Assembly (NCBI GenBank): GCA_009993605.1
Contig: JAACTB010000012.1
Location: 1 to 64,000, forward strand
Source of the DNA: Erythrobacter sp.
Lineage (GTDB): Bacteria; Pseudomonadota; Alphaproteobacteria; Sphingomonadales; Sphingomonadaceae
Reading direction: 5' to 3'
Length of the DNA stretch: 64,000 nucleotides
Positions 1-64,000 of the stretch are shown in pieces. A model generated the notes under the pieces. The model worked only from the letters and a program-made list of their open reading frames with translations, had not been told where the DNA came from and made no database searches. How positions within the stretch are numbered: the first letter of the stretch is position 1; each line of letters starts with the position of its first letter. A program made the position numbers and the translations under genes.

Positions 1-1899
1 GGACGCGACCAAGGCGCCGTTCGAGGCAGCCAGACCGTCGGTAACCGTCCGACCCGCCACGACGCGCCGCAATTCGTCGGGATCGTGCGCTTCCAGACCG
101 TCGACGCTGATCGCGATCGGCAGCAATTCCTTGAGGCCCGCCTTGTCGCTCGGGAACGCGCTGGCACCCGAACCGGTGCGCAGCGAGAAGGCGATCTTGC
201 CGGGTTCGAAATCAGTCGTTTTTAGATTGAGCTGGAGACCGTTGGCGAACCGCACCGTGCGGATACCGAGATCGGCGATCGTCTCGTCGGACACGACCGT
301 GCCCGGCGTTCCCCAATCGGAATAGGCGAAATCGACCGCCGCCTCCTCTTCAGGAGCGGTCACGGCAATTTGCGCACTTTCCGTCAGTGCCGCGGCGATG
401 GCCTGTTCGCCCCTCTCGATCGGCTGTTTGGTCGACACGTGGACGAGGCTCGGCCCACCCTGCCATGCGGCGCGAAAGGCATCGCTGACGGTTTCCGCAG
501 TCACCGTCGGTTCGATCGCTTGATACAGCGCCAGATCAGTCTGCGGGGCGGTCGGCACGCTGTCAGCAAGACTTGCCGCGACGAGCGCATCGGCGAGGCC
601 TGCGCTCGGCCGGCCCGCAGTCTGCGAAACGGCGTTGCCAAGCGCCGTCGCGATATTGGCCTTTGCCTCGGCGATTTCGGCGGCATTGAAGCCATACTGG
701 TTCGCCCGGCGCAATTCGCGTTCTGCAAATGCGAGCGTATCGCGCCACTGGCCGTCTTTGGATACGATCAGCAGACCATAGGTTTCGACACTGCGGAAAA
801 GCGGCTGCTCAAGTGCCTGCGCTCCGAGCGTCGGAGAATCCGCGGCCCGCGAAAGCGCAGCGATACGATTGGAAAGCGCGATACCGGCAATAGCGCGAAG
901 TATCTGCGCACGCGTATCGGCGACGGTGTTCTCTGCCGGTTCCCAAGCGGTTGTGCGTTGGAGTTCGATGATCTCCGGGATGGCCGGATCGACGAAATTC
1001 GCGATCGCCGGAGTATTGGTCCGCGGCATGGGTGTTTGATAGATGTCGCGCGCAGCGCCCTCGCCCAGCCAGTCTCCGAACTCGGCTTTGATACGCTGCT
1101 CCATCTCCGCGATGTCGAAATCTCCGACGATGGCCAGCGTCGCGCGTTCAGGGCGATAATGCGCGTCGTAGAATGCACGAAGATCGGCGGCGGATATTCC
1201 CCGAATGCGCCCGACATCGGCGCGGACGCGCTCGCCTAGGCGCGAATTCGGCAGCGCGGTCTGGAGATAATCCGTGATGCGCCGACGGTTCGGATCGTTG
1301 CGCAGCTGCGCCTCACTTAACAGGACGCCGCGTTCACGCTCGACCGCCTCCGGATCGAAAGTGAGTTCGCCCGCCATTTCGCGGATGACGTTAAGCGCCG
1401 TCTCCACCGTCTCGTCCCGCGTGTTTGGCAGAGCGAGCTTGTAGGTCGTATAATCGAGGGAGGTTTCGGCGTTGGTATCGGCGCCGAAAGCGAGCCCCAA
1501 TCGCTCCAGCATTGGCAGCAAATCACCTTCCGGAATGTTGGTCGACCCGTTGAAAGCCATATGCTCGACGAAGTGTGCCGCGCCGTTCTCGGCATCGGTT
1601 TCCTCACGGCTGCCGACCTCGACCGTGAAGCGGATCGCCGCCTCGCCGACCGGGTTCGTGTTGCGCTGAAGCGCGTAGCGCATCCCGTTGGGGAGCCTGC
1701 CGAACACGATATCGGGATCAGGCGCGATGTCGGCGCTGGTAATTCCCCAGGCGGGTATACCCGTCGGCGAAGAAACGGTCGCGCTTAGCGACGTCGCCTC
1801 ATCCTGCGCCGATGCGATGGACGCCTGACCGACGGCAAGACCGATACCAAGCGCTAGCACCGACGCGGTGCGCGCGAAAGAATGTGAGATGCGACCCAT
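1..1899 (-). CDS. M16 family zinc metallopeptidase (partial, C-terminus outside window)
   Basis: Exported zinc endopeptidase of the insulinase/pitrilysin (M16) family, expected to act on peptides in the periplasm. The ATG at 1899 opens 633 codons with no stop down to position 1, so the C-terminal part is missing; two-module bacterial members often run to about 950 residues. Residues 1-32 form a signal peptide (hydrophobic stretch, then SIASAQ). The zinc site HFVEH (HxxEH) is at residues 109-113: H109 and H113 are the expected metal ligands and E112 the catalytic base. The next gene on the same strand starts 190 bp upstream, so this one is probably transcribed alone. Family assignment is firm; the natural substrate is unknown. 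Confidence 0.93.
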   Translation of the reverse strand, partial: MGRISHSFARTASVLALGIGLAVGQASIASAQDEATSLSATVSSPTGIPAWGITSADIAPDPDIVFGRLPNGMRYALQRNTNPVGEAAIRFTVEVGSREETDAENGAAHFVEHMAFNGSTNIPEGDLLPMLERLGLAFGADTNAETSLDYTTYKLALPNTRDETVETALNVIREMAGELTFDPEAVERERGVLLSEAQLRNDPNRRRITDYLQTALPNSRLGERVRADVGRIRGISAADLRAFYDAHYRPERATLAIVGDFDIAEMEQRIKAEFGDWLGEGAARDIYQTPMPRTNTPAIANFVDPAIPEIIELQRTTAWEPAENTVADTRAQILRAIAGIALSNRIAALSRAADSPTLGAQALEQPLFRSVETYGLLIVSKDGQWRDTLAFAERELRRANQYGFNAAEIAEAKANIATALGNAVSQTAGRPSAGLADALVAASLADSVPTAPQTDLALYQAIEPTVTAETVSDAFRAAWQGGPSLVHVSTKQPIERGEQAIAAALTESAQIAVTAPEEEAAVDFAYSDWGTPGTVVSDETIADLGIRTVRFANGLQLNLKTTDFEPGKIAFSLRTGSGASAFPSDKAGLKELLPIAISVDGLEAHDPDELRRVVAGRTVTDGLAASNGALVAS

Positions 1900-2088
1900 G
1901 TGAAATTCCCCCAAAGCTAAAACGAATGCTGCGCGCCTCTTTAGGCTGCCAATCCTTTGAATTGCAAACCCGACCAATTTTTCGCGGACCGAAGGTCGGC
2001 ATCTGCTTAATCTCTGGCAGAATGCTACGAAGCAGGCTTTCGATTTGCAAAACTTGAGAACGAACGACGGGTGTTTGCCGCCGTCGAC

Positions 2089-2835
2089 TTATGACGCCAT
2101 TGGTGATGCTTCCGGTAAAGTGGCTCGCTTTCCTCGCAGTGGAAGAGCGCCATGGTGGATCGCGGTTCCAGCAAGCGTAGCGATAAGTCCAACGATGATG
2201 CTGTCGAATATCATCAGCGACCAAACAAGCGCATCGGGCGCGCCGAATGCCCAGTCGTGGTTCTTTCCGTGGAGATACTGAAGGGGGATCCAAACTAGCG
2301 CTGTAAAGACGACGATACGGACAGCGGCGAACCAGTCGTGACGAAAGACGCTTCGCAGGCTTGCATCGCGGTTTCCTGACAATCCATGCACCAGGAGAAC
2401 GATCAGTGGCAAGGTCGCGAGCCCCAACGCTGTGTTGATTAGTCCAGTGCTTTGTTCACCGATACTATCTTCCAGAAAGAGGCCAGGAAGGCCGGTAATG
2501 GCAATTAATCCGAAAGCGATAAGGAGGTTCTTCCAGGCGATAGAGCGCAGATCCCACCAATAGCCACCATTACTGGTAGCTCCCCAAAATCGCAGCGTGG
2601 CTAAGATTGCAAGAACCAGTCCAGCGAGCTTGGCGTAGCCGAACGTCCAGCGCGCAGGATCGTTCGCCAAGGCCTGCCCAGCCTCGCGACTATCGAACAT
2701 TCCGATCTGTATCTCTACGACATGCTGAGCGAATTCCGGCAAGACGATCAGGGCGGGAATAACGGGTGCCAGCAGCCAAATCCGAATTCCATCGCGAAAC
2801 ACGAACCCAAAGCGGGTGGCTAAAAGCCTGAGCAT
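2089..2835 (-). CDS. Multi-pass membrane protein of unknown function
   Basis: Protein of 248 residues with about six hydrophobic segments (near residues 19-35, 67-83, 103-120, 132-151, 171-187 and 203-226) and a short polar C-terminus, so an inner-membrane protein. I recognise no family motif. It lies 33 bp downstream of the methyltransferase gene on the same strand, and that gene overlaps the DUF998 gene, so the three probably form one operon starting at about 4241. Base composition is lower in G+C than the flanking chromosome, as for its operon partners. Function cannot be assigned from sequence. Confidence 0.72.
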   Translation of the reverse strand: MLRLLATRFGFVFRDGIRIWLLAPVIPALIVLPEFAQHVVEIQIGMFDSREAGQALANDPARWTFGYAKLAGLVLAILATLRFWGATSNGGYWWDLRSIAWKNLLIAFGLIAITGLPGLFLEDSIGEQSTGLINTALGLATLPLIVLLVHGLSGNRDASLRSVFRHDWFAAVRIVVFTALVWIPLQYLHGKNHDWAFGAPDALVWSLMIFDSIIVGLIATLAGTAIHHGALPLRGKRATLPEASPMAS

Positions 2836-2868
2836 ATTGTCTCCCCCTTTATGACAGATCAGCGACCA

Positions 2869-3600
2869 TTAGAGTTCGGCAACGATCAGGCGATACCCCG
2901 CATCGAAGGTTTCCTGATCCAGCAGATCCGGATGGCTACGATACCAATCGCCAGTCTTTAGATCTCTTTCGAGATCGCTGAGCCCCGCCGAAACATCGCC
3001 AATCTTCCAGAAGGATGAGCTGCCTGATCGCAGCGCCGCGTCGAGATAGGCTTCGGGTCGACGCCAATATGCGTAAAGAAAGCCGTCTTGGCAGTCATGA
3101 GGGATCGGGACGATCCGAACTTCGGATTTGCCAAGGCGCCGCGTCAGACTCTCTAAACTCGGCATAGCTATAGCATCGAGTTCGGCAAGCTTCGGGAAGT
3201 AACGCGTCGGCCATGGGCGAGCGTCTGGGTCGAAGGTCAAAATGACGATACGCTTCCTGGCCACGCGCCTAATTTCTTGAAGGCCTTTGTCTTGATCGCT
3301 CCAATGATGAATTGTCAGGATCGCCATGGCGGCATCGAAACTGTCGTCATCGAACGGTAGGCTTTCGGCTGACGCACATATAGCCAGAGCCGACGACGAG
3401 GGTCGCTGCGCTATCATCTTCTCGGAAGGCTCTACTGCGATGACGTCGCGATCGATGGGCTCATAAGATCCCGTTCCTGCCCCGACGTTGATGACGGTCT
3501 TCGCATCTCCGAGCGCTGACGTAATCAGCTGACCAATCCGCGGATCGGCCTTCCGATTGCTGGAATAGTTTTCACCGATACGGTCATACTGCGCGTTCAT
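2869..3600 (-). CDS. Class I SAM-dependent methyltransferase
   Basis: Cytoplasmic methyltransferase of 243 residues with a Rossmann-type SAM site. Motif I is VINVGAGTGSYE (residues 36-47), the acidic residue after strand 2 is in VEPSEK (56-61), and a post-I segment with IHHWSD lies near residue 100. This is the UbiE/Methyltransf_11 layout. The substrate is not evident. The ATG at 3600 overlaps the stop of the DUF998 gene by four bases (ATGA), so the two are translationally coupled; the membrane protein at 2089 follows closely. The group is the only target evident for the divergent MarR regulator at 4288. Confidence 0.85.
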   Translation of the reverse strand: MNAQYDRIGENYSSNRKADPRIGQLITSALGDAKTVINVGAGTGSYEPIDRDVIAVEPSEKMIAQRPSSSALAICASAESLPFDDDSFDAAMAILTIHHWSDQDKGLQEIRRVARKRIVILTFDPDARPWPTRYFPKLAELDAIAMPSLESLTRRLGKSEVRIVPIPHDCQDGFLYAYWRRPEAYLDAALRSGSSSFWKIGDVSAGLSDLERDLKTGDWYRSHPDLLDQETFDAGYRLIVAEL

Positions 3601-4241
3601 ATGTCATCGCTCGCATGTGCGAGTTCGTTCCTCGCGCGGAGCCACAAAAGCAGCCCCGTGACAGCGAACCAGAGGAAATATCCCAGAAAAGCAATGCGCT
3701 GACCCCACCCCGGCATGACGAGACCGGTCATCCGAAAAGACACCTGCCAACCAATGTTAGCTACGAGGAACAGACTGAACCATGGCGTCAGACTTCCCCA
3801 GGTTTGCAGTCCGAACCTTTCGCTCAGAAGCGGGCCGATCCAAAAAAGGGCAAAGACCCAGCAGAGTCCCGATCCTATCGCCCCGACTGCATGCAGTATC
3901 GTGGTGAGGGCTTCGCTAACCAGCATGTTAGTTGGCGCGAGACCTGCTAGAGCTAAACAGACGCCAGACATCGCGAGAAGGAGTGGGCCGCGGCTGCTCT
4001 CATCTTTTCTCATCAGCCGAGAGGCGAAGATGATGATTAGAATGCCAGGCAGAATGAAGCCCGCAATGTTGAAAGCCATTGCGAATGGAGCCCCGATTGC
4101 ACCCAGTTCGCTCACTGCCTTGGTCGCGTGCGAATACCCATCCGATCGCACCGCGGCAAAGCCGATCAGGCTAAGAAAGAATAGGCCTGCGGCAGCCGGA
4201 CCTGCTAGCCAAAGGCGGCCATGGGAATTGAGTGCTTTCAT
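3597..4241 (-). CDS. DUF998 family membrane protein
   Basis: Integral membrane protein of 214 residues with about six transmembrane segments. The pattern after the first segment (YSHATKAVSELG) and the later APTNML match DUF998 proteins, whose biochemical role is not settled. It is the first gene of the leftward operon and is divergent from the MarR gene at 4288, with only 46 bp between the two start codons. That gap holds a near-palindrome, so MarR repression of this operon is likely. Its four-base overlap with the methyltransferase gene suggests the two products act together, perhaps on a lipid or a small exported molecule; that last point is inference. Confidence 0.82.
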   Translation of the reverse strand: MKALNSHGRLWLAGPAAAGLFFLSLIGFAAVRSDGYSHATKAVSELGAIGAPFAMAFNIAGFILPGILIIIFASRLMRKDESSRGPLLLAMSGVCLALAGLAPTNMLVSEALTTILHAVGAIGSGLCWVFALFWIGPLLSERFGLQTWGSLTPWFSLFLVANIGWQVSFRMTGLVMPGWGQRIAFLGYFLWFAVTGLLLWLRARNELAHASDDI

Positions 4242-4269
4242 TCCGCAAGCCGTAGATGTGAAAATAAAG

Positions 4270-4283
4270 TTAGTCTAGGCTAA
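4270..4283. promoter_or_regulatory. Near-palindrome, candidate MarR operator
   Basis: TTAGTCTAGGCTAA reads the same on both strands at 12 of 14 positions and sits between divergent start codons 46 bp apart, ending four bases before the MarR ATG. MarR proteins usually bind such sites and repress themselves and the divergent operon. The MarR start has no clear Shine-Dalgarno sequence, so its message could be leaderless or nearly so. Confidence 0.5.
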
Positions 4284-4287
4284 TTAC

Positions 4288-4725
4288 ATGACTGATCCGA
4301 AATCCCGCGTTCTGGCGACGGACCTCTCCGTATTGGCTACCCGTTTGACGCGCTGGTTGCGCGCAGCGGACGATGCCCCTTCGCTTTCCGGTCCTGAAGC
4401 GTCCGCCATGGCGGTCGTAATTCATTCCAACGGAATCACACCATCGCGCTTGGCTCAATATGAGCAGGTTCGAAGGCCGACGATAACACGGACGATTGAC
4501 AGTTTGGTTAATCGAGATTTCGTTCAACGAGATCCTGACCCAACGGATCGTCGCGGATCGATAATCCAAGCTACTGCCGCAGGTCGGGAAATGTGGAATG
4601 CCGGGCAAGCGCGCAAAATCGAGCCGCTTGCAGAACGTGTTAGTGCGCTCAACATGGTGGAACGTCGTCAGCTGGAACAGGCCCTGCTTTTGTTGGAAAA
4701 GCTCGTAAATCCGACCGAGGAATGA
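4288..4725 (+). CDS. MarR family transcriptional regulator
   Basis: Winged-helix repressor of 145 residues. The DNA-binding core (about 45-95) has the recognition-helix region VRRPTITRTIDSLVNRDFVQRDPDPTDRR read in parts, and the wing motif DPTDRR is typical of MarR proteins. N- and C-terminal helices (TRLTRWLRAA and MVERRQLEQALLLLEKLV) should form the dimer interface. It is divergent from the DUF998-methyltransferase operon and is followed by a gene-free stretch. Autoregulation through the palindrome at 4270-4283 is likely. The ligand is unknown. ATG at 4288 is used because it fits the family N-terminus. Confidence 0.88.
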   Translation: MTDPKSRVLATDLSVLATRLTRWLRAADDAPSLSGPEASAMAVVIHSNGITPSRLAQYEQVRRPTITRTIDSLVNRDFVQRDPDPTDRRGSIIQATAAGREMWNAGQARKIEPLAERVSALNMVERRQLEQALLLLEKLVNPTEE

Positions 4726-5138
4726 CAATTTTCTGCGTCGACATCGGTACTAGAAGCGTCCTCGATTGAACGCGAGAAGCCGAATGTCTGCTTTCGCCAT
4801 CGCTTAGCTAGGACTCGACAGTCTCCTATCGGCCCAGAAGCGGAAACTCTCGGTCAATAAGCGTCCGCACGGGACCGTGGACGACCGACTCATTAAGTTG
4901 GCTCCGATATTGTCTAAAATCTTTTAGCGATTTATTTTTCAATATTTACAGTCGTTTTTGTATCCCTCCGTCTCCGCCATTTCCCGGATTTTCAACGAAC
5001 TGCGACCGACCGGACCGGACGGGTCAGACGCTTTGCTTTACGTGAAGCATGTCGAAGCCCCTTGGACAGACCAGCATGGATTTCGGCTGTGGCGACTTGG
5101 ATTCTGACTCAAGCTGATGGTTATCATCAGTCAGGCTG
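4726..5138. other. Gene-free, AT-richer stretch with island debris
   Basis: I see no convincing gene in these 413 bases. The stretch is visibly richer in A+T than the rest of the window (for example around 4915-4960), contains a tRNA 3'-end fragment at 4963-4979, and carries a short imperfect repeat of GACCG/GACCGG units around 5003-5020. It leads directly into a broken transposase. It looks like decayed mobile-element DNA. Confidence 0.5.
4963..4979 (+). other. tRNA-Ser 3'-end fragment, candidate attachment site
   Basis: TCCCTCCGTCTCCGCCA fits the last bases of a tRNA: CCCTC as the 3' side of the T stem, CGTCTCC as the 3' side of the acceptor stem, G as discriminator, then CCA. A discriminator G is typical of tRNA-Ser. 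The bases before it do not form the rest of a tRNA, so this is only the 3' end, as left by site-specific integration into a tRNA gene. No integrase gene is in the window. Confidence 0.45.
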
Positions 5139-5270
5139 ATGGTGGGTCAGCGCATGATAATGCTGGAGGCGCTGCTCAAAAGCTTGCGCCTTGAAGACCA
5201 TGTTCCCCCGGACTTCATGCCGCGGTCGATCGACCGTTCGTCGATCTTCCCGGTATGCGCGAACATGGGC
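5139..5270 (+). pseudogene. IS1182-type transposase remnant (N-terminal, frameshifted)
   Basis: From ATG 5139 the frame reads a start like IS1182-family transposases: LEALLKSLRLEDHVPPD, then PRSIDR. After R33 (about 5237) the match moves to the next frame, FVDLPGMREH, which continues the same conserved block (SIDRFVDL.G.RE.). A single-base loss in the arginine codon explains the shift. After about 43 residues the similarity ends, so most of the transposase is gone. I place the family from recall of its N-terminus. The 85-codon open frame to 5396 is therefore not a real gene. Confidence 0.5.
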
Positions 5271-5359
5271 ACCGGAACGGAACTGCGAGGGCAACCCCTA
5301 CTCGGATTTGTTCGGATCCTCCTAGACAAGTCGAGAGCTCGCCTTCGCTGCGTCCGCCA

Positions 5360-6055
5360 TCATATCTCTGATACGAAACGGTTTTCGATCGCGTGATCGA
5401 GATGGCGTTCCACGAACGCCGAATCCGCTTTATGGAGCGGCGGGTATGAAGACGGTGCGAATGGTTGGCCGTTCTGGCCCTTGTAGGTGGTCACCGGAAG
5501 GAAACGCGCTTTCGCCTTGGTCCGGGTCGCGGCGGCAATCCGCTCCACAAGTGCTTCGGGCCGGGAGACGAGCTCGGCATGCGAGACCAAAGCGTGTCCG
5601 GCAGATCGTGCTGCGATGTCGATCCAATTACGCAGTTTGGCCGTACGCATTGCGACCGGATTGGGAAACGGCGCCTTGGTCACCGGACAAAGCTCTTCTG
5701 CGATCGGTTGTCCGAACTTAGGGTCGTTCCTGTCGATACCCCAAAAATCCTCATCCCAGATGGTGCGCCATTCCGCTCGGATGAAGGCGCCGAACGCAAG
5801 GCTCTTTATCTCCGGATCCGCGTGCCAAGGGGTCGCATGCAGGCTGCGCAGCCACTGATCGGCTTGTCGCGCGATCACGACGACGAAGACATCGTCGGGA
5901 ATTTCGACTTCGTCCGGCACCAACCAATGCTTGAAACCGAATTCTTCGGTGAAGCGAAGATCCTCGAGGTTCCGTTCGAGCAGCTTTATAAGCGCGTTGG
6001 TTCCGCTGCAGCGCTGACCATAGACCTGAAAGCGCCTGAATTGTGTAAGGGCCAA
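5360..6055 (-). CDS. Sulfotransferase-like protein
   Basis: Predicted cytoplasmic protein of 231 residues with a P-loop-like PAPS-binding segment at its N-terminus (QVYGQRCSGTNAL, about residues 9-21), followed by a conserved FGFKHW and the pair DQWLRSLH...PWHA and EWRTIWDEDFWGI. These are found in bacterial sulfotransferase-like proteins from polysaccharide loci. I chose a TTG start at 6055 because GGAG lies six bases upstream and the domain begins right there. An ATG at 6127 in the same frame would add 24 residues and overlap the start region of the divergent gene. The acceptor substrate is unknown. Its 3' end faces the transposase remnant. Confidence 0.72.
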   Translation of the reverse strand: MALTQFRRFQVYGQRCSGTNALIKLLERNLEDLRFTEEFGFKHWLVPDEVEIPDDVFVVVIARQADQWLRSLHATPWHADPEIKSLAFGAFIRAEWRTIWDEDFWGIDRNDPKFGQPIAEELCPVTKAPFPNPVAMRTAKLRNWIDIAARSAGHALVSHAELVSRPEALVERIAAATRTKAKARFLPVTTYKGQNGQPFAPSSYPPLHKADSAFVERHLDHAIENRFVSEI

Positions 6056-6164
6056 GAACGTCTCCGAAATTTTTAGGCGCCCGCTTAGTGTGCTTTGTCC
6101 CAGCTTTCCGCATGATCGTTGTTGCATGGTGGCAACGCCTTCCGCGTTCGATCGTCCGTCCGTC

Positions 6165-6875
6165 ATGACGGAACAGATCGAACTGGAACGAGGCCTGAAT
6201 CTTGCGCGCGAAAATCCTTCGCTCGCCGACGCCTTACGGTCGCATATCGTGGAGGATGGCTTTCCCTGCGTCGGGGCGAAATCGGCACTTGCGACCGGCC
6301 GGTTAAAGGTCCTGCCTGCCCGATCGTTGACCAGCGCCTGGAACGACATCGCAATTCATGAGGCTTTGCTGGAGTGGAGCGAGGATTACGAGCGAGACCC
6401 CCAGGGTCTGCGCAGCCTCGCCGTCGTCTTTGCCGGACCCGACGACCTGGACGAAGCGGCATTCGAAAACGCGATGTGGGACCGGCTGAATTCGCTCGCC
6501 GCGAAGGACGAATGGCGCGGGCAGGCTTACGATCCGCACGTCAGCAGCGATCCGACCAATCCGCATTTCTCGCTGAGCTTCGGAGGAAAGGCTTATTTCG
6601 TGGTCGGCATGCACCCCAATGCGTCGCGCTCGGCACGGCGAACGCCTCATCCAACCCTCGTCTTCAACCTGCACGACCAGTTCGAGGCCTTGCGCGCGTC
6701 GCAAAGGTACGAACGCATGCGCGAGACGATCCTGAAGCGCGACCGGGCGCTCGATGGCTCGATCAACCCGATGCTTTCGCGCCATGGCTTTGCGAGCGAA
6801 GCGCGGCAGTATAGCGGGCGCGTGGTCGGCGACGACTGGCAGTGCCCTTTCTCGGACCCGAGGATTGGCGCATGA
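6165..6875 (+). CDS. YqcI/YcgG family protein, GntA-like haem-dependent N-hydroxylase homologue
   Basis: About 236 residues. Segments FPCVGAKSAL, HFSLSFGGKAYFVVGMHP followed by SRSARR, and the C-terminal RQYSGR...WQCPF are hallmarks of the YqcI/YcgG family. Its characterised member GntA is a haem enzyme that hydroxylates a guanidino nitrogen in guanitoxin biosynthesis. Whether this homologue acts on a guanidino compound is inference. It heads a six-gene operon; its TGA overlaps the DUF1989 start (ATGA). The start is uncertain: ATG 6165 is used, ATG 6126 in frame would add 13 residues, and neither has a strong ribosome binding site. Divergent neighbour: the sulfotransferase-like gene. Confidence 0.82.
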   Translation: MTEQIELERGLNLARENPSLADALRSHIVEDGFPCVGAKSALATGRLKVLPARSLTSAWNDIAIHEALLEWSEDYERDPQGLRSLAVVFAGPDDLDEAAFENAMWDRLNSLAAKDEWRGQAYDPHVSSDPTNPHFSLSFGGKAYFVVGMHPNASRSARRTPHPTLVFNLHDQFEALRASQRYERMRETILKRDRALDGSINPMLSRHGFASEARQYSGRVVGDDWQCPFSDPRIGA

Positions 6876-7450
6876 CGCGTATCGCACCGCGCACCGGCAC
6901 CGCGATCGAATTGTCGAAGGGGCAGGTGTTGACCGTTACCGATCCCGAAGGGGGCCAAGTCAGCGATCTCTTGGCCGTGTCGAAGGCGGATCCTCGCGAA
7001 ATCCTCTCCAACGGGCGGACCTTCGATTACGAGGAAAAGATAAAGCTGACCACCGGAGCGCGGCTGTGGTCGAACCGGTCGAACCCCATGCTCACCATCG
7101 TCGAAGATACGGCGCCCGCGCACGATTTCCTGCTGACGCCGTGTTCCGAAGACACGTTTCGGCATTTCTATCCCGACAAGCCCGTTCATCGCGGCTGCTT
7201 CGGTAATCTGGCCGAAGCGCTGGCGCCGTATGGCGTTGCGCCCGACGACATTCCGACGGCCTTCAATGTCTTTATGAATGTTCCAGTCGCCGAAAACGGC
7301 GCGATCTCCGTCGATCCGCCGCAGTCGCAACGCGGAACCTTCACCTGCTTTCGGGCCGAGATGGATCTGGTGATCGGGCTGACGGCTTGCGCGGCCTATG
7401 CCTCGAACGGCGGCACGTTCAAGCCCATCGATTACGGCGTGAGCGACTGA
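6872..7450 (+). CDS. DUF1989 (urea carboxylase-associated) family protein
   Basis: Protein of 192 residues with the DUF1989 pattern: GGQVSDLLA near the N-terminus, HRGCFGNLAEALAPYG in the middle (the cysteine is a likely metal ligand in the family), then TAFNVFMNVPV and FRAEMDLVIGLTACAAY. Family members often sit beside urea carboxylase or guanidine-degradation genes, but their reaction is not established. The start ATG at 6872 overlaps the stop of the GntA-like gene, so the two are translationally coupled. Pairing a guanidino-type N-oxygenase homologue with a urea/guanidine-associated protein suggests related substrates; this is inference. Confidence 0.86.
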   Translation: MTRIAPRTGTAIELSKGQVLTVTDPEGGQVSDLLAVSKADPREILSNGRTFDYEEKIKLTTGARLWSNRSNPMLTIVEDTAPAHDFLLTPCSEDTFRHFYPDKPVHRGCFGNLAEALAPYGVAPDDIPTAFNVFMNVPVAENGAISVDPPQSQRGTFTCFRAEMDLVIGLTACAAYASNGGTFKPIDYGVSD

Positions 7451-7451
7451 A

Positions 7452-7736
7452 ATGTTGCTGGATTTTCTCGAATGGTACGGCGCGATCGCGGCGGTCATCG
7501 CGGCGCTGATCGTCGCGACCAATGTCAGCGCGCGGGTTTCGGGATGGGCCTTCGTCCTCTTCGTCACGTCCTCGCTTGCGTTGACGGCTTGGGGCTTCCT
7601 CAGCGACGACGCCGAAGGGATCGGTTGGCAGAACGTAGCTTTGCTCTTGATCAACCTGTGGGGCGTCTACCGCTATCTTGGGCCGCAAAACCCTCGCGAC
7701 TCCGATCGTCCGGTGGAAGCAAGAGAGCCGGGATGA
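7452..7736 (+). CDS. Small membrane protein, two to three transmembrane segments
   Basis: Protein of 94 residues, mostly hydrophobic: segments near residues 9-26, 31-48 and 61-75, then a short charged tail. No family recognised. It starts one base after the DUF1989 stop and its own stop overlaps the next gene (ATGA at 7733), so it is embedded in the operon. Confidence 0.72.
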   Translation: MLLDFLEWYGAIAAVIAALIVATNVSARVSGWAFVLFVTSSLALTAWGFLSDDAEGIGWQNVALLLINLWGVYRYLGPQNPRDSDRPVEAREPG

Positions 7737-8224
7737 AGAACACCGCCTTGACCACCGGTGCCGCCGCATTGATCCTTGCCGTCGGCCTGGCGGGCCATTT
7801 CGCATCGGGCGCGATCTATTCCTCGGTGGAAGCGCGGGACATGATTTCGGCGCTGTCCAGCCCCGCCCTGTATCTCGGCAGCGCGATCGCAGCGAGCGCC
7901 TCTACCACGCTGGCGCTTATGCTAACCCTGCTCGGTCTGGTGCGGCGCGCCGACGCGGAATTCGATCCGCAGATGTACCGGCAGATTTACCGCATCGCCG
8001 TGCTTTCGACCATTCTGCTGGCCGGAGCCGTCGTGATGCTGTTGCTCATGACGATGCCGATCGGCGAATTCGACGATGTGCCGGGCAGCTGGTTCCCCAT
8101 GCTGTACAATGCACTGTACTGGATCGTGGTGGTGCTCAGTGCCGGGCTCGTCGCCATGGTCACCATGCTGTTCGGCACCGTGCGGTCGCTGATCGCCAAG
8201 CTCACGCCGCATGACGATGTGTAA
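7733..8224 (+). CDS. Membrane protein of unknown function
   Basis: Protein of 163 residues with four hydrophobic segments (about residues 6-24, 37-60, 85-104 and 119-145) and the loop GEFDDVPGSWFP between the last two. Translation should start at ATG 7733, inside the stop of the preceding gene; the open frame extends further upstream but only antisense-like there. Together with the preceding small protein it may form a membrane partner for the enzymes of this operon. I do not recognise a transport or enzyme motif. Confidence 0.75.
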   Translation: MKNTALTTGAAALILAVGLAGHFASGAIYSSVEARDMISALSSPALYLGSAIAASASTTLALMLTLLGLVRRADAEFDPQMYRQIYRIAVLSTILLAGAVVMLLLMTMPIGEFDDVPGSWFPMLYNALYWIVVVLSAGLVAMVTMLFGTVRSLIAKLTPHDDV

Positions 8225-8259
8225 ACGTGATCATCTCCAAACCGAAAAGAACCTCTGAC

Positions 8260-8505
8260 ATGTTCACCCAGCTCGCTCCCCCGCTTCCCGTGCATATCAC
8301 CGATCGCGGCCCGGGGCTGGCCTTCGCGGTCATCGATTATGGGATCGAACACAATCTGATCTGGGTGACGGCGCTCGATGCGGGTGGCGAAATCTGGTGC
8401 GCCCCCAACCCCAAGGTCCGGCTCGCCGAGAACTGGACTGCCGGCCGGATCAAAGACCTCCGGGCGGAAGTGGGCGTGCAAGAGCTGTCGGGGGACAGGT
8501 CATGA
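8260..8505 (+). CDS. Small hypothetical protein
   Basis: Protein of 81 residues, soluble, with a compact alternating pattern (VIDYGIEHNLIWVTALDAGGEIWCAPNPKVR read in parts) that suggests a small beta-rich fold. No family recognised. ATG 8260 is used; an in-frame GTG at 8227 would add 11 residues. The stop overlaps the glycosyltransferase start (ATGA at 8502), so it is coupled to that gene. Confidence 0.65.
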   Translation: MFTQLAPPLPVHITDRGPGLAFAVIDYGIEHNLIWVTALDAGGEIWCAPNPKVRLAENWTAGRIKDLRAEVGVQELSGDRS

Positions 8506-9605
8506 CCAAGCCCGCGCTGGCGTTCTTCGCGCATCACCAGGGTCGCGGCCACGCGAACCGCATCATGGCGATCTTGGAGCACGTTCCTGAAGATCGGCCG
8601 GTCATCATCATGACGGCAGCGCCGTCGCAACTCGACGAGCGACCTCGCGATGCGACCATGGTGGAGCTGCCGAACATGATCGGTGCGCCGTCGCGCAGTC
8701 CGGCCCTTCACGATCAACCGACGCCAGAGACCCTGCATTGCGTGCCACTCGGCGTGGAGGAAATGCGCCAGCACATGGGGACGATCGCCCAGACACTGCG
8801 CGAGGCGGATCCGGCGCTGTTCGTCATCGACGTGTCGGCGGAGATCGCCCTCCTGTCGCGCATCATGAGCGTTCCGGCCGTCACCATCAGAATGCATGGC
8901 GACCGCGAGGATATCGGCCACGTTGCAGGATACGAGGCATGCGTCGCCATGCTTGCCCCCTTCGACGAGCGGATCGAGCAGGATAGCTATCCCAAGCGCC
9001 TGCGCGACCGCACGTTCTATACAGGCGGTCTTTGCACCACACGCGCACCGCTGCGCGGAAAGAGCGAGGCCCGTTCGCGGCTGGGCCTTTCGGAGCACGA
9101 GACCGTAACGCTGGTGATCGCCGGCGGCGGCGGTTCGGGCACGCCCTACGCTCCCCTGACCGTGGCCGCGCGTGCGGAGCCCGATACGCGGTGGCTGGTA
9201 GCCGGCCCCGTTCACCGCGAGGGACACGAAACGGATTTCGGCAATCTGCGCGAGCTCGGCTGGATCGACAATCTCACCGATTATCTGTGCGCCGCAGATC
9301 GGGTCATCGCGTCGGCGGGCGACAACACGGTTCACGAGATCGCACGGGCGGGCAAGCCGTTCCTGTGCATTCCCGAATGGCGTTACTTCGACGAGCAGCA
9401 AGCGAAAGCGCGCGAGCTGCAACGCCTCGGGGCCGCCGTCTATCGCGAAACCTGGCCCGCCTCGATCCCCGAATGGCAACGCGCGCTGGCCGAAACCGAT
9501 GCACTCGACACCTCGATTCTTGGCACGCTCCACGACGAGGACGCCGCGCGCAAGGCGGCATATTGGCTCGAAGAGCAGGCGACGCGGCTTTGGGCGGTCA
9601 GCTGA
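8502..9605 (+). CDS. GT-B glycosyltransferase, MurG/GT28-like
   Basis: Protein of 367 residues with a two-lobed GT-B layout. The N-terminal lobe opens with FAHHQGRGHANRI, a glycine/histidine loop like that of MurG-type enzymes. The C-terminal lobe has LVIAGGGGSG and, near residues 270-290, ADRVIASAGDNTVHEIARAGKPFLCIPE, the sugar-nucleotide-binding region. It probably transfers a sugar from a nucleotide donor to an unknown acceptor. It is the last gene of the ATGA-linked operon starting at 6165, so a glycosylated, possibly N-oxygenated product is conceivable (inference). Its 3' end overlaps the convergent GT2 gene by eight bases. Confidence 0.83.
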   Translation: MTKPALAFFAHHQGRGHANRIMAILEHVPEDRPVIIMTAAPSQLDERPRDATMVELPNMIGAPSRSPALHDQPTPETLHCVPLGVEEMRQHMGTIAQTLREADPALFVIDVSAEIALLSRIMSVPAVTIRMHGDREDIGHVAGYEACVAMLAPFDERIEQDSYPKRLRDRTFYTGGLCTTRAPLRGKSEARSRLGLSEHETVTLVIAGGGGSGTPYAPLTVAARAEPDTRWLVAGPVHREGHETDFGNLRELGWIDNLTDYLCAADRVIASAGDNTVHEIARAGKPFLCIPEWRYFDEQQAKARELQRLGAAVYRETWPASIPEWQRALAETDALDTSILGTLHDEDAARKAAYWLEEQATRLWAVS

Positions 9606-10485
9606 ACAGCACCTCGGCCCCCTGCCGCGTGTCCGCGATTTCGCGTTCGGTCGGACGTCGCACGATCTCGAGCTTCTCCTCCGAACGCTTCACCAAACCG
9701 CGTCGTTCGAAATCGTCGAGCCAGTATTCCATGCACCATTCGCCCCAGCGGCTGCGGAACAGGCGCGCATTGCGAATAATCGATTCGAAATGCTGCAAGG
9801 GCGGCTTGTGTACATGATGATGCTGATGGAAGCAGATCGTTCCGCCCAGCCAGTACATGCGCGCGCCGCTGCGTTCCAGGCGCCGTCCGAGGTCGGTTTC
9901 TTCCGCGCCGTAGCCAATGTAATCTTCATCCATTCCGCCCGCAGCACGCCAGATTTTCGCTGACAGGATGAAGGCGAGGCCCCACAATTCTCCGAAATCC
10001 GCAATCGGCAGGAAGGATGTATCGTCCAGCGGTCGTTTGCTCGGATGGCGGACTCCCGTGCTCAGGAGCAGGCGGAAGTCGGGCGAGCCGGTCCTGTCGA
10101 GCCAGTCCGTATCGGTACCGGGAAGGTAACGGACCTCTGGCAAGAAAACGCCATCGGCGTCGAACGCGTCTCCTTCGGCAGCGCGGCGTACGAAATCCGG
10201 ATCGGGAATGCAGTCCACATCGAGGAAGGCGAGCACGTCCCCTGCAGCCATCTCCGCCGCCCGATTACGCGCCGCGGCGAGCGGCATGGGTTCGCCCGGC
10301 ACCTGTACGTAGCGGACTGGGAACATGCCCGTCGTCTCGATCTGTGGTGCATCGTCCTGCATGTAGGCGATCACCAGTTCGTCCGGCGGAAAGGTCTGTG
10401 CTTCAAGGCCCGCGACCAGATGATCGAGGTGCTGCTGCCGACCTCGAACCAGGGTGAGTACCGAAACCGATCGGTAGGTACTCAC
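9598..10485 (-). CDS. Family 2 glycosyltransferase
   Basis: GT-A glycosyltransferase of 295 residues. The N-terminus (VSVLTLVRGR) opens the nucleotide-binding fold; LAAARNRAAEMAAGDVLAFLDVDCIPDPDF carries the DxD motif (FLDVDC) for metal and sugar nucleotide; EDYIGYGAEETDLGRRL is the conserved ED region. I chose the GTG at 10485, which overlaps the stop of the sucrose-phosphate synthase gene (GTGA), so the two genes are co-transcribed and coupled. It may extend or transfer a sugar unit linked to the product of its partner; the acceptor is unknown. Confidence 0.88.
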   Translation of the reverse strand: MSTYRSVSVLTLVRGRQQHLDHLVAGLEAQTFPPDELVIAYMQDDAPQIETTGMFPVRYVQVPGEPMPLAAARNRAAEMAAGDVLAFLDVDCIPDPDFVRRAAEGDAFDADGVFLPEVRYLPGTDTDWLDRTGSPDFRLLLSTGVRHPSKRPLDDTSFLPIADFGELWGLAFILSAKIWRAAGGMDEDYIGYGAEETDLGRRLERSGARMYWLGGTICFHQHHHVHKPPLQHFESIIRNARLFRSRWGEWCMEYWLDDFERRGLVKRSEEKLEIVRRPTEREIADTRQGAEVLFS

Positions 10486-12524
10486 CAGCTGCCTTGCGCC
10501 TGATAGTACCTGACACCTTCCAGCACGCCCGCCGCGTAACAACCCTTGGCGCGATAGGCGTGGGAGAGAGAGGGATCCTGTGCCAGGCCGTCGCTGGCGT
10601 TTCCTACCACGATCGGGAAGGGGCAGGCGCGCAGCATCGTCAGGTCGTTGCCGCTATCGCCTGCAACCACCACGCGCGACTGCGTCAGAGAAAGCTTATC
10701 CGCTACATGACCGACGGCCGGACCCTTGCCTGCGCCGTGGGCAAGAATGTCGAGATAACGCCCGTGGCTGGCGACGACCTCCACTTTCAGGCCCCTTGCG
10801 CGAAAAGCCGCTCGAACGTCGTCCGGATCGCGATCGTCCACGAAGAAGCTCGCCTTGCCGTCATGTTGTTCTAACAGGGCTTGAAGGCGAAGTCGAAGGC
10901 TTGCTGCGACATCTCGCACGCGCTCGTCATCCCAGGCGTTTTCTACACGGCATCGCCATTCACCGTCTTCTACGAACTTGCGTTCGTCGCGATCGTACCA
11001 GTGAATTCGCGTTCCAACGCTGCTGATGATGACATCGGGTGTCGGGACGCCTTCCGCGGCAAGGATCGCCTGTGCGCTGTGAAAACTGCGGCCCGTGGCA
11101 ATGCCAAGTGCGATGTGCCCGGAATGTTCGGCCTGCCAGCTGAGGAATTCATGCAAAGCTTCGCGGTCGCCGAGCAACGTGTTGTCGATGTCGCAGATCA
11201 GGATCCGGTCCCATTTCGGAGCCTCGGGAAGCGGTCCGGTCAATTCCTTCAGCAACCGGTGATATTGTTCGCGATGCGCGCTCCAGTCATAGGCCGCAAT
11301 CGCTTGCCCGCCAGCCGTTGCATAGCGGACCCATTTGCGCCTGTCGGTGACGATGTTCCGGCAGGCGGCAGCAATCGCCAGCGGATCGCGCGGACACACC
11401 AACTCGCCATTGTTGCAGCGCTCCACGATGTCGTTGGGGCCGCCGCTGTCCGTGGCGACCACCGGCAGGCGGGACGCAGCCGCTTCTAGCAGGGTCAGGC
11501 CGAACGGCTCGTTCAGGGCCGGGTTGACGAACACCCCACCACTTTCGCGCGCTACGGCGTAGTAAGCGGGAATGTCCGCAGGATCGTGGTTCTTCGGATA
11601 GGCGACCTTTCCGTAAAGGTCATGGCGGTCGATCGCCTCGATCAGCTCCTGCATGACCTCGCGGCATTCGGTCTCCAGATCGCCGAGCAGCGACCGGCAG
11701 CCGGCCACGATCACGAGGTTCGCGGCCTCCTGCAAGGCCGTGTCGGCGGCATAGGCATCCACCAGCCCCAAGAGGTTTTTCTTCCTGACCGGCCGGGCGA
11801 TGGCGAGCAGTATGGGTTTGGCAGGATCGCGCAGGAATTGCGCCAGATCGCCACGAACCTTTTCGCTCGGCTGCGCGCTCTCGAACCGATGGAGATCGCA
11901 GCCCGGCGGAATGACGCGGATGCGGCCTGCTTCGATCGATCCATAATGCGCATATTGCGCCTCCGCCTCGTCGCGCGAGCTGGCGATGACCGCATCGGCC
12001 ATATCGAGCGATCTTTCCTCGATACCGATGCGTGTCCGCAGGCTGTCGTCCACGCTGCCATTGATCTCGCCCTTCACGGCGCCGAGCGAATGGCCCGTGA
12101 AGATGTAAGGTATGCCAAGCTGCTCCTTCGCATGGCGAGCGAGAATGCCCGCGTCCGCATAATGGGCATGGATGATGTCTGGCAGTCGATCGAGATCGTG
12201 CAGATATTCGATGAAGGCCGCGCACAGCTCTTCGTGCCGTTCGTGCAGGGCTTCCTTCGGCAGATAGGACGGATCGCCGTCATCAAGTCTTACAAGGCTG
12301 ATTTTCCCGCTGGCTTCGGCACATTGCGCCTCGAACCGCATACCAAGCTTCGAATCCTTGAAGCCGCGGGTTACGATGTCGATCCGCTCGATTTCCGGGT
12401 CGCGCGCGCTCGCGCAGGCCAGTTCCAGCAGATAGGTGATATGGCCACCGGTATCGGCGTTGATGCCGTATGGCACGTCCGACAAGGTCAAGCAGCCTTG
12501 CAAGGCAATATGGCAAACAAACAT
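10482..12524 (-). CDS. Bifunctional sucrose-phosphate synthase/sucrose-phosphatase
   Basis: Fusion of 680 residues. Residues 1-440 are a GT4 glycosyltransferase of the sucrose-phosphate synthase type: HIALQGCL, NADTGGHITYLLELA near the start, PPGCDLHRFE in the middle and NEPFGLTLLEAAASRLPVVAT at the donor site. Residues 443-680 are a HAD-IIB phosphatase with DIDNT (nucleophile D445), GIATGRS and GDSGNDLTML. Together they should make sucrose from UDP-glucose and fructose-6-phosphate. Sucrose is a compatible solute in many marine bacteria, so an osmotic role fits the BCCT carrier elsewhere in the window. ATG 12524 is chosen because the family N-terminus starts there. It is divergent from the GT4 gene at 12605. 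Confidence 0.88.
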   Translation of the reverse strand: MFVCHIALQGCLTLSDVPYGINADTGGHITYLLELACASARDPEIERIDIVTRGFKDSKLGMRFEAQCAEASGKISLVRLDDGDPSYLPKEALHERHEELCAAFIEYLHDLDRLPDIIHAHYADAGILARHAKEQLGIPYIFTGHSLGAVKGEINGSVDDSLRTRIGIEERSLDMADAVIASSRDEAEAQYAHYGSIEAGRIRVIPPGCDLHRFESAQPSEKVRGDLAQFLRDPAKPILLAIARPVRKKNLLGLVDAYAADTALQEAANLVIVAGCRSLLGDLETECREVMQELIEAIDRHDLYGKVAYPKNHDPADIPAYYAVARESGGVFVNPALNEPFGLTLLEAAASRLPVVATDSGGPNDIVERCNNGELVCPRDPLAIAAACRNIVTDRRKWVRYATAGGQAIAAYDWSAHREQYHRLLKELTGPLPEAPKWDRILICDIDNTLLGDREALHEFLSWQAEHSGHIALGIATGRSFHSAQAILAAEGVPTPDVIISSVGTRIHWYDRDERKFVEDGEWRCRVENAWDDERVRDVAASLRLRLQALLEQHDGKASFFVDDRDPDDVRAAFRARGLKVEVVASHGRYLDILAHGAGKGPAVGHVADKLSLTQSRVVVAGDSGNDLTMLRACPFPIVVGNASDGLAQDPSLSHAYRAKGCYAAGVLEGVRYYQAQGSW

Positions 12525-12604
12525 CGACGGGCTCCCGGTGTGCGGGTACCGATGCGCAGACGTCCTCCAAGTTCCTGACAAACAAGGTGATAAATGTTGC
12601 TCTC

Positions 12605-13684
12605 ATGCGTATAGCCCATGTCGCACCGGTCATTTACCCCGTCCCGCCGAGCACATACGGGGGTACCGAGCGAGTCATCGCGGATCTCGCCAAGGCGCAG
12701 CTGAGGGACGGGCACGATGTCACTCTGTTCGGTCCGGCAGACTCGGCGCTGCCGAATGTCAGGCCGATCGGGCACTATCGATCCCTCGCCTGGCACGAAC
12801 GACAGGGCGCAGATGCCCCACCGGGTCTGCCTGCGGTTCTGGAAGCGCAGCTATTGCGCGATCTATTGGCGTACGGCGGCGATCACGACGTCATCCATCT
12901 GCACGGTTCTGCCCATGCAAGCGGCGTTGCGGAAACGCTCGGCATCCCGGTTTTTCGCACCATCCACTGGCGCGCCGACGAGGCGGATCACACCGAGCAT
13001 TTCCGGGCCTTCCCGCAGGAACGCATCATCGCGATCTCCCAGTCCCAGGCAGCGGTCGTGCCGGTATCAAACCTTGCCGGCGTGGTGCATCATGGAATCC
13101 CTGCGGATCGGTATTCTGCGGATCAGGGGGCCGGCGGATACTTGGCCTTCCTCGGCCGTATGACCGATCAGAAACGGCCCGACAGGGCGATCGAGCTGGC
13201 GCACGCTACCGGGCGAGAGATCAGGCTCGCAGGGCCAATCGATCCGGGCAATCCCGGCTATTTCGATTCAGTCGTCCGGCCCGCGCTGGACGAGCGCGTG
13301 CGGTATGTCGGCAGCATCGACGATGCGGGCAAACAGGACCTGCTGGGCAACGCGGCGGCACTGGTCTTCCCCATCGACTGGCCCGAACCCTTCGGTCTCG
13401 TCATGATCGAGGCGATGGCTTGCGGCACGCCGGTGATCGCGTGGCGGCAGGGCAGCGTGGCCGAAGTCGTCGAGGACGGAATTACCGGCATCGTCGTCGA
13501 CAGCACGGGCGAGGCAGTCGAAAGGATGGAGGAGGTTCTCAAGCTGGAGCGAACTGCCATCCGCCGTCGTTTCGAACATCGGTTCTCGGACGAAAGGATG
13601 GCGCGCGAGACGCTGGACCTTTATCGCAAGGCCTGTTCGTCCCGGTCTTCGAAGGAATCGAGCGCCAGCGCGCCTTCCCCGTAA
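12605..13684 (+). CDS. Family 4 glycosyltransferase
   Basis: GT-B glycosyltransferase of 359 residues. It opens with MRIAHVAPVIYPVPPSTYGGTERVI (typical GT4 start, TYGGTE loop), has LAFLGRMTDQKRPDRAI at the domain junction and PEPFGLVMIEAMACGTPVIA at the donor site with the EAMACG acidic pair. ATG 12605 was chosen because this start matches the family exactly; the open frame continues upstream without meaning. It is divergent from the sucrose-phosphate synthase with 80 bp between starts, which must hold both promoters. Its 3' end overlaps the convergent Crp/Fnr gene by 64 bases, so antisense effects are possible. Confidence 0.88.
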   Translation: MRIAHVAPVIYPVPPSTYGGTERVIADLAKAQLRDGHDVTLFGPADSALPNVRPIGHYRSLAWHERQGADAPPGLPAVLEAQLLRDLLAYGGDHDVIHLHGSAHASGVAETLGIPVFRTIHWRADEADHTEHFRAFPQERIIAISQSQAAVVPVSNLAGVVHHGIPADRYSADQGAGGYLAFLGRMTDQKRPDRAIELAHATGREIRLAGPIDPGNPGYFDSVVRPALDERVRYVGSIDDAGKQDLLGNAAALVFPIDWPEPFGLVMIEAMACGTPVIAWRQGSVAEVVEDGITGIVVDSTGEAVERMEEVLKLERTAIRRRFEHRFSDERMARETLDLYRKACSSRSSKESSASAPSP

Positions 13685-14415
13685 AGATAATCGCCCTCGA
13701 ACTCGCCGAGGCGTTTCAATTCCGCTTCGTCGAGGATCTCGATCCGGCCTTCGCCGCGCAGTTCCAGAACGCCGCGTTCCTTCAGGACGCGGAAACTGCG
13801 ATTGGCATGCACCGAGGTGATGCCGCAGGCTTCCGCATAATCGCGTTGGAGCAGGGAAACCGGCAAGGTCCGGCCATCATACAGCCCGACGAATTTGTGC
13901 CGTTCGATGATTTCCGAAATGAGGTGGGCGATCCGCCCCTCCGCATTTAGCCTGCCCAGCCGAAAGATCCATTCGCGATGCATGGCCGCATCGAGCAGGG
14001 TCGAAAACCATAGAGCGCGCGCCAGATGTACGGAGCGATCGACCAGATCGGCGATGGCCGAGTGTGGGACTTCCGCCACGTGGACGCGCCCCAGCGCCGC
14101 TGTGTTGTGATCGAGCCGCTTCATGGGGAAGCCGTGCAGATCGACGAAATCGCCTGGAATGTTCAGCCCGACCAACTGCCGGTCGCCATTACGATCGTCG
14201 AGGCTACGCAGCACCACGCCTTCTATGATGTAGTAGGAGTGCTCCACTCGATCGCCGCGCCGGACCAGGGTCTGGCGCGGCTCCAGCCAGAGGGTGCGGC
14301 CGACCGCGTCTTCCAGCCACGCTTTCTCTTTCGCGGCAAGCTCGTGCCGAAGGCGGCCTTTCAGGAACAGTTCAGTGCGCAGAACGAACTCTCTATAGCG
14401 TGTTCGACGGTTCAA
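13621..14415 (-). CDS. Crp/Fnr family transcriptional regulator
   Basis: Regulator of up to 264 residues. The N-terminal cyclic-nucleotide-binding-like barrel spans about 40-140 (QTLVRRGDRVEHSYYIIEGVVLR, then NIPGDFVDLHGF), followed by the dimer helix and a C-terminal winged helix (about 190-250) with RDYAEACGITSVHANRSFRVLKERG as the helix-turn-helix. The N-terminal part has no cluster of cysteines for an FNR iron-sulfur centre, so it is not a classical oxygen sensor. The start is uncertain: TTG 14415 is the first available and has no good ribosome binding site. It overlaps the 3' end of the GT4 gene and probably regulates the sugar cluster. Confidence 0.87.
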   Translation of the reverse strand: MNRRTRYREFVLRTELFLKGRLRHELAAKEKAWLEDAVGRTLWLEPRQTLVRRGDRVEHSYYIIEGVVLRSLDDRNGDRQLVGLNIPGDFVDLHGFPMKRLDHNTAALGRVHVAEVPHSAIADLVDRSVHLARALWFSTLLDAAMHREWIFRLGRLNAEGRIAHLISEIIERHKFVGLYDGRTLPVSLLQRDYAEACGITSVHANRSFRVLKERGVLELRGEGRIEILDEAELKRLGEFEGDYLYGEGALALDSFEDRDEQALR

Positions 14416-14558
14416 CTAGTTTAGCTGGGTTGCGCGTTCAAGCCTGAGCTTTCGCGTTTCCAAGCAAGCCGTTGGGAACTTTCCCACTACCGAGGCCCGC
14501 GCCGCCACCTTCGTCTCTGCGAGGATGAGTCGGTTTCTGAATTGCGCGCATGAGCGCC

Positions 14559-15350
14559 TTAAAAGCCGATCCCGATCCTCAGGCCCAACCGTGCATCGGG
14601 CGCATCGCCCGACACGCCAGCGCGCGCGTCCGCGCCCAGCCGCAGGCGCGGCGAAAGATCCGTTTCGATGCCGAGCCCGATCGTCTGCTGGTTCGCGACA
14701 GCGGCGCTCGCCGCCTCTTCATAGGCGTAGCTGACCGTCACCGAACTCGCATCGCTCACCAGCAGTTGCGTGCCGATATTCCCGGCCAGAGTGTTGCGGA
14801 CGTCGAAACCGTCGGGTTCGCCGACCACGGTATAGGTCGCGGAAGCGAAGGGGATGGCGCGCCCGAACTGGCGCGAGACCTGTCCGGTCACGCCGTAATC
14901 GAACTCGCCCGTGCCGAGCGCCTTTCCGCGCGAGGCGGTGGGCACTTTCACATTCCCCGCGACGAAGGCGTTCAGGCTTCCGATGGGCACCAGATATCCC
15001 GCCTGGACGACGACATCGCCTATCCCGTCGCGAGTGACCTCGCGGCGCTCGGTCGATGGCCGCGCGAGGAGCGGCAGGCCGAGCACGCCGCCATTGCCGA
15101 CGATCAGATCCTCGGGCGCCGTCGTGGAAACGTAAGGCACCGACGCGGTCAGGGAAAACCGCCCGGAGCGGACGGCAAGACCCGCGCTGGCGGCATAGGT
15201 CTCGTATTCCCGATCGTCGATATTGCCGGTGACATAGTCCGCCCCTGCGAGAAGCGAGACCGCCGTTTCGGAGCTGTTGCCATCAGCCTCCTGGGCCATC
15301 GCTTGCGCGCCGGTGAGGAGCACAAGGGCGGTGAAAGTCGCGATGCGCAT
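14559..15350 (-). CDS. Outer-membrane beta-barrel protein
   Basis: Protein of 263 residues with a signal peptide (MRIATFTALVLLTGAQAMAQ) and then alternating polar/hydrophobic strands ending in RLGLRIGIGF, a typical C-terminal sorting strand with terminal F. About ten to twelve strands are plausible. It resembles the outer-membrane 'transporter' family proteins common in sphingomonads; substrate unknown. ATG 15350 is chosen because it gives the signal peptide. The upstream gap to the Ser/Gly/Ala-rich protein is 122 bp, and I do not see the ECF-type promoter element in front of this gene. Confidence 0.8.
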   Translation of the reverse strand: MRIATFTALVLLTGAQAMAQEADGNSSETAVSLLAGADYVTGNIDDREYETYAASAGLAVRSGRFSLTASVPYVSTTAPEDLIVGNGGVLGLPLLARPSTERREVTRDGIGDVVVQAGYLVPIGSLNAFVAGNVKVPTASRGKALGTGEFDYGVTGQVSRQFGRAIPFASATYTVVGEPDGFDVRNTLAGNIGTQLLVSDASSVTVSYAYEEAASAAVANQQTIGLGIETDLSPRLRLGADARAGVSGDAPDARLGLRIGIGF

Positions 15351-15472
15351 GGGGAATCCTCGTGTCTGGCGCGCCGGAAATGTCGCGCGCCGAAGCGTCG
15401 AAATCGGTCGGGTGAGGACCGGGCCGCCCATTCGAGCGGCTCGGTTTCCTAAGAGTCAGTCAGACAGACGGC

Positions 15473-16297
15473 TTATTCGCCGGTAGCGGCGCTTGAGGCA
15501 GACCCTTCCGCCGCGATCAGGACCGAACCACTGCCCGAAAAACTGCCCGAGGGGATGGTTGCGAGGCCGTCCCTGGTCTGGACGACCAGCTGGCGGACTT
15601 CTCCTGTGCGCGTCGCCACGATATCGCGAACCGTCCCGAGCCGCTCGCCCGACGGGAGCTCAACCGGCATTCCCGGAGCGACAGCAAAGGCGCCCTCGCC
15701 CTCGGCCGCGCCGCTGCCTGCAAGGGCGAGCATCCCGCCACCGATCATGCCGCTACCGTTCGCCGCGCCGCTGGCCGCGCCGCTGCCCGCGCTATTGGCC
15801 GAACCGGCGACGTTGCCGATCTGGCCTGCGGTCCCGCTCAGCCGGTCACGCGCGGCGCCGACGGCCGGGGTGGCGACATTGCGAACCGTGGAGGTGGCTC
15901 CTTGAACCGCGCCCGTCACGGCATCGGTCCCGATCAGCTGCGCATTCGCGCTACCCGATCCCGAGGCACTGGCCGAGCCCGCACCGTTGGCCGAAGCATT
16001 GCCCGTCGGGCTGCCGAGAACCTGGCTGGTTGCGCCATCGAGGCTGGTATCGACACTGCGATCGACGGTGACGCTGCCGCTGCGGCGATCGACGGTCTGG
16101 CTGCCGCGGGTCGAGGCTTCACTGCGCAGCGTGCCGCGCGTGCTCGAACGCAGCGTCTCGGTCGAACCGCGCAGGGTCGAATTGACCGAACCGCCGAGCG
16201 TGCCGGTAACCGACTGGCCGACACCGCCGAGAAGCTGCGCGTGGGCAGGTGCGGCGAATAGTGCGAGAGCCGAAGCGGCGAGCAGGAGGCTTTTCAT
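15473..16297 (-). CDS. Secreted Ser/Gly/Ala-rich protein with C-terminal PRC-barrel-like segment
   Basis: Protein of 274 residues. Residues 1-20 are a signal peptide (KSLLLAASALALFAAPAHAQ). The body is low-complexity Ser/Gly/Ala/Thr with short imperfect repeats (SGSGSANAQ, GNASANGAGSAS), likely extended and flexible. The last 70 residues (VELPSGERLGTVRDIVATRTGEVRQLVVQ in parts) resemble a PRC-barrel or QRC-type beta segment. ATG 16297 follows GAAAGGAAAT-type purine-rich sequence. A GGATTAA-15 bp-CGTTT element lies about 57-85 bp upstream (16354-16382) and is shared with the protease and the small secreted protein. Role unknown; a surface or matrix protein is plausible. Confidence 0.78.
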   Translation of the reverse strand: MKSLLLAASALALFAAPAHAQLLGGVGQSVTGTLGGSVNSTLRGSTETLRSSTRGTLRSEASTRGSQTVDRRSGSVTVDRSVDTSLDGATSQVLGSPTGNASANGAGSASASGSGSANAQLIGTDAVTGAVQGATSTVRNVATPAVGAARDRLSGTAGQIGNVAGSANSAGSGAASGAANGSGMIGGGMLALAGSGAAEGEGAFAVAPGMPVELPSGERLGTVRDIVATRTGEVRQLVVQTRDGLATIPSGSFSGSGSVLIAAEGSASSAATGE

Positions 16298-16353
16298 GAT
16301 GATTTCCTTTCGTCTGCGGATGCGAAAACAGGGGGGATGCATCCGCTTGAAAG

Positions 16354-16382
16354 GAAAACGGGTGGGCTGGTGCGATTAATCC
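16354..16382 (-). promoter_or_regulatory. Predicted ECF promoter of the Ser/Gly/Ala-rich protein
   Basis: On the minus strand GGATTAA (16382-16376), a 15-bp spacer and CGTTTTC (16360-16354). The same two boxes with the same spacing precede the genes at 17623 and 19443. The GGA-type upstream box and CGTT-type downstream box are the usual form of ECF sigma promoters, and an ECF sigma gene is 1.3 kb away. Confidence 0.6.
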
Positions 16383-16402
16383 ATCGCTTTCGAAAATTTC
16401 TC

Positions 16403-17623
16403 TCAGCGCCCCGTACATTTCGCGCAGACGAGGCCGCGACCGAAGACATCGTCCGGTCCCTTGCGCCCTAAATCGATCGCCTCCCGGTCGAGCGCGCTCC
16501 GCCAATCGCGGCCCTGCCCGATCGCTTGCGCCACGCGCGCCGCGACGAGCGGCGTGGCGAAAGAGGTTCCGCGCAGCTTGATCCGATTGCCCTTCGCATT
16601 GCGGCCGTAAATATCGGCGCCCGGCGCCGCGTAGTCGAGATTGAGCGCGCGCCCCGCCTCGATGAGAGCGCGACGCTTGCCATCGACGGCAGTGACCGCG
16701 ACGACGCCAGGATAGGATGCGGGATAGGCCGGCGGCGCGGCGGGACCGTCATTGCCGACCGCCGCCACCACGACCACGCCCCGGTTCTGCGCCGCGCGCA
16801 CCGCTCTTTCGAGCAGGGCGTTGCGCGGCCCGACCAGGCTGATTGTAACCACCTTGCTGCCGCGTTGCACCAGCCAGCCGAGGCCCTTCGCCATGGCGAG
16901 CGCATTCCCGCCTGCCTCGTCGGTCCCATAGACATCGGCCACGCGGACCGTGCCCGCGCCAGCGTGCCGAAGCAACGAGGCGACCGAACTGCCGTGATGG
17001 CTGGGATAGGGCGCGCCTTCCGCGAAGCCGCGCGTCTCCGCGACCGCGGTCGAAGGTCCGGTCGCTCCGTCGATCATGCCGACCGGCGCGGACCGTCCCG
17101 TCGAGGCCGAAGAAGCGGCGGAGGCGAGCGCGCCGTCGGCGACACCGGCCTGAAAATGGAGATTGTCCGCCACGATCTCGGCATCGGGCAGGAGGAGCGC
17201 CAGCGCGCTCTGCGCTTCGGCGAGCGACAGCCCGGCAGGGACACTCACGCGCATCAGCGACAGGCCCAGCCCTTCGACCTCCTCACGCGACAAAACGGTG
17301 AAACCGGCCCGGAGCGCGGGAGCCAACGCAGCGGCGGGCACGTCCATGACGATCAGTTCGCCGCGCCGTGCGGGCGCGCCGAGGGCATCGAGTTCGATGA
17401 TATCGGGATTGGACCGCACCAATCGCTCGACCGTGCGGAGCCGGTCGCGGGCGAGCCTTTCGATCGTCCGCTGCAAATCCGCGCGCGTGTTTTCCAGCGC
17501 GCCGAGACTCTCGCCCACCACGCTGCCGACCGGCGGCAGGGGCAGGCGCGGCAGAGCGATCTGCGCGGCGAGAGGGGCCGCGATCAGAGCCAGAGCGGCG
17601 CACAGAAGAGGGAAAATTCGCAT
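16403..17623 (-). CDS. S8 family serine peptidase (subtilisin-like)
   Basis: Exported protease of 406 residues. A signal peptide (PLLCAALALIAAPLAAQ) is followed by about 160 residues of prodomain-like sequence and a compact subtilase domain. The triad is visible: Asp in VGMIDGATGP, His in YPSHHGSSVASLL, Ser in LRGTSFATPLVAARVA; AAVGNDGPAAPP supplies the oxyanion Asn region. Around His the usual HGTHVAG is changed to HGSSVAS. ATG 17623 is used (GAGG five to six bases upstream; signal peptide). The frame continues upstream to 18016 only antisense to the sigma gene. Divergent from the ECF sigma factor and behind a predicted ECF promoter, so it is probably a target of that sigma factor. Confidence 0.9.
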   Translation of the reverse strand: MRIFPLLCAALALIAAPLAAQIALPRLPLPPVGSVVGESLGALENTRADLQRTIERLARDRLRTVERLVRSNPDIIELDALGAPARRGELIVMDVPAAALAPALRAGFTVLSREEVEGLGLSLMRVSVPAGLSLAEAQSALALLLPDAEIVADNLHFQAGVADGALASAASSASTGRSAPVGMIDGATGPSTAVAETRGFAEGAPYPSHHGSSVASLLRHAGAGTVRVADVYGTDEAGGNALAMAKGLGWLVQRGSKVVTISLVGPRNALLERAVRAAQNRGVVVVAAVGNDGPAAPPAYPASYPGVVAVTAVDGKRRALIEAGRALNLDYAAPGADIYGRNAKGNRIKLRGTSFATPLVAARVAQAIGQGRDWRSALDREAIDLGRKGPDDVFGRGLVCAKCTGR

Positions 17624-17657
17624 CGAGGCCTCGGCAATCGGATAAAACGCATTAAGC

Positions 17658-18197
17658 ATGGATGAAACGAGCGCCCCCGTCCGTTTAATCCCATGGAAGG
17701 CAGAGACACTGAACACCGCTTTCGAGACAGACTTGCTGGCCCTGCTGCCCCGATTGCGTCGGTTCGCGATCGGGCTGTCCGGCAATCCGTCCGACGGTGA
17801 CGATCTGTGCCAGATGACGATCGAGCGCGCGCTGGCCAATCGCTCCCGCTGGGAGGAAGGCACGCGGCTCGACAGCTGGATGTATCGGATCATGCGCAAT
17901 ATCTGGATCGACGAGGGCCGCCGGACGACCCGCAGCCTGCAGACCTTCGTGGACGAGGAAGCGGGTGTCGCCATCGGCGGCGACGGGTCGCAGGAAGCCG
18001 TGGTCGAACTCGGCAATGTCGATCGCGCGATGCAGTCGCTTCCGACCGACCAGCGCGAGGCGGTACTGCTCGTGATGGTGGAAGGCTATGCCTATAAGGA
18101 AGCCGCCGAGATCGTGGGGTGTCCGGTCGGCACGCTCAATTCGCGGCTCGTCAGGGGCCGCGATGCCCTGATGCAGATGCTGGGAGACGAAGCATGA
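17658..18197 (+). CDS. ECF-family RNA polymerase sigma factor
   Basis: Group 4 sigma factor of up to 179 residues. Region 2 (about 25-90) has LLPRLRRFAIGLSGNPSDGDDLCQMTIERAL and SWMYRIMRNIWIDEGRR; region 4 (about 125-175) has LPTDQREAVLLVMVEGYAYKEAAEIVGCPVGTLNSRLVRGRDAL. The ATG at 17658 is the conventional start, but a predicted promoter for this gene lies at 17660-17688, downstream of that ATG. The real start may then be CTG 17709, which has GGAAGG eight bases upstream, giving 162 residues and an N-terminus nearer to homologues. The stop overlaps the anti-sigma gene (ATGA). It probably drives its own gene and the secreted proteins at 15473, 16403 and 19084. Confidence 0.9.
   Translation: MDETSAPVRLIPWKAETLNTAFETDLLALLPRLRRFAIGLSGNPSDGDDLCQMTIERALANRSRWEEGTRLDSWMYRIMRNIWIDEGRRTTRSLQTFVDEEAGVAIGGDGSQEAVVELGNVDRAMQSLPTDQREAVLLVMVEGYAYKEAAEIVGCPVGTLNSRLVRGRDALMQMLGDEA
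17660..17688 (+). promoter_or_regulatory. Predicted autoregulatory promoter of the ECF sigma gene
   Basis: GGATGAA (17660-17666), 15-bp spacer, CGTTTAA (17682-17688). It overlaps the leftward promoter of the protease almost completely, because the DNA here is a near-palindrome (GGATGAAACG ... CGTTTAATCC). A transcript starting about seven bases downstream would carry GGAAGG and then CTG 17709. Confidence 0.55.
17663..17691 (-). promoter_or_regulatory. Predicted ECF promoter of the S8 peptidase
   Basis: On the minus strand GGATTAA (17691-17685), 15-bp spacer, CGTTTCA (17669-17663). Transcription would start near 17656 and give a leader of about 30 bases with GAGG before ATG 17623. Same boxes and spacing as the elements at 16354 and 19493. 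Confidence 0.6.
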
Positions 18198-18916
18198 GCA
18201 CCCGCGCGACGCCTGAAGAGATCGCCGCCTTCGCGGACGGTGAATTGCCGGCCGAGCGGGAGGCCGCGATGCGTGATGCGATGGCCGCCGATCCCGAACT
18301 GGCGAAACAGGTGGAGCGGCACCGCGCCCTCGCAGCGCGGTTGTCGCAACATTATGCGCCTGTGCTGGACGAAAGGGTGCCGGACCGCCTGACGGATCTG
18401 CTGACAGCGCGAAGCGACGAGACGGTGGTCGATTTCGCCGCCGCCCGCCAGAAGCAGGAGGCACAAAAACGAGAAGCTTCGTCCAGGCGCCCTCATTGGG
18501 GGTGGATCGCGGGGCCCGCGCTGGCCGCCTCGCTCGCGATCGCCGTCATTCTGGGCGATAGCGATACCGGGCCGGGAGCCGGGTATGCCGGTCCTCAGCT
18601 TGCCGCAGTGCTCGATGACCAACTCGTTGCCGAACAGTCTCCTGCTGCTGAAACCCGCGTGCTGTTGTCGTTCGAGGATCAAGGCGGCCAGTTCTGCCGC
18701 GCCTACAGCGGCGTCTCGGGGGGCGGCATCGCCTGCCGCGACGAAGAGGGCTGGAGAATCGAACGCCGATCCGAAGGCAGCGAAGCCGCCTCGACAGATT
18801 TTCGCATGGCGGGCGCCGATGACGGCGCGATCCTGGCGCAGGCGCAGGAGATGGCGGCGGGCCCCGCGCTCGACGCGGCGGGCGAGCAGGCCGCACGCGA
18901 GCGCGGGTGGCGCTGA
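18194..18916 (+). CDS. Membrane-anchored anti-sigma factor
   Basis: Protein of 240 residues. The cytoplasmic N-terminus (EEIAAFADGELPAEREAAM) matches the anti-sigma domain start, although it lacks the HxxxCxxC zinc motif of ZAS proteins. One transmembrane segment lies near residues 100-120 (WGWIAGPALAASLAIAVIL), followed by a periplasmic domain of about 120 residues with two cysteines in QFCRAYSG and GIACRDEE that may form a disulfide. The start ATG at 18194 overlaps the sigma factor stop, so the pair is made in step. It should hold the sigma factor at the membrane until a periplasmic signal releases it. Confidence 0.87.
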   Translation: MSTRATPEEIAAFADGELPAEREAAMRDAMAADPELAKQVERHRALAARLSQHYAPVLDERVPDRLTDLLTARSDETVVDFAAARQKQEAQKREASSRRPHWGWIAGPALAASLAIAVILGDSDTGPGAGYAGPQLAAVLDDQLVAEQSPAAETRVLLSFEDQGGQFCRAYSGVSGGGIACRDEEGWRIERRSEGSEAASTDFRMAGADDGAILAQAQEMAAGPALDAAGEQAARERGWR

Positions 18917-18980
18917 GCCGCCCGCGATACCTTTGCCGGCTTCCGCTTTCCGCAGGCCACTGCCCTGATCTGAACGCGAA

Positions 18981-19016
18981 GAAGGAAGGATCGAGGGCTG
19001 GTCCGATCCTTCCTTC
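18981..19016. terminator. Strong hairpin after the anti-sigma gene
   Basis: A perfect 13-bp inverted repeat (GAAGGAAGGATCG / CGATCCTTCCTTC) with a 10-base loop, 65 bp after the anti-sigma stop. No T-run follows, so it may be a termination or message-stabilising hairpin. Confidence 0.5.
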
Positions 19017-19022
19017 AGGGGT

Positions 19023-19048
19023 GGCCGCATCCGATCAGGGATGCGGCC
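19023..19048. terminator. Second hairpin between convergent genes
   Basis: Perfect 10-bp inverted repeat GGCCGCATCC / GGATGCGGCC with a six-base loop, seven bases after the previous hairpin and 36 bp before the stop of the leftward gene at 19084. The two tandem hairpins separate convergent genes and may stop transcription from both sides. Confidence 0.45.
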
Positions 19049-19083
19049 CGGGGGGCTGGTATTTCCGGTTCGCTAATCTAGGC

Positions 19084-19443
19084 TCAGTCGACGATGATGA
19101 CCCGGCCCATGCGATAGCCGCGCTCGGCCATTTCCTCGACATAATGGACACGCTCGTGCTTCAGTTCGCGGGCATATTCTTCCCAGGCATCGCGATGGTC
19201 TTCCAGATCGCTCGCGCGGCGCAGATCGCTCGACAGCTCCTTCTGCGCTTCGGTCACGTCGATGCGGTAATCGAACCAGAACCTGTTCTCGATGCCGGCA
19301 ATCGGCGCAGTGATGATCAGGGCCTCCTCCGCACGCGCCATCTGCTCTTCGTAAAGCATCGGGATGGCAGCGCTCACGGCGGTCGCTTCGATCGCTCCGG
19401 TTAGGGCAAGGGCGAGGAACGGGATGGCGGCAGGTTTGGTCAT
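19084..19443 (-). CDS. Small secreted protein of unknown function
   Basis: Protein of 119 residues. An N-terminal hydrophobic segment (IPFLALALTGAIEATAVSA) is a likely signal peptide. The mature part is charged and helical (RRASDLEDHRDAWEEYARELKHERVHYVEEMAERGY) and may form a short coiled coil; no family recognised. ATG 19443 is preferred over ATG 19461 because AGGA lies a suitable distance upstream. A GGATTAA-15 bp-CGTTT element (19493-19521) lies 50-78 bp upstream, so this gene probably belongs to the ECF regulon of the neighbouring sigma factor. Confidence 0.72.
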   Translation of the reverse strand: MTKPAAIPFLALALTGAIEATAVSAAIPMLYEEQMARAEEALIITAPIAGIENRFWFDYRIDVTEAQKELSSDLRRASDLEDHRDAWEEYARELKHERVHYVEEMAERGYRMGRVIIVD

Positions 19444-19492
19444 CGATCGTCTTCCTTTCATGCGCGTCCGGGTCGACCCGGCCGTCTGAGAA

Positions 19493-19521
19493 GGAAACGA
19501 AACGCCCCATGGTTTTAATCC
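19493..19521 (-). promoter_or_regulatory. Predicted ECF promoter of the small secreted protein
   Basis: On the minus strand GGATTAA (19521-19515), 15-bp spacer, CGTTTCC (19499-19493), matching the elements before the protease and the Ser/Gly/Ala-rich protein in both boxes and spacing. Confidence 0.6.
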
Positions 19522-19706
19522 ACGCGGCGGCCGATTCAGCGCAGCGAGATGACGAATTTTTCAACGGGGCTTGGAAAAGCGCGAACCTGACCTTCCGATT
19601 GGATCGATCGACGCGCATCGGAGACAGATGCCGGCATCGGGGATGGCGCTCGGTTCGGCGGGCGAAGAGCTTGCGCCCATCGCGGGCTCTCGCCTAAGCC
19701 GAAGCT

Positions 19707-20186
19707 ATGGATCAACGCGCCCGATTGCACATGGACGAAGAGCACCTCCAGGTGGCCCGCCTCACCCGCGGGCTTGCCTCGCACCTTTTGGAACGGTCGA
19801 CGATAACGGCGCGCCATCACGGCCTCGGCGTCACCGAGGTGCGGGCGATGGAACAGCTCTATTTGACCGGCCCAATGACCGCCGGCGAGCTGGGCACGAG
19901 CCTCGCGCTGACGAGCGGATCGGTGACGGCGCTGGTCGGGCGGTTGCTGAAGAACAAGCTCGTGGTGCGCACGCGCGACGAAGACGATCGCCGCAAGGTG
20001 TGGATCACCATCGCGCCCGACAGGGCCGAGGAATTCATCGCGCCCTATCTCAACACGATCAAAGGCGGGAGCAGAGTCGTGAAGGGATTTTCGAAGGAAG
20101 ACCGCCAGATCGCGGTTCGCTTCCTCGAAGCCTATTACCAGGCCTCCGCCATCGGGACCGAGGAGCTGCGCAAAAGCATGCGCTGA
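19707..20186 (+). CDS. MarR/winged-helix transcriptional regulator (first paralogue)
   Basis: Regulator of 159 residues. The core (about 40-100) carries VTEVRAMEQLYLTGPMTAGELGTSLALTSGSVTALVGRLL in pieces, then the wing RTRDEDDRRKVWITI, typical of MarR proteins. It is clearly paralogous to the regulator at 25632 (both have LTSGSVTALV, a shared RxASHLLERxxxTARHxxLGVTE block and similar C-termini). It precedes the carboxymuconolactone-decarboxylase/SDR operon and probably regulates it through the inverted repeat at 20320-20336. The ATG at 19707 has a weak ribosome binding site; an ATG eight codons later would also work. Confidence 0.86.
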   Translation: MDQRARLHMDEEHLQVARLTRGLASHLLERSTITARHHGLGVTEVRAMEQLYLTGPMTAGELGTSLALTSGSVTALVGRLLKNKLVVRTRDEDDRRKVWITIAPDRAEEFIAPYLNTIKGGSRVVKGFSKEDRQIAVRFLEAYYQASAIGTEELRKSMR

Positions 20187-20492
20187 TGGAGCGGTTCTAA
20201 GGGCCTGTCCTCCCCGCTGGCAGCGAAAGTTCGTCACTCCCATTGCGTCGGTGCCCGGCTTCCAAGCGTATCTCTGCGATTGCGGTCCCCGCATCAGTCG
20301 GACGCGATCCTACCTCTACGATCAAGCTTCTTGATCATTAAGATATATTGGCTATCACCTTGTCGTGACTGCAGCCGATGGGTTGGAAAATCGGCGCAGG
20401 GTCGATGACCGGATCGGAGGGTCCGCATCCGGCTTTCCAGCCCGGACGTAGATGCCGCGTTCTCGATGTGAGATGAGAAGGAACCTTGATTG
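20187..20492. other. Regulatory gap before the CMD/SDR operon
   Basis: No gene is visible in these 306 bases. They hold a perfect 7-bp inverted repeat at 20320-20336, an adjacent AT-rich patch (TTAAGATATATTGG, 20338-20351) that may contain the -10 region, and the GAAGGA ribosome binding site of the next gene. Confidence 0.55.
20320..20336. promoter_or_regulatory. Inverted repeat, candidate MarR operator
   Basis: GATCAAG-CTT-CTTGATC is a perfect 7-bp inverted repeat around three bases, immediately before an AT-rich patch and 157 bp upstream of the next start codon. MarR-type dimers bind such repeats, and a MarR gene ends 134 bp upstream. Confidence 0.5.
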
Positions 20493-21050
20493 ATGGCCGT
20501 GCTGAAACCGCTGGACGATGCAGAGATGGACGAGCGGCAGCGTCGCATGATGGACGCGATGCTGGCGCGCGGACGCGACTACAACGTGTTCCGCACCATG
20601 CTGCGCCACCCCGCCGCCATGGAGGCGTTTCTGGGTTGGGGGTCCTATATCCTGTCGGACCAGAACACGCTCAGCGTCGCGCTTCGCGAGCTTGTGATCC
20701 TGCGCACGGGCGCGCTGCGCCGCTGCGAATACGAGTTTCTGCGTCACGCGGTGATCGCTCGCAAGCATGGTTTCACGGACGAGGTGCTGCGCGCCATCGC
20801 CGTCGGCGATCGCACGCCGCTCGACGACGAAATGGCGCTGGTCATGCAGGCGGTCGACGAACTGGTCGTCGAGGGCCGCATCGCACCCGACACGTTCGCG
20901 CGCATCCGCTCCGCCTTCGGGGATCATACCGCGATCGACCTCGTCTGGACGGTTGGCCAGTATTCGCAGGTCTGCATGTTCCTGCAGACCGCAGGGGTCG
21001 AGCCCGATCCCGACATCGCCGACGATCCCTTGCGCGAGCTGTTCGCGTGA
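20493..21050 (+). CDS. Carboxymuconolactone decarboxylase family protein
   Basis: Alpha-helical protein of 185 residues of the CMD/AhpD-like superfamily. The central block LRELVILRTGALRRCEYEFLRHAVIARKHGF in pieces matches the family, but the AhpD CxxC pair is absent (only RRCEYE), so peroxidase activity through a dithiol is unlikely. ATG 20493 is chosen with GAAGGA upstream; the preceding codon TTG 20490 is a possible start. The stop overlaps the SDR start (GTGA), so the pair is coupled. With the SDR, the esterase and the TonB receptor it suggests uptake and breakdown of an ester or aromatic compound; this is inference. Confidence 0.85.
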   Translation: MAVLKPLDDAEMDERQRRMMDAMLARGRDYNVFRTMLRHPAAMEAFLGWGSYILSDQNTLSVALRELVILRTGALRRCEYEFLRHAVIARKHGFTDEVLRAIAVGDRTPLDDEMALVMQAVDELVVEGRIAPDTFARIRSAFGDHTAIDLVWTVGQYSQVCMFLQTAGVEPDPDIADDPLRELFA

Positions 21051-21841
21051 GCGGGCGTCTGGCGGGCAAGCGGATCGCGATCCTCGGCGCGGGCCAGACC
21101 CGCGGCGATACGGAGGGGAACGGCCGCGCGATGGCCCGCATATTCTCTCTTGAAGGTGCCGACCTGCTTCTCGTCGACCGCGACGAAGCGGCGGCCCGCG
21201 CGACGGCGGACATCTGCAGCGGCCCCAATGAGATCCTGGTCACTGATGTCGCCGAGGAAGAGGCCGCAGATCGCATCGCCGAAGCGGCAAAGGCGCGCTG
21301 GGGCGGTCTCGACGGCCTCGTCTACAATATCGGCATCGGAGGCGGCGGCGACGGCCCGGCGGGCAAGGTCAGCGACGACGCCTGGGACAGGATCATGCTG
21401 ATCAACCTCACCGCAGCGCGGCGCACGATGGGAGCATTGATTCCCCTGTTGCGCGACAGCGGACACGGCGCGATCGTCGCCATATCCTCGCTCGCCTCGA
21501 TCGCGCCCAGTCCGATGATATCCTACTCGGTCTCCAAGGCGGGGATGAACCGGCTGGTGCAAAGTGTCGCCTTCCACGAGGCCGCCCATCAGGTGCGCTG
21601 CAACGCGATCACGCCAGGACTGATCGACACGCCGATGGCGATCGAAGGCCACAGCAAGGCCAGCGGCATCGACAAGGACGCATTGAGAAAGGGCCGCGAC
21701 CGCGCCGTTCCGATGGGCCATATGGGCCAAGCCGAGGATGTCGCCTTCGCTGCGCTCTATCTGGTGAGCGACGAAGCGAAGTTCGTGACCGGCGTGATCC
21801 TGCCCGTCGATGGAGGCTCTTCGGTCAAGGTCGCCATCTAA
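21047..21841 (+). CDS. SDR family oxidoreductase
   Basis: NAD(P)-dependent dehydrogenase of 264 residues. The cofactor loop near the start (ILGAGQTRGDTEG, residues 11-23) departs from the usual TGxxxGIG but keeps the glycine spacing. YNIGIGGG replaces NNAG, the catalytic set is S (ISSLAS), Y and K (YSVSKAG), and the C-terminal PGLIDTPM and ILPVDGGSS are normal. An acidic LLLVDRDE after strand 2 favours NAD. The GTG start at 21047 overlaps the preceding stop, so translation is coupled. The frame stays open for 58 codons past the TAA, which I take as chance in GC-rich DNA. Confidence 0.9.
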   Translation: MSGRLAGKRIAILGAGQTRGDTEGNGRAMARIFSLEGADLLLVDRDEAAARATADICSGPNEILVTDVAEEEAADRIAEAAKARWGGLDGLVYNIGIGGGGDGPAGKVSDDAWDRIMLINLTAARRTMGALIPLLRDSGHGAIVAISSLASIAPSPMISYSVSKAGMNRLVQSVAFHEAAHQVRCNAITPGLIDTPMAIEGHSKASGIDKDALRKGRDRAVPMGHMGQAEDVAFAALYLVSDEAKFVTGVILPVDGGSSVKVAI

Positions 21842-22128
21842 TGGCGGGAGGCGCGGGCCAGACGCAGATTGCCGTGCGAGCCGAAGCACCTGCCCCGCCC
21901 CACCGAGAGCACGCTCACGACCGACATTGGCGGTGATGGCGAGTCGCTGAAGATGTCGAAGGATTTCTGCGGTCTAGCGCGCGCGCTCGCCGCAGTCGGC
22001 GTCACCCCGCACGCAAATTAATCAACGTTTCAATCGGTTAAGCGAAAACCCAATTATTCCTTCACAGCGAAGGTAATTCGCTTGACCATCAAGGTTGATC
22101 GTGAGATTTTCTGCGGAGGGAGGCGCTG

Positions 22129-23214
22129 ATGAGGAAATCTGGTTTCGGCCTGGTCGCGATCGTCGGATTGCTGGCGGGCCCGGCATTCTCGCAGGACGCG
22201 ACGCCATCTTCCGCCGCGGTTGAGGTGTCTGCGTTCGAGCTTCCGTGGAGCGACTTCGCCTCGCCGGAAGCGGGGCAATGGTTCGCCGACCATGTGCTCG
22301 CACCCGGCCCGACCTTCGGACCAGACATCGCCAAGGTGCGGGAAGATTACGCGGTCGTCGATCGCTCGCGGATCGCTCGCCTCCGCGCCCTTTACACCGT
22401 GTCGATCGAGCGGACGCAGATCGGAGGCGTACCGGTCCAGATCGTCACACCGGCGGACCGCGCGCCCGATCCGGGACGGATCCTCATCAATTTGCATGGC
22501 GGCGGCTTCTTCTGGGGCAGCGACACAGGCGCCCTGGTCGAGGCGATACCAATCGCCGCCAGTTCCGGGATGCAGGTGGTGACGGTCGATTACCGCCTCG
22601 CACCCGAAGCGCGCTTCCCCGCGGCGAGTGAGGATGTCGCGAGCGTCTACGCTTCCCTGCTCGAACGCTACGATGCGAAGTCGATCGGGATCTACGGGTG
22701 TTCGGCGGGATCGATGCTCACTGCCCAGTCCGTCGTCTGGTTCCAGCAGCACGACCTCCCCACACCCGGCGCGATCGGTCTGTTCTGCATGGGCGCCTCT
22801 ATGCCCGGTGGCGATTCCGTCTATCTCTCCCAGGTCGCGAGCGGCGGCGAGCCTGGCAACAGCATCGACTGGACGGCCCATCCCTATTTCGCGGGGTCCG
22901 ATTTCTCCGATCCGAAAGTCGTACCGCTTGCTTCGCCCGAAGCGATCGCTGCCTTTCCGCCCACCCTGCTCATCAGCGGGACGCGCGACGGCGGCCTCAG
23001 CTCGGTGCTCGCGACTCACGCAGCCCTGAACCGTGCGGGCGTTTCGGCGAACCTGCATGTCTGGGACGGGATGTGGCATTCCTTCATGTCCGACCCCGAG
23101 CCAGAGGAAAGCCGCGAGGCGTATCGGACAGTCGGCGCCTTTTTCAGGAAAGAATTGGAATCAGATGACGCTCGGACGGGATCCGGCGCGCTTGAAACGG
23201 GAGGGAAACGATGA
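22129..23214 (+). CDS. Exported alpha/beta-hydrolase (HSL-type esterase)
   Basis: Esterase of 361 residues with a signal peptide (GLVAIVGLLAGPAFSQ), so probably periplasmic. HSL-family motifs: oxyanion HGGGF, nucleophile elbow GCSAGS, then TRDGG with the acid and WHSF with the histidine. It is paralogous to the lipoprotein esterase at 27857 (shared GALVE.IPIAA, VTVDYRLAPE, SIGIYGCSAG). Its stop overlaps the TonB receptor start (ATGA), so the esterase and the receptor form a pair: import across the outer membrane and cleavage of an ester. GGAGGGAGG lies just before ATG 22129. The upstream region contains ATCAA-GG-TTGAT, a shorter relative of the repeat at 20320. Confidence 0.9.
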   Translation: MRKSGFGLVAIVGLLAGPAFSQDATPSSAAVEVSAFELPWSDFASPEAGQWFADHVLAPGPTFGPDIAKVREDYAVVDRSRIARLRALYTVSIERTQIGGVPVQIVTPADRAPDPGRILINLHGGGFFWGSDTGALVEAIPIAASSGMQVVTVDYRLAPEARFPAASEDVASVYASLLERYDAKSIGIYGCSAGSMLTAQSVVWFQQHDLPTPGAIGLFCMGASMPGGDSVYLSQVASGGEPGNSIDWTAHPYFAGSDFSDPKVVPLASPEAIAAFPPTLLISGTRDGGLSSVLATHAALNRAGVSANLHVWDGMWHSFMSDPEPEESREAYRTVGAFFRKELESDDARTGSGALETGGKR

Positions 23215-25604
23215 AGAAAGTGATATTGGCGGCAACCAGCCTTCTGGCATTGAGCGCCTCTCCGGCGCTGGCCCAGGACGCTGCCGGAGACAGAAGCGCG
23301 GCAGCGGAAAACCAGGACGAGACCGGCGCGCAGGACCCGATGATCGTGGTGGTCGGGACAGCCGGTGCCGGCACGACCCGCCAGGATGCGGCCTTCGCCG
23401 TCACCGCCCTCAGCGACGAAGAGATCGCGCGCGCCGCACCCGCGAGCACGGCCGACATTCTCAAGCTGGTTCCGGGCGTTTCGGCAGAGACATCGGGCGG
23501 CCAGAACGGCGCCAATATCTTCGTGCGCGGCTATCCGTCGGGCGGCGATGCGGTGTTCGTGACCTTCCAGTCCTCCGGTACGCCGATCTTCCCGCCCCCG
23601 ACATTGTCGTTCCTCGAAAACTCGCAATTGATCCGCATCGACAACACCGTCGCGAGAGTCGAGGCGGTTCGCGGTGGGACCGGATCGCTGTTCTCGAACG
23701 GCCAGCCGGGCCTCACCGTCAATCTGGTGCAGCGCGAAGGCGGATCGGTCCTTGCTGGCGAATTCGAAGGCTCGATCACCGATTACGGCGAATATCGGGC
23801 GGATGCCTATCTGTCGGGTCCCCTCGGCGAGGATACCGGCTTCATGATCGGCGGCTTCTATCGCCAGGGCAGCGGCGTGCGCGATCCGCAGTTCGATGCG
23901 GAAAAGGGCGGCCAGATCACCGCCAATATCCGGCACGATTTCGGCAATGACGGGACGATCCTCCTCTACGCGCGCTATCTCGACGATCGAGGCCAGTGGC
24001 TGCTTCCGATCCCGGTCGTTCAGAACGGCGATGACATTTCCGAATTCCCCGGGTTCGACGCGAATTACGGCACCCTCGCCAGCAACGACGTTCGCTTCAC
24101 GACTTTGAATTCGGGCGCGCGGGTCGACCTTGCGAAGGGACGCGGTGCCGAAATCGTCAATGTCGGCGCGAATGTCGAATTCGCCCTGTCGGATGCGCTC
24201 ACCATCCGCGATCGCATGAGTTTCCTCGGTGGGAACGCCTTCACCACCGGCCTCGTACCCGCTGGCCCACCCACGACGGCAGCCAATTTCGCCGCCGCCC
24301 GCGGCGGCGCGGGATCGCGGATCGGCTCGCTGACCTTCGTCGACGGAGGAGGCGCGGCCTCACCCAACCAGCAGGTGATCCAGGCGGGCATCTGGACTGT
24401 CGAGAAGAAGATCGACAGCTTCGTGAACGATCTCGCCCTCCAGCTCAGCACGGGCGGCAACACGCTGACGGGCGGCGTCTATTACGCCGATTACTTCACA
24501 CGCGACGACTGGAATTTGGGCAACGGCCTGCTGCTGACGGCGGAAGACAATGCCCGCCGCATCAATCTGACCTTCGCGGACGGCCGTGTCGCCACGCGCG
24601 ACGGTTTCGTGCAGGGATCGTTCTATTTCCTCGATGCCGCCTATTCGGGCGAGGACATCGCCCTCTATCTCGTCGACGAATTGCAGATCACGCCGCAATT
24701 GCGGATCGACGGGGGCCTGCGCTGGCAGAAACATTCGGTCGACGGATATGTCCGCCAGCCGTTCTACAGCAATACGGACGGCAATCCGAACACACTCTAT
24801 AACAACAACGATGCCCAGCGGGGCCCCGTGCAGACGCCCATCGCCTATTCGGAAGACGCCTGGTCGTTCACCGGCGGCGCGAATTTCGACTTCAACTCGG
24901 ATGTCGGCGTGTTCGCCCGATACAGCAAGGGCAAGGCCTTCCCGCAATTCGACAATCTGCGCGAAGGGGTGACCAATATCGCCACCGTCGATACCTATGA
25001 GGGCGGGCTGAAGATCACCAAGGACTGGCTGAACCTTTACGCAACGCTGTTCCATAACGATTTCAGCGGCCTTGCGACGATCCAGATCATCAACGGGGCG
25101 CCCTCCTCCGCCGTCGGCGGGGCGAAGGCCACCGGCGTCGAAGTCGAAGGGGCGCTGGAGCCGATCGAAGGCCTCAGCCTGGCATTCGGCGCCACTTATC
25201 TCGATGCGACCTATCAGGGGTTCTTCACGGGCAACGGCGCGATCGACAACACCGGCAACCAGGTGCAGCGCCAGCCGAAATGGCGCTGGCGCGTGACACC
25301 GAGCTACGAAGTCGACATCGGCGGGCTGAGGCCGTCCGTCTACGCCACGCTCTATTACACCGGCGATCGCTTCTCGGACCCGGAGAACAACCAATTGCTG
25401 CCGTCCTATTACCAGCTCGATGCCGGGGCCTCCGTAGATATCAGCGACCGGGTCCGGCTTCAGGTGACCGGCACGAACCTCACCAACGAAATCGGCCTCA
25501 CCGAAGGCAATCCGCGGATCATCGGATCGCAGGGAACGGGTCCGATCCTTGCCCGACCGATCCTCGGCCGCTCCTTCACCTTCGGAGCTTCGATCTCGTT
25601 TTAA
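23211..25604 (+). CDS. TonB-dependent receptor
   Basis: Outer-membrane active transporter of 797 residues: signal peptide (KKVILAATSLLALSASPALAQ), a variable linker, plug domain from about residue 60 (DILKLVPGVSA, NIFVRGYPSGGD, RVEAVRGGTGSLF) and a 22-strand barrel ending in RSFTFGASISF with a terminal F. No N-terminal signalling domain is present. It is coupled to the esterase upstream by ATGA overlap and probably imports the ester substrate of that enzyme. A strong terminator follows at 25636-25664. The substrate cannot be deduced. Confidence 0.93.
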   Translation: MKKVILAATSLLALSASPALAQDAAGDRSAAAENQDETGAQDPMIVVVGTAGAGTTRQDAAFAVTALSDEEIARAAPASTADILKLVPGVSAETSGGQNGANIFVRGYPSGGDAVFVTFQSSGTPIFPPPTLSFLENSQLIRIDNTVARVEAVRGGTGSLFSNGQPGLTVNLVQREGGSVLAGEFEGSITDYGEYRADAYLSGPLGEDTGFMIGGFYRQGSGVRDPQFDAEKGGQITANIRHDFGNDGTILLYARYLDDRGQWLLPIPVVQNGDDISEFPGFDANYGTLASNDVRFTTLNSGARVDLAKGRGAEIVNVGANVEFALSDALTIRDRMSFLGGNAFTTGLVPAGPPTTAANFAAARGGAGSRIGSLTFVDGGGAASPNQQVIQAGIWTVEKKIDSFVNDLALQLSTGGNTLTGGVYYADYFTRDDWNLGNGLLLTAEDNARRINLTFADGRVATRDGFVQGSFYFLDAAYSGEDIALYLVDELQITPQLRIDGGLRWQKHSVDGYVRQPFYSNTDGNPNTLYNNNDAQRGPVQTPIAYSEDAWSFTGGANFDFNSDVGVFARYSKGKAFPQFDNLREGVTNIATVDTYEGGLKITKDWLNLYATLFHNDFSGLATIQIINGAPSSAVGGAKATGVEVEGALEPIEGLSLAFGATYLDATYQGFFTGNGAIDNTGNQVQRQPKWRWRVTPSYEVDIGGLRPSVYATLYYTGDRFSDPENNQLLPSYYQLDAGASVDISDRVRLQVTGTNLTNEIGLTEGNPRIIGSQGTGPILARPILGRSFTFGASISF

Positions 25605-25631
25605 TATTATTGGCCGCCCGGACGGGCCACT

Positions 25632-26123
25632 TCAGGGCCGGGGCGTACGCGCTCCGGCCTTTTTCTGCGCGCGGAATTCCTTTTTGAGATTGTCGGTCGA
25701 GGCGGTGGACGCCGCACAATAATGTTCGAGAAACCGCACCACGGTCTCGAGATCCTCCTGCGGAAAGTCCTCTACGGCCCGCTGACCGATCGCGATCGTC
25801 GAAAGATAGAAGGATTCGAACCAGGCGATCTTATCGGGGTTGATCGATATCCAGACCCGGCGGCGATCTTCCTCGTCGGCCTGCCTCACCACGATCTCTT
25901 TCGCGATCAGCCGCTTGACGAGGGCGGTCACCGATCCGCTGGTCAAAGCGAGGCTGCTCCCCAGGTCTCCGATCGTCATGGGCTGGGAGAGATACAATTG
26001 TTCGACGGCGCGGATCTCGGTCACGCCGAGGTCGAGATGCCGCGCGGTCAGCGCCGCCCTCTCCAGCAAATGCGACGCCAGGGCCCGCGTCAGCCGGGCA
26101 ACGTGAAGATGCTCTTTGATCAA
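25632..26123 (-). CDS. MarR/winged-helix transcriptional regulator (second paralogue)
   Basis: Regulator of 163 residues if started at TTG 26123, which has GAAGGA nine bases upstream and aligns with the start of the paralogue at 19707; a TTG at 26183 would add 20 residues. Motifs: VTEIRAVEQLYLSQPMTIGDLGSSLALTSGSVTALVKRLI in pieces, then the wing RQADEEDRRRVWISI. It is the last gene of the leftward set trehalase-regulator, 86 bp after the trehalase stop. Its last codons lie inside the terminator of the convergent TonB receptor gene. It probably controls one side of the flanking catabolic genes. Confidence 0.84.
   Translation of the reverse strand: MIKEHLHVARLTRALASHLLERAALTARHLDLGVTEIRAVEQLYLSQPMTIGDLGSSLALTSGSVTALVKRLIAKEIVVRQADEEDRRRVWISINPDKIAWFESFYLSTIAIGQRAVEDFPQEDLETVVRFLEHYCAASTASTDNLKKEFRAQKKAGARTPRP
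25636..25664 (+). terminator. Rho-independent terminator of the esterase/TonB receptor operon
   Basis: GGCCGGGGCG-TACG-CGCTCCGGCC: a 10-bp stem with one G-U pair and a four-base loop, followed by five T. It starts 32 bp after the TonB receptor stop and overlaps the 3' end of the convergent MarR gene. Confidence 0.85.
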
Positions 26124-26209
26124 AAATCGGGGTCCTTCGCAGCGAACGTGGCGAGGGACTAGCGGATCGGGGCCGCGAGACAAACCTCGGCGGACCGCAT
26201 CGGTTCATC

Positions 26210-27805
26210 CTATCGGGCGTCGGCAGGGGCCAGTCCGGGATATTTTTCCAGTAGGGCGCTGGCCACCCCATTGGTCCAGCCGAACCCGTCCTGCGTCGGA
26301 TATTCGCCGCCACCGCCCGGTTTCTGCTCCTCGACATCGTATTTTTCGAGCATCTTCCCGGTTTCCCGGTAGGTCCGATCGACCGTATCGATCCACCGCG
26401 AAGCGATCTGTCGCGCCAATTCGTCGTGACCGTATCGCTCCAGCCCCATGACCGCGATCCATTGCAGCGGCGCCCAGCCATTGGGCGCATCCCATTGCTG
26501 CCCCGTTCTTACCAGACTCGTCCTCAGCCCCCCGGGTGCGACCAGCAGATCTTGCGTGGTCCGCGCGACCTTGCTCGCCTCGTCGGGCGTCGCAACGCCG
26601 GTGAAAAGGGGATAGAGCGTGGCGGCGGTCAATCCGGGGATTGGCCGGTTTTCGAGCCTGCTCCAATCCGCATAGCGCGCCTCTCCATCGACCCAGAGAT
26701 ATTTGCGGATCGCGGCGCGCCGGGCACTGGCGCGGGCGGCGAAACCATCCGCGCAAGCCTGATCGCCAGCCTCGCGACATCCGCGCGCGATGCGCATCTC
26801 CATCGCGTAGAGGAGCGAATTGAGATCGACGGGTACGATGTCGGTCGTCCTGATCGTGGCGAGCGTTCGCCCGTCTGCGAACCAGCGCGAGCTGAAATCC
26901 CAACCGCTTTCGGCTGCGGCGCGAAGATTGCGATAGACCTTTTCGGCAGGCTCGCCCACGACCTCGGCCGCCGTGGCGCGATCCTCGGCGAAGGATTCGT
27001 CGCGAGGGGTATCGCGGCCATCCCAATAGCGGTTCAGGATCGAACCGTCGGGCATGACGACCACACGCTCGCACGGCGATGCCTTCGTCGCGCAGCTCTC
27101 GCCCTTCGTCCAGAACGCGTATTCGGTGCGCAAGGCCGCCAGGCGCCGGGCAATTACAACAGGGTCGGTATTTTCCGACAGATCGAGCGTCAGGGCGAAG
27201 AAGGGCGGCTGCGAACGGCTGACGTAATAGGTACGCGTCCCATTGGGCACGTGGCCGAACCGCTCGATCAGGCTGACGAAGTCGTCGATCATATTGTCGA
27301 CGAGGACCGCTTCGCCATCGGCGCGCAATCCCTCCATCGTGAAATAGGTGTCCCAGTAATAGATTTCCCGGAACCGGCCGCCCGGAACGACATAGGGCGA
27401 GGGCAGCGCGACAAGCGATCCGCCCTCGACCTCCTTACGCGGCTGCCGGACCAGATCGGGCCATAGGGCTCTGATATGCTCGCGCAGCGCAAGCGGCGCC
27501 GTGGGGGCGATGCCCGGCACGCTGAAATTGGCGAGAACGAAAGCGCGCAGGGCCTCTGCATCGGACGGGGGCGCGGCGCGATAGTCCGCCATGATCTGTT
27601 CGGGCGCGCGGAGCGGGACGGCGTCGACGAAGGTCTTGTTGTCGCCGAAAATCCGCTGTTCCTGCACCTCCACGAACAAATCGCCATAGAGTTCAGAAGG
27701 GGTCGGCGGAGCCTGATTTGCGCCAAGGGCGATCGCCGCGACGAAGGCCAGGCAAACCCGGCGGACCGACGAAACTCTGCTCAACCGCGCCGCACCGAAA
27801 TCCAT
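26210..27805 (-). CDS. Periplasmic trehalase (GH37)
   Basis: Trehalase of 531 residues that hydrolyses trehalose to two glucose molecules. Both GH37 signatures are present: PGGRFREIYYWDTYF and QWDAPNGWAPLQ; the C-terminal GGGGEYPTQDGFGWTNGV is also typical. An N-terminal hydrophobic segment (VCLAFVAAIALGANQA) indicates export to the periplasm. ATG 27805 is chosen because GGGAGGG lies just upstream. The esterase gene ends 51 bp upstream on the same strand, so the two may be co-transcribed. The name treA would fit, but I leave the symbol empty because the physiological role here (osmotic or catabolic) is not shown. Confidence 0.92.
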   Translation of the reverse strand: MDFGAARLSRVSSVRRVCLAFVAAIALGANQAPPTPSELYGDLFVEVQEQRIFGDNKTFVDAVPLRAPEQIMADYRAAPPSDAEALRAFVLANFSVPGIAPTAPLALREHIRALWPDLVRQPRKEVEGGSLVALPSPYVVPGGRFREIYYWDTYFTMEGLRADGEAVLVDNMIDDFVSLIERFGHVPNGTRTYYVSRSQPPFFALTLDLSENTDPVVIARRLAALRTEYAFWTKGESCATKASPCERVVVMPDGSILNRYWDGRDTPRDESFAEDRATAAEVVGEPAEKVYRNLRAAAESGWDFSSRWFADGRTLATIRTTDIVPVDLNSLLYAMEMRIARGCREAGDQACADGFAARASARRAAIRKYLWVDGEARYADWSRLENRPIPGLTAATLYPLFTGVATPDEASKVARTTQDLLVAPGGLRTSLVRTGQQWDAPNGWAPLQWIAVMGLERYGHDELARQIASRWIDTVDRTYRETGKMLEKYDVEEQKPGGGGEYPTQDGFGWTNGVASALLEKYPGLAPADAR

Positions 27806-27856
27806 CCTGCCCTCCCTCGCGAACTCAGCCAAATCTCGCGCCAAAAGACTTCAGGG

Positions 27857-28894
27857 TCAAGGTTTTTGCTTCGTCTCTGTGCCAAGCTTCTCATCGAAGA
27901 ATTCGGCGACGATCCGATAGACCTCGCGCGATTCGGGCATTTGCGGCCACATGAAGAAGGCATGCGGAAGCCCGTCGAAGAGGAACAGCCTGCTGCTGAC
28001 GCCAGAGGCGGCGAGGCGGCGATGCGCCAGCGTGAGAGCGCTGGCGGCGAAATCCCGGCTTCCTGCGAGGAGCAGGGTCGGAGGCATCTTCGCAATGTCG
28101 TCTTCGCATGTCAGGGGATAGGCCGCGCAATCGCTCGCCGGGACAGCCTCCATATAGGGGTTCGTAAGCGTCGCAGGCAGCTCCGCCTGGTTCGCCATGG
28201 CCCCGCTATCGAACAGAGCGTCGAGGCGTCGGCTATCTCCGGAATAGGGAGCGCCTGTCCCGCAAAAGGTGCCGATCGCGCCCGGCCGCGGCAGACCTTG
28301 CCGCGCCATCCAGGCGACGGACTGCGCCGTCGCGATGCCCCCGGCGGAACAGCCGTAGATGCCGATATTCGCAGCCGGATAGTCTGCGAGCAGCGCGGAA
28401 TAGACGGCGGTGACGTCTTCGGACACGGCCGGGTAGCGGTGCTCGGGTGCCAGCCGGTAATCGACTGCCACGACACGGATTCCCATCGTGGCTGCGATGG
28501 GAATGGATTCGACCAAGGCCCCGCTCCCGGCTCCCCACATGAATGCGCCGCCATGGACGTTGATCAGCACTCGGTTCGCGTTGCGCGGCGCCACGCCACC
28601 CGAAGGTTCGACGATATCGACCGCAACCCCTCCGATCTGCGCGCGTCTTTCGGTCGTCGAGAAGGTCTGGCGCATCTCCATAAGCCTGCGATCGTTCCAC
28701 GCGCCGTAGAAGGCGCGCTGCGCGTCGATCTGGCCCGCAATGTCGGCGGGGGCCTTTTCCCGGTCCATCTGCGCCATCACGGCAAGGGTGGTCTGGTCGA
28801 GCTGGTTCGAAGGGGGAACCCGTGTCGGCAGGTTTGCGCCCGTACATCCCGACATCAACAACGCGGCAAGCGGCACCAAGAGGCGGATCGACAT
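27857..28894 (-). CDS. Lipoprotein alpha/beta-hydrolase (HSL-type esterase)
   Basis: Esterase of 345 residues. The N-terminus (IRLLVPLAALLMSGC) ends in a lipobox, so it is probably a membrane-anchored lipoprotein. HSL motifs: HGGAF (oxyanion; the third Gly of HGGGF is Ala), nucleophile elbow GCSAGG, GSRDFAAS with the acid and LPHAFF with the histidine. It is a paralogue of the exported esterase at 22129. ATG 28894 is chosen because the lipoprotein signal begins there. It lies between the LysR gene (95 bp upstream) and trehalase on the same strand. Confidence 0.88.
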   Translation of the reverse strand: MSIRLLVPLAALLMSGCTGANLPTRVPPSNQLDQTTLAVMAQMDREKAPADIAGQIDAQRAFYGAWNDRRLMEMRQTFSTTERRAQIGGVAVDIVEPSGGVAPRNANRVLINVHGGAFMWGAGSGALVESIPIAATMGIRVVAVDYRLAPEHRYPAVSEDVTAVYSALLADYPAANIGIYGCSAGGIATAQSVAWMARQGLPRPGAIGTFCGTGAPYSGDSRRLDALFDSGAMANQAELPATLTNPYMEAVPASDCAAYPLTCEDDIAKMPPTLLLAGSRDFAASALTLAHRRLAASGVSSRLFLFDGLPHAFFMWPQMPESREVYRIVAEFFDEKLGTETKQKP

Positions 28895-28988
28895 GATGGA
28901 CCAGTCCCATCTTTCAAAAGGATTCAGCGCGCTGCGTTCTACGAGATCCGCAGCGATCCTGTCCATCTCGCTTGGCAAAGCGCAGCGA

Positions 28989-29906
28989 TCAGACATCGGC
29001 GCGGCGATCGTCCGATCCCAGTTCGACGAAGCGGTCCAGCAGCCACGAAGTCGCGGGACCGGGCGCCGCATCGGAGCGGTGGATCGCCGAGAAGCGGTAC
29101 ACGCCGCCCGTATCCTCGGGCATGGCCAGCTGGACGAGAGTGCCCGCGACAAGATCGGGCTCGACCATCGGTTTGGGCATATTGCCCCACCCGATCCCTT
29201 CGCGCAGCAGCGCGTGCTTCGCGCCGAGATCGGCGAGCCGCCAGGTGTGCGGGGACTGGACCGCGAAATCCCTGCCCTGCGTCAGCGGGGAACGGTCGGT
29301 CAGCACCAATTGGATGTGATCGCGCGCCGCACCGGGCCGCAAATTCCCCGCCTGCGCCAGCGGGTGATCCGGCGCGGCGACCGGGACCAGCATGACCGTC
29401 CCCGCCTCGATCCGCTCCAAACCGTCGAGCTCCGAGGCAACCGGCCCTGCGATCCCGAGACCCGCCCGTCCGTCCAGCACCAAAGCGACCACCGCCCCCA
29501 TCGCCTCGATATGGAGGCGCAGCGGGACGGTCGGGAACTCGCAGGCAAAGGCGCGCAATATGCCCGACAACCTTTCGGCGGGCAGCATGACGTCGACCAC
29601 CAGGCTCACCTCCGCCTCCAGCCCCTCGATCAAGCCCTTCGCGCGGGCGTGCAGCGCTGCGACGCCCGAGGCCACCACGCGGACATCGGCGAGGATCGCC
29701 TCGCCCTCGGTGGTCAGCACGGGGCGCTTCGTCCCCTCGCGTTCGAACAGGGTGAGGCCGAGCTGATTTTCGAGATTGCCGATCCCGTAACTGATCGCCG
29801 AGACGGCCCGCCCCAATCTGCGCCCCGCAGCCGCGAAGCTGCCTTCCTCGACCACGGCGAGGAAGATGCGCAACTGATCGATCGTGGGCGATCGCGGGTC
29901 AGACAT
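28989..29906 (-). CDS. LysR family transcriptional regulator
   Basis: Regulator of 305 residues: N-terminal helix-turn-helix (IDQLRIFLAVVEEGSFAAAGRRLGRAVSAISYGIGNLENQLG in pieces, residues 9-50) and a C-terminal periplasmic-binding-protein-like effector domain (about 90-295). It is divergent from a pirin/azoreductase operon, an arrangement common in proteobacteria, so it probably activates that operon. The effector is unknown; an electrophile or quinone would fit an azoreductase target. ATG 29906 is chosen as the family start; the frame opens earlier at 29954. Confidence 0.9.
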   Translation of the reverse strand: MSDPRSPTIDQLRIFLAVVEEGSFAAAGRRLGRAVSAISYGIGNLENQLGLTLFEREGTKRPVLTTEGEAILADVRVVASGVAALHARAKGLIEGLEAEVSLVVDVMLPAERLSGILRAFACEFPTVPLRLHIEAMGAVVALVLDGRAGLGIAGPVASELDGLERIEAGTVMLVPVAAPDHPLAQAGNLRPGAARDHIQLVLTDRSPLTQGRDFAVQSPHTWRLADLGAKHALLREGIGWGNMPKPMVEPDLVAGTLVQLAMPEDTGGVYRFSAIHRSDAAPGPATSWLLDRFVELGSDDRRADV

Positions 29907-29920
29907 TTCTAATATCTTGA

Positions 29921-29939
29921 ATAGTTCGATCGAAACTAT
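29921..29939. promoter_or_regulatory. Inverted repeat, candidate LysR binding site
   Basis: ATAGTT-CGATCGA-AACTAT: 6-bp arms around seven bases, with the T-N11-A pattern expected for LysR proteins, 15 bp upstream of the LysR start and 94 bp upstream of the pirin gene. Confidence 0.55.
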
Positions 29940-30032
29940 CGCACTTATCGGCATGGGCGCGCAAGCCTATCTGGGCGGTGCGAGACGGAGTCGGGAAAGC
30001 GTGCCGGGCCGTCACAAGACAGGAGTTTGTCG

Positions 30033-30731
30033 ATGATCGAATTGCGCCCCTTCGAAAGCCTGGGTGGAGCCAATCACGGCTGGCTGGATGCCAAGCATCA
30101 TTTCTCCTTCGCCAGCTATCACGACCCCGCGCGCACCCATTGGGGCGCCCTCAGGGTCTGGAACGACGATACGATCCAGCCCCATACCGGCTTCCCGCCC
30201 CACCCCCATCGCGACATGGAAATCGTGACCTATGTCCGCTCCGGCGCGATCACGCACGAGGACAGCCTGGGCAATAAGGGCCGGACCGAAGCCGGCGACG
30301 TCCAAGTGATGAGCGCGGGCACCGGCATCCGCCATTCGGAATATAATCGCGAGGACGAGGAAACCCGGATATTCCAGATCTGGATCGTTCCGACCAGCCA
30401 GGGCGATGCCCCGCAATGGGGCGCCAAGCCTTTCCCGAAAGGCGAGCGCTCGGGCCAGTTCGTGGTTCTCGCCAGCGGTCACGAGCAGGACGCGGACGCC
30501 TTGCCCATTCGTGCCGATGCGCGCGTCGTCGGGGCCACGATCCGCGCTGGCGAGACGGTCGAATACCCGCTCGGCACAGATCGCAAGGGCTACCTCGTGC
30601 CCGCCACCGGCGCGGTCTCCATCGACGGGCAGCGTATCGGCGCCCGCGACGGTGCGGCGATTAGCGACCTCGAAACACTCAGCGTAACCGCGATCGAGGA
30701 CAGCGAGATCGTCCTCGTCGACATCGCCTGA
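30033..30731 (+). CDS. Pirin family protein
   Basis: Bicupin of 232 residues. The N-terminal cupin has the metal-binding set HTGFPPHPHRDMEIVTYV and, further on, SAGTGIRHSEYN; related YhaK and pirin proteins bind iron or oxidise flavonols such as quercetin. ATG 30033 is used because AGGAG lies seven bases upstream. It is divergent from the LysR regulator and 27 bp upstream of azoR, so pirin and azoreductase form one operon, probably a response to quinones or electrophiles. Confidence 0.92.
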   Translation: MIELRPFESLGGANHGWLDAKHHFSFASYHDPARTHWGALRVWNDDTIQPHTGFPPHPHRDMEIVTYVRSGAITHEDSLGNKGRTEAGDVQVMSAGTGIRHSEYNREDEETRIFQIWIVPTSQGDAPQWGAKPFPKGERSGQFVVLASGHEQDADALPIRADARVVGATIRAGETVEYPLGTDRKGYLVPATGAVSIDGQRIGARDGAAISDLETLSVTAIEDSEIVLVDIA

Positions 30732-30758
30732 CAGCCCCTCTTTGAAAAGGATCACACC

Positions 30759-31367
30759 ATGACCAACATCCTCCACGTCACAGCCAGCATCCGCGGCGAT
30801 GAATCGGTTTCGCGCAAGCTCGGAAACCGCCTGGTCGAGCGCTTGCGCGAACGCACCGGCGCGAGCGTGACGCTGCGCGATCTGGCCCATAACGACCTGC
30901 CTCTGATCGATGCGGATCGGTTCGCCGCCAATCTCACGCCGCTTGCGGAGCGCGGCGAGCAGGAACGGAAGCTTGCAGCGATGGGCGATGATCTGATCGC
31001 CGAATTGCAGGCCGCCGATACGCTCGTGCTGAGCCTTCCGGTCTACAATTTCACCATGCCCTCGACCCTCAAGGCTTGGGCCGATCTGGTCGCTCGGGCG
31101 GGCACGACATTCCGTTACACCGAGAGCGGGCCGCAGGGCCTTCTGACCGGCAAGAAGGCCTATGCCCTGATTGCCAGCGGCGGGACCCCGATCGGAAGCG
31201 AGATCGACTTCCTCACCCCGTGGCTGCGCCATTTCCTCGGCTTTCTCGGGATCACCGATCTCGAAATCATCGCAGCTGACGGAATTTCCGGTGTCGATGG
31301 CGAGGAAAAGATCGCTTCTGCCTTCGATGCGATCGACGCGCTGGAATCGCAGCCGGTCGCTGCGTAA
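30759..31367 (+). CDS. azoR: FMN-dependent NADH:quinone/azo reductase
   Basis: Flavodoxin-fold reductase of 202 residues that reduces azo compounds and quinones by two electrons using NADH. N-terminal phosphate loop HVTASIRGDESVSRKLG, FMN region SLPVYNFTMPSTLKAWAD, and the later TPWLRHFLGFLGI are all typical of AzoR. It follows the pirin gene after 27 bp with AAAAGGA upstream of ATG 30759. It probably protects against quinone or thiol-reactive stress under LysR control. Confidence 0.93.
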   Translation: MTNILHVTASIRGDESVSRKLGNRLVERLRERTGASVTLRDLAHNDLPLIDADRFAANLTPLAERGEQERKLAAMGDDLIAELQAADTLVLSLPVYNFTMPSTLKAWADLVARAGTTFRYTESGPQGLLTGKKAYALIASGGTPIGSEIDFLTPWLRHFLGFLGITDLEIIAADGISGVDGEEKIASAFDAIDALESQPVAA

Positions 31368-31394
31368 GTTCGTCGGAGAACGCCGCGTCCGCGA

Positions 31395-32702
31395 TCAGGC
31401 CATGAGCTTCGCGACCTGCTGGACGGCGAGCACGAGGAACAGGATCGCGGAACCGGCGAGGGTGACATTCGCCACCACGCCGTTCCGCGCTTCGACCGGA
31501 AGCCGCTCCGAATTGTTCAGCATCAACAGCGTGATCGCGAGGAAGGGCATGAACAGCGCCCCGAACGCACCGTAGATGATCACCAGCAGGAACGGCCGAT
31601 CGGCGAACAGGAGCAGCATGGGCGGGAAGGTCAGCCAGGCGAGATAAAAGCGGTAGGCCTTGCTGTTCTCATGGCCCCCTTCCCCGCGCCCCTTCAGCTG
31701 ATACCACCAGTCGGAAAAGAACAGGCTCATCCCCTGCCATACGCCGAGCAGCGAGGAAACCGAGGTGGCGGCAAAGCCGATGAGGAAGAGCACCGCAATG
31801 GTCGATCCGAAGCGCGCCGACAGCACGTCCGACAGGCCGAGCAGCCCCTTGTCGCTATCCTCCAGCGCAATGCCCGCCGAATAGAGCAACTCCGCCCCGA
31901 CGATCAGCATCGCGACCACGAAGATCCCGGTGACCGCGTAGGCCACCGTGTTGTCGACCCGCATCATCGGGAACCACGGCAGTCCCTTCCAGCCCTTGGC
32001 CTGGGTCCAGTACCCGTAGGCCGCGGTGGTGATCGTGCCGCCGACGCCGCCGATGAGGCCGAGCGTGTAGAACAGCGAATCCTCCGGCAGCGTGAAGGTC
32101 ATGCCGCCCGCAAGGTCGGGCAGGCTGGGCGCGACCAGGATCGCGAGGCCGACCATGATGACGAACATCGTGCCGACCAGCACTTTCATCACCAGCTCGA
32201 AGGTTTCGTATCGGTTGAACCAGACGAACAGGAAACCGAATATTCCGGCAAGGACCGCCCAGATGCGCAGCGAAATCTCGGGGAACAGCGCCGCCAGAGG
32301 CAGCGCCGTCGCGCTCATTGCGGTGGCGCCGTAGATGAAGCCCCAGATGATGACGTAAACGCCGAAATACCAGCTGGTCCACCGACCGAGCGAGCGCCAG
32401 CCGGCGAGGATCGTCGATCCCGTGGCGAGATGGTAGCGGGCCGAGCCTTCCGAGAGCGCAATCTTGACGATGCAGCCGACCACCGCCGCCCATAACAGCG
32501 CATAGCCGAAACGCGATCCCGCGATCAGCGTCGCGACCAGATCGCCCGCCCCCACGCCCGTCGCCGCGACGACGATCCCGGGTCCGAGATGGCGCCACAT
32601 CCGTCCGCGCGTCGGCGGTGCCGGCCCGGTATCGGGACCGTTCGGGTCGGTCGCGTTCTCTCGGGCATGGCCCTGCTCGCCAGTGTCGTCGATGCTGTTC
32701 AC
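31395..32702 (-). CDS. Nramp-like divalent metal transporter with altered metal site
   Basis: Membrane protein of 435 residues with about eleven transmembrane segments and Nramp/SLC11 topology (GPGIVVAATGVGAGDLVATLIAGSRFGY at helix 1). In canonical Nramp proteins helix 1 has DPGN and helix 6 has MPH. Here helix 1 reads GAGD and the helix-6 region reads GVGGTITTAAYGYW, so the usual Mn/Fe ligands are absent. Nramp relatives without these motifs exist and some carry magnesium or have unknown substrates. It is convergent with azoR (27 bp between stops) and divergent from the BCCT gene. Confidence 0.85.
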   Translation of the reverse strand: MNSIDDTGEQGHARENATDPNGPDTGPAPPTRGRMWRHLGPGIVVAATGVGAGDLVATLIAGSRFGYALLWAAVVGCIVKIALSEGSARYHLATGSTILAGWRSLGRWTSWYFGVYVIIWGFIYGATAMSATALPLAALFPEISLRIWAVLAGIFGFLFVWFNRYETFELVMKVLVGTMFVIMVGLAILVAPSLPDLAGGMTFTLPEDSLFYTLGLIGGVGGTITTAAYGYWTQAKGWKGLPWFPMMRVDNTVAYAVTGIFVVAMLIVGAELLYSAGIALEDSDKGLLGLSDVLSARFGSTIAVLFLIGFAATSVSSLLGVWQGMSLFFSDWWYQLKGRGEGGHENSKAYRFYLAWLTFPPMLLLFADRPFLLVIIYGAFGALFMPFLAITLLMLNNSERLPVEARNGVVANVTLAGSAILFLVLAVQQVAKLMA

Positions 32703-32871
32703 GAAATCGTTCTCCCCGCCGTCCCTTATCGACGGCGCGGCGTCGCCAACGCAAGCGCGGGGACAAAGGGAAGGGCGCAGATTTGCTAATTCCTACGATC
32801 TGCGTATCCTGAGCGACAATATTCCCGGCCTTTTTCGAAGGCTTGCAGCCCTCAGATCACCGGAGCCCACC

Positions 32872-34569
32872 ATGCCCTCCCCTTCGGACAAGCGGATTTC
32901 TCCGCCTCTCGTCGACCTGCCCATTCGCACCGCGAACAAAGGGTTCTACGACGGTTTCAGCCGCGAAGTGACGATCCCCGCCAAGGTCATCGTCTCGCTG
33001 CTGATCATGTGGGCGATCTTCTTTCCCGTCAGCGCCAACGAAACGCTGACCGCCGCTAATTCGACCATCATCTCGACGTTTTCGGGATGGTACGTCTATC
33101 TCGTCGCCTTCCTGATGAGTGCCTGCGTCGTGCTGGCCGTGATCCCGCAATCGGGGCGGCTGCGGATCGGCATGGCGGACGAAAAACCCGAATTCGGCCG
33201 CCTGTCCTGGTTCGCGATGCTGTTCGGGGCGGGCATCGGCATCGGCGTCCTGACCTACTCCACCGGCGAGCCGCTGGCGCATTTCAGCAACAACCCGGAT
33301 ATCATCCGCGGGCTCGTCGCATCGCAGTCCCCCGAAGCGGTGCGATCGGCCTATATCTACACCTTCCTCCACTGGGGCTTCGCGGCATGGGGCACCTATG
33401 CTCTTGTCGGGCTGTCGATCGGCTATGTCGCCTATCGACGGGGGCTTCCGCTCACCATCCGCTCGGCATTGGCACCCCTCTTCGGAAAGGCGATGTCGGG
33501 TCCGTTCGGCCATATCGTCGATGTGGTCGCGGTCGTGGCGACGATCCTGGGCGTGGCGGTCACCATGGGGCTCGGCGTCGAGCAGTTCGTGGCCGGTCTC
33601 GCGCGTCTGGGCCTGGGCGACTGGCTGCTCGATCCCGATGGTTCCTCTTCGCTCACCGCGGTGGTTTTGGCGCTCGTGATCCTGGTCGGCGCGTCGACGC
33701 TCAGCGCGCTGTCCGGCGTCGGCAAGGGGATCAAGTGGCTCTCCAATCTCAATCTCGGCCTGTCCGCGCTTCTCCTGCTGATATTCGCTATCTTCGGATC
33801 GCTGATGTTCGGCCTGAAGACGCTGGGCCTGGGGATCTTCGATTATATCCGCACGCTCGTCCCCAACACGCTGACGCTGTTTTCGCGAGACGCTCCCTTC
33901 GGCGCGGAACTGGTGCAGTGGCAGCTCGACTGGTCGGTCTTCTACTGGGCCTGGTGGATCGCCTTTGCGCCCTTCGTCGGCATGTTCATCGCGCGGATTT
34001 CACGTGGGCGCACGATCCGCGAATATATCTTCGGCGTGATGCTGGTACCTTCGCTGGTCTGCTTCGTGTGGATGGCCCTTGTCGGGGGCACCGCGATCGA
34101 TCTGGAACTGAGCGGCGCGGCGGGCGGCAGCATCGTGAATGCAGAGATGTCCGACCAATTGTTCGCGACTCTCGCTGTCCTCCTGTCCCCCGCCTTCGCC
34201 CAGATCGCGGCAGGGCTGATCGTGATCCTGCTGCTGACCTATCTGGTCACCTCCGCCGACAGCGCCATCCTGATCGTGAACACGATCAACGGCGCGGGTG
34301 AGACCGAGGGCGATCGCCGCCATCACATCATCTTCTGGGGCGCGGCCCTGGCCTTCGTCGTCGGCAGTATGCTGGTGCTGGGCGGGATCGACGCGATCCG
34401 GATCACGATGATCATCGGCGCCCTGCCCTTCTCCTTCGTACTCGCGGCGATGGGCGTCGGCGTGGTGAAAGCGGTGCTTTTCGACTTGATCCGCAAGAAA
34501 CAGGGGGTTCCGACCACGACCGCCACAATCGCGGATGACGCTACGGACCCGCTGGATACGGCGCGTTGA
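32872..34569 (+). CDS. BCCT family transporter (betaine/carnitine/choline)
   Basis: Inner-membrane sodium-coupled carrier of 565 residues with twelve transmembrane segments. The family signature is present: LDWSVFYWAWWIAFAPFVGMF then ARISRGRTIREYI; MGLGVEQF in helix 3 is the glycine-rich region that in BetP binds substrate and sodium. It probably imports glycine betaine or a related compound as osmoprotectant, in line with sucrose synthesis elsewhere in the window. ATG 32872 with CGGAG upstream is chosen; the frame opens earlier at 32683, antisense to the Nramp-like gene start. Confidence 0.93.
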   Translation: MPSPSDKRISPPLVDLPIRTANKGFYDGFSREVTIPAKVIVSLLIMWAIFFPVSANETLTAANSTIISTFSGWYVYLVAFLMSACVVLAVIPQSGRLRIGMADEKPEFGRLSWFAMLFGAGIGIGVLTYSTGEPLAHFSNNPDIIRGLVASQSPEAVRSAYIYTFLHWGFAAWGTYALVGLSIGYVAYRRGLPLTIRSALAPLFGKAMSGPFGHIVDVVAVVATILGVAVTMGLGVEQFVAGLARLGLGDWLLDPDGSSSLTAVVLALVILVGASTLSALSGVGKGIKWLSNLNLGLSALLLLIFAIFGSLMFGLKTLGLGIFDYIRTLVPNTLTLFSRDAPFGAELVQWQLDWSVFYWAWWIAFAPFVGMFIARISRGRTIREYIFGVMLVPSLVCFVWMALVGGTAIDLELSGAAGGSIVNAEMSDQLFATLAVLLSPAFAQIAAGLIVILLLTYLVTSADSAILIVNTINGAGETEGDRRHHIIFWGAALAFVVGSMLVLGGIDAIRITMIIGALPFSFVLAAMGVGVVKAVLFDLIRKKQGVPTTTATIADDATDPLDTAR

Positions 34570-34784
34570 GCGCGCCACAGCTGGTGGTATAATTGCAACA
34601 CACCTGATCTTGTTCCCGGTTTCGGGCCCGCTGGCTGTGGTCCCTTCCGGTTCGGTTTGTTACCCCTAGAGACCTAGCAAAAATCGCAATTGACAACCGG
34701 TCGACACCCGTCGCGCCGGACGCGTCAACTCGTCCGCAGAAGACGCCCCAGGAAACTGGGCGAAAAACAGGAAGGGCCGAACCC

Positions 34785-37493
34785 ATGAAAAACCACGCCA
34801 CCGGCGCATCGATCGGCGCGCTCGCCATCGCGCTTGCCGCGCCTGCCGCCGCGCAGCAGCCCGCCACCACGCAAACGCCCTCCGCCGCATCGCAGGCAGG
34901 AGCGCAGGTAGGTACACAGCCAGCGGCGCAGCCCGCCGCGCAGCGTCAGGGCGGTGTCCAGACCATCGTCGTTACCGCACAGCGCCGCAGCGAGGATTTG
35001 CAGGACGTGCCCGTCTCGGTTCAGGCGCTCGACGCCAAGGGCTTGGAAGAGCTCAATATCGATACGTTCGAGGATTATCTCGACCAATTGCCCACCGTCA
35101 CCGCGGGCGGCAGCGGTCCGGGCCAGAGCACGATCTATATCCGCGGCCTCGCCTCGACCACGCCGAACCTGACCACGGCGGGCGTGGCGGGCCTCGCGCC
35201 CAATGTCGCACTCTATCTCGACGAGCAGCCGCTGGCGCAGCCGGGCCGCAATCTCGACGTCTATGCCGCCGACCTCGCCCGGATCGAGGTCCTCTCCGGT
35301 CCGCAGGGCACGCTGTTCGGCGCCAGTTCGCAAGCCGGCGTCGTGCGCCTCATCACCAACAAGCCGGAACTGGGCGCCTTCTACGGTTCGGCCTCGGCCG
35401 GCGTGGCCTTCACCAAGGGCGGCGAGACCAGCTACAAGACCGAAGCGATGCTCAACGTCCCCGTCACCGACAGCCTGGCGCTGCGCGGCGTGGTCTATCT
35501 CGACGATCAGGGCGGCTATATCGACAATGTCGCAGGCACCCGCACGGTGCGCGAAAGCGCGCGGTTCCGTCCGGCGGGCACGGTGCGCGCCAACGGAGTT
35601 CCGGTCGATCCGCTGCGCGCGGGCTTCCAGGCCGGTTCGGACCTGTCGAATGTCACCTTCGTCGAAGCCAACAATTCCGGCCTCGTCGAGGACGATTTCA
35701 ACGACACGCTCTATTCGGGCTTCCGCGCGACGGCGCTGTATGAAATTTCGCCCGACTGGCAACTCACGCTCGCGCATACCCGCCAGAGCCTGGAGACAGA
35801 CGGCGTGTTCTTCGCCGACCCCGCGCTCGACCTCGACGATCTGGAAATCCAGCGCTTCGAGGAAGACCGCCTGGAAGACGATTTCTCCAACACGAGCTGG
35901 TCGGTGGAAGGCCGCCTGGCGATGCTCGATGTGGTCTATAACGGCGCCTATACCGAGCGCGAGACCGAGCAGCGGGTGGATTATTCCGACTATCTCTTCG
36001 TCGGCCAGTATCTCCCCTATTACATCTGCGACGGTTCGGTGAGCTATCCCGGCTCCGCCGCGCCGAGCGGGACCTGCCAGGCGCCCAATCTCTACGTCAC
36101 CTCCGACAGCGAGACGCGGGTCTTCACGCAGGAACTGCGCTTCAGCACGCCTTCCGAAAACCGCTTCCGCGTGACGGCGGGCGGCTTCTATTCGGACCTC
36201 GAACTGGTCGAACGCAACGATTTCGCCTATCCCGGCAACACGCTCGCCAATCCGTTCGGCGGGTTCGCGCCCAATTTCCCCTTCGCGGGCGCGTTCCAGT
36301 CCGTCCCGGGTCCCTTCCCCGAAGCGGTCATCTTCCGCAACGATATCCGCCGGACCGATCAGCAATTCGGTATTTTCGGCGAAGCCAGCTTCGACATCAT
36401 CGAGGACCTTCTCTCGATCACGGCAGGCGCGCGCTATTACGATATCGAGGTGGATTTCGAAGGGACCGCCAACAGTTCGTTCTGCAATGCGGGCGCCGCG
36501 CAGGATGCGGATGCGTTCGGGACCAATCTGTCGGATCTCTATGACGGCGACGGCGAATTCACCTTCATCGGATCGTGCAACGCGGACCTGCGCCAGACCT
36601 TTACGCTGAGCGACACCTTGCAGGACATCCGGAACGCCGGACTGAGCGCCGGACAGGCGCAGCAGGTCTTCAACGCCCTGCGCGCGCCCGACACGGCATC
36701 CACCGACGGGGTGATCTACAAGGGGACGATCAATGTGACCCCGACGCCTGATCTCCTGTTCTATGCGACCTATTCCGAAGGCTTCCGGCCCGGATTGCTG
36801 AACCGTCCGGGAGGCGCGACCAACGGCTCGGGCTTCACCGTACCCTTCGAACTCGAATCGGACGAGGTGAAGAATTACGAGCTGGGCTGGAAGATGGAGC
36901 TGTTCGAGAACCAGCTGCGCTTCAACGGGAGCGCCTATTACGTCGACATCAGCCGGTTGCAGACCACGATCTTCGATCCCAGCATCACCAATCTGTTCTT
37001 CTCGGACAATGCGGCCGATGCGAAGATTCTGGGGATCGAGGCGGACTTCACCTACGCGCCCTATGCGGTGCCGGGCCTGACCGTGGCGGGCGCCTTCTCG
37101 ATCCTCGATACCGAGATCACCGACGTTCTGACGCCCACCAACGACGTCATCGAGGGCGAACCGCTCGCCTTCGCGCCGTCGTTCCAGGGCAATCTGCGCG
37201 TGCGGTACGAATGGGCCCTTTCCACCACGCTCGACGCCTTCGTTCAGCCGCAGATCACCCATTCCGCCTCGAAGTTCACCGACATCATCGAGATCAACAA
37301 GCTCGAATTGGATGGCTACACGACCTTCGATCTCGCCGCCGGTATCGATGCGGGCGAGTATCGGGTGGAAATCTACGGCGAGAACCTGACCGACGAACGC
37401 GCCCAGATCTCAGGCAATTTCGTCAACGATCGGGCGCGCATCACCACCAATCGTCCGCTGACGGTGGGAATGCGGGTGATGGTCGACTTCTGA
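34785..37493 (+). CDS. TonB-dependent receptor
   Basis: Outer-membrane receptor of 902 residues. Signal peptide (GALAIALAAPAAAQ), Gln/Ala-rich linker with the TonB-box-like TIVVTAQRR (about 61-69), plug domain (EDLQDVPVSVQAL, IYIRGLAS, RIEVLSGPQGTLFG) and barrel ending in PLTVGMRVMVDF. The 215-bp upstream region contains a TATAAT-like element near 34587 and AGGAAGGG before ATG 34785. It is followed 85 bp downstream by a TPR-sulfotransferase gene, a pairing repeated in sphingomonad genomes. The substrate is not evident. Confidence 0.93.
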   Translation: MKNHATGASIGALAIALAAPAAAQQPATTQTPSAASQAGAQVGTQPAAQPAAQRQGGVQTIVVTAQRRSEDLQDVPVSVQALDAKGLEELNIDTFEDYLDQLPTVTAGGSGPGQSTIYIRGLASTTPNLTTAGVAGLAPNVALYLDEQPLAQPGRNLDVYAADLARIEVLSGPQGTLFGASSQAGVVRLITNKPELGAFYGSASAGVAFTKGGETSYKTEAMLNVPVTDSLALRGVVYLDDQGGYIDNVAGTRTVRESARFRPAGTVRANGVPVDPLRAGFQAGSDLSNVTFVEANNSGLVEDDFNDTLYSGFRATALYEISPDWQLTLAHTRQSLETDGVFFADPALDLDDLEIQRFEEDRLEDDFSNTSWSVEGRLAMLDVVYNGAYTERETEQRVDYSDYLFVGQYLPYYICDGSVSYPGSAAPSGTCQAPNLYVTSDSETRVFTQELRFSTPSENRFRVTAGGFYSDLELVERNDFAYPGNTLANPFGGFAPNFPFAGAFQSVPGPFPEAVIFRNDIRRTDQQFGIFGEASFDIIEDLLSITAGARYYDIEVDFEGTANSSFCNAGAAQDADAFGTNLSDLYDGDGEFTFIGSCNADLRQTFTLSDTLQDIRNAGLSAGQAQQVFNALRAPDTASTDGVIYKGTINVTPTPDLLFYATYSEGFRPGLLNRPGGATNGSGFTVPFELESDEVKNYELGWKMELFENQLRFNGSAYYVDISRLQTTIFDPSITNLFFSDNAADAKILGIEADFTYAPYAVPGLTVAGAFSILDTEITDVLTPTNDVIEGEPLAFAPSFQGNLRVRYEWALSTTLDAFVQPQITHSASKFTDIIEINKLELDGYTTFDLAAGIDAGEYRVEIYGENLTDERAQISGNFVNDRARITTNRPLTVGMRVMVDF

Positions 37494-37578
37494 TCCATCG
37501 ATCGAAACGGATGCCAGACGGCGGGGGCGAATCTTGCGGGGTTTGCCTCCGCCGTTCGCTTTTGCGACAGGGGCTTGC

Positions 37579-39546
37579 ATGAATGACGGCGAAGACAGAC
37601 TGAAAGCGGCGCGCGAGCTCTTGCAGCAAGGCGATTTCGCTGGCGGCCTGGCCGAGGCGGAAACGCTCCTGTCGCGCGATCCGGGCGATGCGGACGCCCT
37701 GTATGCCGCAGCGGTCGCGGCCCGCTATCTCGAACGGTTCGACGAAGCCGCACGCTATCTCGATCGCCTGCATCACGAGAGCCCCGAATTCGGTCGCGCC
37801 TGGCAGGAGGCGGGGCATCTCGCCCGGGCGCGGGGACGCGACGAGGAGGCGCTGACCGCCTTTGCCCGGGCGGTTCGGTTCAATCCCGCTCTGGTCGCAA
37901 GCTGGACCGCCCAGGCCGAACTGTTCGCGGCTTCGGGCCACACCGACCAGGCCGCCGCCGCGCGCGAACAGGCGCAGCGTATCGCCGCGCTCCCGCGCGA
38001 GCTGGTGGCCGTCACCCATCACCTTCACGAAGGCCGTCCGTTGCGAGCGGAGGAAATCTGCCGTCATTTCCTGCGCCGCAATCCGCGCCATGTCGAAGCG
38101 ATGCGCCTGCTCGCGCAGATCGGGATGCGGCTGGGCATCCTCGACGATGCGGAGTTCCTGCTGGACAGCGCCGCCGCCTTCGAACCGGCCAATATTCAGG
38201 TCAGGCTCGATTATATCGACGTGCTGCGCAAGCGGCAGAAGTTCGAACGCTCGCGCGAGGAGGCGGAGGCACTGTATGATCGCGATCCCGCCAGCCCGCT
38301 GTTCCAATCGCATCTTGCGATCGAAAGTATGCAGACAGGGGATTACGAGCGGGCCTTCGCTCTGTTCGATGCCGTCCTTGAGAAACTGCCGAACGATCCG
38401 GCGACGCTGACAACGCGCGGCCATGCGCTGAAGACCACCGGACGGCAGGACGATGCGGTCGCATCCTATCGGACCGCCATCGCTGCCAAGCCGGATCATG
38501 GCGACGCCTTTTACGCGCTCGCCAATCTCAAGACCTATCGCTTCACCGAAGCGGAGATCGCCGCGATGCAAGAGCAGCTCGAACGGCCCGAAATCGCTTT
38601 CATGGACCGCGTCCATCTCAGCTTCGCGCTCGGCAAGGCGCACGAGGATCGCGAGGAATACGAGGCTTCGTTCGGTTTCTACGAGGCTGGCAATGCGCTG
38701 AAACGGCGCCAGACCCGCTACGATGCGGATCGGATGAGCGAGGAACTCGCGGCCCAGAAAGAGGCCTGCACACGCGATCTGTTCGAGAGCCGGCAAGGCG
38801 CGGGCGATCCGGCGCGCGATCCGATATTCATCCTCGGCCTGCCGCGTGCGGGTTCCACCTTGCTCGAACAGATCCTCGCCAGCCATTCCCAGATCGACGG
38901 GACGCTGGAGCTGCCCAACGTGCTCGCGCTGGCGCACCGGTTGAGGGGCAGGAAAGCGGGCCAGTCACGCTATCCGCAAGTGCTCCACGATCTGACGGAC
39001 GAACAGCTCACAGAGTTCGGGTCGGATTTCATCGCCAACACTCGCATCCATCGCCAGGGCGCGCCGTTCTTCATCGACAAGATGCCGAACAATTTCCGGC
39101 ATATCGGCCTGATCCAGCTGATGCTGCCCAATGCGACGATCATCGACGCGCGGCGCGATCCGATGGATTGCTGTTTCTCCGGCTTCAAGCAGCTCTTCGC
39201 CGAAGGGCAGGACTTCACCTACGGCCTGACCGAGATCGGGCGCTATTATAGGGATTATGTCGACCTGATGGCGCATTGGGACGAGGTCCTGCCCGGTAAG
39301 GTCCTGCGCGTCCGGCACGAGGATGTTCTCGACGATCTTGAAGGACAGACGCGGCGGATGCTCGACCATATCGGACTGCCGTTCGAGGAGGAGTGCCTCG
39401 AATTCCATCGCACGGCCCGCGCCGTGCGCACGGCGAGTTCGGAACAGGTGCGCCGCCCGATCAACCGCTCCGGCCAGGGCGCCTGGAAGCCCTACGAGCC
39501 CTGGCTCGGCGATCTCAAGACCGCGCTGGGTCCTCTCGCCGACTAG
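37579..39546 (+). CDS. TPR-repeat sulfotransferase family protein
   Basis: Protein of 655 residues. Residues 1-400 are tetratricopeptide repeats; residues 415-650 are a sulfotransferase domain with the PAPS 5'-phosphosulfate loop PIFILGLPRAGSTLLEQILASH in pieces (416-436), the conserved FIDKMPNNF, and ARRDPMDCCFS for 3'-phosphate binding. Related proteins include tyrosylprotein-sulfotransferase-like enzymes. ATG 37579 is chosen as it begins the first TPR; the frame opens at 37534. No signal peptide, so likely cytoplasmic. It follows the TonB receptor by 85 bp and may act with it. Its stop overlaps the convergent amidase stop. Confidence 0.9.
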   Translation: MNDGEDRLKAARELLQQGDFAGGLAEAETLLSRDPGDADALYAAAVAARYLERFDEAARYLDRLHHESPEFGRAWQEAGHLARARGRDEEALTAFARAVRFNPALVASWTAQAELFAASGHTDQAAAAREQAQRIAALPRELVAVTHHLHEGRPLRAEEICRHFLRRNPRHVEAMRLLAQIGMRLGILDDAEFLLDSAAAFEPANIQVRLDYIDVLRKRQKFERSREEAEALYDRDPASPLFQSHLAIESMQTGDYERAFALFDAVLEKLPNDPATLTTRGHALKTTGRQDDAVASYRTAIAAKPDHGDAFYALANLKTYRFTEAEIAAMQEQLERPEIAFMDRVHLSFALGKAHEDREEYEASFGFYEAGNALKRRQTRYDADRMSEELAAQKEACTRDLFESRQGAGDPARDPIFILGLPRAGSTLLEQILASHSQIDGTLELPNVLALAHRLRGRKAGQSRYPQVLHDLTDEQLTEFGSDFIANTRIHRQGAPFFIDKMPNNFRHIGLIQLMLPNATIIDARRDPMDCCFSGFKQLFAEGQDFTYGLTEIGRYYRDYVDLMAHWDEVLPGKVLRVRHEDVLDDLEGQTRRMLDHIGLPFEEECLEFHRTARAVRTASSEQVRRPINRSGQGAWKPYEPWLGDLKTALGPLAD

Positions 39547-40307
39547 CGCGTGGTACCGCGATCGCGGTCGAGCAGGAGCTGGAACAGAATTGCGCGCACT
39601 TCCCCGTCGATGACCCCGTCGATCCGGCGCGGGCGCCAGCGGCGCTGGAAGGCTTCGACCGCTTTGTGCCCATCGGTGATGTCGTAGCCGAAGCGTTCGA
39701 GCGCGAGGTAGAACGAGGCATCGTTGTCGAACGGATCGCCGCGCTCGAGCTTTTCGGGGATCGGCAGGCATAGCCCGTATTCGGCCAGTCGCTCCCACGG
39801 AAACAGCTCGCCCGGATCGATCTTGCGCTGCGGCGCGACGTCCGAATGGCCGACCACGTTGGCGCGCGGAATGTCGAACCGCTTGACCATGCGCGCGACC
39901 AGCGGGACGAGCGCTTCGAACTGCGCATCGTTGAAGCCGCGATAGCCGTATTTGTGGCCCGGATGGTCGAGCTCGATCCCGATCGAGGCGGAATTCACGT
40001 CCTTGATCCCGCGCCAATAGGAGACGCCCGCATGCCAGGCGCGCTTTTCTTCCGGCACCAGCCGCACGACCTCGCCCTGTTCCCCGATCAGGTAATGGGC
40101 GGAAACCTTGGCTTCCGGGTCGCACAACCGCTCGATCGCGAAGCCCTTGTCCTCCATTTCGGTGTAATGGATGACGACCATGGTGACGGGCAGAGCGCGC
40201 TCGTCATGGTTCGGCGAAAGCACCTCGCGATGGACCAGCTCGTCCCGGCTGGTGGGCAGCTCCTCGCCGACTTTCCCGAAATCCGACGGGGTCAGGGGCT
40301 CGCTCAT
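39543..40307 (-). CDS. N-acetylmuramoyl-L-alanine amidase (AmpD/AmiD type)
   Basis: Zinc amidase of 254 residues (Amidase_2) that cuts the bond between muramic acid and L-alanine in peptidoglycan or its turnover products. Visible site: VVIHYTEM (first His), AHYLIGEQGEVVRLVPEEKRAWHAG, and GHSDVAPQRKIDPGELFPW with the second His and Asp. A C-terminal helical region (about 195-245) resembles the binding domain of AmiD-type enzymes. No clear signal peptide, so it may be cytoplasmic. ATG 40307 overlaps the ChpT stop by four bases, so it is coupled to chpT. Confidence 0.9.
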   Translation of the reverse strand: MSEPLTPSDFGKVGEELPTSRDELVHREVLSPNHDERALPVTMVVIHYTEMEDKGFAIERLCDPEAKVSAHYLIGEQGEVVRLVPEEKRAWHAGVSYWRGIKDVNSASIGIELDHPGHKYGYRGFNDAQFEALVPLVARMVKRFDIPRANVVGHSDVAPQRKIDPGELFPWERLAEYGLCLPIPEKLERGDPFDNDASFYLALERFGYDITDGHKAVEAFQRRWRPRRIDGVIDGEVRAILFQLLLDRDRGTTR

Positions 40308-40963
40308 CCGATCATGCCTTCGGGTTCGGGCAGCACCGCGCCCAGCACCAACGCATCGTCGCCCTTAGCGAATTGGAGCCCGCCGCCGCATTCCTGCGCC
40401 AGCAGATGGATCATATGCGCGGGCACCGTGCGGCTGGTCAGCTCGTCCGCATCGAGCTTACCGTCAAGCGCGCGGCCCAGAACCTCGTCGAATGCGATCT
40501 TGGTGCCCGCGGCGCGGACCACGATCTCGCAGGCGCCGTCCCTGACCTCGGCGCCCACATCGAGCGTGCCGCCCCGCACCAGCGCATCGAGCGCGATCTG
40601 GGCGAAATTGAGCAGCACCTTGACCGCAGGCTTCGCCAGCGTGCCGTTCGCCAGCGCCCAGTTCACCTCGATCCGGCCCTTGTCGGCGGCGAGCGACTGG
40701 ATCAGATCCTTCGGCTCTTCGATCCCGACCCGGTCGCCGAAACCGCCGGCCGCCCCATAAGCGAGGCGAAAATATTTGAGCTTGTTGGTGCTGATCGTCG
40801 CGCTCTGTTCGAGCAGTTCCATGCAGTTCTGCCGCATCTCGGGGTCGGTTTCGCTGGCGAGCAGTTCCAGCCCGTTCGACATGGCGCCGACCGGCGAGAG
40901 CATGTCGTGGCAAAGGCGCGAACACAGCAGCGCGGCGAGATCGGTGGCAGAAGTGGCGGTCAT
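40304..40963 (-). CDS. chpT: Histidine phosphotransferase ChpT
   Basis: Protein of 219 residues that relays phosphate from the kinase CckA to CtrA and CpdR in alphaproteobacteria. The phosphorylated histidine is H19 in SRLCHDMLSPVGAMSNGLELL read around it, the typical ChpT dimerisation-helix motif; the C-terminal half is a degenerate ATPase-like domain. ATG 40963 was chosen as it starts that family N-terminus; the frame runs on upstream to 41926 only antisense to the pseudouridine synthase and JAMM region. It is co-transcribed with the amidase gene. Confidence 0.9.
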   Translation of the reverse strand: MTATSATDLAALLCSRLCHDMLSPVGAMSNGLELLASETDPEMRQNCMELLEQSATISTNKLKYFRLAYGAAGGFGDRVGIEEPKDLIQSLAADKGRIEVNWALANGTLAKPAVKVLLNFAQIALDALVRGGTLDVGAEVRDGACEIVVRAAGTKIAFDEVLGRALDGKLDADELTSRTVPAHMIHLLAQECGGGLQFAKGDDALVLGAVLPEPEGMIG

Positions 40964-41064
40964 CGTGGTCCTGTTTCGGGCCTGCTTTTGGCCTGTTTCG
41001 GTCTGGAGGCGAGCTATTCTGTCGAAGGGTCGAAGGCTTCGCTCATCCCGTCGTCCTCCCCCGT

Positions 41065-41460
41065 CTAGCCATGGTCGACGCTGTAGGAAAGCAATTCGAA
41101 ACCATCTTTCGCATCGCGCCAGAACGCGATTCTCCCTTCGCCGACGATCGCCCACACCTTGCCGTCCCCCGTGCCATGCGCACGGTCGGTCGCGGAGGGT
41201 TCGGGTGGGCCGAGGGGATGCGAGTGGTAATATCCGATCAGAAGCGGCCCGCCTGAGCGTGCGTTGCGGTGGGCGTCGATCAGAGTTTGCGGATCGATCT
41301 CGAAGAACCGCTTGGGGTCGGGATGGACATTGGCGGCGGGCCGCGCTTCGCTGATACGATCGCCCTTTCCCAACAGCAATCCGCAGCATTCCATGGGATG
41401 GGCGGCTGCGGCTTCCGCGAAGATGCGGTCGATCGCCTGCCTTGTCACCACGAGAGCCAT
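41065..41460 (-). CDS. Mov34/MPN/PAD-1 (JAMM) family metalloprotein
   Basis: Protein of 131 residues with a complete JAMM zinc site: E24, H79 and H81 in YYHSHPLGPPEPSATD, S89 and D92 (HxH-7-S-2-D). Bacterial JAMM proteins are isopeptidases or process sulfur-carrier proteins, but no ubiquitin-like or ThiS-like partner lies nearby, so the target is unknown. Its ATG at 41460 lies only five bases from the ATG of the divergent pseudouridine synthase gene, so each promoter must lie within or behind the other gene's start. The chpT gene follows 101 bp downstream on the same strand. Confidence 0.88.
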   Translation of the reverse strand: MALVVTRQAIDRIFAEAAAAHPMECCGLLLGKGDRISEARPAANVHPDPKRFFEIDPQTLIDAHRNARSGGPLLIGYYHSHPLGPPEPSATDRAHGTGDGKVWAIVGEGRIAFWRDAKDGFELLSYSVDHG

Positions 41461-41465
41461 GGCGC

Positions 41466-42422
41466 ATGGCCATAACGATGTCCGGCCCCGATTGCATCAC
41501 TGGCACGCTGCCCGCCGCCAAGCGCCTCGACAAGGCGCTGGCCGAAGCGACCGACCTCTCGCGCGAACGGATCAAGGGGCTGATCGCGGACGGGGCCGTC
41601 GAATTGGGAGGCGTGGTCGCGACTTCCGCCAGCGCCAGCGTGGCAGAGGGCGTGGCCTTCACAGTCACGCTCCCGCCCCTTGCCCCCCTCGACCTCGAAC
41701 CGCAGGACATCCCGCTCGAAATCGTGTTCGAGGACGAGCATCTGATCGTCGTCGACAAGCCTGCGGGTATGGTTGTCCACCCGGCTGCGGGCAATCGCGA
41801 CGGAACGCTGGTGAACGCCCTACTCCACCATTGCCGGGGGCGCCTGTCGGGCATCAACGGGGTCGAGCGGCCCGGCATCGTCCACCGGATCGACAAGGAC
41901 ACGTCCGGGCTCCTGGTGGTCGCCAAGACCGATGCGGCGCATGAGGGGCTCGCGCGGCAATTCGCCGACCATTCGATCCATCGCCGCTATCTGGCGGTGT
42001 GCGCGGGCCATCCGAACCCGCCCGTCGGCACGATCGACGCGCGCCTCGGCCGGTCGGACCGGGACCGCAAGAAAATGGCCGTGCTCGCCAAGGATTCCTC
42101 GCGCGGGAAACATGCGGTCACGCATTATACCGTCCTGGAGCGACTCGCCCATGCCGCGCTGATCGAATGCCGGCTGGAAACGGGCCGCACCCACCAGGTG
42201 CGCGTTCACTGCGCATCAATCGGTCATCCGCTATTGGGAGACCCAGTCTATGGACGCACGCCGAAACCGCTTCGCAGCCTTCTCGAAAGCCTCGCTTTCA
42301 GGCGCCAGGCGCTTCATGCGGCGGAGCTGGGCTTCATCCACCCGGCGACCGGCAAAACGGTGGAATTCCGGGCCGAACTGCCCCGCGACATGCGGGAACT
42401 TATCGACGAAACCGCACGTTGA
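41466..42422 (+). CDS. RluA/RluD family 23S rRNA pseudouridine synthase
   Basis: RNA-modifying enzyme of 318 residues: an N-terminal S4 domain (about 20-80, KRLDKALAEATDLSRERIKGLI) and a pseudouridine synthase domain with the catalytic HRIDKDTSGLLVVAKT (the Asp), then GRTHQVRVHCASIGHPLLGDPVYG. The layout is that of RluD, which modifies helix 69 of 23S rRNA. ATG 41466 is used; ATG 41478 is an alternative. It is divergent from the JAMM gene with almost no space between, and 123 bp upstream of rpoH. Confidence 0.92.
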   Translation: MAITMSGPDCITGTLPAAKRLDKALAEATDLSRERIKGLIADGAVELGGVVATSASASVAEGVAFTVTLPPLAPLDLEPQDIPLEIVFEDEHLIVVDKPAGMVVHPAAGNRDGTLVNALLHHCRGRLSGINGVERPGIVHRIDKDTSGLLVVAKTDAAHEGLARQFADHSIHRRYLAVCAGHPNPPVGTIDARLGRSDRDRKKMAVLAKDSSRGKHAVTHYTVLERLAHAALIECRLETGRTHQVRVHCASIGHPLLGDPVYGRTPKPLRSLLESLAFRRQALHAAELGFIHPATGKTVEFRAELPRDMRELIDETAR

Positions 42423-42438
42423 AATCGATGAAGAGCGC

Positions 42439-42467
42439 TTCACGCGCATCGTTCCGAAGACTATATA
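42439..42467 (+). promoter_or_regulatory. Predicted rpoH promoter
   Basis: TTCACG (42439-42444), 17-bp spacer, TATATA (42462-42467), 79 bp before the rpoH start. The -10 box is good for a housekeeping sigma factor, the -35 box weaker. Confidence 0.4.
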
Positions 42468-42545
42468 TCCAAGCAGCGGCCCACAGCCGCGGATGCCCAT
42501 CAGGGGTCCGCGCATCGAGGCTGGCTAGAGAAAGGTCAGGGTACC

Positions 42546-43451
42546 ATGAGCAAGTCCAAATCCTTGAGCGTTCCGGCGCTCGGCGGCGAAAAGAGCCTCA
42601 ATCGCTATCTCGCCGAAATCAAGAAATTCCCCATCCTCACCGCCGAGCAGGAATACATGCTCGCCAAGCGGTACGAGGAGCACGAGGACAGCGAGGCCGC
42701 GGCCCAGCTCGTCACCTCGCACCTGCGCCTCGTGGCGAAGATCGCCATGGGCTATCGCGGTTACGGCCTGCCGGTTTCGGACCTGATTTCGGAGGGCAAT
42801 GTCGGCCTGATGCAGGGCGTCAAGAAGTTTGAGGCCGATCGCGGCTTCCGTCTGGCGACCTATGCGATGTGGTGGATCAAGGCCTCGATACAGGAATTCA
42901 TCCTGCGCAGCTGGAGCCTCGTGAAGATGGGCACCACTGCGGCGCAGAAGAAACTGTTCTTCAACCTGCGCCGGATGAAGAAGCAGCTCGAAGCGTACGA
43001 AGACAGCGACCTCCATCCCGACGACGTGACCAAGATCGCAACCGATCTCGGCGTGCCCGAGCAGGAAGTCATCAACATGAACCGCCGCATGATGATGGGC
43101 GGCGACGGATCGCTCAATGTCAGCATGCGTAATGGCGAGGAAGGCTCGGGCGAATGGCTCGACTGGCTGACCGACGATCGCCCCCTGCAGGACGAGACCG
43201 TCGCCGACGCCGAAGAGGCCGAAGTGCGCCACGACATGTTGCTCGAGGCGATGGGCAGCCTGAACGACCGCGAAAAGCACATCCTGACCGAGCGTCGCCT
43301 GACGGAGAATCCGCAGACGCTGGAGGAATTGAGCCAGGTCTATGACGTTAGCCGCGAACGCATCCGCCAGATCGAAGTGCGCGCGTTCGAAAAGCTGCAA
43401 AAGTCGATGAAGACGATCGCGGGCGACCGGTTGTTGCCCGGCATGGCCTGA
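42546..43451 (+). CDS. rpoH: Heat-shock sigma factor RpoH (sigma-32)
   Basis: Alternative sigma factor of 301 residues controlling chaperone and protease genes. Region 2: LVTSHLRLVAKIAMGYRGYGLPVSDLISEGNVGLM and the -10 recognition part YAMWWIKASIQEFILRSWSLVK; the RpoH box region follows (QKKLFFNLRR); region 4: LEELSQVYDVSRERIRQIEVRAFEKLQ. ATG 42546 follows AGAAAGG. Targets probably include clpP and clpX a few kilobases away. A strong bidirectional terminator follows at 43473-43507. Confidence 0.96.
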   Translation: MSKSKSLSVPALGGEKSLNRYLAEIKKFPILTAEQEYMLAKRYEEHEDSEAAAQLVTSHLRLVAKIAMGYRGYGLPVSDLISEGNVGLMQGVKKFEADRGFRLATYAMWWIKASIQEFILRSWSLVKMGTTAAQKKLFFNLRRMKKQLEAYEDSDLHPDDVTKIATDLGVPEQEVINMNRRMMMGGDGSLNVSMRNGEEGSGEWLDWLTDDRPLQDETVADAEEAEVRHDMLLEAMGSLNDREKHILTERRLTENPQTLEELSQVYDVSRERIRQIEVRAFEKLQKSMKTIAGDRLLPGMA

Positions 43452-43472
43452 GTTTCAGCTTCAATCAGAAAA

Positions 43473-43507
43473 AAGGGCCGCGCCTCTGCGATGGAGGCGC
43501 GGCCCTT
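43473..43507. terminator. Bidirectional terminator between rpoH and the SDR gene
   Basis: Perfect 14-bp stem AAGGGCCGCGCCTC / GAGGCGCGGCCCTT with a seven-base loop, 21 bp after the rpoH stop and 41 bp before the stop of the convergent SDR gene. An A-run precedes it on the plus strand, which gives a U-run for leftward transcripts. Confidence 0.85.
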
Positions 43508-43548
43508 CTCGTTTGCGCTGGAGCGAAAGCCGCTCGAATTAATAAGTC

Positions 43549-44292
43549 CTACCGCTTCGCCACCATGTCCAGATTCTCTTTTACCGTGCCATCCCTCTCG
43601 GCGAAGCGGAAACCCTTGACGCGCTCGACCAGAATTTCCTCCGGGGTGGGATTTTGCGCGAACAGGGCCAGGGTCTCCTCGATGAATTCGTCGAGCGGCA
43701 TGTAACCCTCGCGCGTCGACTGGCCGGGGGTGAGTTCGGTCTGCACACCGGGCGGGACCAGTTCGATCACTTCGACCTGCCCTTCGAGCAGCTTGCGCAG
43801 CGACAGCGTATAGGAATGCATCGCCGCCTTGGTCGCCGAATAGGTCGCCGCCTTGGGCATGGGCACGTAAGCGAGGCCGGATGTCACGTTGATCAGCACC
43901 GCGTCGTCCTGCGCCTTCAGATGATCGATCAGTGCATCGGTCAGCCGGATCGGGCCGAGAACATTGATCGCAATCACCTTCTCGGCATCGGACAGGTCGC
44001 GCGCGCCGGTGATGTCCTCATAGGGCATGATGCCCGCATTGTTCATCACGATGTTGAGATCGGGAAAGTGCTCCACCACCTCCTTCGCAAATCGATCCAC
44101 CGCCGATGCGTCCGCCACGTCGAGCGGCATGGCATGGAGGTTCTCGCGCCCCTCCGCTGTTTCCTCGAGCTCGTCCTCGCTGCGGGCGGCGACGATGACG
44201 GTGTTGCCAGCATCATGCCAGGCACGCGCATATTCGCGCCCGAAGCCACTGCTGCCGCCGGTGATGAGAATGGTGTTGCCGGTATTTTTCAT
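43549..44292 (-). CDS. SDR family oxidoreductase (DltE-like)
   Basis: NAD(P)-dependent dehydrogenase of 247 residues. Cofactor loop TGGSSGFGREYA (residues 11-22), NNAGIMP, catalytic S in VTSGLAYVP, Y and K in YSATKAAMHSY. The short PPGVQTELTPGQ and the C-terminal helix resemble DltE-like SDRs. VAARSEDELEE after strand 2 suggests NADP. ATG 44292 is the family start. It is divergent from mtgA (89 bp between starts). Substrate unknown. Confidence 0.9.
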   Translation of the reverse strand: MKNTGNTILITGGSSGFGREYARAWHDAGNTVIVAARSEDELEETAEGRENLHAMPLDVADASAVDRFAKEVVEHFPDLNIVMNNAGIMPYEDITGARDLSDAEKVIAINVLGPIRLTDALIDHLKAQDDAVLINVTSGLAYVPMPKAATYSATKAAMHSYTLSLRKLLEGQVEVIELVPPGVQTELTPGQSTREGYMPLDEFIEETLALFAQNPTPEEILVERVKGFRFAERDGTVKENLDMVAKR

Positions 44293-44381
44293 GGGATTGT
44301 TTGCCTTTGTCGTTCTTTCCACCAACGGCCTGGGACGCGATCGGTTGCGCTCGAACGACCGTCTCTCTACTCGCCTATGCA

Positions 44382-45050
44382 ATGAAATGGTTCGCGACCT
44401 TTTTGGTGAAACTGATCCTCGGCTCCGTTGCGCTGAGCCTGTTCTTCGTCGTGCTGTATAAATTCGTGCCCGTTCCCGTCACCGCCACCATGCTGATGGA
44501 CGAGAACGGGATCACCAAGGATTGGGAGCCCCTCTCCGATATCGACCGCAATCTGGTGCGCGCGGCCATCGCGGCGGAGGACGGCAAGTTCTGTTCGCAT
44601 AACGGCTTCGATCAGGAAGCGATCGAGAATGCGATCCGGCGCAACCGGGAAGGCGGGCGCATCCGCGGCGGCTCAACGATCAGCCAGCAGACCGCGAAGA
44701 ACGTCTTCCTGTGGCAGGGCGGCGGCTATTTCAGGAAAGGCCTGGAAGCGTGGTTCACCTTCCTGATCGAGAATATCTGGGGCAAGCGCCGGATCATGGA
44801 AGTCTATCTCAACGTCGCGGAGACGGGGATCGGAACCTATGGGGCCGAAGCAGGGGCGCAGCGCTATTTCGACAAATCCGCCGCCAACCTCGCACCGATC
44901 GAGGCGGCGCGCATGGCCGCCGCGCTGCCGCTGCCCAAGGAGCGTTCGGTCGTGAACCCCGGCGGATGGCTGCGCCGCCACGGCAATACGATCTCGGCCC
45001 GCATCGGCGTGGTGGGGCGTGACGGGCTGGACGCCTGCGTCTACGAATAA
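44382..45050 (+). CDS. mtgA: Monofunctional peptidoglycan glycosyltransferase
   Basis: GT51 enzyme of 222 residues that polymerises lipid II into glycan strands. An N-terminal transmembrane helix (KLILGSVALSLFFVVLYKF) anchors it to the inner membrane. The donor-site motif AAIAAEDGKFCSHNGFD with the catalytic Glu and the second motif RIRGGSTISQQTAKN, then KRRIMEVYLNVAETG, are complete. ATG 44382 is chosen because it starts the membrane anchor. The CDF exporter gene follows after three bases, so they are probably co-transcribed. Confidence 0.95.
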   Translation: MKWFATFLVKLILGSVALSLFFVVLYKFVPVPVTATMLMDENGITKDWEPLSDIDRNLVRAAIAAEDGKFCSHNGFDQEAIENAIRRNREGGRIRGGSTISQQTAKNVFLWQGGGYFRKGLEAWFTFLIENIWGKRRIMEVYLNVAETGIGTYGAEAGAQRYFDKSAANLAPIEAARMAAALPLPKERSVVNPGGWLRRHGNTISARIGVVGRDGLDACVYE

Positions 45051-45053
45051 CAG

Positions 45054-45986
45054 ATGGCGTCGCATCACGGACATTCGCACGGGCAGGCACATGAGCAGGG
45101 CCATGACCATGCTCACGGTCATTCTCATGCCCCGAAGGATTTCGGCCGCGCCTTCCTGATCGGAATCATCCTCAATACCGGCTTCGTCGTGATCGAGGCG
45201 GTGTATGGCTGGCTGTCGGGCTCGATGGCGCTGATCGCGGATGCGGGCCACAATCTGTCCGACGTGCTTGCCTTGCTGCTCGCCTGGGGGGCCAGCGCGG
45301 CGGCCAAGCGCCCGCCGACCCAGCGCTTTACCTACGGCTTCAAATCCTCGACCATCCTCGCCGCGCTCGCCAATGCGGGGCTGCTGCTGATCGCGATCGG
45401 CGCGATTCTGTTCGAGACTCTGCGCCGGGTGGCCGAACCTGCACCGGTGCAAGGCGAAACGATGGCGATCGTGGCGGGCATCGGGATCCTGGTGAATGCG
45501 GGCACCGCCGCGCTGTTCCTCAAAGGGCAGGACGACATCAACATCCGCGGCGCCTTCCTCCACATGGCGGCGGACGCGCTGGTGAGCCTGGGCGTCGTGA
45601 TTGCGGGGCTGGCCATTCTGTGGACGGGCGAGCGCTGGATCGATCCCGCCGTCAGCATCGCGATCGTGCTGGTGATCGCCTGGGGCACATGGGGCCTGTT
45701 GAAGGACAGCGTGGCGATGAGCCTGCTGGCCGTGCCAAAGACCGTTTCGCAAAGCGGCGTGCACGCCTATCTCGCTGGATTACCGGGCGTCGAAGCGGTC
45801 CACGACCTGCATATCTGGCCGATGAGCACCACCGAAACCGCCCTCACCGCGCATCTGGTGATGCCGGGGGGCCATCCCGGCGATGCCTTCCTGCGCGAGG
45901 TGGCGGAGGAACTGTCGCACCATCACCGGATCGGCCACACGACGATCCAGATTGAGCGGGACCGGGACTGCGCGGCGGGCTGCTAA
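45054..45986 (+). CDS. Cation diffusion facilitator, zinc/cobalt exporter
   Basis: Inner-membrane metal/proton antiporter of 310 residues of the CzcD/ZitB type. Residues 1-27 are very rich in histidine (HHGHSHGQAHEQGHDHAHGHSH in part) and likely bind zinc. Six transmembrane helices follow; the transport site is D and H in ADAGHNLSDVLALL (helix 2) and H and D in LHMAADALVSLGVV (helix 5). The C-terminal cytoplasmic domain has HDLHIWPM. It starts three bases after mtgA. Confidence 0.94.
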   Translation: MASHHGHSHGQAHEQGHDHAHGHSHAPKDFGRAFLIGIILNTGFVVIEAVYGWLSGSMALIADAGHNLSDVLALLLAWGASAAAKRPPTQRFTYGFKSSTILAALANAGLLLIAIGAILFETLRRVAEPAPVQGETMAIVAGIGILVNAGTAALFLKGQDDINIRGAFLHMAADALVSLGVVIAGLAILWTGERWIDPAVSIAIVLVIAWGTWGLLKDSVAMSLLAVPKTVSQSGVHAYLAGLPGVEAVHDLHIWPMSTTETALTAHLVMPGGHPGDAFLREVAEELSHHHRIGHTTIQIERDRDCAAGC

Positions 45987-46033
45987 GAGGGTTAACTGCC
46001 CGACGAGGCGGAATTTTCGGACGCAAAAAGAAA

Positions 46034-46063
46034 ACCCCTCCCCTGCGAACGCAAGGAAGGGGT
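46034..46063 (-). terminator. Terminator of clpX
   Basis: Imperfect stem ACCCCTCCCCTG / CAAGGAAGGGGT between the CDF exporter and clpX stops. On the minus strand it is followed by T-rich sequence (the complement of AAAAAGAAAA), so it should end leftward clpX transcripts. Confidence 0.65.
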
Positions 46064-46091
46064 CAGTCCTGTTTCGTTTCCAAGGAAAGCG

Positions 46092-47357
46092 TTAGGCCGC
46101 CTCTTCCTTGTCCTTCTTGCCACCATGGACCTGGATCGGTTCCTTGCGGCCTTCGACCACGTCCTTGTCGACCACGATCTCGCTCACCCCGTCCATGTCG
46201 GGCAGGTCGAACATCGTGTCTAGCAAAATGCCTTCGACGATCGAGCGGAGGCCGCGCGCGCCGGTCTTGCGGGCGATGGCGCGGTCGGCGATGGCCTTCA
46301 GCGCATCTTCCTTGAAGGTCAGCTCGACATCCTCGAGCTCGAACATCTTGGCGTATTGCTTGACCAGCGCGTTGCGCGGTTCGGTGAGGATGGTCACGAG
46401 CGCATCGACGTCGAGATCGCGCAGGGTTGCGATCACCGGCAGACGACCGACGAATTCGGGGATCAGGCCGAATTTCAGCAGATCTTCCGGCTCGCTCTTT
46501 TCGAGCAGTTCGCCCACGCGGCGCTTGTCCGGATCGGCGACATGGGCGCCGAAGCCGATCGAACGCTTCTGCAAACGGTCCGCGATGATCTTGTCGAGCC
46601 CTGCGAACGCACCGCCACAGATGAACAGGATGTTGGTGGTATCGACCTGAAGGAATTCCTGCTGCGGGTGCTTGCGCCCGCCCTGCGGCGGTACCGAAGC
46701 GGTGGTGCCTTCCATCAGCTTCAGGAGCGCCTGCTGCACGCCCTCGCCCGACACGTCGCGCGTGATCGAGGGGTTTTCGGCCTTGCGCGTGATCTTGTCG
46801 ATCTCATCGATATAGACGATGCCGTGCTGGGCCTTTTCGACGTTGTAGTCGGACGCCTGGAGCAGTTTGAGGATGATGTTCTCGACATCCTCGCCAACAT
46901 AGCCCGCTTCGGTCAGCGTCGTGGCGTCGGCCATCGTGAAGGGCACGTCGAAAGTGCGCGCCAGCGTCTGGGCGAGCAGCGTCTTGCCGCAGCCGGTCGG
47001 GCCGACGAGCAGGATGTTCGACTTCGCGAGTTCGACGTCGCCCGCCTTGCCCGCATGCTTCAGCCGCTTGTAGTGATTGTGCACCGCGACCGAGAGCACG
47101 CGCTTCGCGCGGTCCTGCCCGATGACGTAATCGTTGAGGGTCGCAAAGATTTCCGAAGGCGTGGGGATGTCCCCTTCCTTCTTGCCGGCGATGCCCGCCT
47201 TGGTTTCTTCGCGAATGATGTCGTTGCACAGTTCGACGCATTCGTCGCAGATGAATACGGTCGGCCCGGCGATGAGCTTCCTCACCTCGTGCTGGGACTT
47301 GCCGCAGAAGCTGCAATACAGCGTCGATTTGCTATCGGTTCCGGTCAACTCGGTCAT
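46092..47357 (-). CDS. clpX: ATP-dependent Clp protease ATPase subunit ClpX
   Basis: Hexameric AAA+ unfoldase of 421 residues that feeds proteins to ClpP. Zinc-binding domain with C15, C18, C37 and C40 (YCSFCGK and CDEC), Walker A GPTGCGKT, Walker [11 protein letters not shown], pore loop GYVGEDVE, sensor II region with [10 protein letters not shown], and the ClpP-contact loop around [11 protein letters not shown]. In this lineage ClpXP degrades CtrA and other cell-cycle proteins. It lies 232 bp downstream of clpP on the same strand with a hairpin between them. Confidence 0.97.
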
Positions 47358-47495
47358 ATCCTGTCTTCGCCCCGCTACGCCTTCGGCGAACAGCCGTTTG
47401 TAGGCGCCAGCGGAGCAGGGTCAACACTGTAGCGGAGACACGGCCCCCGCTCCGGGATGGGCCGTGCGTTTCCAGCGCGCTATCGAATTCCTGCC

Positions 47496-47527
47496 ACAGC
47501 CGGTCGGGTATACGCCCGACCGGCTGT
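47496..47527. terminator. Perfect hairpin between clpP and clpX
   Basis: ACAGCCGGTCGGG / CCCGACCGGCTGT, 13 bp with a six-base loop, 62 bp after the clpP stop. No T-run follows on the minus strand, so it may be an attenuator, an RNA-processing site or message protection rather than a full terminator. Confidence 0.5.
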
Positions 47528-47589
47528 CCAAAGCGTTAATCGCCTGTCGGGCAAATGCTTGTCGGACAGATACTTGTTCGGTGCGTTGC

Positions 47590-48291
47590 TTATTCGGGCG
47601 CGCCGCCCGATCCTTCGGTTTCGCCGCCTTCGTTCTCGGGTCGGGTCTCGAAGACCTTGTCCACGATTCCGAATTCCATCGCTTCCTCCGCTTCGAGGAA
47701 GGTGTCGCGGTCCATCGCCTTCTCGATCGCGGTCAAGCTCTGCCCGGTATATTTGACGTAGAGATCGTTCATCCGCTTGCGGATGCGCAAGATCTCGCGG
47801 GCCTGGATCTCAATGTCGCTCGCCATGCCGCGCGCGCCGCCCGAGGGCTGGTGGACCATGATCCGCGCATTGGGGAGCGCGATTCGCATCCCCGGCTCGC
47901 CCGCCGCGAGGAGGAAGCTGCCCATCGAGGCGGCCTGCCCCATGCACACGGTCGAAACGCGCGGCTTGATGTACTGCATCGTGTCGTGGATCGCCATGCC
48001 GGCCGTCACCACGCCGCCGGGCGAATTGATGTACATGCTGATCGGCTTCGACGGATTTTCGCTTTCGAGGAACAGCAGCTGCGCGGTGATGAGCGAGGCC
48101 ATCCCGTCTTCCACCTGCCCCGTCACGAACACGATGCGTTCGCGCAGCAGGCGGCTGAAAATATCGAAGCTGCGCTCGCCCCGGCTGGTCTGTTCGACGA
48201 CCACAGGCACGAGTGCGCCTGTGACGGGATCGCGAGTGAACTGACCCTGCGTTCCGTAAGTTTCGCCGAGTGCTGCGCTGAGATCGATCAT
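47590..48291 (-). CDS. clpP: ATP-dependent Clp protease proteolytic subunit ClpP
   Basis: Serine protease of 233 residues forming tetradecameric rings with ClpX. The nucleophile is in [16 protein letters not shown] and the histidine in [12 protein letters not shown]; the Asp follows in the [13 protein letters not shown] region. The C-terminus has a glycine/glutamate-rich extension ([12 protein letters not shown]) beyond the usual end. ATG 48291 is supported by homology. A promoter-like element with a heat-shock-type -35 box lies at 48327-48355. Confidence 0.97.
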
Positions 48292-48326
48292 AGTGATGGA
48301 GTGTCCTTGCCGTCCGTTTCGCCCCG

Positions 48327-48355
48327 CTATGTCGCGATCACAAGGGCGTTTTCAA
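48327..48355 (-). promoter_or_regulatory. Predicted clpP promoter, possibly RpoH-dependent
   Basis: On the minus strand CTTGAAA/TTGAAA (48355-48350), 17-bp spacer, ACATAG (48332-48327), about 36 bp before the clpP start. CTTGAAA is the typical -35 sequence of heat-shock promoters; the -10 box is weaker. Confidence 0.42.
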
Positions 48356-48534
48356 GGGTGTTTACCCTATCGCGCAGCGCGGCGTGCCGTTCGACGGGCC
48401 GCATCGGCCCTGGCAGACCGTTCATCGGGTGCGGATTGCACCCGGTCGATGGCGGATATTGGCGCCGGCGAAAGCGATTACGGCTGTGCGCAACGAGGGA
48501 GGATTTCATCGCCAGTCACGGTCTTCAGGTCCCA

Positions 48535-50622
48535 TTGCGCTGGTCCGCCGCACTGCTGCTCGCAGGGACGGCCACCGCAGGGATAGCGCAGGATGGCGAG
48601 CCGCCTCAAAGCGAAGGTGCGCCGACCGCGAATGTCGCGGACGGCACTGCGCAGGGCCGCGGCACGGTTTACGAACCGGGGTATTTCGCCCAGTTCGCAC
48701 CGCGCAATGCGCTCGACATGGTCACGCGCATTCCCGGTTTCGTGATCACGGAACAGCGCGGTTCCTCACGCGGCCTCGGCCAGGCGAGCCAGAACGTGCT
48801 GATCAACGGCGAGCGGCTGTCCAGCAAATCCGATGGCGTGCGCGATCAGTTGCAGCGCATCCCGTTCGGTGACGTGGTCCGGATCGAGATCGTCGACGGG
48901 ACCGTGCTCGACATCCCCGGTCTCACCGGCCAGGTCGCCAATGTCGTCGTCGCGCGGAGCGGCAGTTCGGGCCAGTTCCGCTACACGGCGGGCTTTCGTG
49001 CCTATAACGCGCAGCCGCAATTATACGGCGGTGAAATCTCGCTGACCGGCAAAAGCGGCGCGCTCGATTACACCGTCGCGCTCAGCAACGGCAATCAGCG
49101 CTTCGGCGCGGATGGGGACATCATTATCACCGACGGTCGCGGCAATCTCATCGAGACGCAGGCGACCAGATTCTCCGGCGGCTTCGACAATCCGCAGCTT
49201 TCGACCCGCTTCGCCTACAAATTCTCCGACAGCGTGCTCGCCAATCTCAATCTCAAATATGGCGAGGATTTCTTTTTCGAGAAGACCCCCGAAACGGCGA
49301 CATCTCTCTTGCGCCCCCGGCGCGACCGCCTCGCCGACGCGCGCGAGCGCGGGCCGGAATACGAGATCGGCGGCGACATCGAATTTCCTCTCGGCCCCGG
49401 CAGAATGAAACTGATCGGGTTGGAACGCTACGAGCGCGACGAGTTCGAAAGCCGTGTGATCGACAGTTTCGACGATGGGTCGGATGCGCGCGGCAACCGC
49501 TTCACGCAAACCAATCGTATCGGCGAGCGCATCGGTCGGTTCGAATATGGCTGGCGGATGCTGTCTGCCGACTGGCAATTGGCGGGCGAAGCGGCGTTCA
49601 ACCGCCTCGATCGCGCATCGGGCCTGTTCCGGCTCGTCCCCGGCGGCAATTTCGTGGCCATCCCCTTCCCCGCCGGGACGGGTGGCGTGACCGAGGATCG
49701 GTACGAGGCGATCCTCTCCATCAGCAAGCAGGTCACGCGCACCATCGCCGTGCAGGCGACGGCGGGCGGCGAATATTCGCGCATCGAACAGACCGGATCG
49801 GCCGCCAATTCGCGCAGCTTCCAGCGGCCCAAGGGGTCGCTTTCGCTCGCCTGGACGCCGGGCGGAAACTTCGACGCTTCGGTCAAGGTAACCCGTAAGG
49901 TCGGCCAATTGTCCTTCGGCGATTTTCTCGCCAGCGTTGCGCTCGACGACGATAATGAGAACGCAGGCAACAACGCGCTGCGTCCGGTGCAGAGCTGGGA
50001 TTTCGATGTCGAGGCCAATCGCCGCTTCGGCCCGTGGGGGTCGCTGAAGCTCGAATATTCCTATCGCCAATTCGAGGATTTCATCGATTTCTTCCCGCTC
50101 GACAATGGCGGCGAGGCTCGGGGGAATATCGGCGATGCCCGATCAAGCCGGATCACCGCTACGGGCACGCTGAAACTCGATCCAATCGGCGCGAAGGGTG
50201 TGCGCTTCGACATTGCCGCGGCGACCGCCTCGCTCAGCGTCACCGATCCGTTCACTGGGCTGGAGCGTCCGTTCTCGAACAACACCATCGACTATATCGA
50301 GGCGAATTTCCGCCACGATATCGCCGGATCGGACTGGGCCTATGGCGCCGGATTGTTCAGCAACGACAACGCCCCCTATTCGCGCCGTTTCGAGATCGGG
50401 CGCCAAGGCGAAGGCCCCACCTTCGTGGACGTGTTCGTGGAGAACAAGGACGTCTACGGGCTGACCCTCAACGCCTCGGTCGCGAACATCTTCGGCGCGA
50501 CGCAGAATTTCGAACGCACGGTCTTCGCCGCGCCGCGCCCGACCGACGACATCCTGTTCCGCGAGACATCGCGCCGCCGCATCGGACCGATCTTCCGACT
50601 GACCGTCAGCGGGAATTTCTGA
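48535..50622 (+). CDS. TonB-dependent receptor-like outer-membrane protein
   Basis: Protein of about 695 residues with a plug-like N-terminal region (NALDMVTRIPGFVITEQRGSSRG, VLINGERLSSKSDG, RIEIVDGTVLDIPGLTGQVANV in pieces) and a beta-barrel ending in FRLTVSGNF. The start is uncertain. TTG 48535 with AGG five bases upstream gives a clean signal peptide (RWSAALLLAGTATAGIAQ). There is no in-frame ATG or GTG near it. ATC at 48508 behind a strong GAGGGAGG is a rarer alternative. The frame upstream of about 48300 is antisense to clpP and not coding. Function: uptake of an unknown substrate. Confidence 0.87.
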   Translation: MRWSAALLLAGTATAGIAQDGEPPQSEGAPTANVADGTAQGRGTVYEPGYFAQFAPRNALDMVTRIPGFVITEQRGSSRGLGQASQNVLINGERLSSKSDGVRDQLQRIPFGDVVRIEIVDGTVLDIPGLTGQVANVVVARSGSSGQFRYTAGFRAYNAQPQLYGGEISLTGKSGALDYTVALSNGNQRFGADGDIIITDGRGNLIETQATRFSGGFDNPQLSTRFAYKFSDSVLANLNLKYGEDFFFEKTPETATSLLRPRRDRLADARERGPEYEIGGDIEFPLGPGRMKLIGLERYERDEFESRVIDSFDDGSDARGNRFTQTNRIGERIGRFEYGWRMLSADWQLAGEAAFNRLDRASGLFRLVPGGNFVAIPFPAGTGGVTEDRYEAILSISKQVTRTIAVQATAGGEYSRIEQTGSAANSRSFQRPKGSLSLAWTPGGNFDASVKVTRKVGQLSFGDFLASVALDDDNENAGNNALRPVQSWDFDVEANRRFGPWGSLKLEYSYRQFEDFIDFFPLDNGGEARGNIGDARSSRITATGTLKLDPIGAKGVRFDIAAATASLSVTDPFTGLERPFSNNTIDYIEANFRHDIAGSDWAYGAGLFSNDNAPYSRRFEIGRQGEGPTFVDVFVENKDVYGLTLNASVANIFGATQNFERTVFAAPRPTDDILFRETSRRRIGPIFRLTVSGNF

Positions 50623-50665
50623 TTTAGGCTTTGCCGCTTGGGTCCGGCGGTGGCACTGCTGTGGG

Positions 50666-52222
50666 ATGATCCTGCGCACCCTACCCCTCGCCGCCATAGC
50701 CTTTGGGCTCGCCGCCTGTGCGACGACGCCAATTTCGACGCCGCCGCAGACCGGAACCATGGCGCGCGCGTCCACCAACGGTGCGATGCAAGACGCCGCG
50801 ACGGCCCTGGAACGCATTCGGACGCTGGACGATGCGGGGCCCATGCTGAACGCAGTCATCGCCTTCGCTCCCGATGCAGCCGAACAGGCGGGCGCTGCCA
50901 ATGCCGCCAGCCTGCTGTCCGGGCGAACGGTGCTCGTGAAGGACAATATCGAGACGCGCGAATGGCCGACGACCGCCGGATCGCTCGCTCTCGCCAACAA
51001 TCGTACAGGACGCGATGCACCGATGATCGCCAATCTGCGCCGCAATGGCGGCGTGGTCATGGGCAAGACCAATCTCAGCGAATGGGCCAATATCCGCGAC
51101 AGCAATTCCACCAGCGGGTGGAGCGCGGTGGGCGGGCTCGTGCGCAATCCCCACGCGATCGACCGCAACAGCTGCGGTTCGTCCTCGGGCAGCGGGGCGG
51201 CGGTGGCGGCGGGTTTCGCCTGGGCCGCGATCGGGACGGAAACGAACGGATCGATCACCTGCCCCGCCTCGATCAACGGCGTGGTCGGCTTCAAGCCCAG
51301 CGTCGGCGTAGTCAGCCGGACGCATGTCGTCCCGATTTCGAGCACGCAGGACACTGCCGGTCCGATGGCGCGCAGCGTCATGGATGCCGCGATGCTCCTG
51401 ACCGCCATCGCGGGCGCTGACCCGGCGGACACCGTGACCACCACCGTCCCCAACCGCCCTGCCGATTACAGCGCCGGGCTGGCCGAAGCCTCGCTTGCGG
51501 GCGTACGCATTGGCGTGATGCGCGGCCAGGTCGGCGATCGGCAGGATTTGACCGCGACCTTCGATGCCGCGCTGGCCGATATGAAGCGCGCGGGCGCTAC
51601 GCTGGTCGAGATCGAGTTCGAGCCAAACAACGAGATGTATCGCGACAGCTTCCAGGTGCTGATGTTCGAACTGCGCGAGGAGATGGGCAAATACCTATCA
51701 TCCTTGCCGGGCGAGGACATGCCGCGCAGCCTGGCCGATCTGATCGCCTTCAACGAAGCCAATAAAGAAACCGAAATGCGCTGGTTTGGGCAGGATCTGT
51801 TCGTGCAGGCGGAAGGCACGACCGACCGCGAGGCGTATGAAAAGGCGCGTGCCAATGCTGTGCGGATCGCGGGCAGGGAGACGATCGACACACTTCTGGC
51901 CGACAACGATGTCAGCTTCCTCGTCGCGCCGACGCGCGGCCCCGCCTGGGTCAGCGACCTCGTCAACGGGGACAATTTCAATGGTTCAATCGGCTTCGGC
52001 GCCCCCGCCGCGATTGCGGGCTATCCCCATTTGACCGTGCCGATGGGCGCGGTCGAGGGCCTGCCGGTCGGGATCTCGATCATCGGCGCGAAGTGGGACG
52101 ATCATGCCGTTCTAAAGGCGGGCGCGGCCTATGAACGCGCGCGCACCGCCGTGCTGCCGCAGCCGCGCTTCGAACGTTGGAGCGCTCCCGTGCGCCCGTC
52201 CGCCCCCAGAATCGCGGACTAG
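50666..52222 (+). CDS. Exported amidase (amidase-signature family)
   Basis: Amidase of 518 residues with a lipoprotein-like signal (LPLAAIAFGLAAC; lipobox LAAC), so probably envelope-anchored. The Ser-Ser-Lys triad is visible: Lys in VLVKDNIET, cis-Ser in SSSGSGAAVAAG, Ser in GTETNGSITCPAS. It hydrolyses an amide of unknown identity; related enzymes act on peptide amides or aryl amides. ATG 50666 is supported by the signal. It lies 43 bp after the TonB-receptor-like gene and 13 bp before the antiporter, so the three may be one operon. Confidence 0.92.
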   Translation: MILRTLPLAAIAFGLAACATTPISTPPQTGTMARASTNGAMQDAATALERIRTLDDAGPMLNAVIAFAPDAAEQAGAANAASLLSGRTVLVKDNIETREWPTTAGSLALANNRTGRDAPMIANLRRNGGVVMGKTNLSEWANIRDSNSTSGWSAVGGLVRNPHAIDRNSCGSSSGSGAAVAAGFAWAAIGTETNGSITCPASINGVVGFKPSVGVVSRTHVVPISSTQDTAGPMARSVMDAAMLLTAIAGADPADTVTTTVPNRPADYSAGLAEASLAGVRIGVMRGQVGDRQDLTATFDAALADMKRAGATLVEIEFEPNNEMYRDSFQVLMFELREEMGKYLSSLPGEDMPRSLADLIAFNEANKETEMRWFGQDLFVQAEGTTDREAYEKARANAVRIAGRETIDTLLADNDVSFLVAPTRGPAWVSDLVNGDNFNGSIGFGAPAAIAGYPHLTVPMGAVEGLPVGISIIGAKWDDHAVLKAGAAYERARTAVLPQPRFERWSAPVRPSAPRIAD

Positions 52223-52235
52223 GCGAACGCACAGT

Positions 52236-53666
52236 ATGGAATTCGATCCGCGCATCTTCCTGTTCGTGATCTTCGGCCTCGGGCTGATGCTCGCGGTCAG
52301 CCTGGAAAAACATCTTGCGCGCTTCTGGCTGTCGCTGCCGATCGTCTATGTCGCGGCGGGCTTCGCGATCTTCTCGCTGCCTATCGGCCTGCCGCATTTC
52401 AATCCGGCGCGCGACGGCTTCGATGCGCTGACATTGGAATACGTCACCGAATTCATCGTGATCGCCAGCCTCGCGGCGGCCGGGGTGGCGATCGACCGTC
52501 CGGTCAGTTGGAAGAACTGGCGCCAGATCTGGCCGCTCCTCGTCATCGCCATGCCCTTGACCGTGGGCGCGGTGGCCCTGCTCGGCTGGTGGGCTCTCGG
52601 CCTAGCACCTGCCAGCGCGATCCTGCTCGGCGCGGCGATGGCGCCGACCGACCCGGTGCTCGCGCGCAGCGTCCAGGTCGGCCCTCCGGGCGAGGCGAAG
52701 CGCCATGACGTGCGCTTCAGCCTGACGGTCGAAGCAGGCCTCAATGACGGGTTGGCCTTCCCCTTCACCTATCTCGCGATCGCTGCCGTCGGCATGACCT
52801 CGCTCGGCTGGTGGACCGCCGAATGGGCGGCCTTCGATCTCGTCTTCCGCATCATCATGGGCTGTCTGGTCGGGTGGGGCATCGGCCGCGCGGGCGCATG
52901 GTACGTCTTCGAGCGCGAAGCCGATGCGCCGATCGACGATGTCGAAAGCGAACGCCCCCGCTATTCCACCAGCGAAGGGCTGGTGGTGCTCGGCACTTTG
53001 TTGCTCGCCTATGGCTGCGCCGAGATGGTCGAGGGTTACGGCTTTCTCGCCGTATTCGTCGCCGCGGTCACGGCGCGACAGCGCGAGAATGCCAGCCGCT
53101 ATCACAAGATCAGCCACCATTTCATCGACCAGATCGAACAGATCGTCCTCGTCGCGGTGCTGTTCGGGTTCGGGGCGATGTTGGCGAGCGGTGTCCTGTC
53201 GAGCCTCACCTGGGCAGGCGCGGCGGTCGGGCTGGCGCTGGTATTCGTGATCCGGCCGATCTCGGGCCTGATTGCCGAATCCTTTTGCGGCCTCCCCCTG
53301 CCCGGAAAGCTCGCCGTCGCCTTCCTCGGGGTGCGCGGCATGGGATCGATCTATTATCTCGCCTACGGCCAGAACAACGCCCCATTCGGCCAGCTCGACG
53401 TGCTGTGGGCGACGACGAGCTTCGCCATCCTCCTCTCCATCCTCGTCCATGGTGTCTTCGCCGGGCCGGTCGTCGGCTTCGTCGAGCGCCGCCATGCGCA
53501 TATCCATGTCGGCGAGGAGGACAGCATGGCCGCGCTCGTGCCGCCCGACCATGAGGACCGTGAGGAATTGCACGCGGAACTGAAAGAGGCCGAAGCCGAG
53601 CAGATGCGCGCCGAGGAAGACGAGCAGGCGGGTAGCGGCGGTTCACCCCATCCCGGCCAAACCTAG
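52236..53666 (+). CDS. CPA1-type sodium/proton antiporter
   Basis: Inner-membrane antiporter of 476 residues with about twelve transmembrane segments. Family features: AMAPTDPVLARSVQVGPP and the ion-binding VEAGLNDGLAFPFTYL (ND pair), as in NhaP/NHE-type exchangers. A cytoplasmic acidic tail of about 50 residues (EELHAELKEAEAEQMRAEEDEQ in part) follows the last helix and may sense pH. ATG 52236 is chosen because it starts the first helix. It begins 13 bp after the amidase stop. Confidence 0.92.
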   Translation: MEFDPRIFLFVIFGLGLMLAVSLEKHLARFWLSLPIVYVAAGFAIFSLPIGLPHFNPARDGFDALTLEYVTEFIVIASLAAAGVAIDRPVSWKNWRQIWPLLVIAMPLTVGAVALLGWWALGLAPASAILLGAAMAPTDPVLARSVQVGPPGEAKRHDVRFSLTVEAGLNDGLAFPFTYLAIAAVGMTSLGWWTAEWAAFDLVFRIIMGCLVGWGIGRAGAWYVFEREADAPIDDVESERPRYSTSEGLVVLGTLLLAYGCAEMVEGYGFLAVFVAAVTARQRENASRYHKISHHFIDQIEQIVLVAVLFGFGAMLASGVLSSLTWAGAAVGLALVFVIRPISGLIAESFCGLPLPGKLAVAFLGVRGMGSIYYLAYGQNNAPFGQLDVLWATTSFAILLSILVHGVFAGPVVGFVERRHAHIHVGEEDSMAALVPPDHEDREELHAELKEAEAEQMRAEEDEQAGSGGSPHPGQT

Positions 53667-53764
53667 CGACCCTTCAAGAGCCGCAGCGCGCCCGCATTCG
53701 CGTGGCCCTATGCAAGCCGCTTTGGGGGCTCGCCTTTGCGCCTACGAGCAACCCCACACAGCAA

Positions 53765-53793
53765 ACCCCGCCATGCAAAGTGCATGACGGGGT
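53765..53793 (-). terminator. Terminator of the trigger factor gene
   Basis: ACCCCGCCATGCA-AAG-TGCATGACGGGGT: a 13-bp stem with one mismatch and a three-base loop, 56 bp after the tig stop on the minus strand, followed by a short T-run (GGGGTTTGC). Confidence 0.62.
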
Positions 53794-53849
53794 CTGAAGA
53801 AACGGCGGGCGCGGGCCGGGCCTGACGCCCTCGCCCGTCTGAAGAACGC

Positions 53850-55493
53850 TTACTTCTTCGCGGCTTTCTTGGCCGGAGCCTTCTTTGCGGCAGGCTTCTT
53901 GGCGGCGGGCTTGTCGTCGGCCTTCGCCTCATCGCTCTTGGCCGAAGCTTTCTTCGCCGGGGCCTTCTTGGCGGCAGGCTTCTTGGCAGCGGCCTTATCG
54001 TCGGCCTCGGCCTCGTCCTTCTTTGCAGCGGCCTTCTTCGCGGGCGCCTTTTTCTTGGCGGGAGCCTTCTCGCCGGCGTCCTCGCCAGTATCCTTGGCGG
54101 CAGCCTTCTTCTTCGGCGCGGCCTTTTTCTTGGCCGGAGCTTTCGCCTTCGCGACTTCTTCGCCCTCATCGGCTTCGATCGCGGCTTCCAGTTCCTCGCG
54201 CGTCACTTCGCGGTCGGTGATGTCGGCCTTGTCGAAGAGGAAATCGACGACCTTGTCCTCGTAAAGCGGCGCGCGCAGCTGGGCGGCGGCCATCGGTTCC
54301 TGCTGGATATACTGCATGAACCGCTCGCGATCTTCAGCGCGGTATTGCTGGGCGGCCTGTTGGATCAGCATGGACATTTCCTGCCCGGTCACCTCCACGC
54401 CGTTTGCCTGACCGATTTCGGAGAGCAGCAGGCCCAGGCGCACCCGGCGCTCGGCGATGCGGCGATAATCGTCGCGCTCGTCCTCGACTTCCTTCATCGC
54501 CGCTTCGGGATCGTCGGCCTGCGCGGCTTCCTGCTGAAGCTGTGCCCAGATCTGTTCGAATTCGGCATCCACCATCGTCTGCGGCACGGCAAAATCGTGG
54601 CCCGCGGCCAACTGGTCGAGCAGCTGGCGCTTCATCTGGGTGCGCGTTAGCCCGTTGGTTTCCTGCTCGATCTGCGCGCGCAGCAATTCCTTGAGCTTGT
54701 CGAGCCGTTCGAGGCCGAAATTCTTGGCGAAATCGTCGTCGATCTCGGTGTCGGTTTCGACCTTCACCTGCTGGACCGTGATGTCGAACTCGGCATCCTT
54801 GCCGGCGAGATGCGCGGCCTGGTAATCTTCGGGGAAAGTGACGGTGATCGTCTTCTTGTCGCCCGTCTTCACGCCCGTCAGCTGTTCTTCGAAGCCGGGG
54901 ATGAACTGGCCCGAACCGAGCACCAGCGGCGTGTTCTCGGCCGCGCCGCCTTCGAATTCCTCACCATCGACGCGGCCGACGAAATCGATGATCAGCTGGT
55001 CGCCGTCGCTCGCCTTCTTGCTCTTCGGCGCATCCTTGTAGCTCTTGTTGTTACCGGCGAGCTGGCCCAGCATCTCGTCGACCTGCTCGTCCGCCACCGG
55101 AACCGTCAGGCGCTCCAGCTTAAGGCCGTCGACATCGGGCGCGTCGACCTTGGGGAGAACTTCCAGTTCGACCGACAATTCGGCGTCCTTGCCCTGGTCG
55201 TAACCCTGGTCGAGCTCGATCTTCGGCTGCATCGCCGGGCGCAGTTCCTTGTCCTTCATCAGCGTGTCGACCGATTCGCGGATCATGTCGTTGATCGCCT
55301 GGGCGTGGAGCTGTTCGCCATGCATCTTGCGCACCAGATTGGCGGGCACCTTGCCGGGGCGGAAACCGGGCATGCGGATCTGCGGGGCGAGCTTCTTGAT
55401 CTCGCCACCGATGCGCGCATCGATGTCCTTGGCAGGGATCGTCAGCGTGTAAGCGCGCTTGAGGCCTTCATTGGTCGTCTCGGTAATCTGCAT
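53850..55493 (-). CDS. tig: Trigger factor with histone-H1-like tail
   Basis: Ribosome-bound chaperone and prolyl isomerase of 547 residues, about 110 longer than the E. coli protein. The ribosome-binding domain has GFRPGKVPANLVRKMHG (about 38-54), the FKBP-type domain has GDQLIIDFVGRVDGEEFEGG and PGFEEQL, and the C-terminal arms follow to about residue 440. The last 102 residues are almost only Ala, Lys, Pro, Asp and Glu (APAKKKAAPKKKAAAK and similar), with a 28-residue direct repeat. The tail may bind rRNA or DNA. ATG 55493 is the family start. tRNA-Leu lies 63 bp upstream on the same strand. Confidence 0.95.
   Translation of the reverse strand: MQITETTNEGLKRAYTLTIPAKDIDARIGGEIKKLAPQIRMPGFRPGKVPANLVRKMHGEQLHAQAINDMIRESVDTLMKDKELRPAMQPKIELDQGYDQGKDAELSVELEVLPKVDAPDVDGLKLERLTVPVADEQVDEMLGQLAGNNKSYKDAPKSKKASDGDQLIIDFVGRVDGEEFEGGAAENTPLVLGSGQFIPGFEEQLTGVKTGDKKTITVTFPEDYQAAHLAGKDAEFDITVQQVKVETDTEIDDDFAKNFGLERLDKLKELLRAQIEQETNGLTRTQMKRQLLDQLAAGHDFAVPQTMVDAEFEQIWAQLQQEAAQADDPEAAMKEVEDERDDYRRIAERRVRLGLLLSEIGQANGVEVTGQEMSMLIQQAAQQYRAEDRERFMQYIQQEPMAAAQLRAPLYEDKVVDFLFDKADITDREVTREELEAAIEADEGEEVAKAKAPAKKKAAPKKKAAAKDTGEDAGEKAPAKKKAPAKKAAAKKDEAEADDKAAAKKPAAKKAPAKKASAKSDEAKADDKPAAKKPAAKKAPAKKAAKK
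53853..54020 (-). repeat. Two 84-bp direct repeats in the tig tail
   Basis: The region encodes two near-identical 28-residue units, KDEAEADDKAAAKKPAAKK... and SDEAKADDKPAAKKPAAKK..., each ending APAKKA. Such DNA repeats can gain or lose units by slippage, so tail length may vary between strains. Confidence 0.75.
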
Positions 55494-55556
55494 GGGAACG
55501 GATACTCTCGAATCTGGTCTATCGGGCTGCGCGAGGGACGGCCGGTTGGCGGCGGC

Positions 55557-55641
55557 TGGTGCGGGCGAAGGGACTCGAACCCCCACATCTTTCGATACTG
55601 GTACCTAAAACCAGCGCGTCTACCAATTCCGCCACGCCCGC
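55557..55641 (-). tRNA. tRNA-Leu (anticodon UAG)
   Basis: Read on the minus strand: acceptor stem GCGGGCG / CGCCCGC, D arm with GGAATTGGTAGACG, anticodon stem CTGGT / ACCAG around TTTAGGT (anticodon TAG), a long variable arm, T arm GGGGGTTCGAGTCCC, discriminator A and an encoded CCA. The long variable arm and discriminator A fit leucine. It precedes tig on the same strand. Confidence 0.95.
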
Positions 55642-55761
55642 AATCCGCCCGCATTACGAACGAAGCCGCGCGCCAGCAGCCGCCAGCGCGCGTGTAGCCG
55701 CGTGCCTCTAATGCGCTGCGCCGAAAAGGGCAAGCGCGGCGGTGAAGCGCCGATGACGCAA

Positions 55762-55787
55762 GGAACGGGGCCGACCTGTCGTCGGTT
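55762..55787 (+). promoter_or_regulatory. Predicted EcfG (general stress) promoter
   Basis: GGAAC (55762-55766), 17-bp spacer, GGTT (55784-55787), matching the alphaproteobacterial EcfG consensus GGAAC-N16/17-(C/G)GTT. It lies 24 bp before the start of the small disordered protein at 55812. Confidence 0.6.
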
Positions 55788-55811
55788 GATGTGAGTGAAA
55801 GGATCCCCTCG

Positions 55812-56057
55812 ATGACCGACACGCCCGATCCCGATTACGAAACCCCGCGCACGCCACCGGCGACCCCACCGACGATTGATCCCAATGTGAAGCCCAAGAC
55901 GGCCGCCGAAATGGAAGATGAGGGCGAAACGGAGGGCGATGTGCTGGGCCATCGCAGCGATCCCGACGAGATCGATACCGAACTGTCCGACAAGCTGGTG
56001 GAGCGCGACAAGCGCGACGGGATGGGAGAACCCACGATCAACCTTCCACCCGACTGA
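55812..56057 (+). CDS. Small acidic, proline-rich, probably disordered protein
   Basis: Protein of 81 residues, dominated by Pro, Asp, Glu and Thr (PDPDYETPRTPPATPPTIDP in part) with no hydrophobic core, so probably disordered. ATG 55812 has AAGGA nine bases upstream; an in-frame GTG at 55791 is a weaker option. An EcfG-type promoter ends 24 bp upstream, suggesting general-stress control. The similar but shorter gene at 56095 follows after 37 bp. Function unknown. Confidence 0.72.
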   Translation: MTDTPDPDYETPRTPPATPPTIDPNVKPKTAAEMEDEGETEGDVLGHRSDPDEIDTELSDKLVERDKRDGMGEPTINLPPD

Positions 56058-56094
56058 TCGTTCTCCCCCCAATCTTCCATGAAGGAGCCGCACG

Positions 56095-56274
56095 ATGGCC
56101 ACGCAACCCGATCCAAATCCTGACACTATCGATCCTGGCGCGCCCAGCGAGGTCCCGGCGGAAAGTCCGCCTTCGGAAACACCGTTCGATGAACCGGACG
56201 AGATCGAGCCGGTCCAACCCGATTACGACCAGCCCGATCGCACTCCGCTGGAAACATCGCCGCCACCGGATTGA
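56095..56274 (+). CDS. Small proline/aspartate-rich protein
   Basis: Protein of 59 residues starting at ATG 56095 with GAAGGAG eight bases upstream. Composition is mostly Pro, Asp, Glu, Ser and Thr (PDPNPDTIDPGAPSEVPAE in part; end TSPPPD). It resembles the preceding 81-residue protein in composition, in the DP repeats and in ending with PPD, so the two may be related by duplication. Likely disordered; no function known. Probably co-transcribed from the EcfG-type promoter at 55762. Confidence 0.65.
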   Translation: MATQPDPNPDTIDPGAPSEVPAESPPSETPFDEPDEIEPVQPDYDQPDRTPLETSPPPD

Positions 56275-56356
56275 TCGCGGCGAATCGATGACGTCGATGA
56301 GGCACAGGGCTGCAAATGATCTTGCCGCCCGGACCCTCGCGAATTAGGGGCGCGGC

Positions 56357-56695
56357 ATGACCGACGAAATCGACATCACGCTCGCCGACGCTCCCTCCGA
56401 AACCGGCGCCGCCACGAAAGCTTCGAACGCGAACGACTTTCCGCCCGATCGCCTGTCGGTCAATCCGCGCAACGAGCACTTCGACCAGGACGTGCTGCAA
56501 CGCGGCGTGGGGATCCGCTTCAAGGGCAATCAGCGCCGCGACATCGAAGAATATTCGATCTCCGAAGGCTGGGTGCGCGTTCAGGCGGGCAAGACGATGG
56601 ATCGCAAGGGCAATCCGCTGACCATCAAGCTGAACGGTCCTGTCGAAGCCTGGTATGAAGATTTGGGCGACGACGCACCCGTGGCGAAAGCCTGA
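56357..56695 (+). CDS. DUF3297 family protein
   Basis: Protein of 112 residues. After a variable N-terminus, the conserved core PPDRLSVNPRNEHFDQDVLQRGVGIRFKG and EYSISEGWVRVQAGKTMDRKGNPLTIKLNG in pieces matches DUF3297, a small family of unknown function common in alphaproteobacteria. Probably cytoplasmic. Its stop is three bases from the stop of the convergent CHAP gene. Confidence 0.9.
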   Translation: MTDEIDITLADAPSETGAATKASNANDFPPDRLSVNPRNEHFDQDVLQRGVGIRFKGNQRRDIEEYSISEGWVRVQAGKTMDRKGNPLTIKLNGPVEAWYEDLGDDAPVAKA

Positions 56696-56698
56696 TTT

Positions 56699-57346
56699 TT
56701 AGTCGAGATTGCCGAATGCAGCGAGGAACTGGCGCGAGCTCTTGAGCCGCGTCGGCCCGGGGGGAATGGCGGGCGCCTCCGCCACCCGCATCGGTGTCAC
56801 GCCCGGATTGGCGGCACGGCCCGGATAAATGAACCCCTCGACCGGCCACTCGGTCGTCCCGAGCGCGCCCAGCGGGTGATACCACACGCGCACAGCGCTC
56901 CAGTCGTTGGCGGGGGAAACGTCCACTGCCATCACGTCGCGCTCGATCTGCCCGCGACGCCCGTCGATCGGCGACCAGTTCGCATGGTCGAGCAGCACGG
57001 TGCGGCTGTCGATCACGCGGCTGACCGCCGCGACATGGCCCAATTCCATCGAGCGATGCGGGCGAAAGGTCATCACCGCACCCTTCTTCGGTACGGTGCC
57101 GGTGGCGTATCGGCCTTGTGCCTGATCCCACCACGTGCGGGCATCGCCGTAGATCTGGATGCCCGAAACCTGCCGCGCATAGGGCACGCATTGGAGATAG
57201 GGCGTCAGCTCGTCCTGAGCGCCGATCGCGGGGGAGACGGTGCGCGCTTCGAACCCCGGCGCATCACGCGCAGCGAGCGACGGAGCGAAGGCGGTGGAAC
57301 CGGCCAGAAGCGCGATGGCGAGCGTGCGGTGAGAAGGCTTGTACAT
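56699..57346 (-). CDS. Exported CHAP-domain protein (peptidoglycan amidase/endopeptidase type)
   Basis: Protein of 215 residues with a signal peptide (LAIALLAGSTAFAPSLAA). The CHAP domain has the catalytic Cys in LQCVPYARQVSGI, the His in MELGHVAAVSRVI and the following polar residue in LLDHANW. Such domains cut peptidoglycan peptides or the amide to muramic acid. A C-terminal proline-rich stretch follows. ATG 57346 is the family start. It is divergent from der (147 bp between starts) and may act in cell separation. Confidence 0.88.
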   Translation of the reverse strand: MYKPSHRTLAIALLAGSTAFAPSLAARDAPGFEARTVSPAIGAQDELTPYLQCVPYARQVSGIQIYGDARTWWDQAQGRYATGTVPKKGAVMTFRPHRSMELGHVAAVSRVIDSRTVLLDHANWSPIDGRRGQIERDVMAVDVSPANDWSAVRVWYHPLGALGTTEWPVEGFIYPGRAANPGVTPMRVAEAPAIPPGPTRLKSSRQFLAAFGNLD

Positions 57347-57493
57347 GCCCACCGTAATGGCGGCAAAAATTTGCCGCACCCCTGTCAGTCAGGGTAAATC
57401 GAATTTAACCATAAGGCTGCCGGGCCCGGATCGCGTGCTTGCCAAAAGCCGCCCCAGGGGCCACCTGCCCGGGCGCAACGAAAGCCGCTTTTC

Positions 57494-58897
57494 ATGAAAC
57501 CGACCGTCATCATCATCGGACGCCCCAATGTGGGCAAATCCACTCTGTTCAATCGGCTGATCGGCAAGAAGCTGGCGCTGGTGGACGATCAGCCCGGCGT
57601 CACGCGCGACCGGCGGATGGGCGATGCGGAGATCGCGGGGCTGCAATTCACCGTGGTCGACACCGCCGGGTGGGAGGACGAAGACGCGGAGACGCTTCCC
57701 GGCCGGATGCGCGCGCAGACCGAAGTCAGCATCGAAGGCGCCGATGCGGCCATGTTCGTGATCGATGCGCGCGCCGGGCTGACCCCGCTCGACGAGGAGA
57801 TCGGGCGCTGGTTGCGGCAGCAGAGCGTGCCGGTCGTGCTGGTCGCCAACAAGGCCGAAGGGCGCGCGGGCGAAGCGGGCGTTTTCGAAAGCTATGGCCT
57901 CGGCCTCGGAGAGCCGGTGGCGCTGTCGGCCGAACACGGCGAAGGGGTGGCGGATCTCTTCGGCGCCTTGTGGCCGGTGATCGGCGAGAAGGCGGAGGCC
58001 GCCGACGAAATCGAACAGGTCGAAGATGACGACGACGACGAAGAACGTCCCCGCGGCCCCCTCAAGCTCGCCATCGTGGGGCGGCCCAATGCGGGCAAGT
58101 CCACGCTCATCAATCGGCTTCTGGGCGAAAACCGCCTGCTGACCGGGCCCGAGGCCGGGATCACGCGCGATTCGATCGCGGTCGACTGGAGCTGGACCAA
58201 TCCACGCGATGGCGAAACGCGCGAAATCCGCCTGATCGACACGGCGGGAATGCGCAAAAAGGCGCGCGTGGTCGAAAAGCTCGAGAAACTGTCGGTCGCC
58301 GATGCGCGCCGCGCGGTGGATTTCGCCGAGGTCGTCGTCCTGCTGCTCGATGCGACAAAGGGGCTCGAACATCAGGATTTGAAGATCGCCGACATGGTCC
58401 TGCAGGAAGGCCGCGCGCTAATGATCGCGATCAACAAATGGGACGTTGCCGGACAGGAACCGGGCGGCAATGCCAGCGCTCTGTTCAACGGAATCAAGGG
58501 CGCGCTCGAGGATGGGCTGGCACAGGTGCGCGGCTTGCCGGTGCTGGCCGTCAGCGCGAAGACCGGCAAGGGTCTCGACACCATGCTGAACGCCGCCTTC
58601 GAACTGCGCGAGACCTGGTCGAAGCGCGTCTCCACCGCCGCGCTCAATCGCTGGTTCGACGATGCGCTGGAAGCCAATCCCCCGCCCGCGCCCGGCGGCA
58701 AGCGGATCAAGCTGCGCTATATCACGCAGGCCGGGACTCGTCCGCCGCGCTTCGTGGTATTCGGCACGCGGCTCGACATGCTGCCGAAAAGCTACGAACG
58801 TTATCTCGTCAACGGCATCCGCGCCAAGCTGGGCTTCGACGCGGTGCCGGTGCGCGTCGTCCTCAAAAGCGCGAAGAACCCCTACGCCTCGTCATGA
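57494..58897 (+). CDS. der: Ribosome biogenesis GTPase Der (EngA)
   Basis: Double-GTPase of 467 residues needed for 50S ribosome assembly. First G domain: GRPNVGKSTLFN (P loop), DTAGWED, NKAEG. Second G domain: GRPNAGKSTLIN, DTAGMRKKARV, NKWDV, with an acidic linker (EDDDDDEERP) between them. The C-terminal KH-like domain ends with IRAKLGFDAVPVRVVLK. ATG 57494 is the family start. The stop overlaps the next gene (ATGA). Confidence 0.97.
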   Translation: MKPTVIIIGRPNVGKSTLFNRLIGKKLALVDDQPGVTRDRRMGDAEIAGLQFTVVDTAGWEDEDAETLPGRMRAQTEVSIEGADAAMFVIDARAGLTPLDEEIGRWLRQQSVPVVLVANKAEGRAGEAGVFESYGLGLGEPVALSAEHGEGVADLFGALWPVIGEKAEAADEIEQVEDDDDDEERPRGPLKLAIVGRPNAGKSTLINRLLGENRLLTGPEAGITRDSIAVDWSWTNPRDGETREIRLIDTAGMRKKARVVEKLEKLSVADARRAVDFAEVVVLLLDATKGLEHQDLKIADMVLQEGRALMIAINKWDVAGQEPGGNASALFNGIKGALEDGLAQVRGLPVLAVSAKTGKGLDTMLNAAFELRETWSKRVSTAALNRWFDDALEANPPPAPGGKRIKLRYITQAGTRPPRFVVFGTRLDMLPKSYERYLVNGIRAKLGFDAVPVRVVLKSAKNPYASS

Positions 58898-59415
58898 TCG
58901 CCGACCTGCTGACTTCCGCCGTACCAGTGGCGTCCGACATTCTCGAGCGCACGGCGAGCACGCCGCGCGTGCAGCAGATCGTTTCCCTGAGCCTCGCGCC
59001 CGCCTTCCTGCTGGCCGCGATCGGGGCGATCATGAACGTCCTGGTCAGCCGTATGATCTGGATCGCCAACCGGATCGAGCGCATCGACGACCGTATCGAG
59101 GATGGCCGGACCGACCCGCAGGACGAGGAACGCGTCTGGCTGGAAAAGCGACGCGCGCTGGCGCAGGTCGCGGTGATGTTCGGCACGGGTGCGGCGTCCG
59201 TCATCAGCCTGGTGATCGCGCTCCTGTTCATAAGCGCCTGGATCGAGGCGCAGATCGGCACACTGATCGCGGCCTGCTGGATCCTGACCATGGTGCTGCT
59301 GATAATCGGCCTGATCTATTTCTTCCGCGAGACTCGCCTCGCCGCGATCGGCATCAGATACCCGCGCTCGCCGCGCAAGCGGTTCTGGCAGCGCCGCGAG
59401 CGCAAGCGCGACTGA
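58894..59415 (+). CDS. DUF2721 family membrane protein
   Basis: Protein of 173 residues with three transmembrane segments (about 26-48, 90-108 and 115-133) separated by a charged cytoplasmic loop (RIERIDDRIEDGRTDPQDEERVWLEKRRAL in pieces) that may form a coiled coil. SLAPAFLLAAIGAIMNVL and the rest match DUF2721, function unknown. It is coupled to der by ATGA overlap. Confidence 0.87.
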   Translation: MIADLLTSAVPVASDILERTASTPRVQQIVSLSLAPAFLLAAIGAIMNVLVSRMIWIANRIERIDDRIEDGRTDPQDEERVWLEKRRALAQVAVMFGTGAASVISLVIALLFISAWIEAQIGTLIAACWILTMVLLIIGLIYFFRETRLAAIGIRYPRSPRKRFWQRRERKRD

Positions 59416-59555
59416 CCCGGCGGTTCGGGTTCGGGGCGCGCGACAGCACATTTGCGCCAAGACGTTACGGAATTGCGGGCGGACGAGCGCTCTCACCATA
59501 CTCCGTTCACAAGCGCGGCCTCATATCTCCATGATCCCGCGCGAAGGAGAGGAAT

Positions 59556-59774
59556 GTGGGCAGAGTTCAGATCGTGATCCGGCCCCTCGACAATGCGGGC
59601 GCGCATTCGAACGGTTGCGATACCGAGCTGGATAGCGACAGCGTCGAATCCGCCTTGCTCGTGTCCGACATCAACCTGGTTCGCGGGAGCGCCGAACTGT
59701 TTGCCGACGGCAAGCGCATCGCGCGCCTCATCAAGCGCGGCACCGGCCACGCTCCGTTCTGGGAGCTCGGCTGA
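59556..59774 (+). CDS. Small hypothetical protein
   Basis: Protein of 72 residues started at GTG 59556, which has AAGGAGAGG just upstream. Soluble, with VSDINLVRGSAELFADGKRIARLIKRG in the second half, suggesting a small beta-rich fold. No family recognised. It lies alone between DUF2721 and the convergent bacterioferritin gene. Confidence 0.6.
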   Translation: MGRVQIVIRPLDNAGAHSNGCDTELDSDSVESALLVSDINLVRGSAELFADGKRIARLIKRGTGHAPFWELG

Positions 59775-59818
59775 CGATGCGGCGCGCGTGACGGCCCGGC
59801 GCGAGTCGGGCCATCCGC

Positions 59819-60352
59819 TTAATTGCCGTTGCCGTCTCCGCCGCCAAGGCCCCAGGCGCCGCCTTCATTGCCGTCTTCCCCGGCAGCCGCGCTCTGGAGC
59901 TGGATGTAATTCTGCTCGCCCATCCGCACGATCATGTCGAACTGCTTTTCGAGGAAATCGACATGCTCCTCCTCGTTGCGGAGGATCTTCTCGAACAACT
60001 GGCCGGAGGTGAAATCCTTGACCTGCTGGCAGTAATCGGCGGCTTCGCGCAGCAGCGGGATCGCCTCCATCTCCAGCGCGAGATCGGCTTCCAGCACTTC
60101 CTTGACCGATTCGCCGACCTTCAATTTGTGCAGGGCCTGGAAATTGGGCAGCCCATCGAGGAACAGGATGCGATCCGCCAGCCAGTCGGCGTGTTCCATC
60201 TCCTCGATCGATTCCTTGCGCTCGTACGCGGCGAGCTTGAAGACGCCCCAATTGTCCAGAACGCGGTAGTGCAACCAATACTGGTTGATCGCGGTCAGCT
60301 CGTTGGTGAGCGCTTTGTTGAGATAGTCGATGACCTTTTCGTCGCCCTTCAC
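59819..60352 (-). CDS. bfr: Bacterioferritin
   Basis: Iron-storage protein of 177 residues forming 24-subunit shells with haem. The start MKGDEKVIDYLNKALTNELTAINQY is canonical; ferroxidase ligands lie in NELTAINQY, ESIEEMEHAD (with the haem-ligand Met of the EEMEHAD motif) and ILRNEEEHVDFLE. The C-terminus carries a Gly/Asn/Asp-rich extension of about 20 residues (EDGNEGGAWGLGGG) beyond the usual end. It lies downstream of bfd on the same strand. Confidence 0.96.
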   Translation of the reverse strand: MKGDEKVIDYLNKALTNELTAINQYWLHYRVLDNWGVFKLAAYERKESIEEMEHADWLADRILFLDGLPNFQALHKLKVGESVKEVLEADLALEMEAIPLLREAADYCQQVKDFTSGQLFEKILRNEEEHVDFLEKQFDMIVRMGEQNYIQLQSAAAGEDGNEGGAWGLGGGDGNGN

Positions 60353-60477
60353 CGGGGGTCTCCTGCCAGAGGGAATTTACCGCTGCGGTATGGGGGACGG
60401 GTCATCGGCTGGCAAGCCCGTAAGCTCTTAAAAATAGCGGATTTCCGCCATTGCGAGCGCGTTTCAATAGCGCGCGA

Positions 60478-60672
60478 TCAGGCCGCGACGTGTTCGGGAA
60501 CGAAGGCCATTTCGCGTTCCTCGTCCACGATCTCGTCCGCTTCGCACAGGCACGCGCCGCAATTGGGCGTCTTGCCCAAGGCGGCATAGCAAGCCTCCGC
60601 ATCGCCCGGACAATGGCGGGCCACGCGGCGCAGATCGTTTTCGCGGATGGCGTTGCAGATACAGACGTACAC
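60478..60672 (-). CDS. bfd: Bacterioferritin-associated ferredoxin
   Basis: [2Fe-2S] ferredoxin of 64 residues that reduces ferritin iron for release from Bfr. The cluster ligands C4, C6 (YVCICN), C38 and C41 (NCGAC) have the spacing of E. coli Bfd. GTG 60672 is chosen because GGGAG lies upstream at normal distance and the family starts here; an ATG at 60705 would add 11 residues. A Fur/RirA-like box lies at 60718-60732. It precedes bfr by 125 bp. Confidence 0.93.
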   Translation of the reverse strand: MYVCICNAIRENDLRRVARHCPGDAEACYAALGKTPNCGACLCEADEIVDEEREMAFVPEHVAA

Positions 60673-60717
60673 GCGCGCTACTCTCCCGTTGCGATCGATT
60701 CGCATTCACAGGAGTAG

Positions 60718-60732
60718 TGAGAGTTATTCTCA
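60718..60732. promoter_or_regulatory. Candidate iron-responsive operator of bfd
   Basis: TGAGAGTTATTCTCA: an inverted repeat TGAGA/TCTCA, fitting both the 7-1-7 Fur pattern and the TGA-N9-TCA iron-rhizobial operator. It lies 46 bp upstream of the bfd start. Confidence 0.62.
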
Positions 60733-60755
60733 ATAGCAAGGGTGAGGGTGCTTTT

Positions 60756-62066
60756 TTAGCGCCGGAGCGCGAAGAGCCGTCCATAGGTCAGGCAGCGCCA
60801 GAGCCATTCGAGCGGGCCATACCGATACCGCTCCAGCCATGGTTTCGACCATAGAAGCATCAAAGCCCAGGCGATCACCACGACCCCATACAGCGCGCCG
60901 CGCGACAATTCGCCGAACAGCCCCCCCGCCCAGCCATGGAAGACGAACATCATCACCACCGACGTCCCGAGATAATTGGTGAAGGCCGCCCTGCCCGCCG
61001 CCGACACCCGCACGGCCAGCCAGCCGCGTGCAGTCTCGCCCCACAGCGCGAGCAGAGCGAGAAGGCCCAGCCCCATGAAGAGGCGCGGGAAATGCGACCA
61101 GCCGATAAAGGCCGCCATCGTGTCCCAATACCCGAACCCGCCGGCACGGACCGCCAGCGCAATCCACAGCGTCAGCGCCCCGCCGATCAGCACGCCCGCC
61201 CATCCCCAGAGCTTCTGTTTGCGGCGATCGATCGCGCCCGAGAACAGCCCCTTGCGATACAGCGCCATGCCCATCAGCATCAGCGGAAGCGTCTCGAGCC
61301 AGAACAGCAAGAGCATGGATAAAGGCTCGGTCGCGTTGACGGTGAGATTGCGCCCCACCAGCCCGCCATAATCGCCGCTCGCGATCAGGTCGGCGTCGAT
61401 CATGTCCTCGGCGATGGCTTCGTCCTGCGCGTCGACCATAACGCCCTGTACCTCCGCCCGCGTCTCGGCATTGCCCGGAATGGTCCCGTTCGCGCTCATC
61501 ACCATGGACGCCGCCATCGCAGCATAGACGATCCCGCCGACGCAATAGCCCAGCACGCCGAGGATGAACTGGTTGCGGCGCACCATCTTCGCGAAGGGCA
61601 GCACGGCGAGGCCGGAGACGGCGTAGAGGAACAGGATGTCGCCGGTCCAGATCAGGAAGAAATGGATGAGGCCGAACAGGCCCAGCCATAAAAGGCGGCG
61701 TACCTGGAGCCAGCGCCCCTGCCCGCGCGCCCAGGCCTTTTCGAGAAACAGATAGAGCCCGGCCCCGAACAGAAGCGAGAACAGCGCCCGCATCTTGCCG
61801 TCGACGAGGACGAACTGCGCCACCCACATCCAGTTCTCCGCCTCGCCATGGGGCGTCAGGAAGGCGTCGGGATACATATAGGCGGCGAATGGCTGGCCGA
61901 AGGCGACGATATTCGCCGCGAGGATGCCCATCACCGCGATGCCGCGAATGAAATCGAGGCTGGCGATCCGATCAGGCGAAGCACCCAATGGCATAGCGCC
62001 AAGTGGCGCGGCGCCAGCCTGCGGCTGATCGGGCGCGGCAGCGATCGGCTGTTCGGTATCGGTCAT
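60756..62066 (-). CDS. DUF418 family membrane protein
   Basis: Protein of 436 residues with about eight to ten transmembrane segments. SLDFIRGIAVMGILAANIVAFG near the N-terminus and the C-terminal SAAGRAAFTNYLGTSVVMMFVFHGW and GPLEWLWRCLTYG in pieces identify DUF418, relatives of acyltransferase-like membrane proteins; the function is not established. ATG 62066 is the likely start; ATG 62087 in frame is seven codons earlier. Confidence 0.9.
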   Translation of the reverse strand: MTDTEQPIAAAPDQPQAGAAPLGAMPLGASPDRIASLDFIRGIAVMGILAANIVAFGQPFAAYMYPDAFLTPHGEAENWMWVAQFVLVDGKMRALFSLLFGAGLYLFLEKAWARGQGRWLQVRRLLWLGLFGLIHFFLIWTGDILFLYAVSGLAVLPFAKMVRRNQFILGVLGYCVGGIVYAAMAASMVMSANGTIPGNAETRAEVQGVMVDAQDEAIAEDMIDADLIASGDYGGLVGRNLTVNATEPLSMLLLFWLETLPLMLMGMALYRKGLFSGAIDRRKQKLWGWAGVLIGGALTLWIALAVRAGGFGYWDTMAAFIGWSHFPRLFMGLGLLALLALWGETARGWLAVRVSAAGRAAFTNYLGTSVVMMFVFHGWAGGLFGELSRGALYGVVVIAWALMLLWSKPWLERYRYGPLEWLWRCLTYGRLFALRR

Positions 62067-62133
62067 TCTGTCCCCCGTGGTCCCCACCCGGTCTTAGCGA
62101 TCCCGGGCGGAGAGGAAAGGGGGAGGTCGGCGA

Positions 62134-63222
62134 TCAGCGGGTGACGAGGCAGTCCTGGCCGCCGCGCTTCAGCGCCGAACAGGCACTTTCGGCAGCATCG
62201 CGGCTGGGATAGCCCACCGCCATCACCTTGGTGAGGCGCCCGGCCGCTTCGCGTTCGACCCGCGCGCCGCCGAGAGCGGAATTGTTCGCCAGGCGGCTCG
62301 CCAGCCTGTCCGCATTGCCGCTATCGCCGAATGCGCCGAGCTGCAATTTCCAGTCCCCGGTCATCCGCGCGCTCGTGCTTGCAGGAGCGGCGGTGGCGGC
62401 GGCAGCGCTCGCTGCGACGGCTGCGTTTGCGGATGCGACCTGCGAGGCAGGCTTGCCGGGGACCGGCGCGGGCCGCGCCCCGTTCGACGGGAGAGTGTAA
62501 TCGGCCCCGGCGCTGTCGGCGTCCGCTACCTGTACGGCGCGCGGCTGGCTCGCGGCGGCATTGCCCGACGTCGCCACAGGCGTCGCCACCGGGGCGGTCC
62601 CCAGATCGATCGCGGCGAGCTGGCGCGCGCGATTGGCGTCGGCCTCGCTCTTGATCTGCTGGGCGAGGACCTGCGCCTGCTGGCGATCGGCGAGCGGGAC
62701 GAATTCGTCCATCTGCGCCATCGCCGCGCGGGCCTGCGGAAGGCCGCTATTGTTGGCGAGCGTCAGCAGCGCATAGGCGCGCGGCCAGTCCTTTTCCGCC
62801 AGATCGCCGTTGAAGTGCGCGACGCCCAGAAGATATTGCGCGCGCGGATCGCCCCGGTCCGCAGCTGCCGCGATATAGGGCATGGCCGCCTCGCGCCGCC
62901 CGTCCTCGAACAGCATCAGCCCGTAATTGTCCGATGCCTGGACATGGCCCTGCGCGGCGGCGGCGGCATAGAGCGCCTCTGCCTGCGCCTTGTCCGCATC
63001 GACCCCGCGCCCCAGCCTGTAGGCCTGCGCCAGATTGAACTGCGCATCGGCATCGCCCGCCTGCGCCGGACCCGACCATTCGCGCACCGCCGTGGCGTAA
63101 TCGCCCGCCGACCAGGCATCGACTCCGGCCTTCACATCCGCGAGCGCGGGCGCGCCGATTGCGAGGAGGCAGCCGGCCAGTACGCCGCTGCCGAGAGTGC
63201 GAATAAGGGAAGAAGATGCCAT
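62134..63222 (-). CDS. Exported Sel1-repeat protein with SPOR domain
   Basis: Protein of 362 residues: signal peptide (SGVLAGCLLAIGAPALA), Sel1/TPR-like repeats (about 30-160: DADAQFNLAQAYRLGRGVDADKAQAEALY and DPRAQYLLGVAHF), a Pro/Ala/Ser-rich linker, and a C-terminal SPOR domain (about 285-360: WKLQLGAFGDSGNADRLASRL, KVMAVGYPSRDAAESACSAL). SPOR domains bind glycan strands lacking stem peptides at the division site, so this is a cell-envelope protein. ATG 63222 is used. It is divergent from the ParA gene. Confidence 0.88.
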   Translation of the reverse strand: MASSSLIRTLGSGVLAGCLLAIGAPALADVKAGVDAWSAGDYATAVREWSGPAQAGDADAQFNLAQAYRLGRGVDADKAQAEALYAAAAAQGHVQASDNYGLMLFEDGRREAAMPYIAAAADRGDPRAQYLLGVAHFNGDLAEKDWPRAYALLTLANNSGLPQARAAMAQMDEFVPLADRQQAQVLAQQIKSEADANRARQLAAIDLGTAPVATPVATSGNAAASQPRAVQVADADSAGADYTLPSNGARPAPVPGKPASQVASANAAVAASAAAATAAPASTSARMTGDWKLQLGAFGDSGNADRLASRLANNSALGGARVEREAAGRLTKVMAVGYPSRDAAESACSALKRGGQDCLVTR

Positions 63223-63504
63223 CGTAAGTCTCCGCCGATCCATGGCCCCGTATCGATCCTGCGTCGATCCCGCGGGGCGCTTTCGCCCACTCTATAGTAA
63301 ACCGGGCGTTAGCAAAACGTTGCCATGCCCGAACCAGAAGCCGCCCGTCTTGCCGAGCGCACGAAGGGCAACCGAACCGCGCGCCGCCTTAACTTAAAAT
63401 TTAGGGTAGTCTGCGATTCCCCGGATCGAACGTTCGCCCATCGCGGACGAAATCGATCGAACGAGATGGTCCGTGCGATCGAGGTATTTTCGGGGGACCA
63501 GGCT

Positions 63505-64000
63505 TTGCGTGTACTGGCATTGGCATCGCAGAAGGGCGGATCGGGCAAGACGACCCTGTCCGGGCACCTCGCCGTGCAGGCGCAGCGGGCGGGCGCGGGG
63601 CCCGTGGTGCTGATCGATATCGACCCGCAGGGCTCGCTCGCCGATTGGTGGAACGAGCGCGAGGCGGAATATCCCGCCTTCGCCCAGACCACCGTGGCCC
63701 GACTCGCCGGCGATCTCGTGATGCTGCGCCAGCAGGGCTTCAAGCTTGCGGTGATCGACACCCCGCCCGCCATCACCATGGCCATCCAGTCCGTGATCTC
63801 GGTTGCCGAGCTGATCGTCGTGCCCACCCGGCCTTCTCCACACGATCTGCGCGCCGTGGGCGCCACGGTCGATCTGTGCGAGCGCGCGGGCAAGCCGCTG
63901 GTCTTCGTGGTCAACGGCGCGACGCCCAAGGCGCGGATCACCTCCGAAGCCGCCGTCGCCCTGTCGCAGCACGGCACGGTCGCGCCGATCACGCTCCACC
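63505..64000 (+). CDS. ParA family ATPase (partial, C-terminus outside window)
   Basis: P-loop ATPase; 165 codons are visible before the right edge. Deviant Walker A ASQKGGSGKTTLSGHLA, switch region DIDPQGSLADWW, Walker B LAVIDTPPAI, VPTRPSPHDLRAVG. It belongs to the short ParA/MinD-like proteins that position cellular cargo. TTG 63505 is chosen because GGGGGA lies upstream and the homologous N-terminus (RVLALASQKGG) starts here; ATG 63466 in frame would add 13 residues. Divergent from the SPOR protein, which suggests a link to division or envelope organisation. Confidence 0.9.
   Translation, partial: MRVLALASQKGGSGKTTLSGHLAVQAQRAGAGPVVLIDIDPQGSLADWWNEREAEYPAFAQTTVARLAGDLVMLRQQGFKLAVIDTPPAITMAIQSVISVAELIVVPTRPSPHDLRAVGATVDLCERAGKPLVFVVNGATPKARITSEAAVALSQHGTVAPITLH

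Follow-up and report, generated by a model that had tools for sequence, protein, structure and literature searches.

A candidate autoregulated ECF sigma factor module with an inverted-repeat promoter in Erythrobacter

Results

Genes of the locus

The window analysed here, a stretch of 64,000 nucleotides from Erythrobacter sp., contains a compact cluster in which the genes for an EcfG-like sigma factor and a putative anti-sigma factor lie among genes for exported proteins, the export signals having been assessed by visual inspection of the translated N-terminal sequences (Table 1). Within the 179-residue reading frame of the sigma factor, Pfam detects only sigma-70 regions 2 (PF04542, 1.9e-11) and 4 (PF08281, 3e-16), which places the protein among the ECF sigma factors. 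Its stop codon overlaps the start of the anti-sigma gene as ATGA, an overlap found in 66/76 cases. The alignment of the anti-sigma factor features a hydrophobic segment, for which the structural model predicts a helix at residues 107-120 at a pLDDT of only 55-59, and an exported domain with two invariant cysteines. Its NepR-like stretch stays below the Pfam NepR cut-off (23.0 against 25.7 bits, while the NepR of this genome scores 61.8), and comparison with the NepR chain 2lfw_B gives an E of 0.27.

The Asp and His of the S8 protease are present in 77/77 aligned rows and the Ser in 74, the remaining three being gaps. The C-terminal match of the Ser/Gly/Ala-rich protein to PF05239 (E 0.0015, 18.9 bits) lies below the cut-off of 21.2. 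The gene for the small helical protein was found in just 38 of 77 related loci. Neither the anti-sigma fold nor that of the small protein matched a PDB entry at an E of 0.001 or lower, so that no function was assigned to them from fold.

Table 1. Coordinates of the genes and proposed regulatory sites (window positions)
Feature	Position	Strand	Basis or remark
Exported barrel-like protein	14559..15350	-	Optional fifth regulon member; putative barrel
Exported Ser/Gly/Ala-rich protein	15473..16297	-	Weak C-terminal PRC-barrel-like match
One-way promoter of Ser/Gly/Ala-rich gene, GGATTAA-N15-CGTTT	16356..16382	-	Pattern match
Exported S8 (subtilisin-type) serine protease	16403..17623	-	Pfam PF00082 6e-17; Asp185, His210, Ser354
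Inverted-repeat bidirectional promoter, GGATGAAACG-N12-CGTTTAATCC	17660..17691	.	Between protease and sigma genes; window sequence and conservation
Promoter towards sigma gene, -35 GGATGAA, N15, -10 CGTTT	17660..17686	+	Pattern match, conserved
Promoter towards S8 protease gene, -35 GGATTAA, N15, -10 CGTTT	17665..17691	-	Pattern match, conserved
Shine-Dalgarno GGAAGG, 8 nt before CTG	17695..17700	+	Window sequence
EcfG-like ECF sigma factor, putative start codon CTG 17709	17709..18197	+	Pfam sigma-70 regions 2 and 4; start-codon comparison
Anti-sigma factor	18194..18916	+	Helical N-terminal domain with NepR-like stretch, one hydrophobic (membrane) segment, exported domain
Small exported helical-hairpin protein	19084..19461	-	Alignment; model pLDDT 92-98 over residues 31-110
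One-way promoter of small helical protein gene, GGATTAA-N15-CGTTT	19495..19521	-	Pattern match

A predicted promoter element with exact spacing

A search of the window for GGATKAA-N14..17-CGTTT returned four matches, every one with a spacer of 15; shuffled versions of the window gave 0.02 matches on average, and none of 100 shuffles reached four. The initial annotation had described these four elements at positions correct to within 2 bases, as identically spaced and without further intergenic copies in the window, and all of this holds. It had also named scans of the whole genome and of related genomes as a check. Across the 2,988,900 bases of the genome (~3.0 Mb) there are five exact matches to GGATKAA-N15-CGTTT, four of which are the sites of the module, and the reversed pattern has none. 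With one mismatch from GGATTAA-N15-CGTTT allowed, seven sites are found, three of them outside the module; since the reversed control yields two, these three, viewed with short flanks only, were regarded as chance and a wider regulon in the genome was not adopted. No sigma-70-type promoter was found in 14400-19700.

In 77 related loci the strict element occurs 182 times at N15, never at N14 or N16, and three times in total at other spacings within N8 to N23. Upstream of the four expected genes lie 180 of these 182 elements (66 sigma, 64 protease, 34 Ser/Gly/Ala, 16 small protein), and the other two precede a second Ser/Gly/Ala copy and a barrel-like gene, respectively; the related loci are not independent, so that evolutionary events will be fewer than such counts suggest. 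Scored over 11 positions, the element upstream of the small gene matches at 10 or 11 in 38/38 loci and that upstream of the Ser/Gly/Ala gene in 67/75, the remaining eight scoring 9 or less and two of them 7, which is the background level. In some lineages the -35 box of the one-way sites varies, position 2 being A in 30% of 110 distinct sites.

The element also follows its genes when they move. Where the small gene is inverted (L130 and L143), the element is inverted along with it, and in genome G026 the element accompanies a further copy of the Ser/Gly/Ala gene that lies about 91 kb away from the module. The barrel-like gene lacks an element of its own when it stands behind the Ser/Gly/Ala gene and carries one when located elsewhere (L095, L105/L106 and L112), a pattern suggesting that here transcription from the Ser/Gly/Ala promoter probably continues into it. 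Within the genus, the sigma gene, the small gene and the paired element are found in the identical 15 of 37 genomes, and the paired element is absent from all 22 genomes without the sigma gene, in which single GGATGAA-type matches occur alone (12 in nine genomes).

A 32-bp inverted repeat between the sigma and protease genes

The sequences and spacing given for the sigma and protease elements in the initial annotation stand, while their treatment as separate sites does not: the two form a single 32-bp inverted repeat of the general form GGATKAAACG-N12-CGTTTMATCC, in which each -35 box is interleaved with the -10 box of the opposite promoter. The two CGTTT boxes lie 12 bp apart on opposite strands, so that no single -10 is shared. 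This symmetric arrangement, which has promoter boxes on either strand and by its sequence would be a bidirectional promoter, is present in 77/77 named loci (80/80 counting three duplicate contigs). Outside position 5, all nine half-site pairs are complementary in 64/77 loci and eight in the other 13. ATCC, with which the repeat is completed, occurs at 75/77 two-way sites and at 0/111 one-way sites.

The symmetry extends to distant orthologues, 17/20 of which have a GGAT-form repeat and one more a repeat altered on both sides. Of those that deviate, L161 and L162 lack GGAT, L162 having changed on both sides (GGAAGAAACG...CGTTTCTTCC), and L163 and L164 each have one broken pair. In L173, where the protease gene is not divergent, the repeat is absent.

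The start codon of the sigma gene

The start codon comparison points to CTG 17709 as the most likely start of the sigma gene. Among 71 distinct leaders the start column holds CTG in 57, TTG in 4, ATC in 2, CTA in 1 and GTG in 1, and in 6 the start is shifted by one codon. CTC and CTT account for 0/62 of the Leu-type codons in this column, as opposed to 188/378 at five invariant Leu positions, and AAGG or GAGG ends 8-9 nt ahead of the start codon in 53/77 loci. The CTG start is not universal: it is kept among nearer relatives, and of 19 distant orthologues that carry the repeat or a variant of it, 9 have TTG, 6 ATG and 4 GTG as the nearest start-type codon before the first conserved Phe. Masking of the start by RNA structure was considered as well and is unsupported, the leader being less stable than its shuffles (z +1.55).

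Translation might instead begin at the in-frame ATG 17658, which would put the plus-strand element inside the coding region and leave the protease promoter as the only real one; two of three plasmid orthologue records that we opened are indeed annotated from an ATG within the repeat. We consider this very improbable, as the third record is annotated from CTG, the Shine-Dalgarno sequence points at CTG, and 39/77 loci have no in-frame ATG, GTG or TTG before a stop upstream of the conserved Phe (160 nt examined). Furthermore, the distance from repeat to Phe (27 to 46 nt) differs among loci by amounts that do not preserve the frame, and ATG 17658 itself borders the promoter on its upstream side, ahead of any expected transcription start.

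Discussion

Taken together, we favour, with a probability of close to nine in ten, a self-contained, autoregulated ECF sigma/anti-sigma regulon with an inverted-repeat promoter, one-way copies of the element and a CTG-started sigma gene. The local ECF regulon of the initial annotation is supported by the 15/15 co-occurrence, the assignment of 180/182 elements and the movement of the element with its target genes; its element, fixed spacing and sigma link stand, and it was incomplete in missing the two-way nature of the repeat, the CTG start and the fifth target. The best reading of the sigma factor, judged from sequence, is that of an EcfG paralogue with its own promoter code and a membrane anti-sigma factor.

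In the resting state the sigma factor would be held by the membrane anti-sigma factor, to be released when the exported domain of the latter senses a change in the envelope. Free sigma factor would then read the element, bringing RNA polymerase to GGATKAA-N15-CGTTT, and transcription of the targets would depend on it. At the 32-bp repeat polymerase could occupy either direction, never both simultaneously, yielding more sigma and anti-sigma factor in one orientation and the exported S8 protease in the other; if the holoenzyme binds in either orientation, sigma/anti-sigma output would compete directly with protease output. From the one-way elements, transcription would proceed into the gene for the small helical protein and into that for the Ser/Gly/Ala-rich protein, followed by the barrel-like gene. 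The weak CTG after a good Shine-Dalgarno sequence, together with the ATGA overlap, may keep the sigma factor scarce relative to its anti-sigma factor. More tentatively, the repeat could be a selected one-site, two-output device in which the CUG start holds sigma below anti-sigma and the protease cuts the exported domain of the anti-sigma factor, closing the loop; we regard this extended scheme as possible and rather doubtful.

Two other readings concern what binds the element. A near-perfect repeat between divergent genes could be an operator to which a dimeric repressor or activator binds, with the one-way elements as degenerate operators, and a MarR-type gene at 19707-20186 would offer a candidate regulator. 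We reject this reading as very improbable because the one-way sites retain both boxes and lack the completing ATCC, and because the orientation of the element follows the gene; in addition, the box spacing is that of a promoter, and the MarR gene occurs in 1/80 loci within the fetched flanks. The elements could also be read by EcfG, the general stress sigma factor, with the module sigma factor serving other targets. EcfG shares the CGTT -10, so that cross-recognition is possible; GGAAC-N16-CGTT precedes this genome's own nepR, and the motif given for S. melonis is GGAAC-N17-20-GTT (PMC6599016). This too appears very unlikely, in that the -35 differs (GGAT) and the paired element is found in every same-genus genome with the module sigma factor and in none without it. 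In the family sample, 177/199 genomes have a match to the sigma factor at 1e-25, many of those listed being about 40-45% identical and taken as EcfG.

The autoregulated module that we favour resembles known systems. Like the EcfG/NepR/PhyR system of Alphaproteobacteria, it has a CGTT -10 and an anti-sigma factor with a NepR-like stretch, and its sigma factor is 39% identical to the EcfG of this genome. Unlike that system, its anti-sigma factor is predicted to be membrane-bound with an exported domain, its regulon is tiny and local, and its -35 is GGAT rather than the GGAAC of EcfG. A Pfam scan of the seven proteins between 14559 and 20183 detected neither PhyR nor a NepR scoring above its cut-off, so that the neighbours of an EcfG are missing, and a separate nepR-ecfG pair lies at G000:C18, ~95 kb. 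RpoE-RseA and other modules of an autoregulated ECF sigma factor and a transmembrane anti-sigma factor are known, with which the present one shares adjacent overlapping genes, a membrane segment and a promoter that would be self-directed; what sets it apart is its promoter code, the bidirectional promoter in the form of an inverted repeat, the CTG start, and targets that comprise an exported S8 protease and uncharacterised proteins. The EcfG/NepR/PhyR locus likewise has divergent sigma-dependent transcription units (PMC8103513). Warman, Grainger and colleagues describe pseudo-symmetric DNA to which polymerase binds in either orientation, one excluding the other (PMC12825309). Their promoters share one -10, whereas here the -35 and -10 boxes of opposing promoters are interleaved, and the symmetry is that of an ECF-type promoter conserved over many genera. 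In a literature search covering titles and the openings of abstracts, with few subscription papers, we recognised no account of this module or of its element, and none of an ECF sigma factor with a CUG start.

If this reading is right, an entire alternative-sigma regulon would be readable from DNA, with a spacing-exact element, few targets and a mirror-image promoter. The gene starts of public annotation would then fall inside the promoter in two of the three records opened. The sigma factor would be a regulator with a conserved CUG start, which is rare, and switches to CUG are very rare in general, only two having been reconstructed from 61,358 ancestral AUG starts (PMC5622118). It would also name a set of uncharacterised exported proteins for joint study, and it would offer a clean test of how polymerase shares orientations at a two-way promoter and of why the symmetry is kept.

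Conservation of the element in the window and in related genomes

The initial annotation placed GGATKAA-N15-CGTTT, a putative ECF sigma promoter, at four points and did not see it in other intergenic DNA of the window, and this is borne out by our scan, which gave four matches and none elsewhere in the window (shuffled sequences contained 0.02 matches on average and none reached four). The whole genome holds five exact copies, four of them within the module, and none of the reversed pattern. A profile search of genome contigs with a 20-sequence sigma factor alignment confirmed 268 relatives, the best 80 of which were retained; these carry 17 genus names (one, Stagnimonas, belongs to a metagenome bin and is probably mislabelled), and the closest titled relative amongst them is Erythrobacter sp. 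HI0063, with 97% sigma factor identity. The element stands upstream of the sigma gene in all 80. Removal of three duplicate contigs left 77 loci, which are related by descent, so that the counts are not independent events. They contain 182 strict elements (exact matches) with N15, none with N14 or N16 and three altogether at the other spacings from N8 to N23, in agreement with the fixed spacing that had been proposed.

The gene downstream of a strict element is the sigma gene in 66 cases, the protease gene in 64, the Ser/Gly/Ala gene in 34 and the small gene in 16; of the remaining two elements, one stands before a further copy of the Ser/Gly/Ala gene (L075) and the other before the barrel-like gene (L095). 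Scored over 11 positions, 67 of 75 upstream regions of the Ser/Gly/Ala gene and all 38 of the small gene reach 10 or 11, as compared to 74 of 1540 random windows from the same loci, module sites included. In some lineages the -35 box of these one-way sites reads GAATTAA or GCATTAA, with the two-way site of the same locus still in the GGAT form.

In the genus sample of 37 genomes, the window's own counted, the sigma gene occurs in 15, and the small gene and the paired element occur in the same 15. The paired element is absent from the other 22, where only single GGATGAA-type matches were found (12 in nine genomes). Of the 199 genomes sampled from the family, 177 show a sigma match at 1e-25 or better; many of the matches listed have about 40–45% identity and are taken to be EcfG. 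At 1e-40 or better there are 53 places in 52 genomes. Some genomes bear two copies of the sigma/protease module (L068 and L083; L111 and L117; L164 and L166), each with its own inverted repeat, and the module is also found on records of large Novosphingobium and Sphingomonas plasmids (L150, L151, L152).

Locations of individual features
Feature	Sequence	Position	Observation
Barrel-like gene (barrel nature inferred)	window	14559-15350	behind Ser/Gly/Ala gene; best element score 6 of 11
Two-way site	window	17660-17691	32-bp inverted repeat between sigma and protease genes
MarR-type regulator gene	window	19707-20186	next after module; found in 1 of 80 related loci
GGATTAA-N15-CGTTT	genome G029 (L175)	C6:38201-38227	opposite strand, near small-gene promoter; first long frame past it resembles, by eye, a response regulator with LuxR-like ending

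The sigma and protease elements form one inverted repeat

While the four matches stand, those of the sigma and protease genes are not separate sites, as had been assumed, but two readings of one inverted repeat. Each of the 77 loci (70 different sequences) has the half-site GGATKAAACG and its mirror image; outside position 5, all nine pairs are complementary in 64 loci and eight in 13. The centre of the repeat is weakly symmetric (on average 2.3 of 6 pairs versus 1.7 in one-way sites), so the symmetry is concentrated in the promoter boxes. The ATCC completing the repeat is present in 75 of 77 two-way sites and in none of 111 one-way sites. A compromise is visible at two bases: position 5 is T in 99 of 111 one-way sites and G in 84% of 70 two-way plus-strand sites, and CGTTT is followed by A in none of the 111 as compared to 55% of the 70, as expected if the same base also serves the opposite -35 box.

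Amongst 20 distant orthologues (sigma identity 46–63%), 17 carry the repeat in the GGAT form, complementary at nine pairs in 15 and at eight in L163 and L164. In L162 both halves are altered together (GGAAGAAACG...CGTTTCTTCC), the corresponding region of L161 is GGAAGAAACG...CGTTTCGTCC, and L173, which has a non-divergent protease match, has no repeat. By its geometry, the two-way site would admit one polymerase at a time; mutual exclusion at other bidirectional promoters, as described in PMC12825309, lends support.

The element accompanies its putative target genes

Where the small gene is inverted (L130, L143) the element is inverted too, and where it lies on the opposite side of the module (L127, L131, L139) the element accompanies it. 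Genome G026 has a further Ser/Gly/Ala gene, some 91 kb away from the module, and this copy too carries the element. The barrel-like gene is present in 13 of 80 loci and thus appears to be an optional member of the regulon; it is counted as a member because it has its own element when not behind the Ser/Gly/Ala gene (11 of 11 in L095, L105/L106, which are one strain, and L112; 9 of 11 in L083). Behind that gene it is without one (eight loci, best score 7 or 8).

A probable CTG start codon of the sigma factor

Codons of 71 distinct leaders were numbered backwards from the first conserved Phe. Codon -4 is CTG in 57, TTG in four, ATC in two, CTA in one and GTG in one; the other six have a start-type codon one place further upstream (ATG in four, GTG in one and a doubtful ATA). 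CTG does not behave as an ordinary Leu codon here, since at five positions where Leu is invariant CTC and CTT account for 188 of the 378 Leu codons, as compared to 0 of 62 in the start column. AAGG or GAGG ends 8–9 bases before the start codon in 53 of 77 loci. Within the 160 nt examined, 39 of 77 loci have no in-frame ATG, GTG or TTG upstream before a stop, and their next downstream ones are scattered from residue 5 to 32, within the conserved domain. Annotated starts of three plasmid orthologues are CTG in one and an ATG inside the repeat in two. Nineteen of the distant orthologues carry the repeat or its variant; in these, the start-type codon closest to the Phe is TTG (nine), ATG (six) or GTG (four) and never CTG, which confines the CTG start to the nearer branch. 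Reconstructed CUG starts are rare among prokaryotes, according to PMC5622118, and E. coli initiation complexes are less stable on CUG, according to PMC11497404. This start might keep the sigma factor scarce.

Module proteins and relation to the EcfG system

The sigma factor has Pfam sigma-70 regions 2 and 4, and the protease matches PF00082 (6e-17), with Asp185 and His210 kept in 77 of 77 aligned rows and Ser354 in 74 (gaps in the other three). The three predicted exported proteins have no Pfam family above cut-off in searches of Pfam and NCBIfam. The small protein is confidently modelled as a helical hairpin, for which no PDB neighbour was found. Sigma stop and anti-sigma start overlap as ATGA in 66 of 76 cases. 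The anti-sigma factor has a NepR match below the Pfam cut-off; in an alignment of 56 sequences, its N-terminal domain contains a NepR-like stretch and is followed by a hydrophobic segment and a predicted exported domain, in which Cys168 and Cys181 are invariant. Both domains are confidently modelled and the membrane stretch weakly, with no PDB neighbour at E 0.001.

The genome also encodes a nepR/ecfG pair at about 95 kb on contig C18 (NepR 61.8 bits), with GGAAC-N16-CGTT upstream of nepR. The -10 box is common to both systems, whereas the -35 box differs, and no NepR or PhyR gene lies among the neighbours of the module; by these two differences the module falls outside the EcfG type. Together with the 39% identity between this ecfG and the module sigma factor, the common -10 and altered -35 boxes argue for a paralogous system, and the two may be of common ancestry. 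The putative ECF regulon is drawn from comparison throughout; from the exported domain and the targets, we would guess that the signal sensed is envelope stress.
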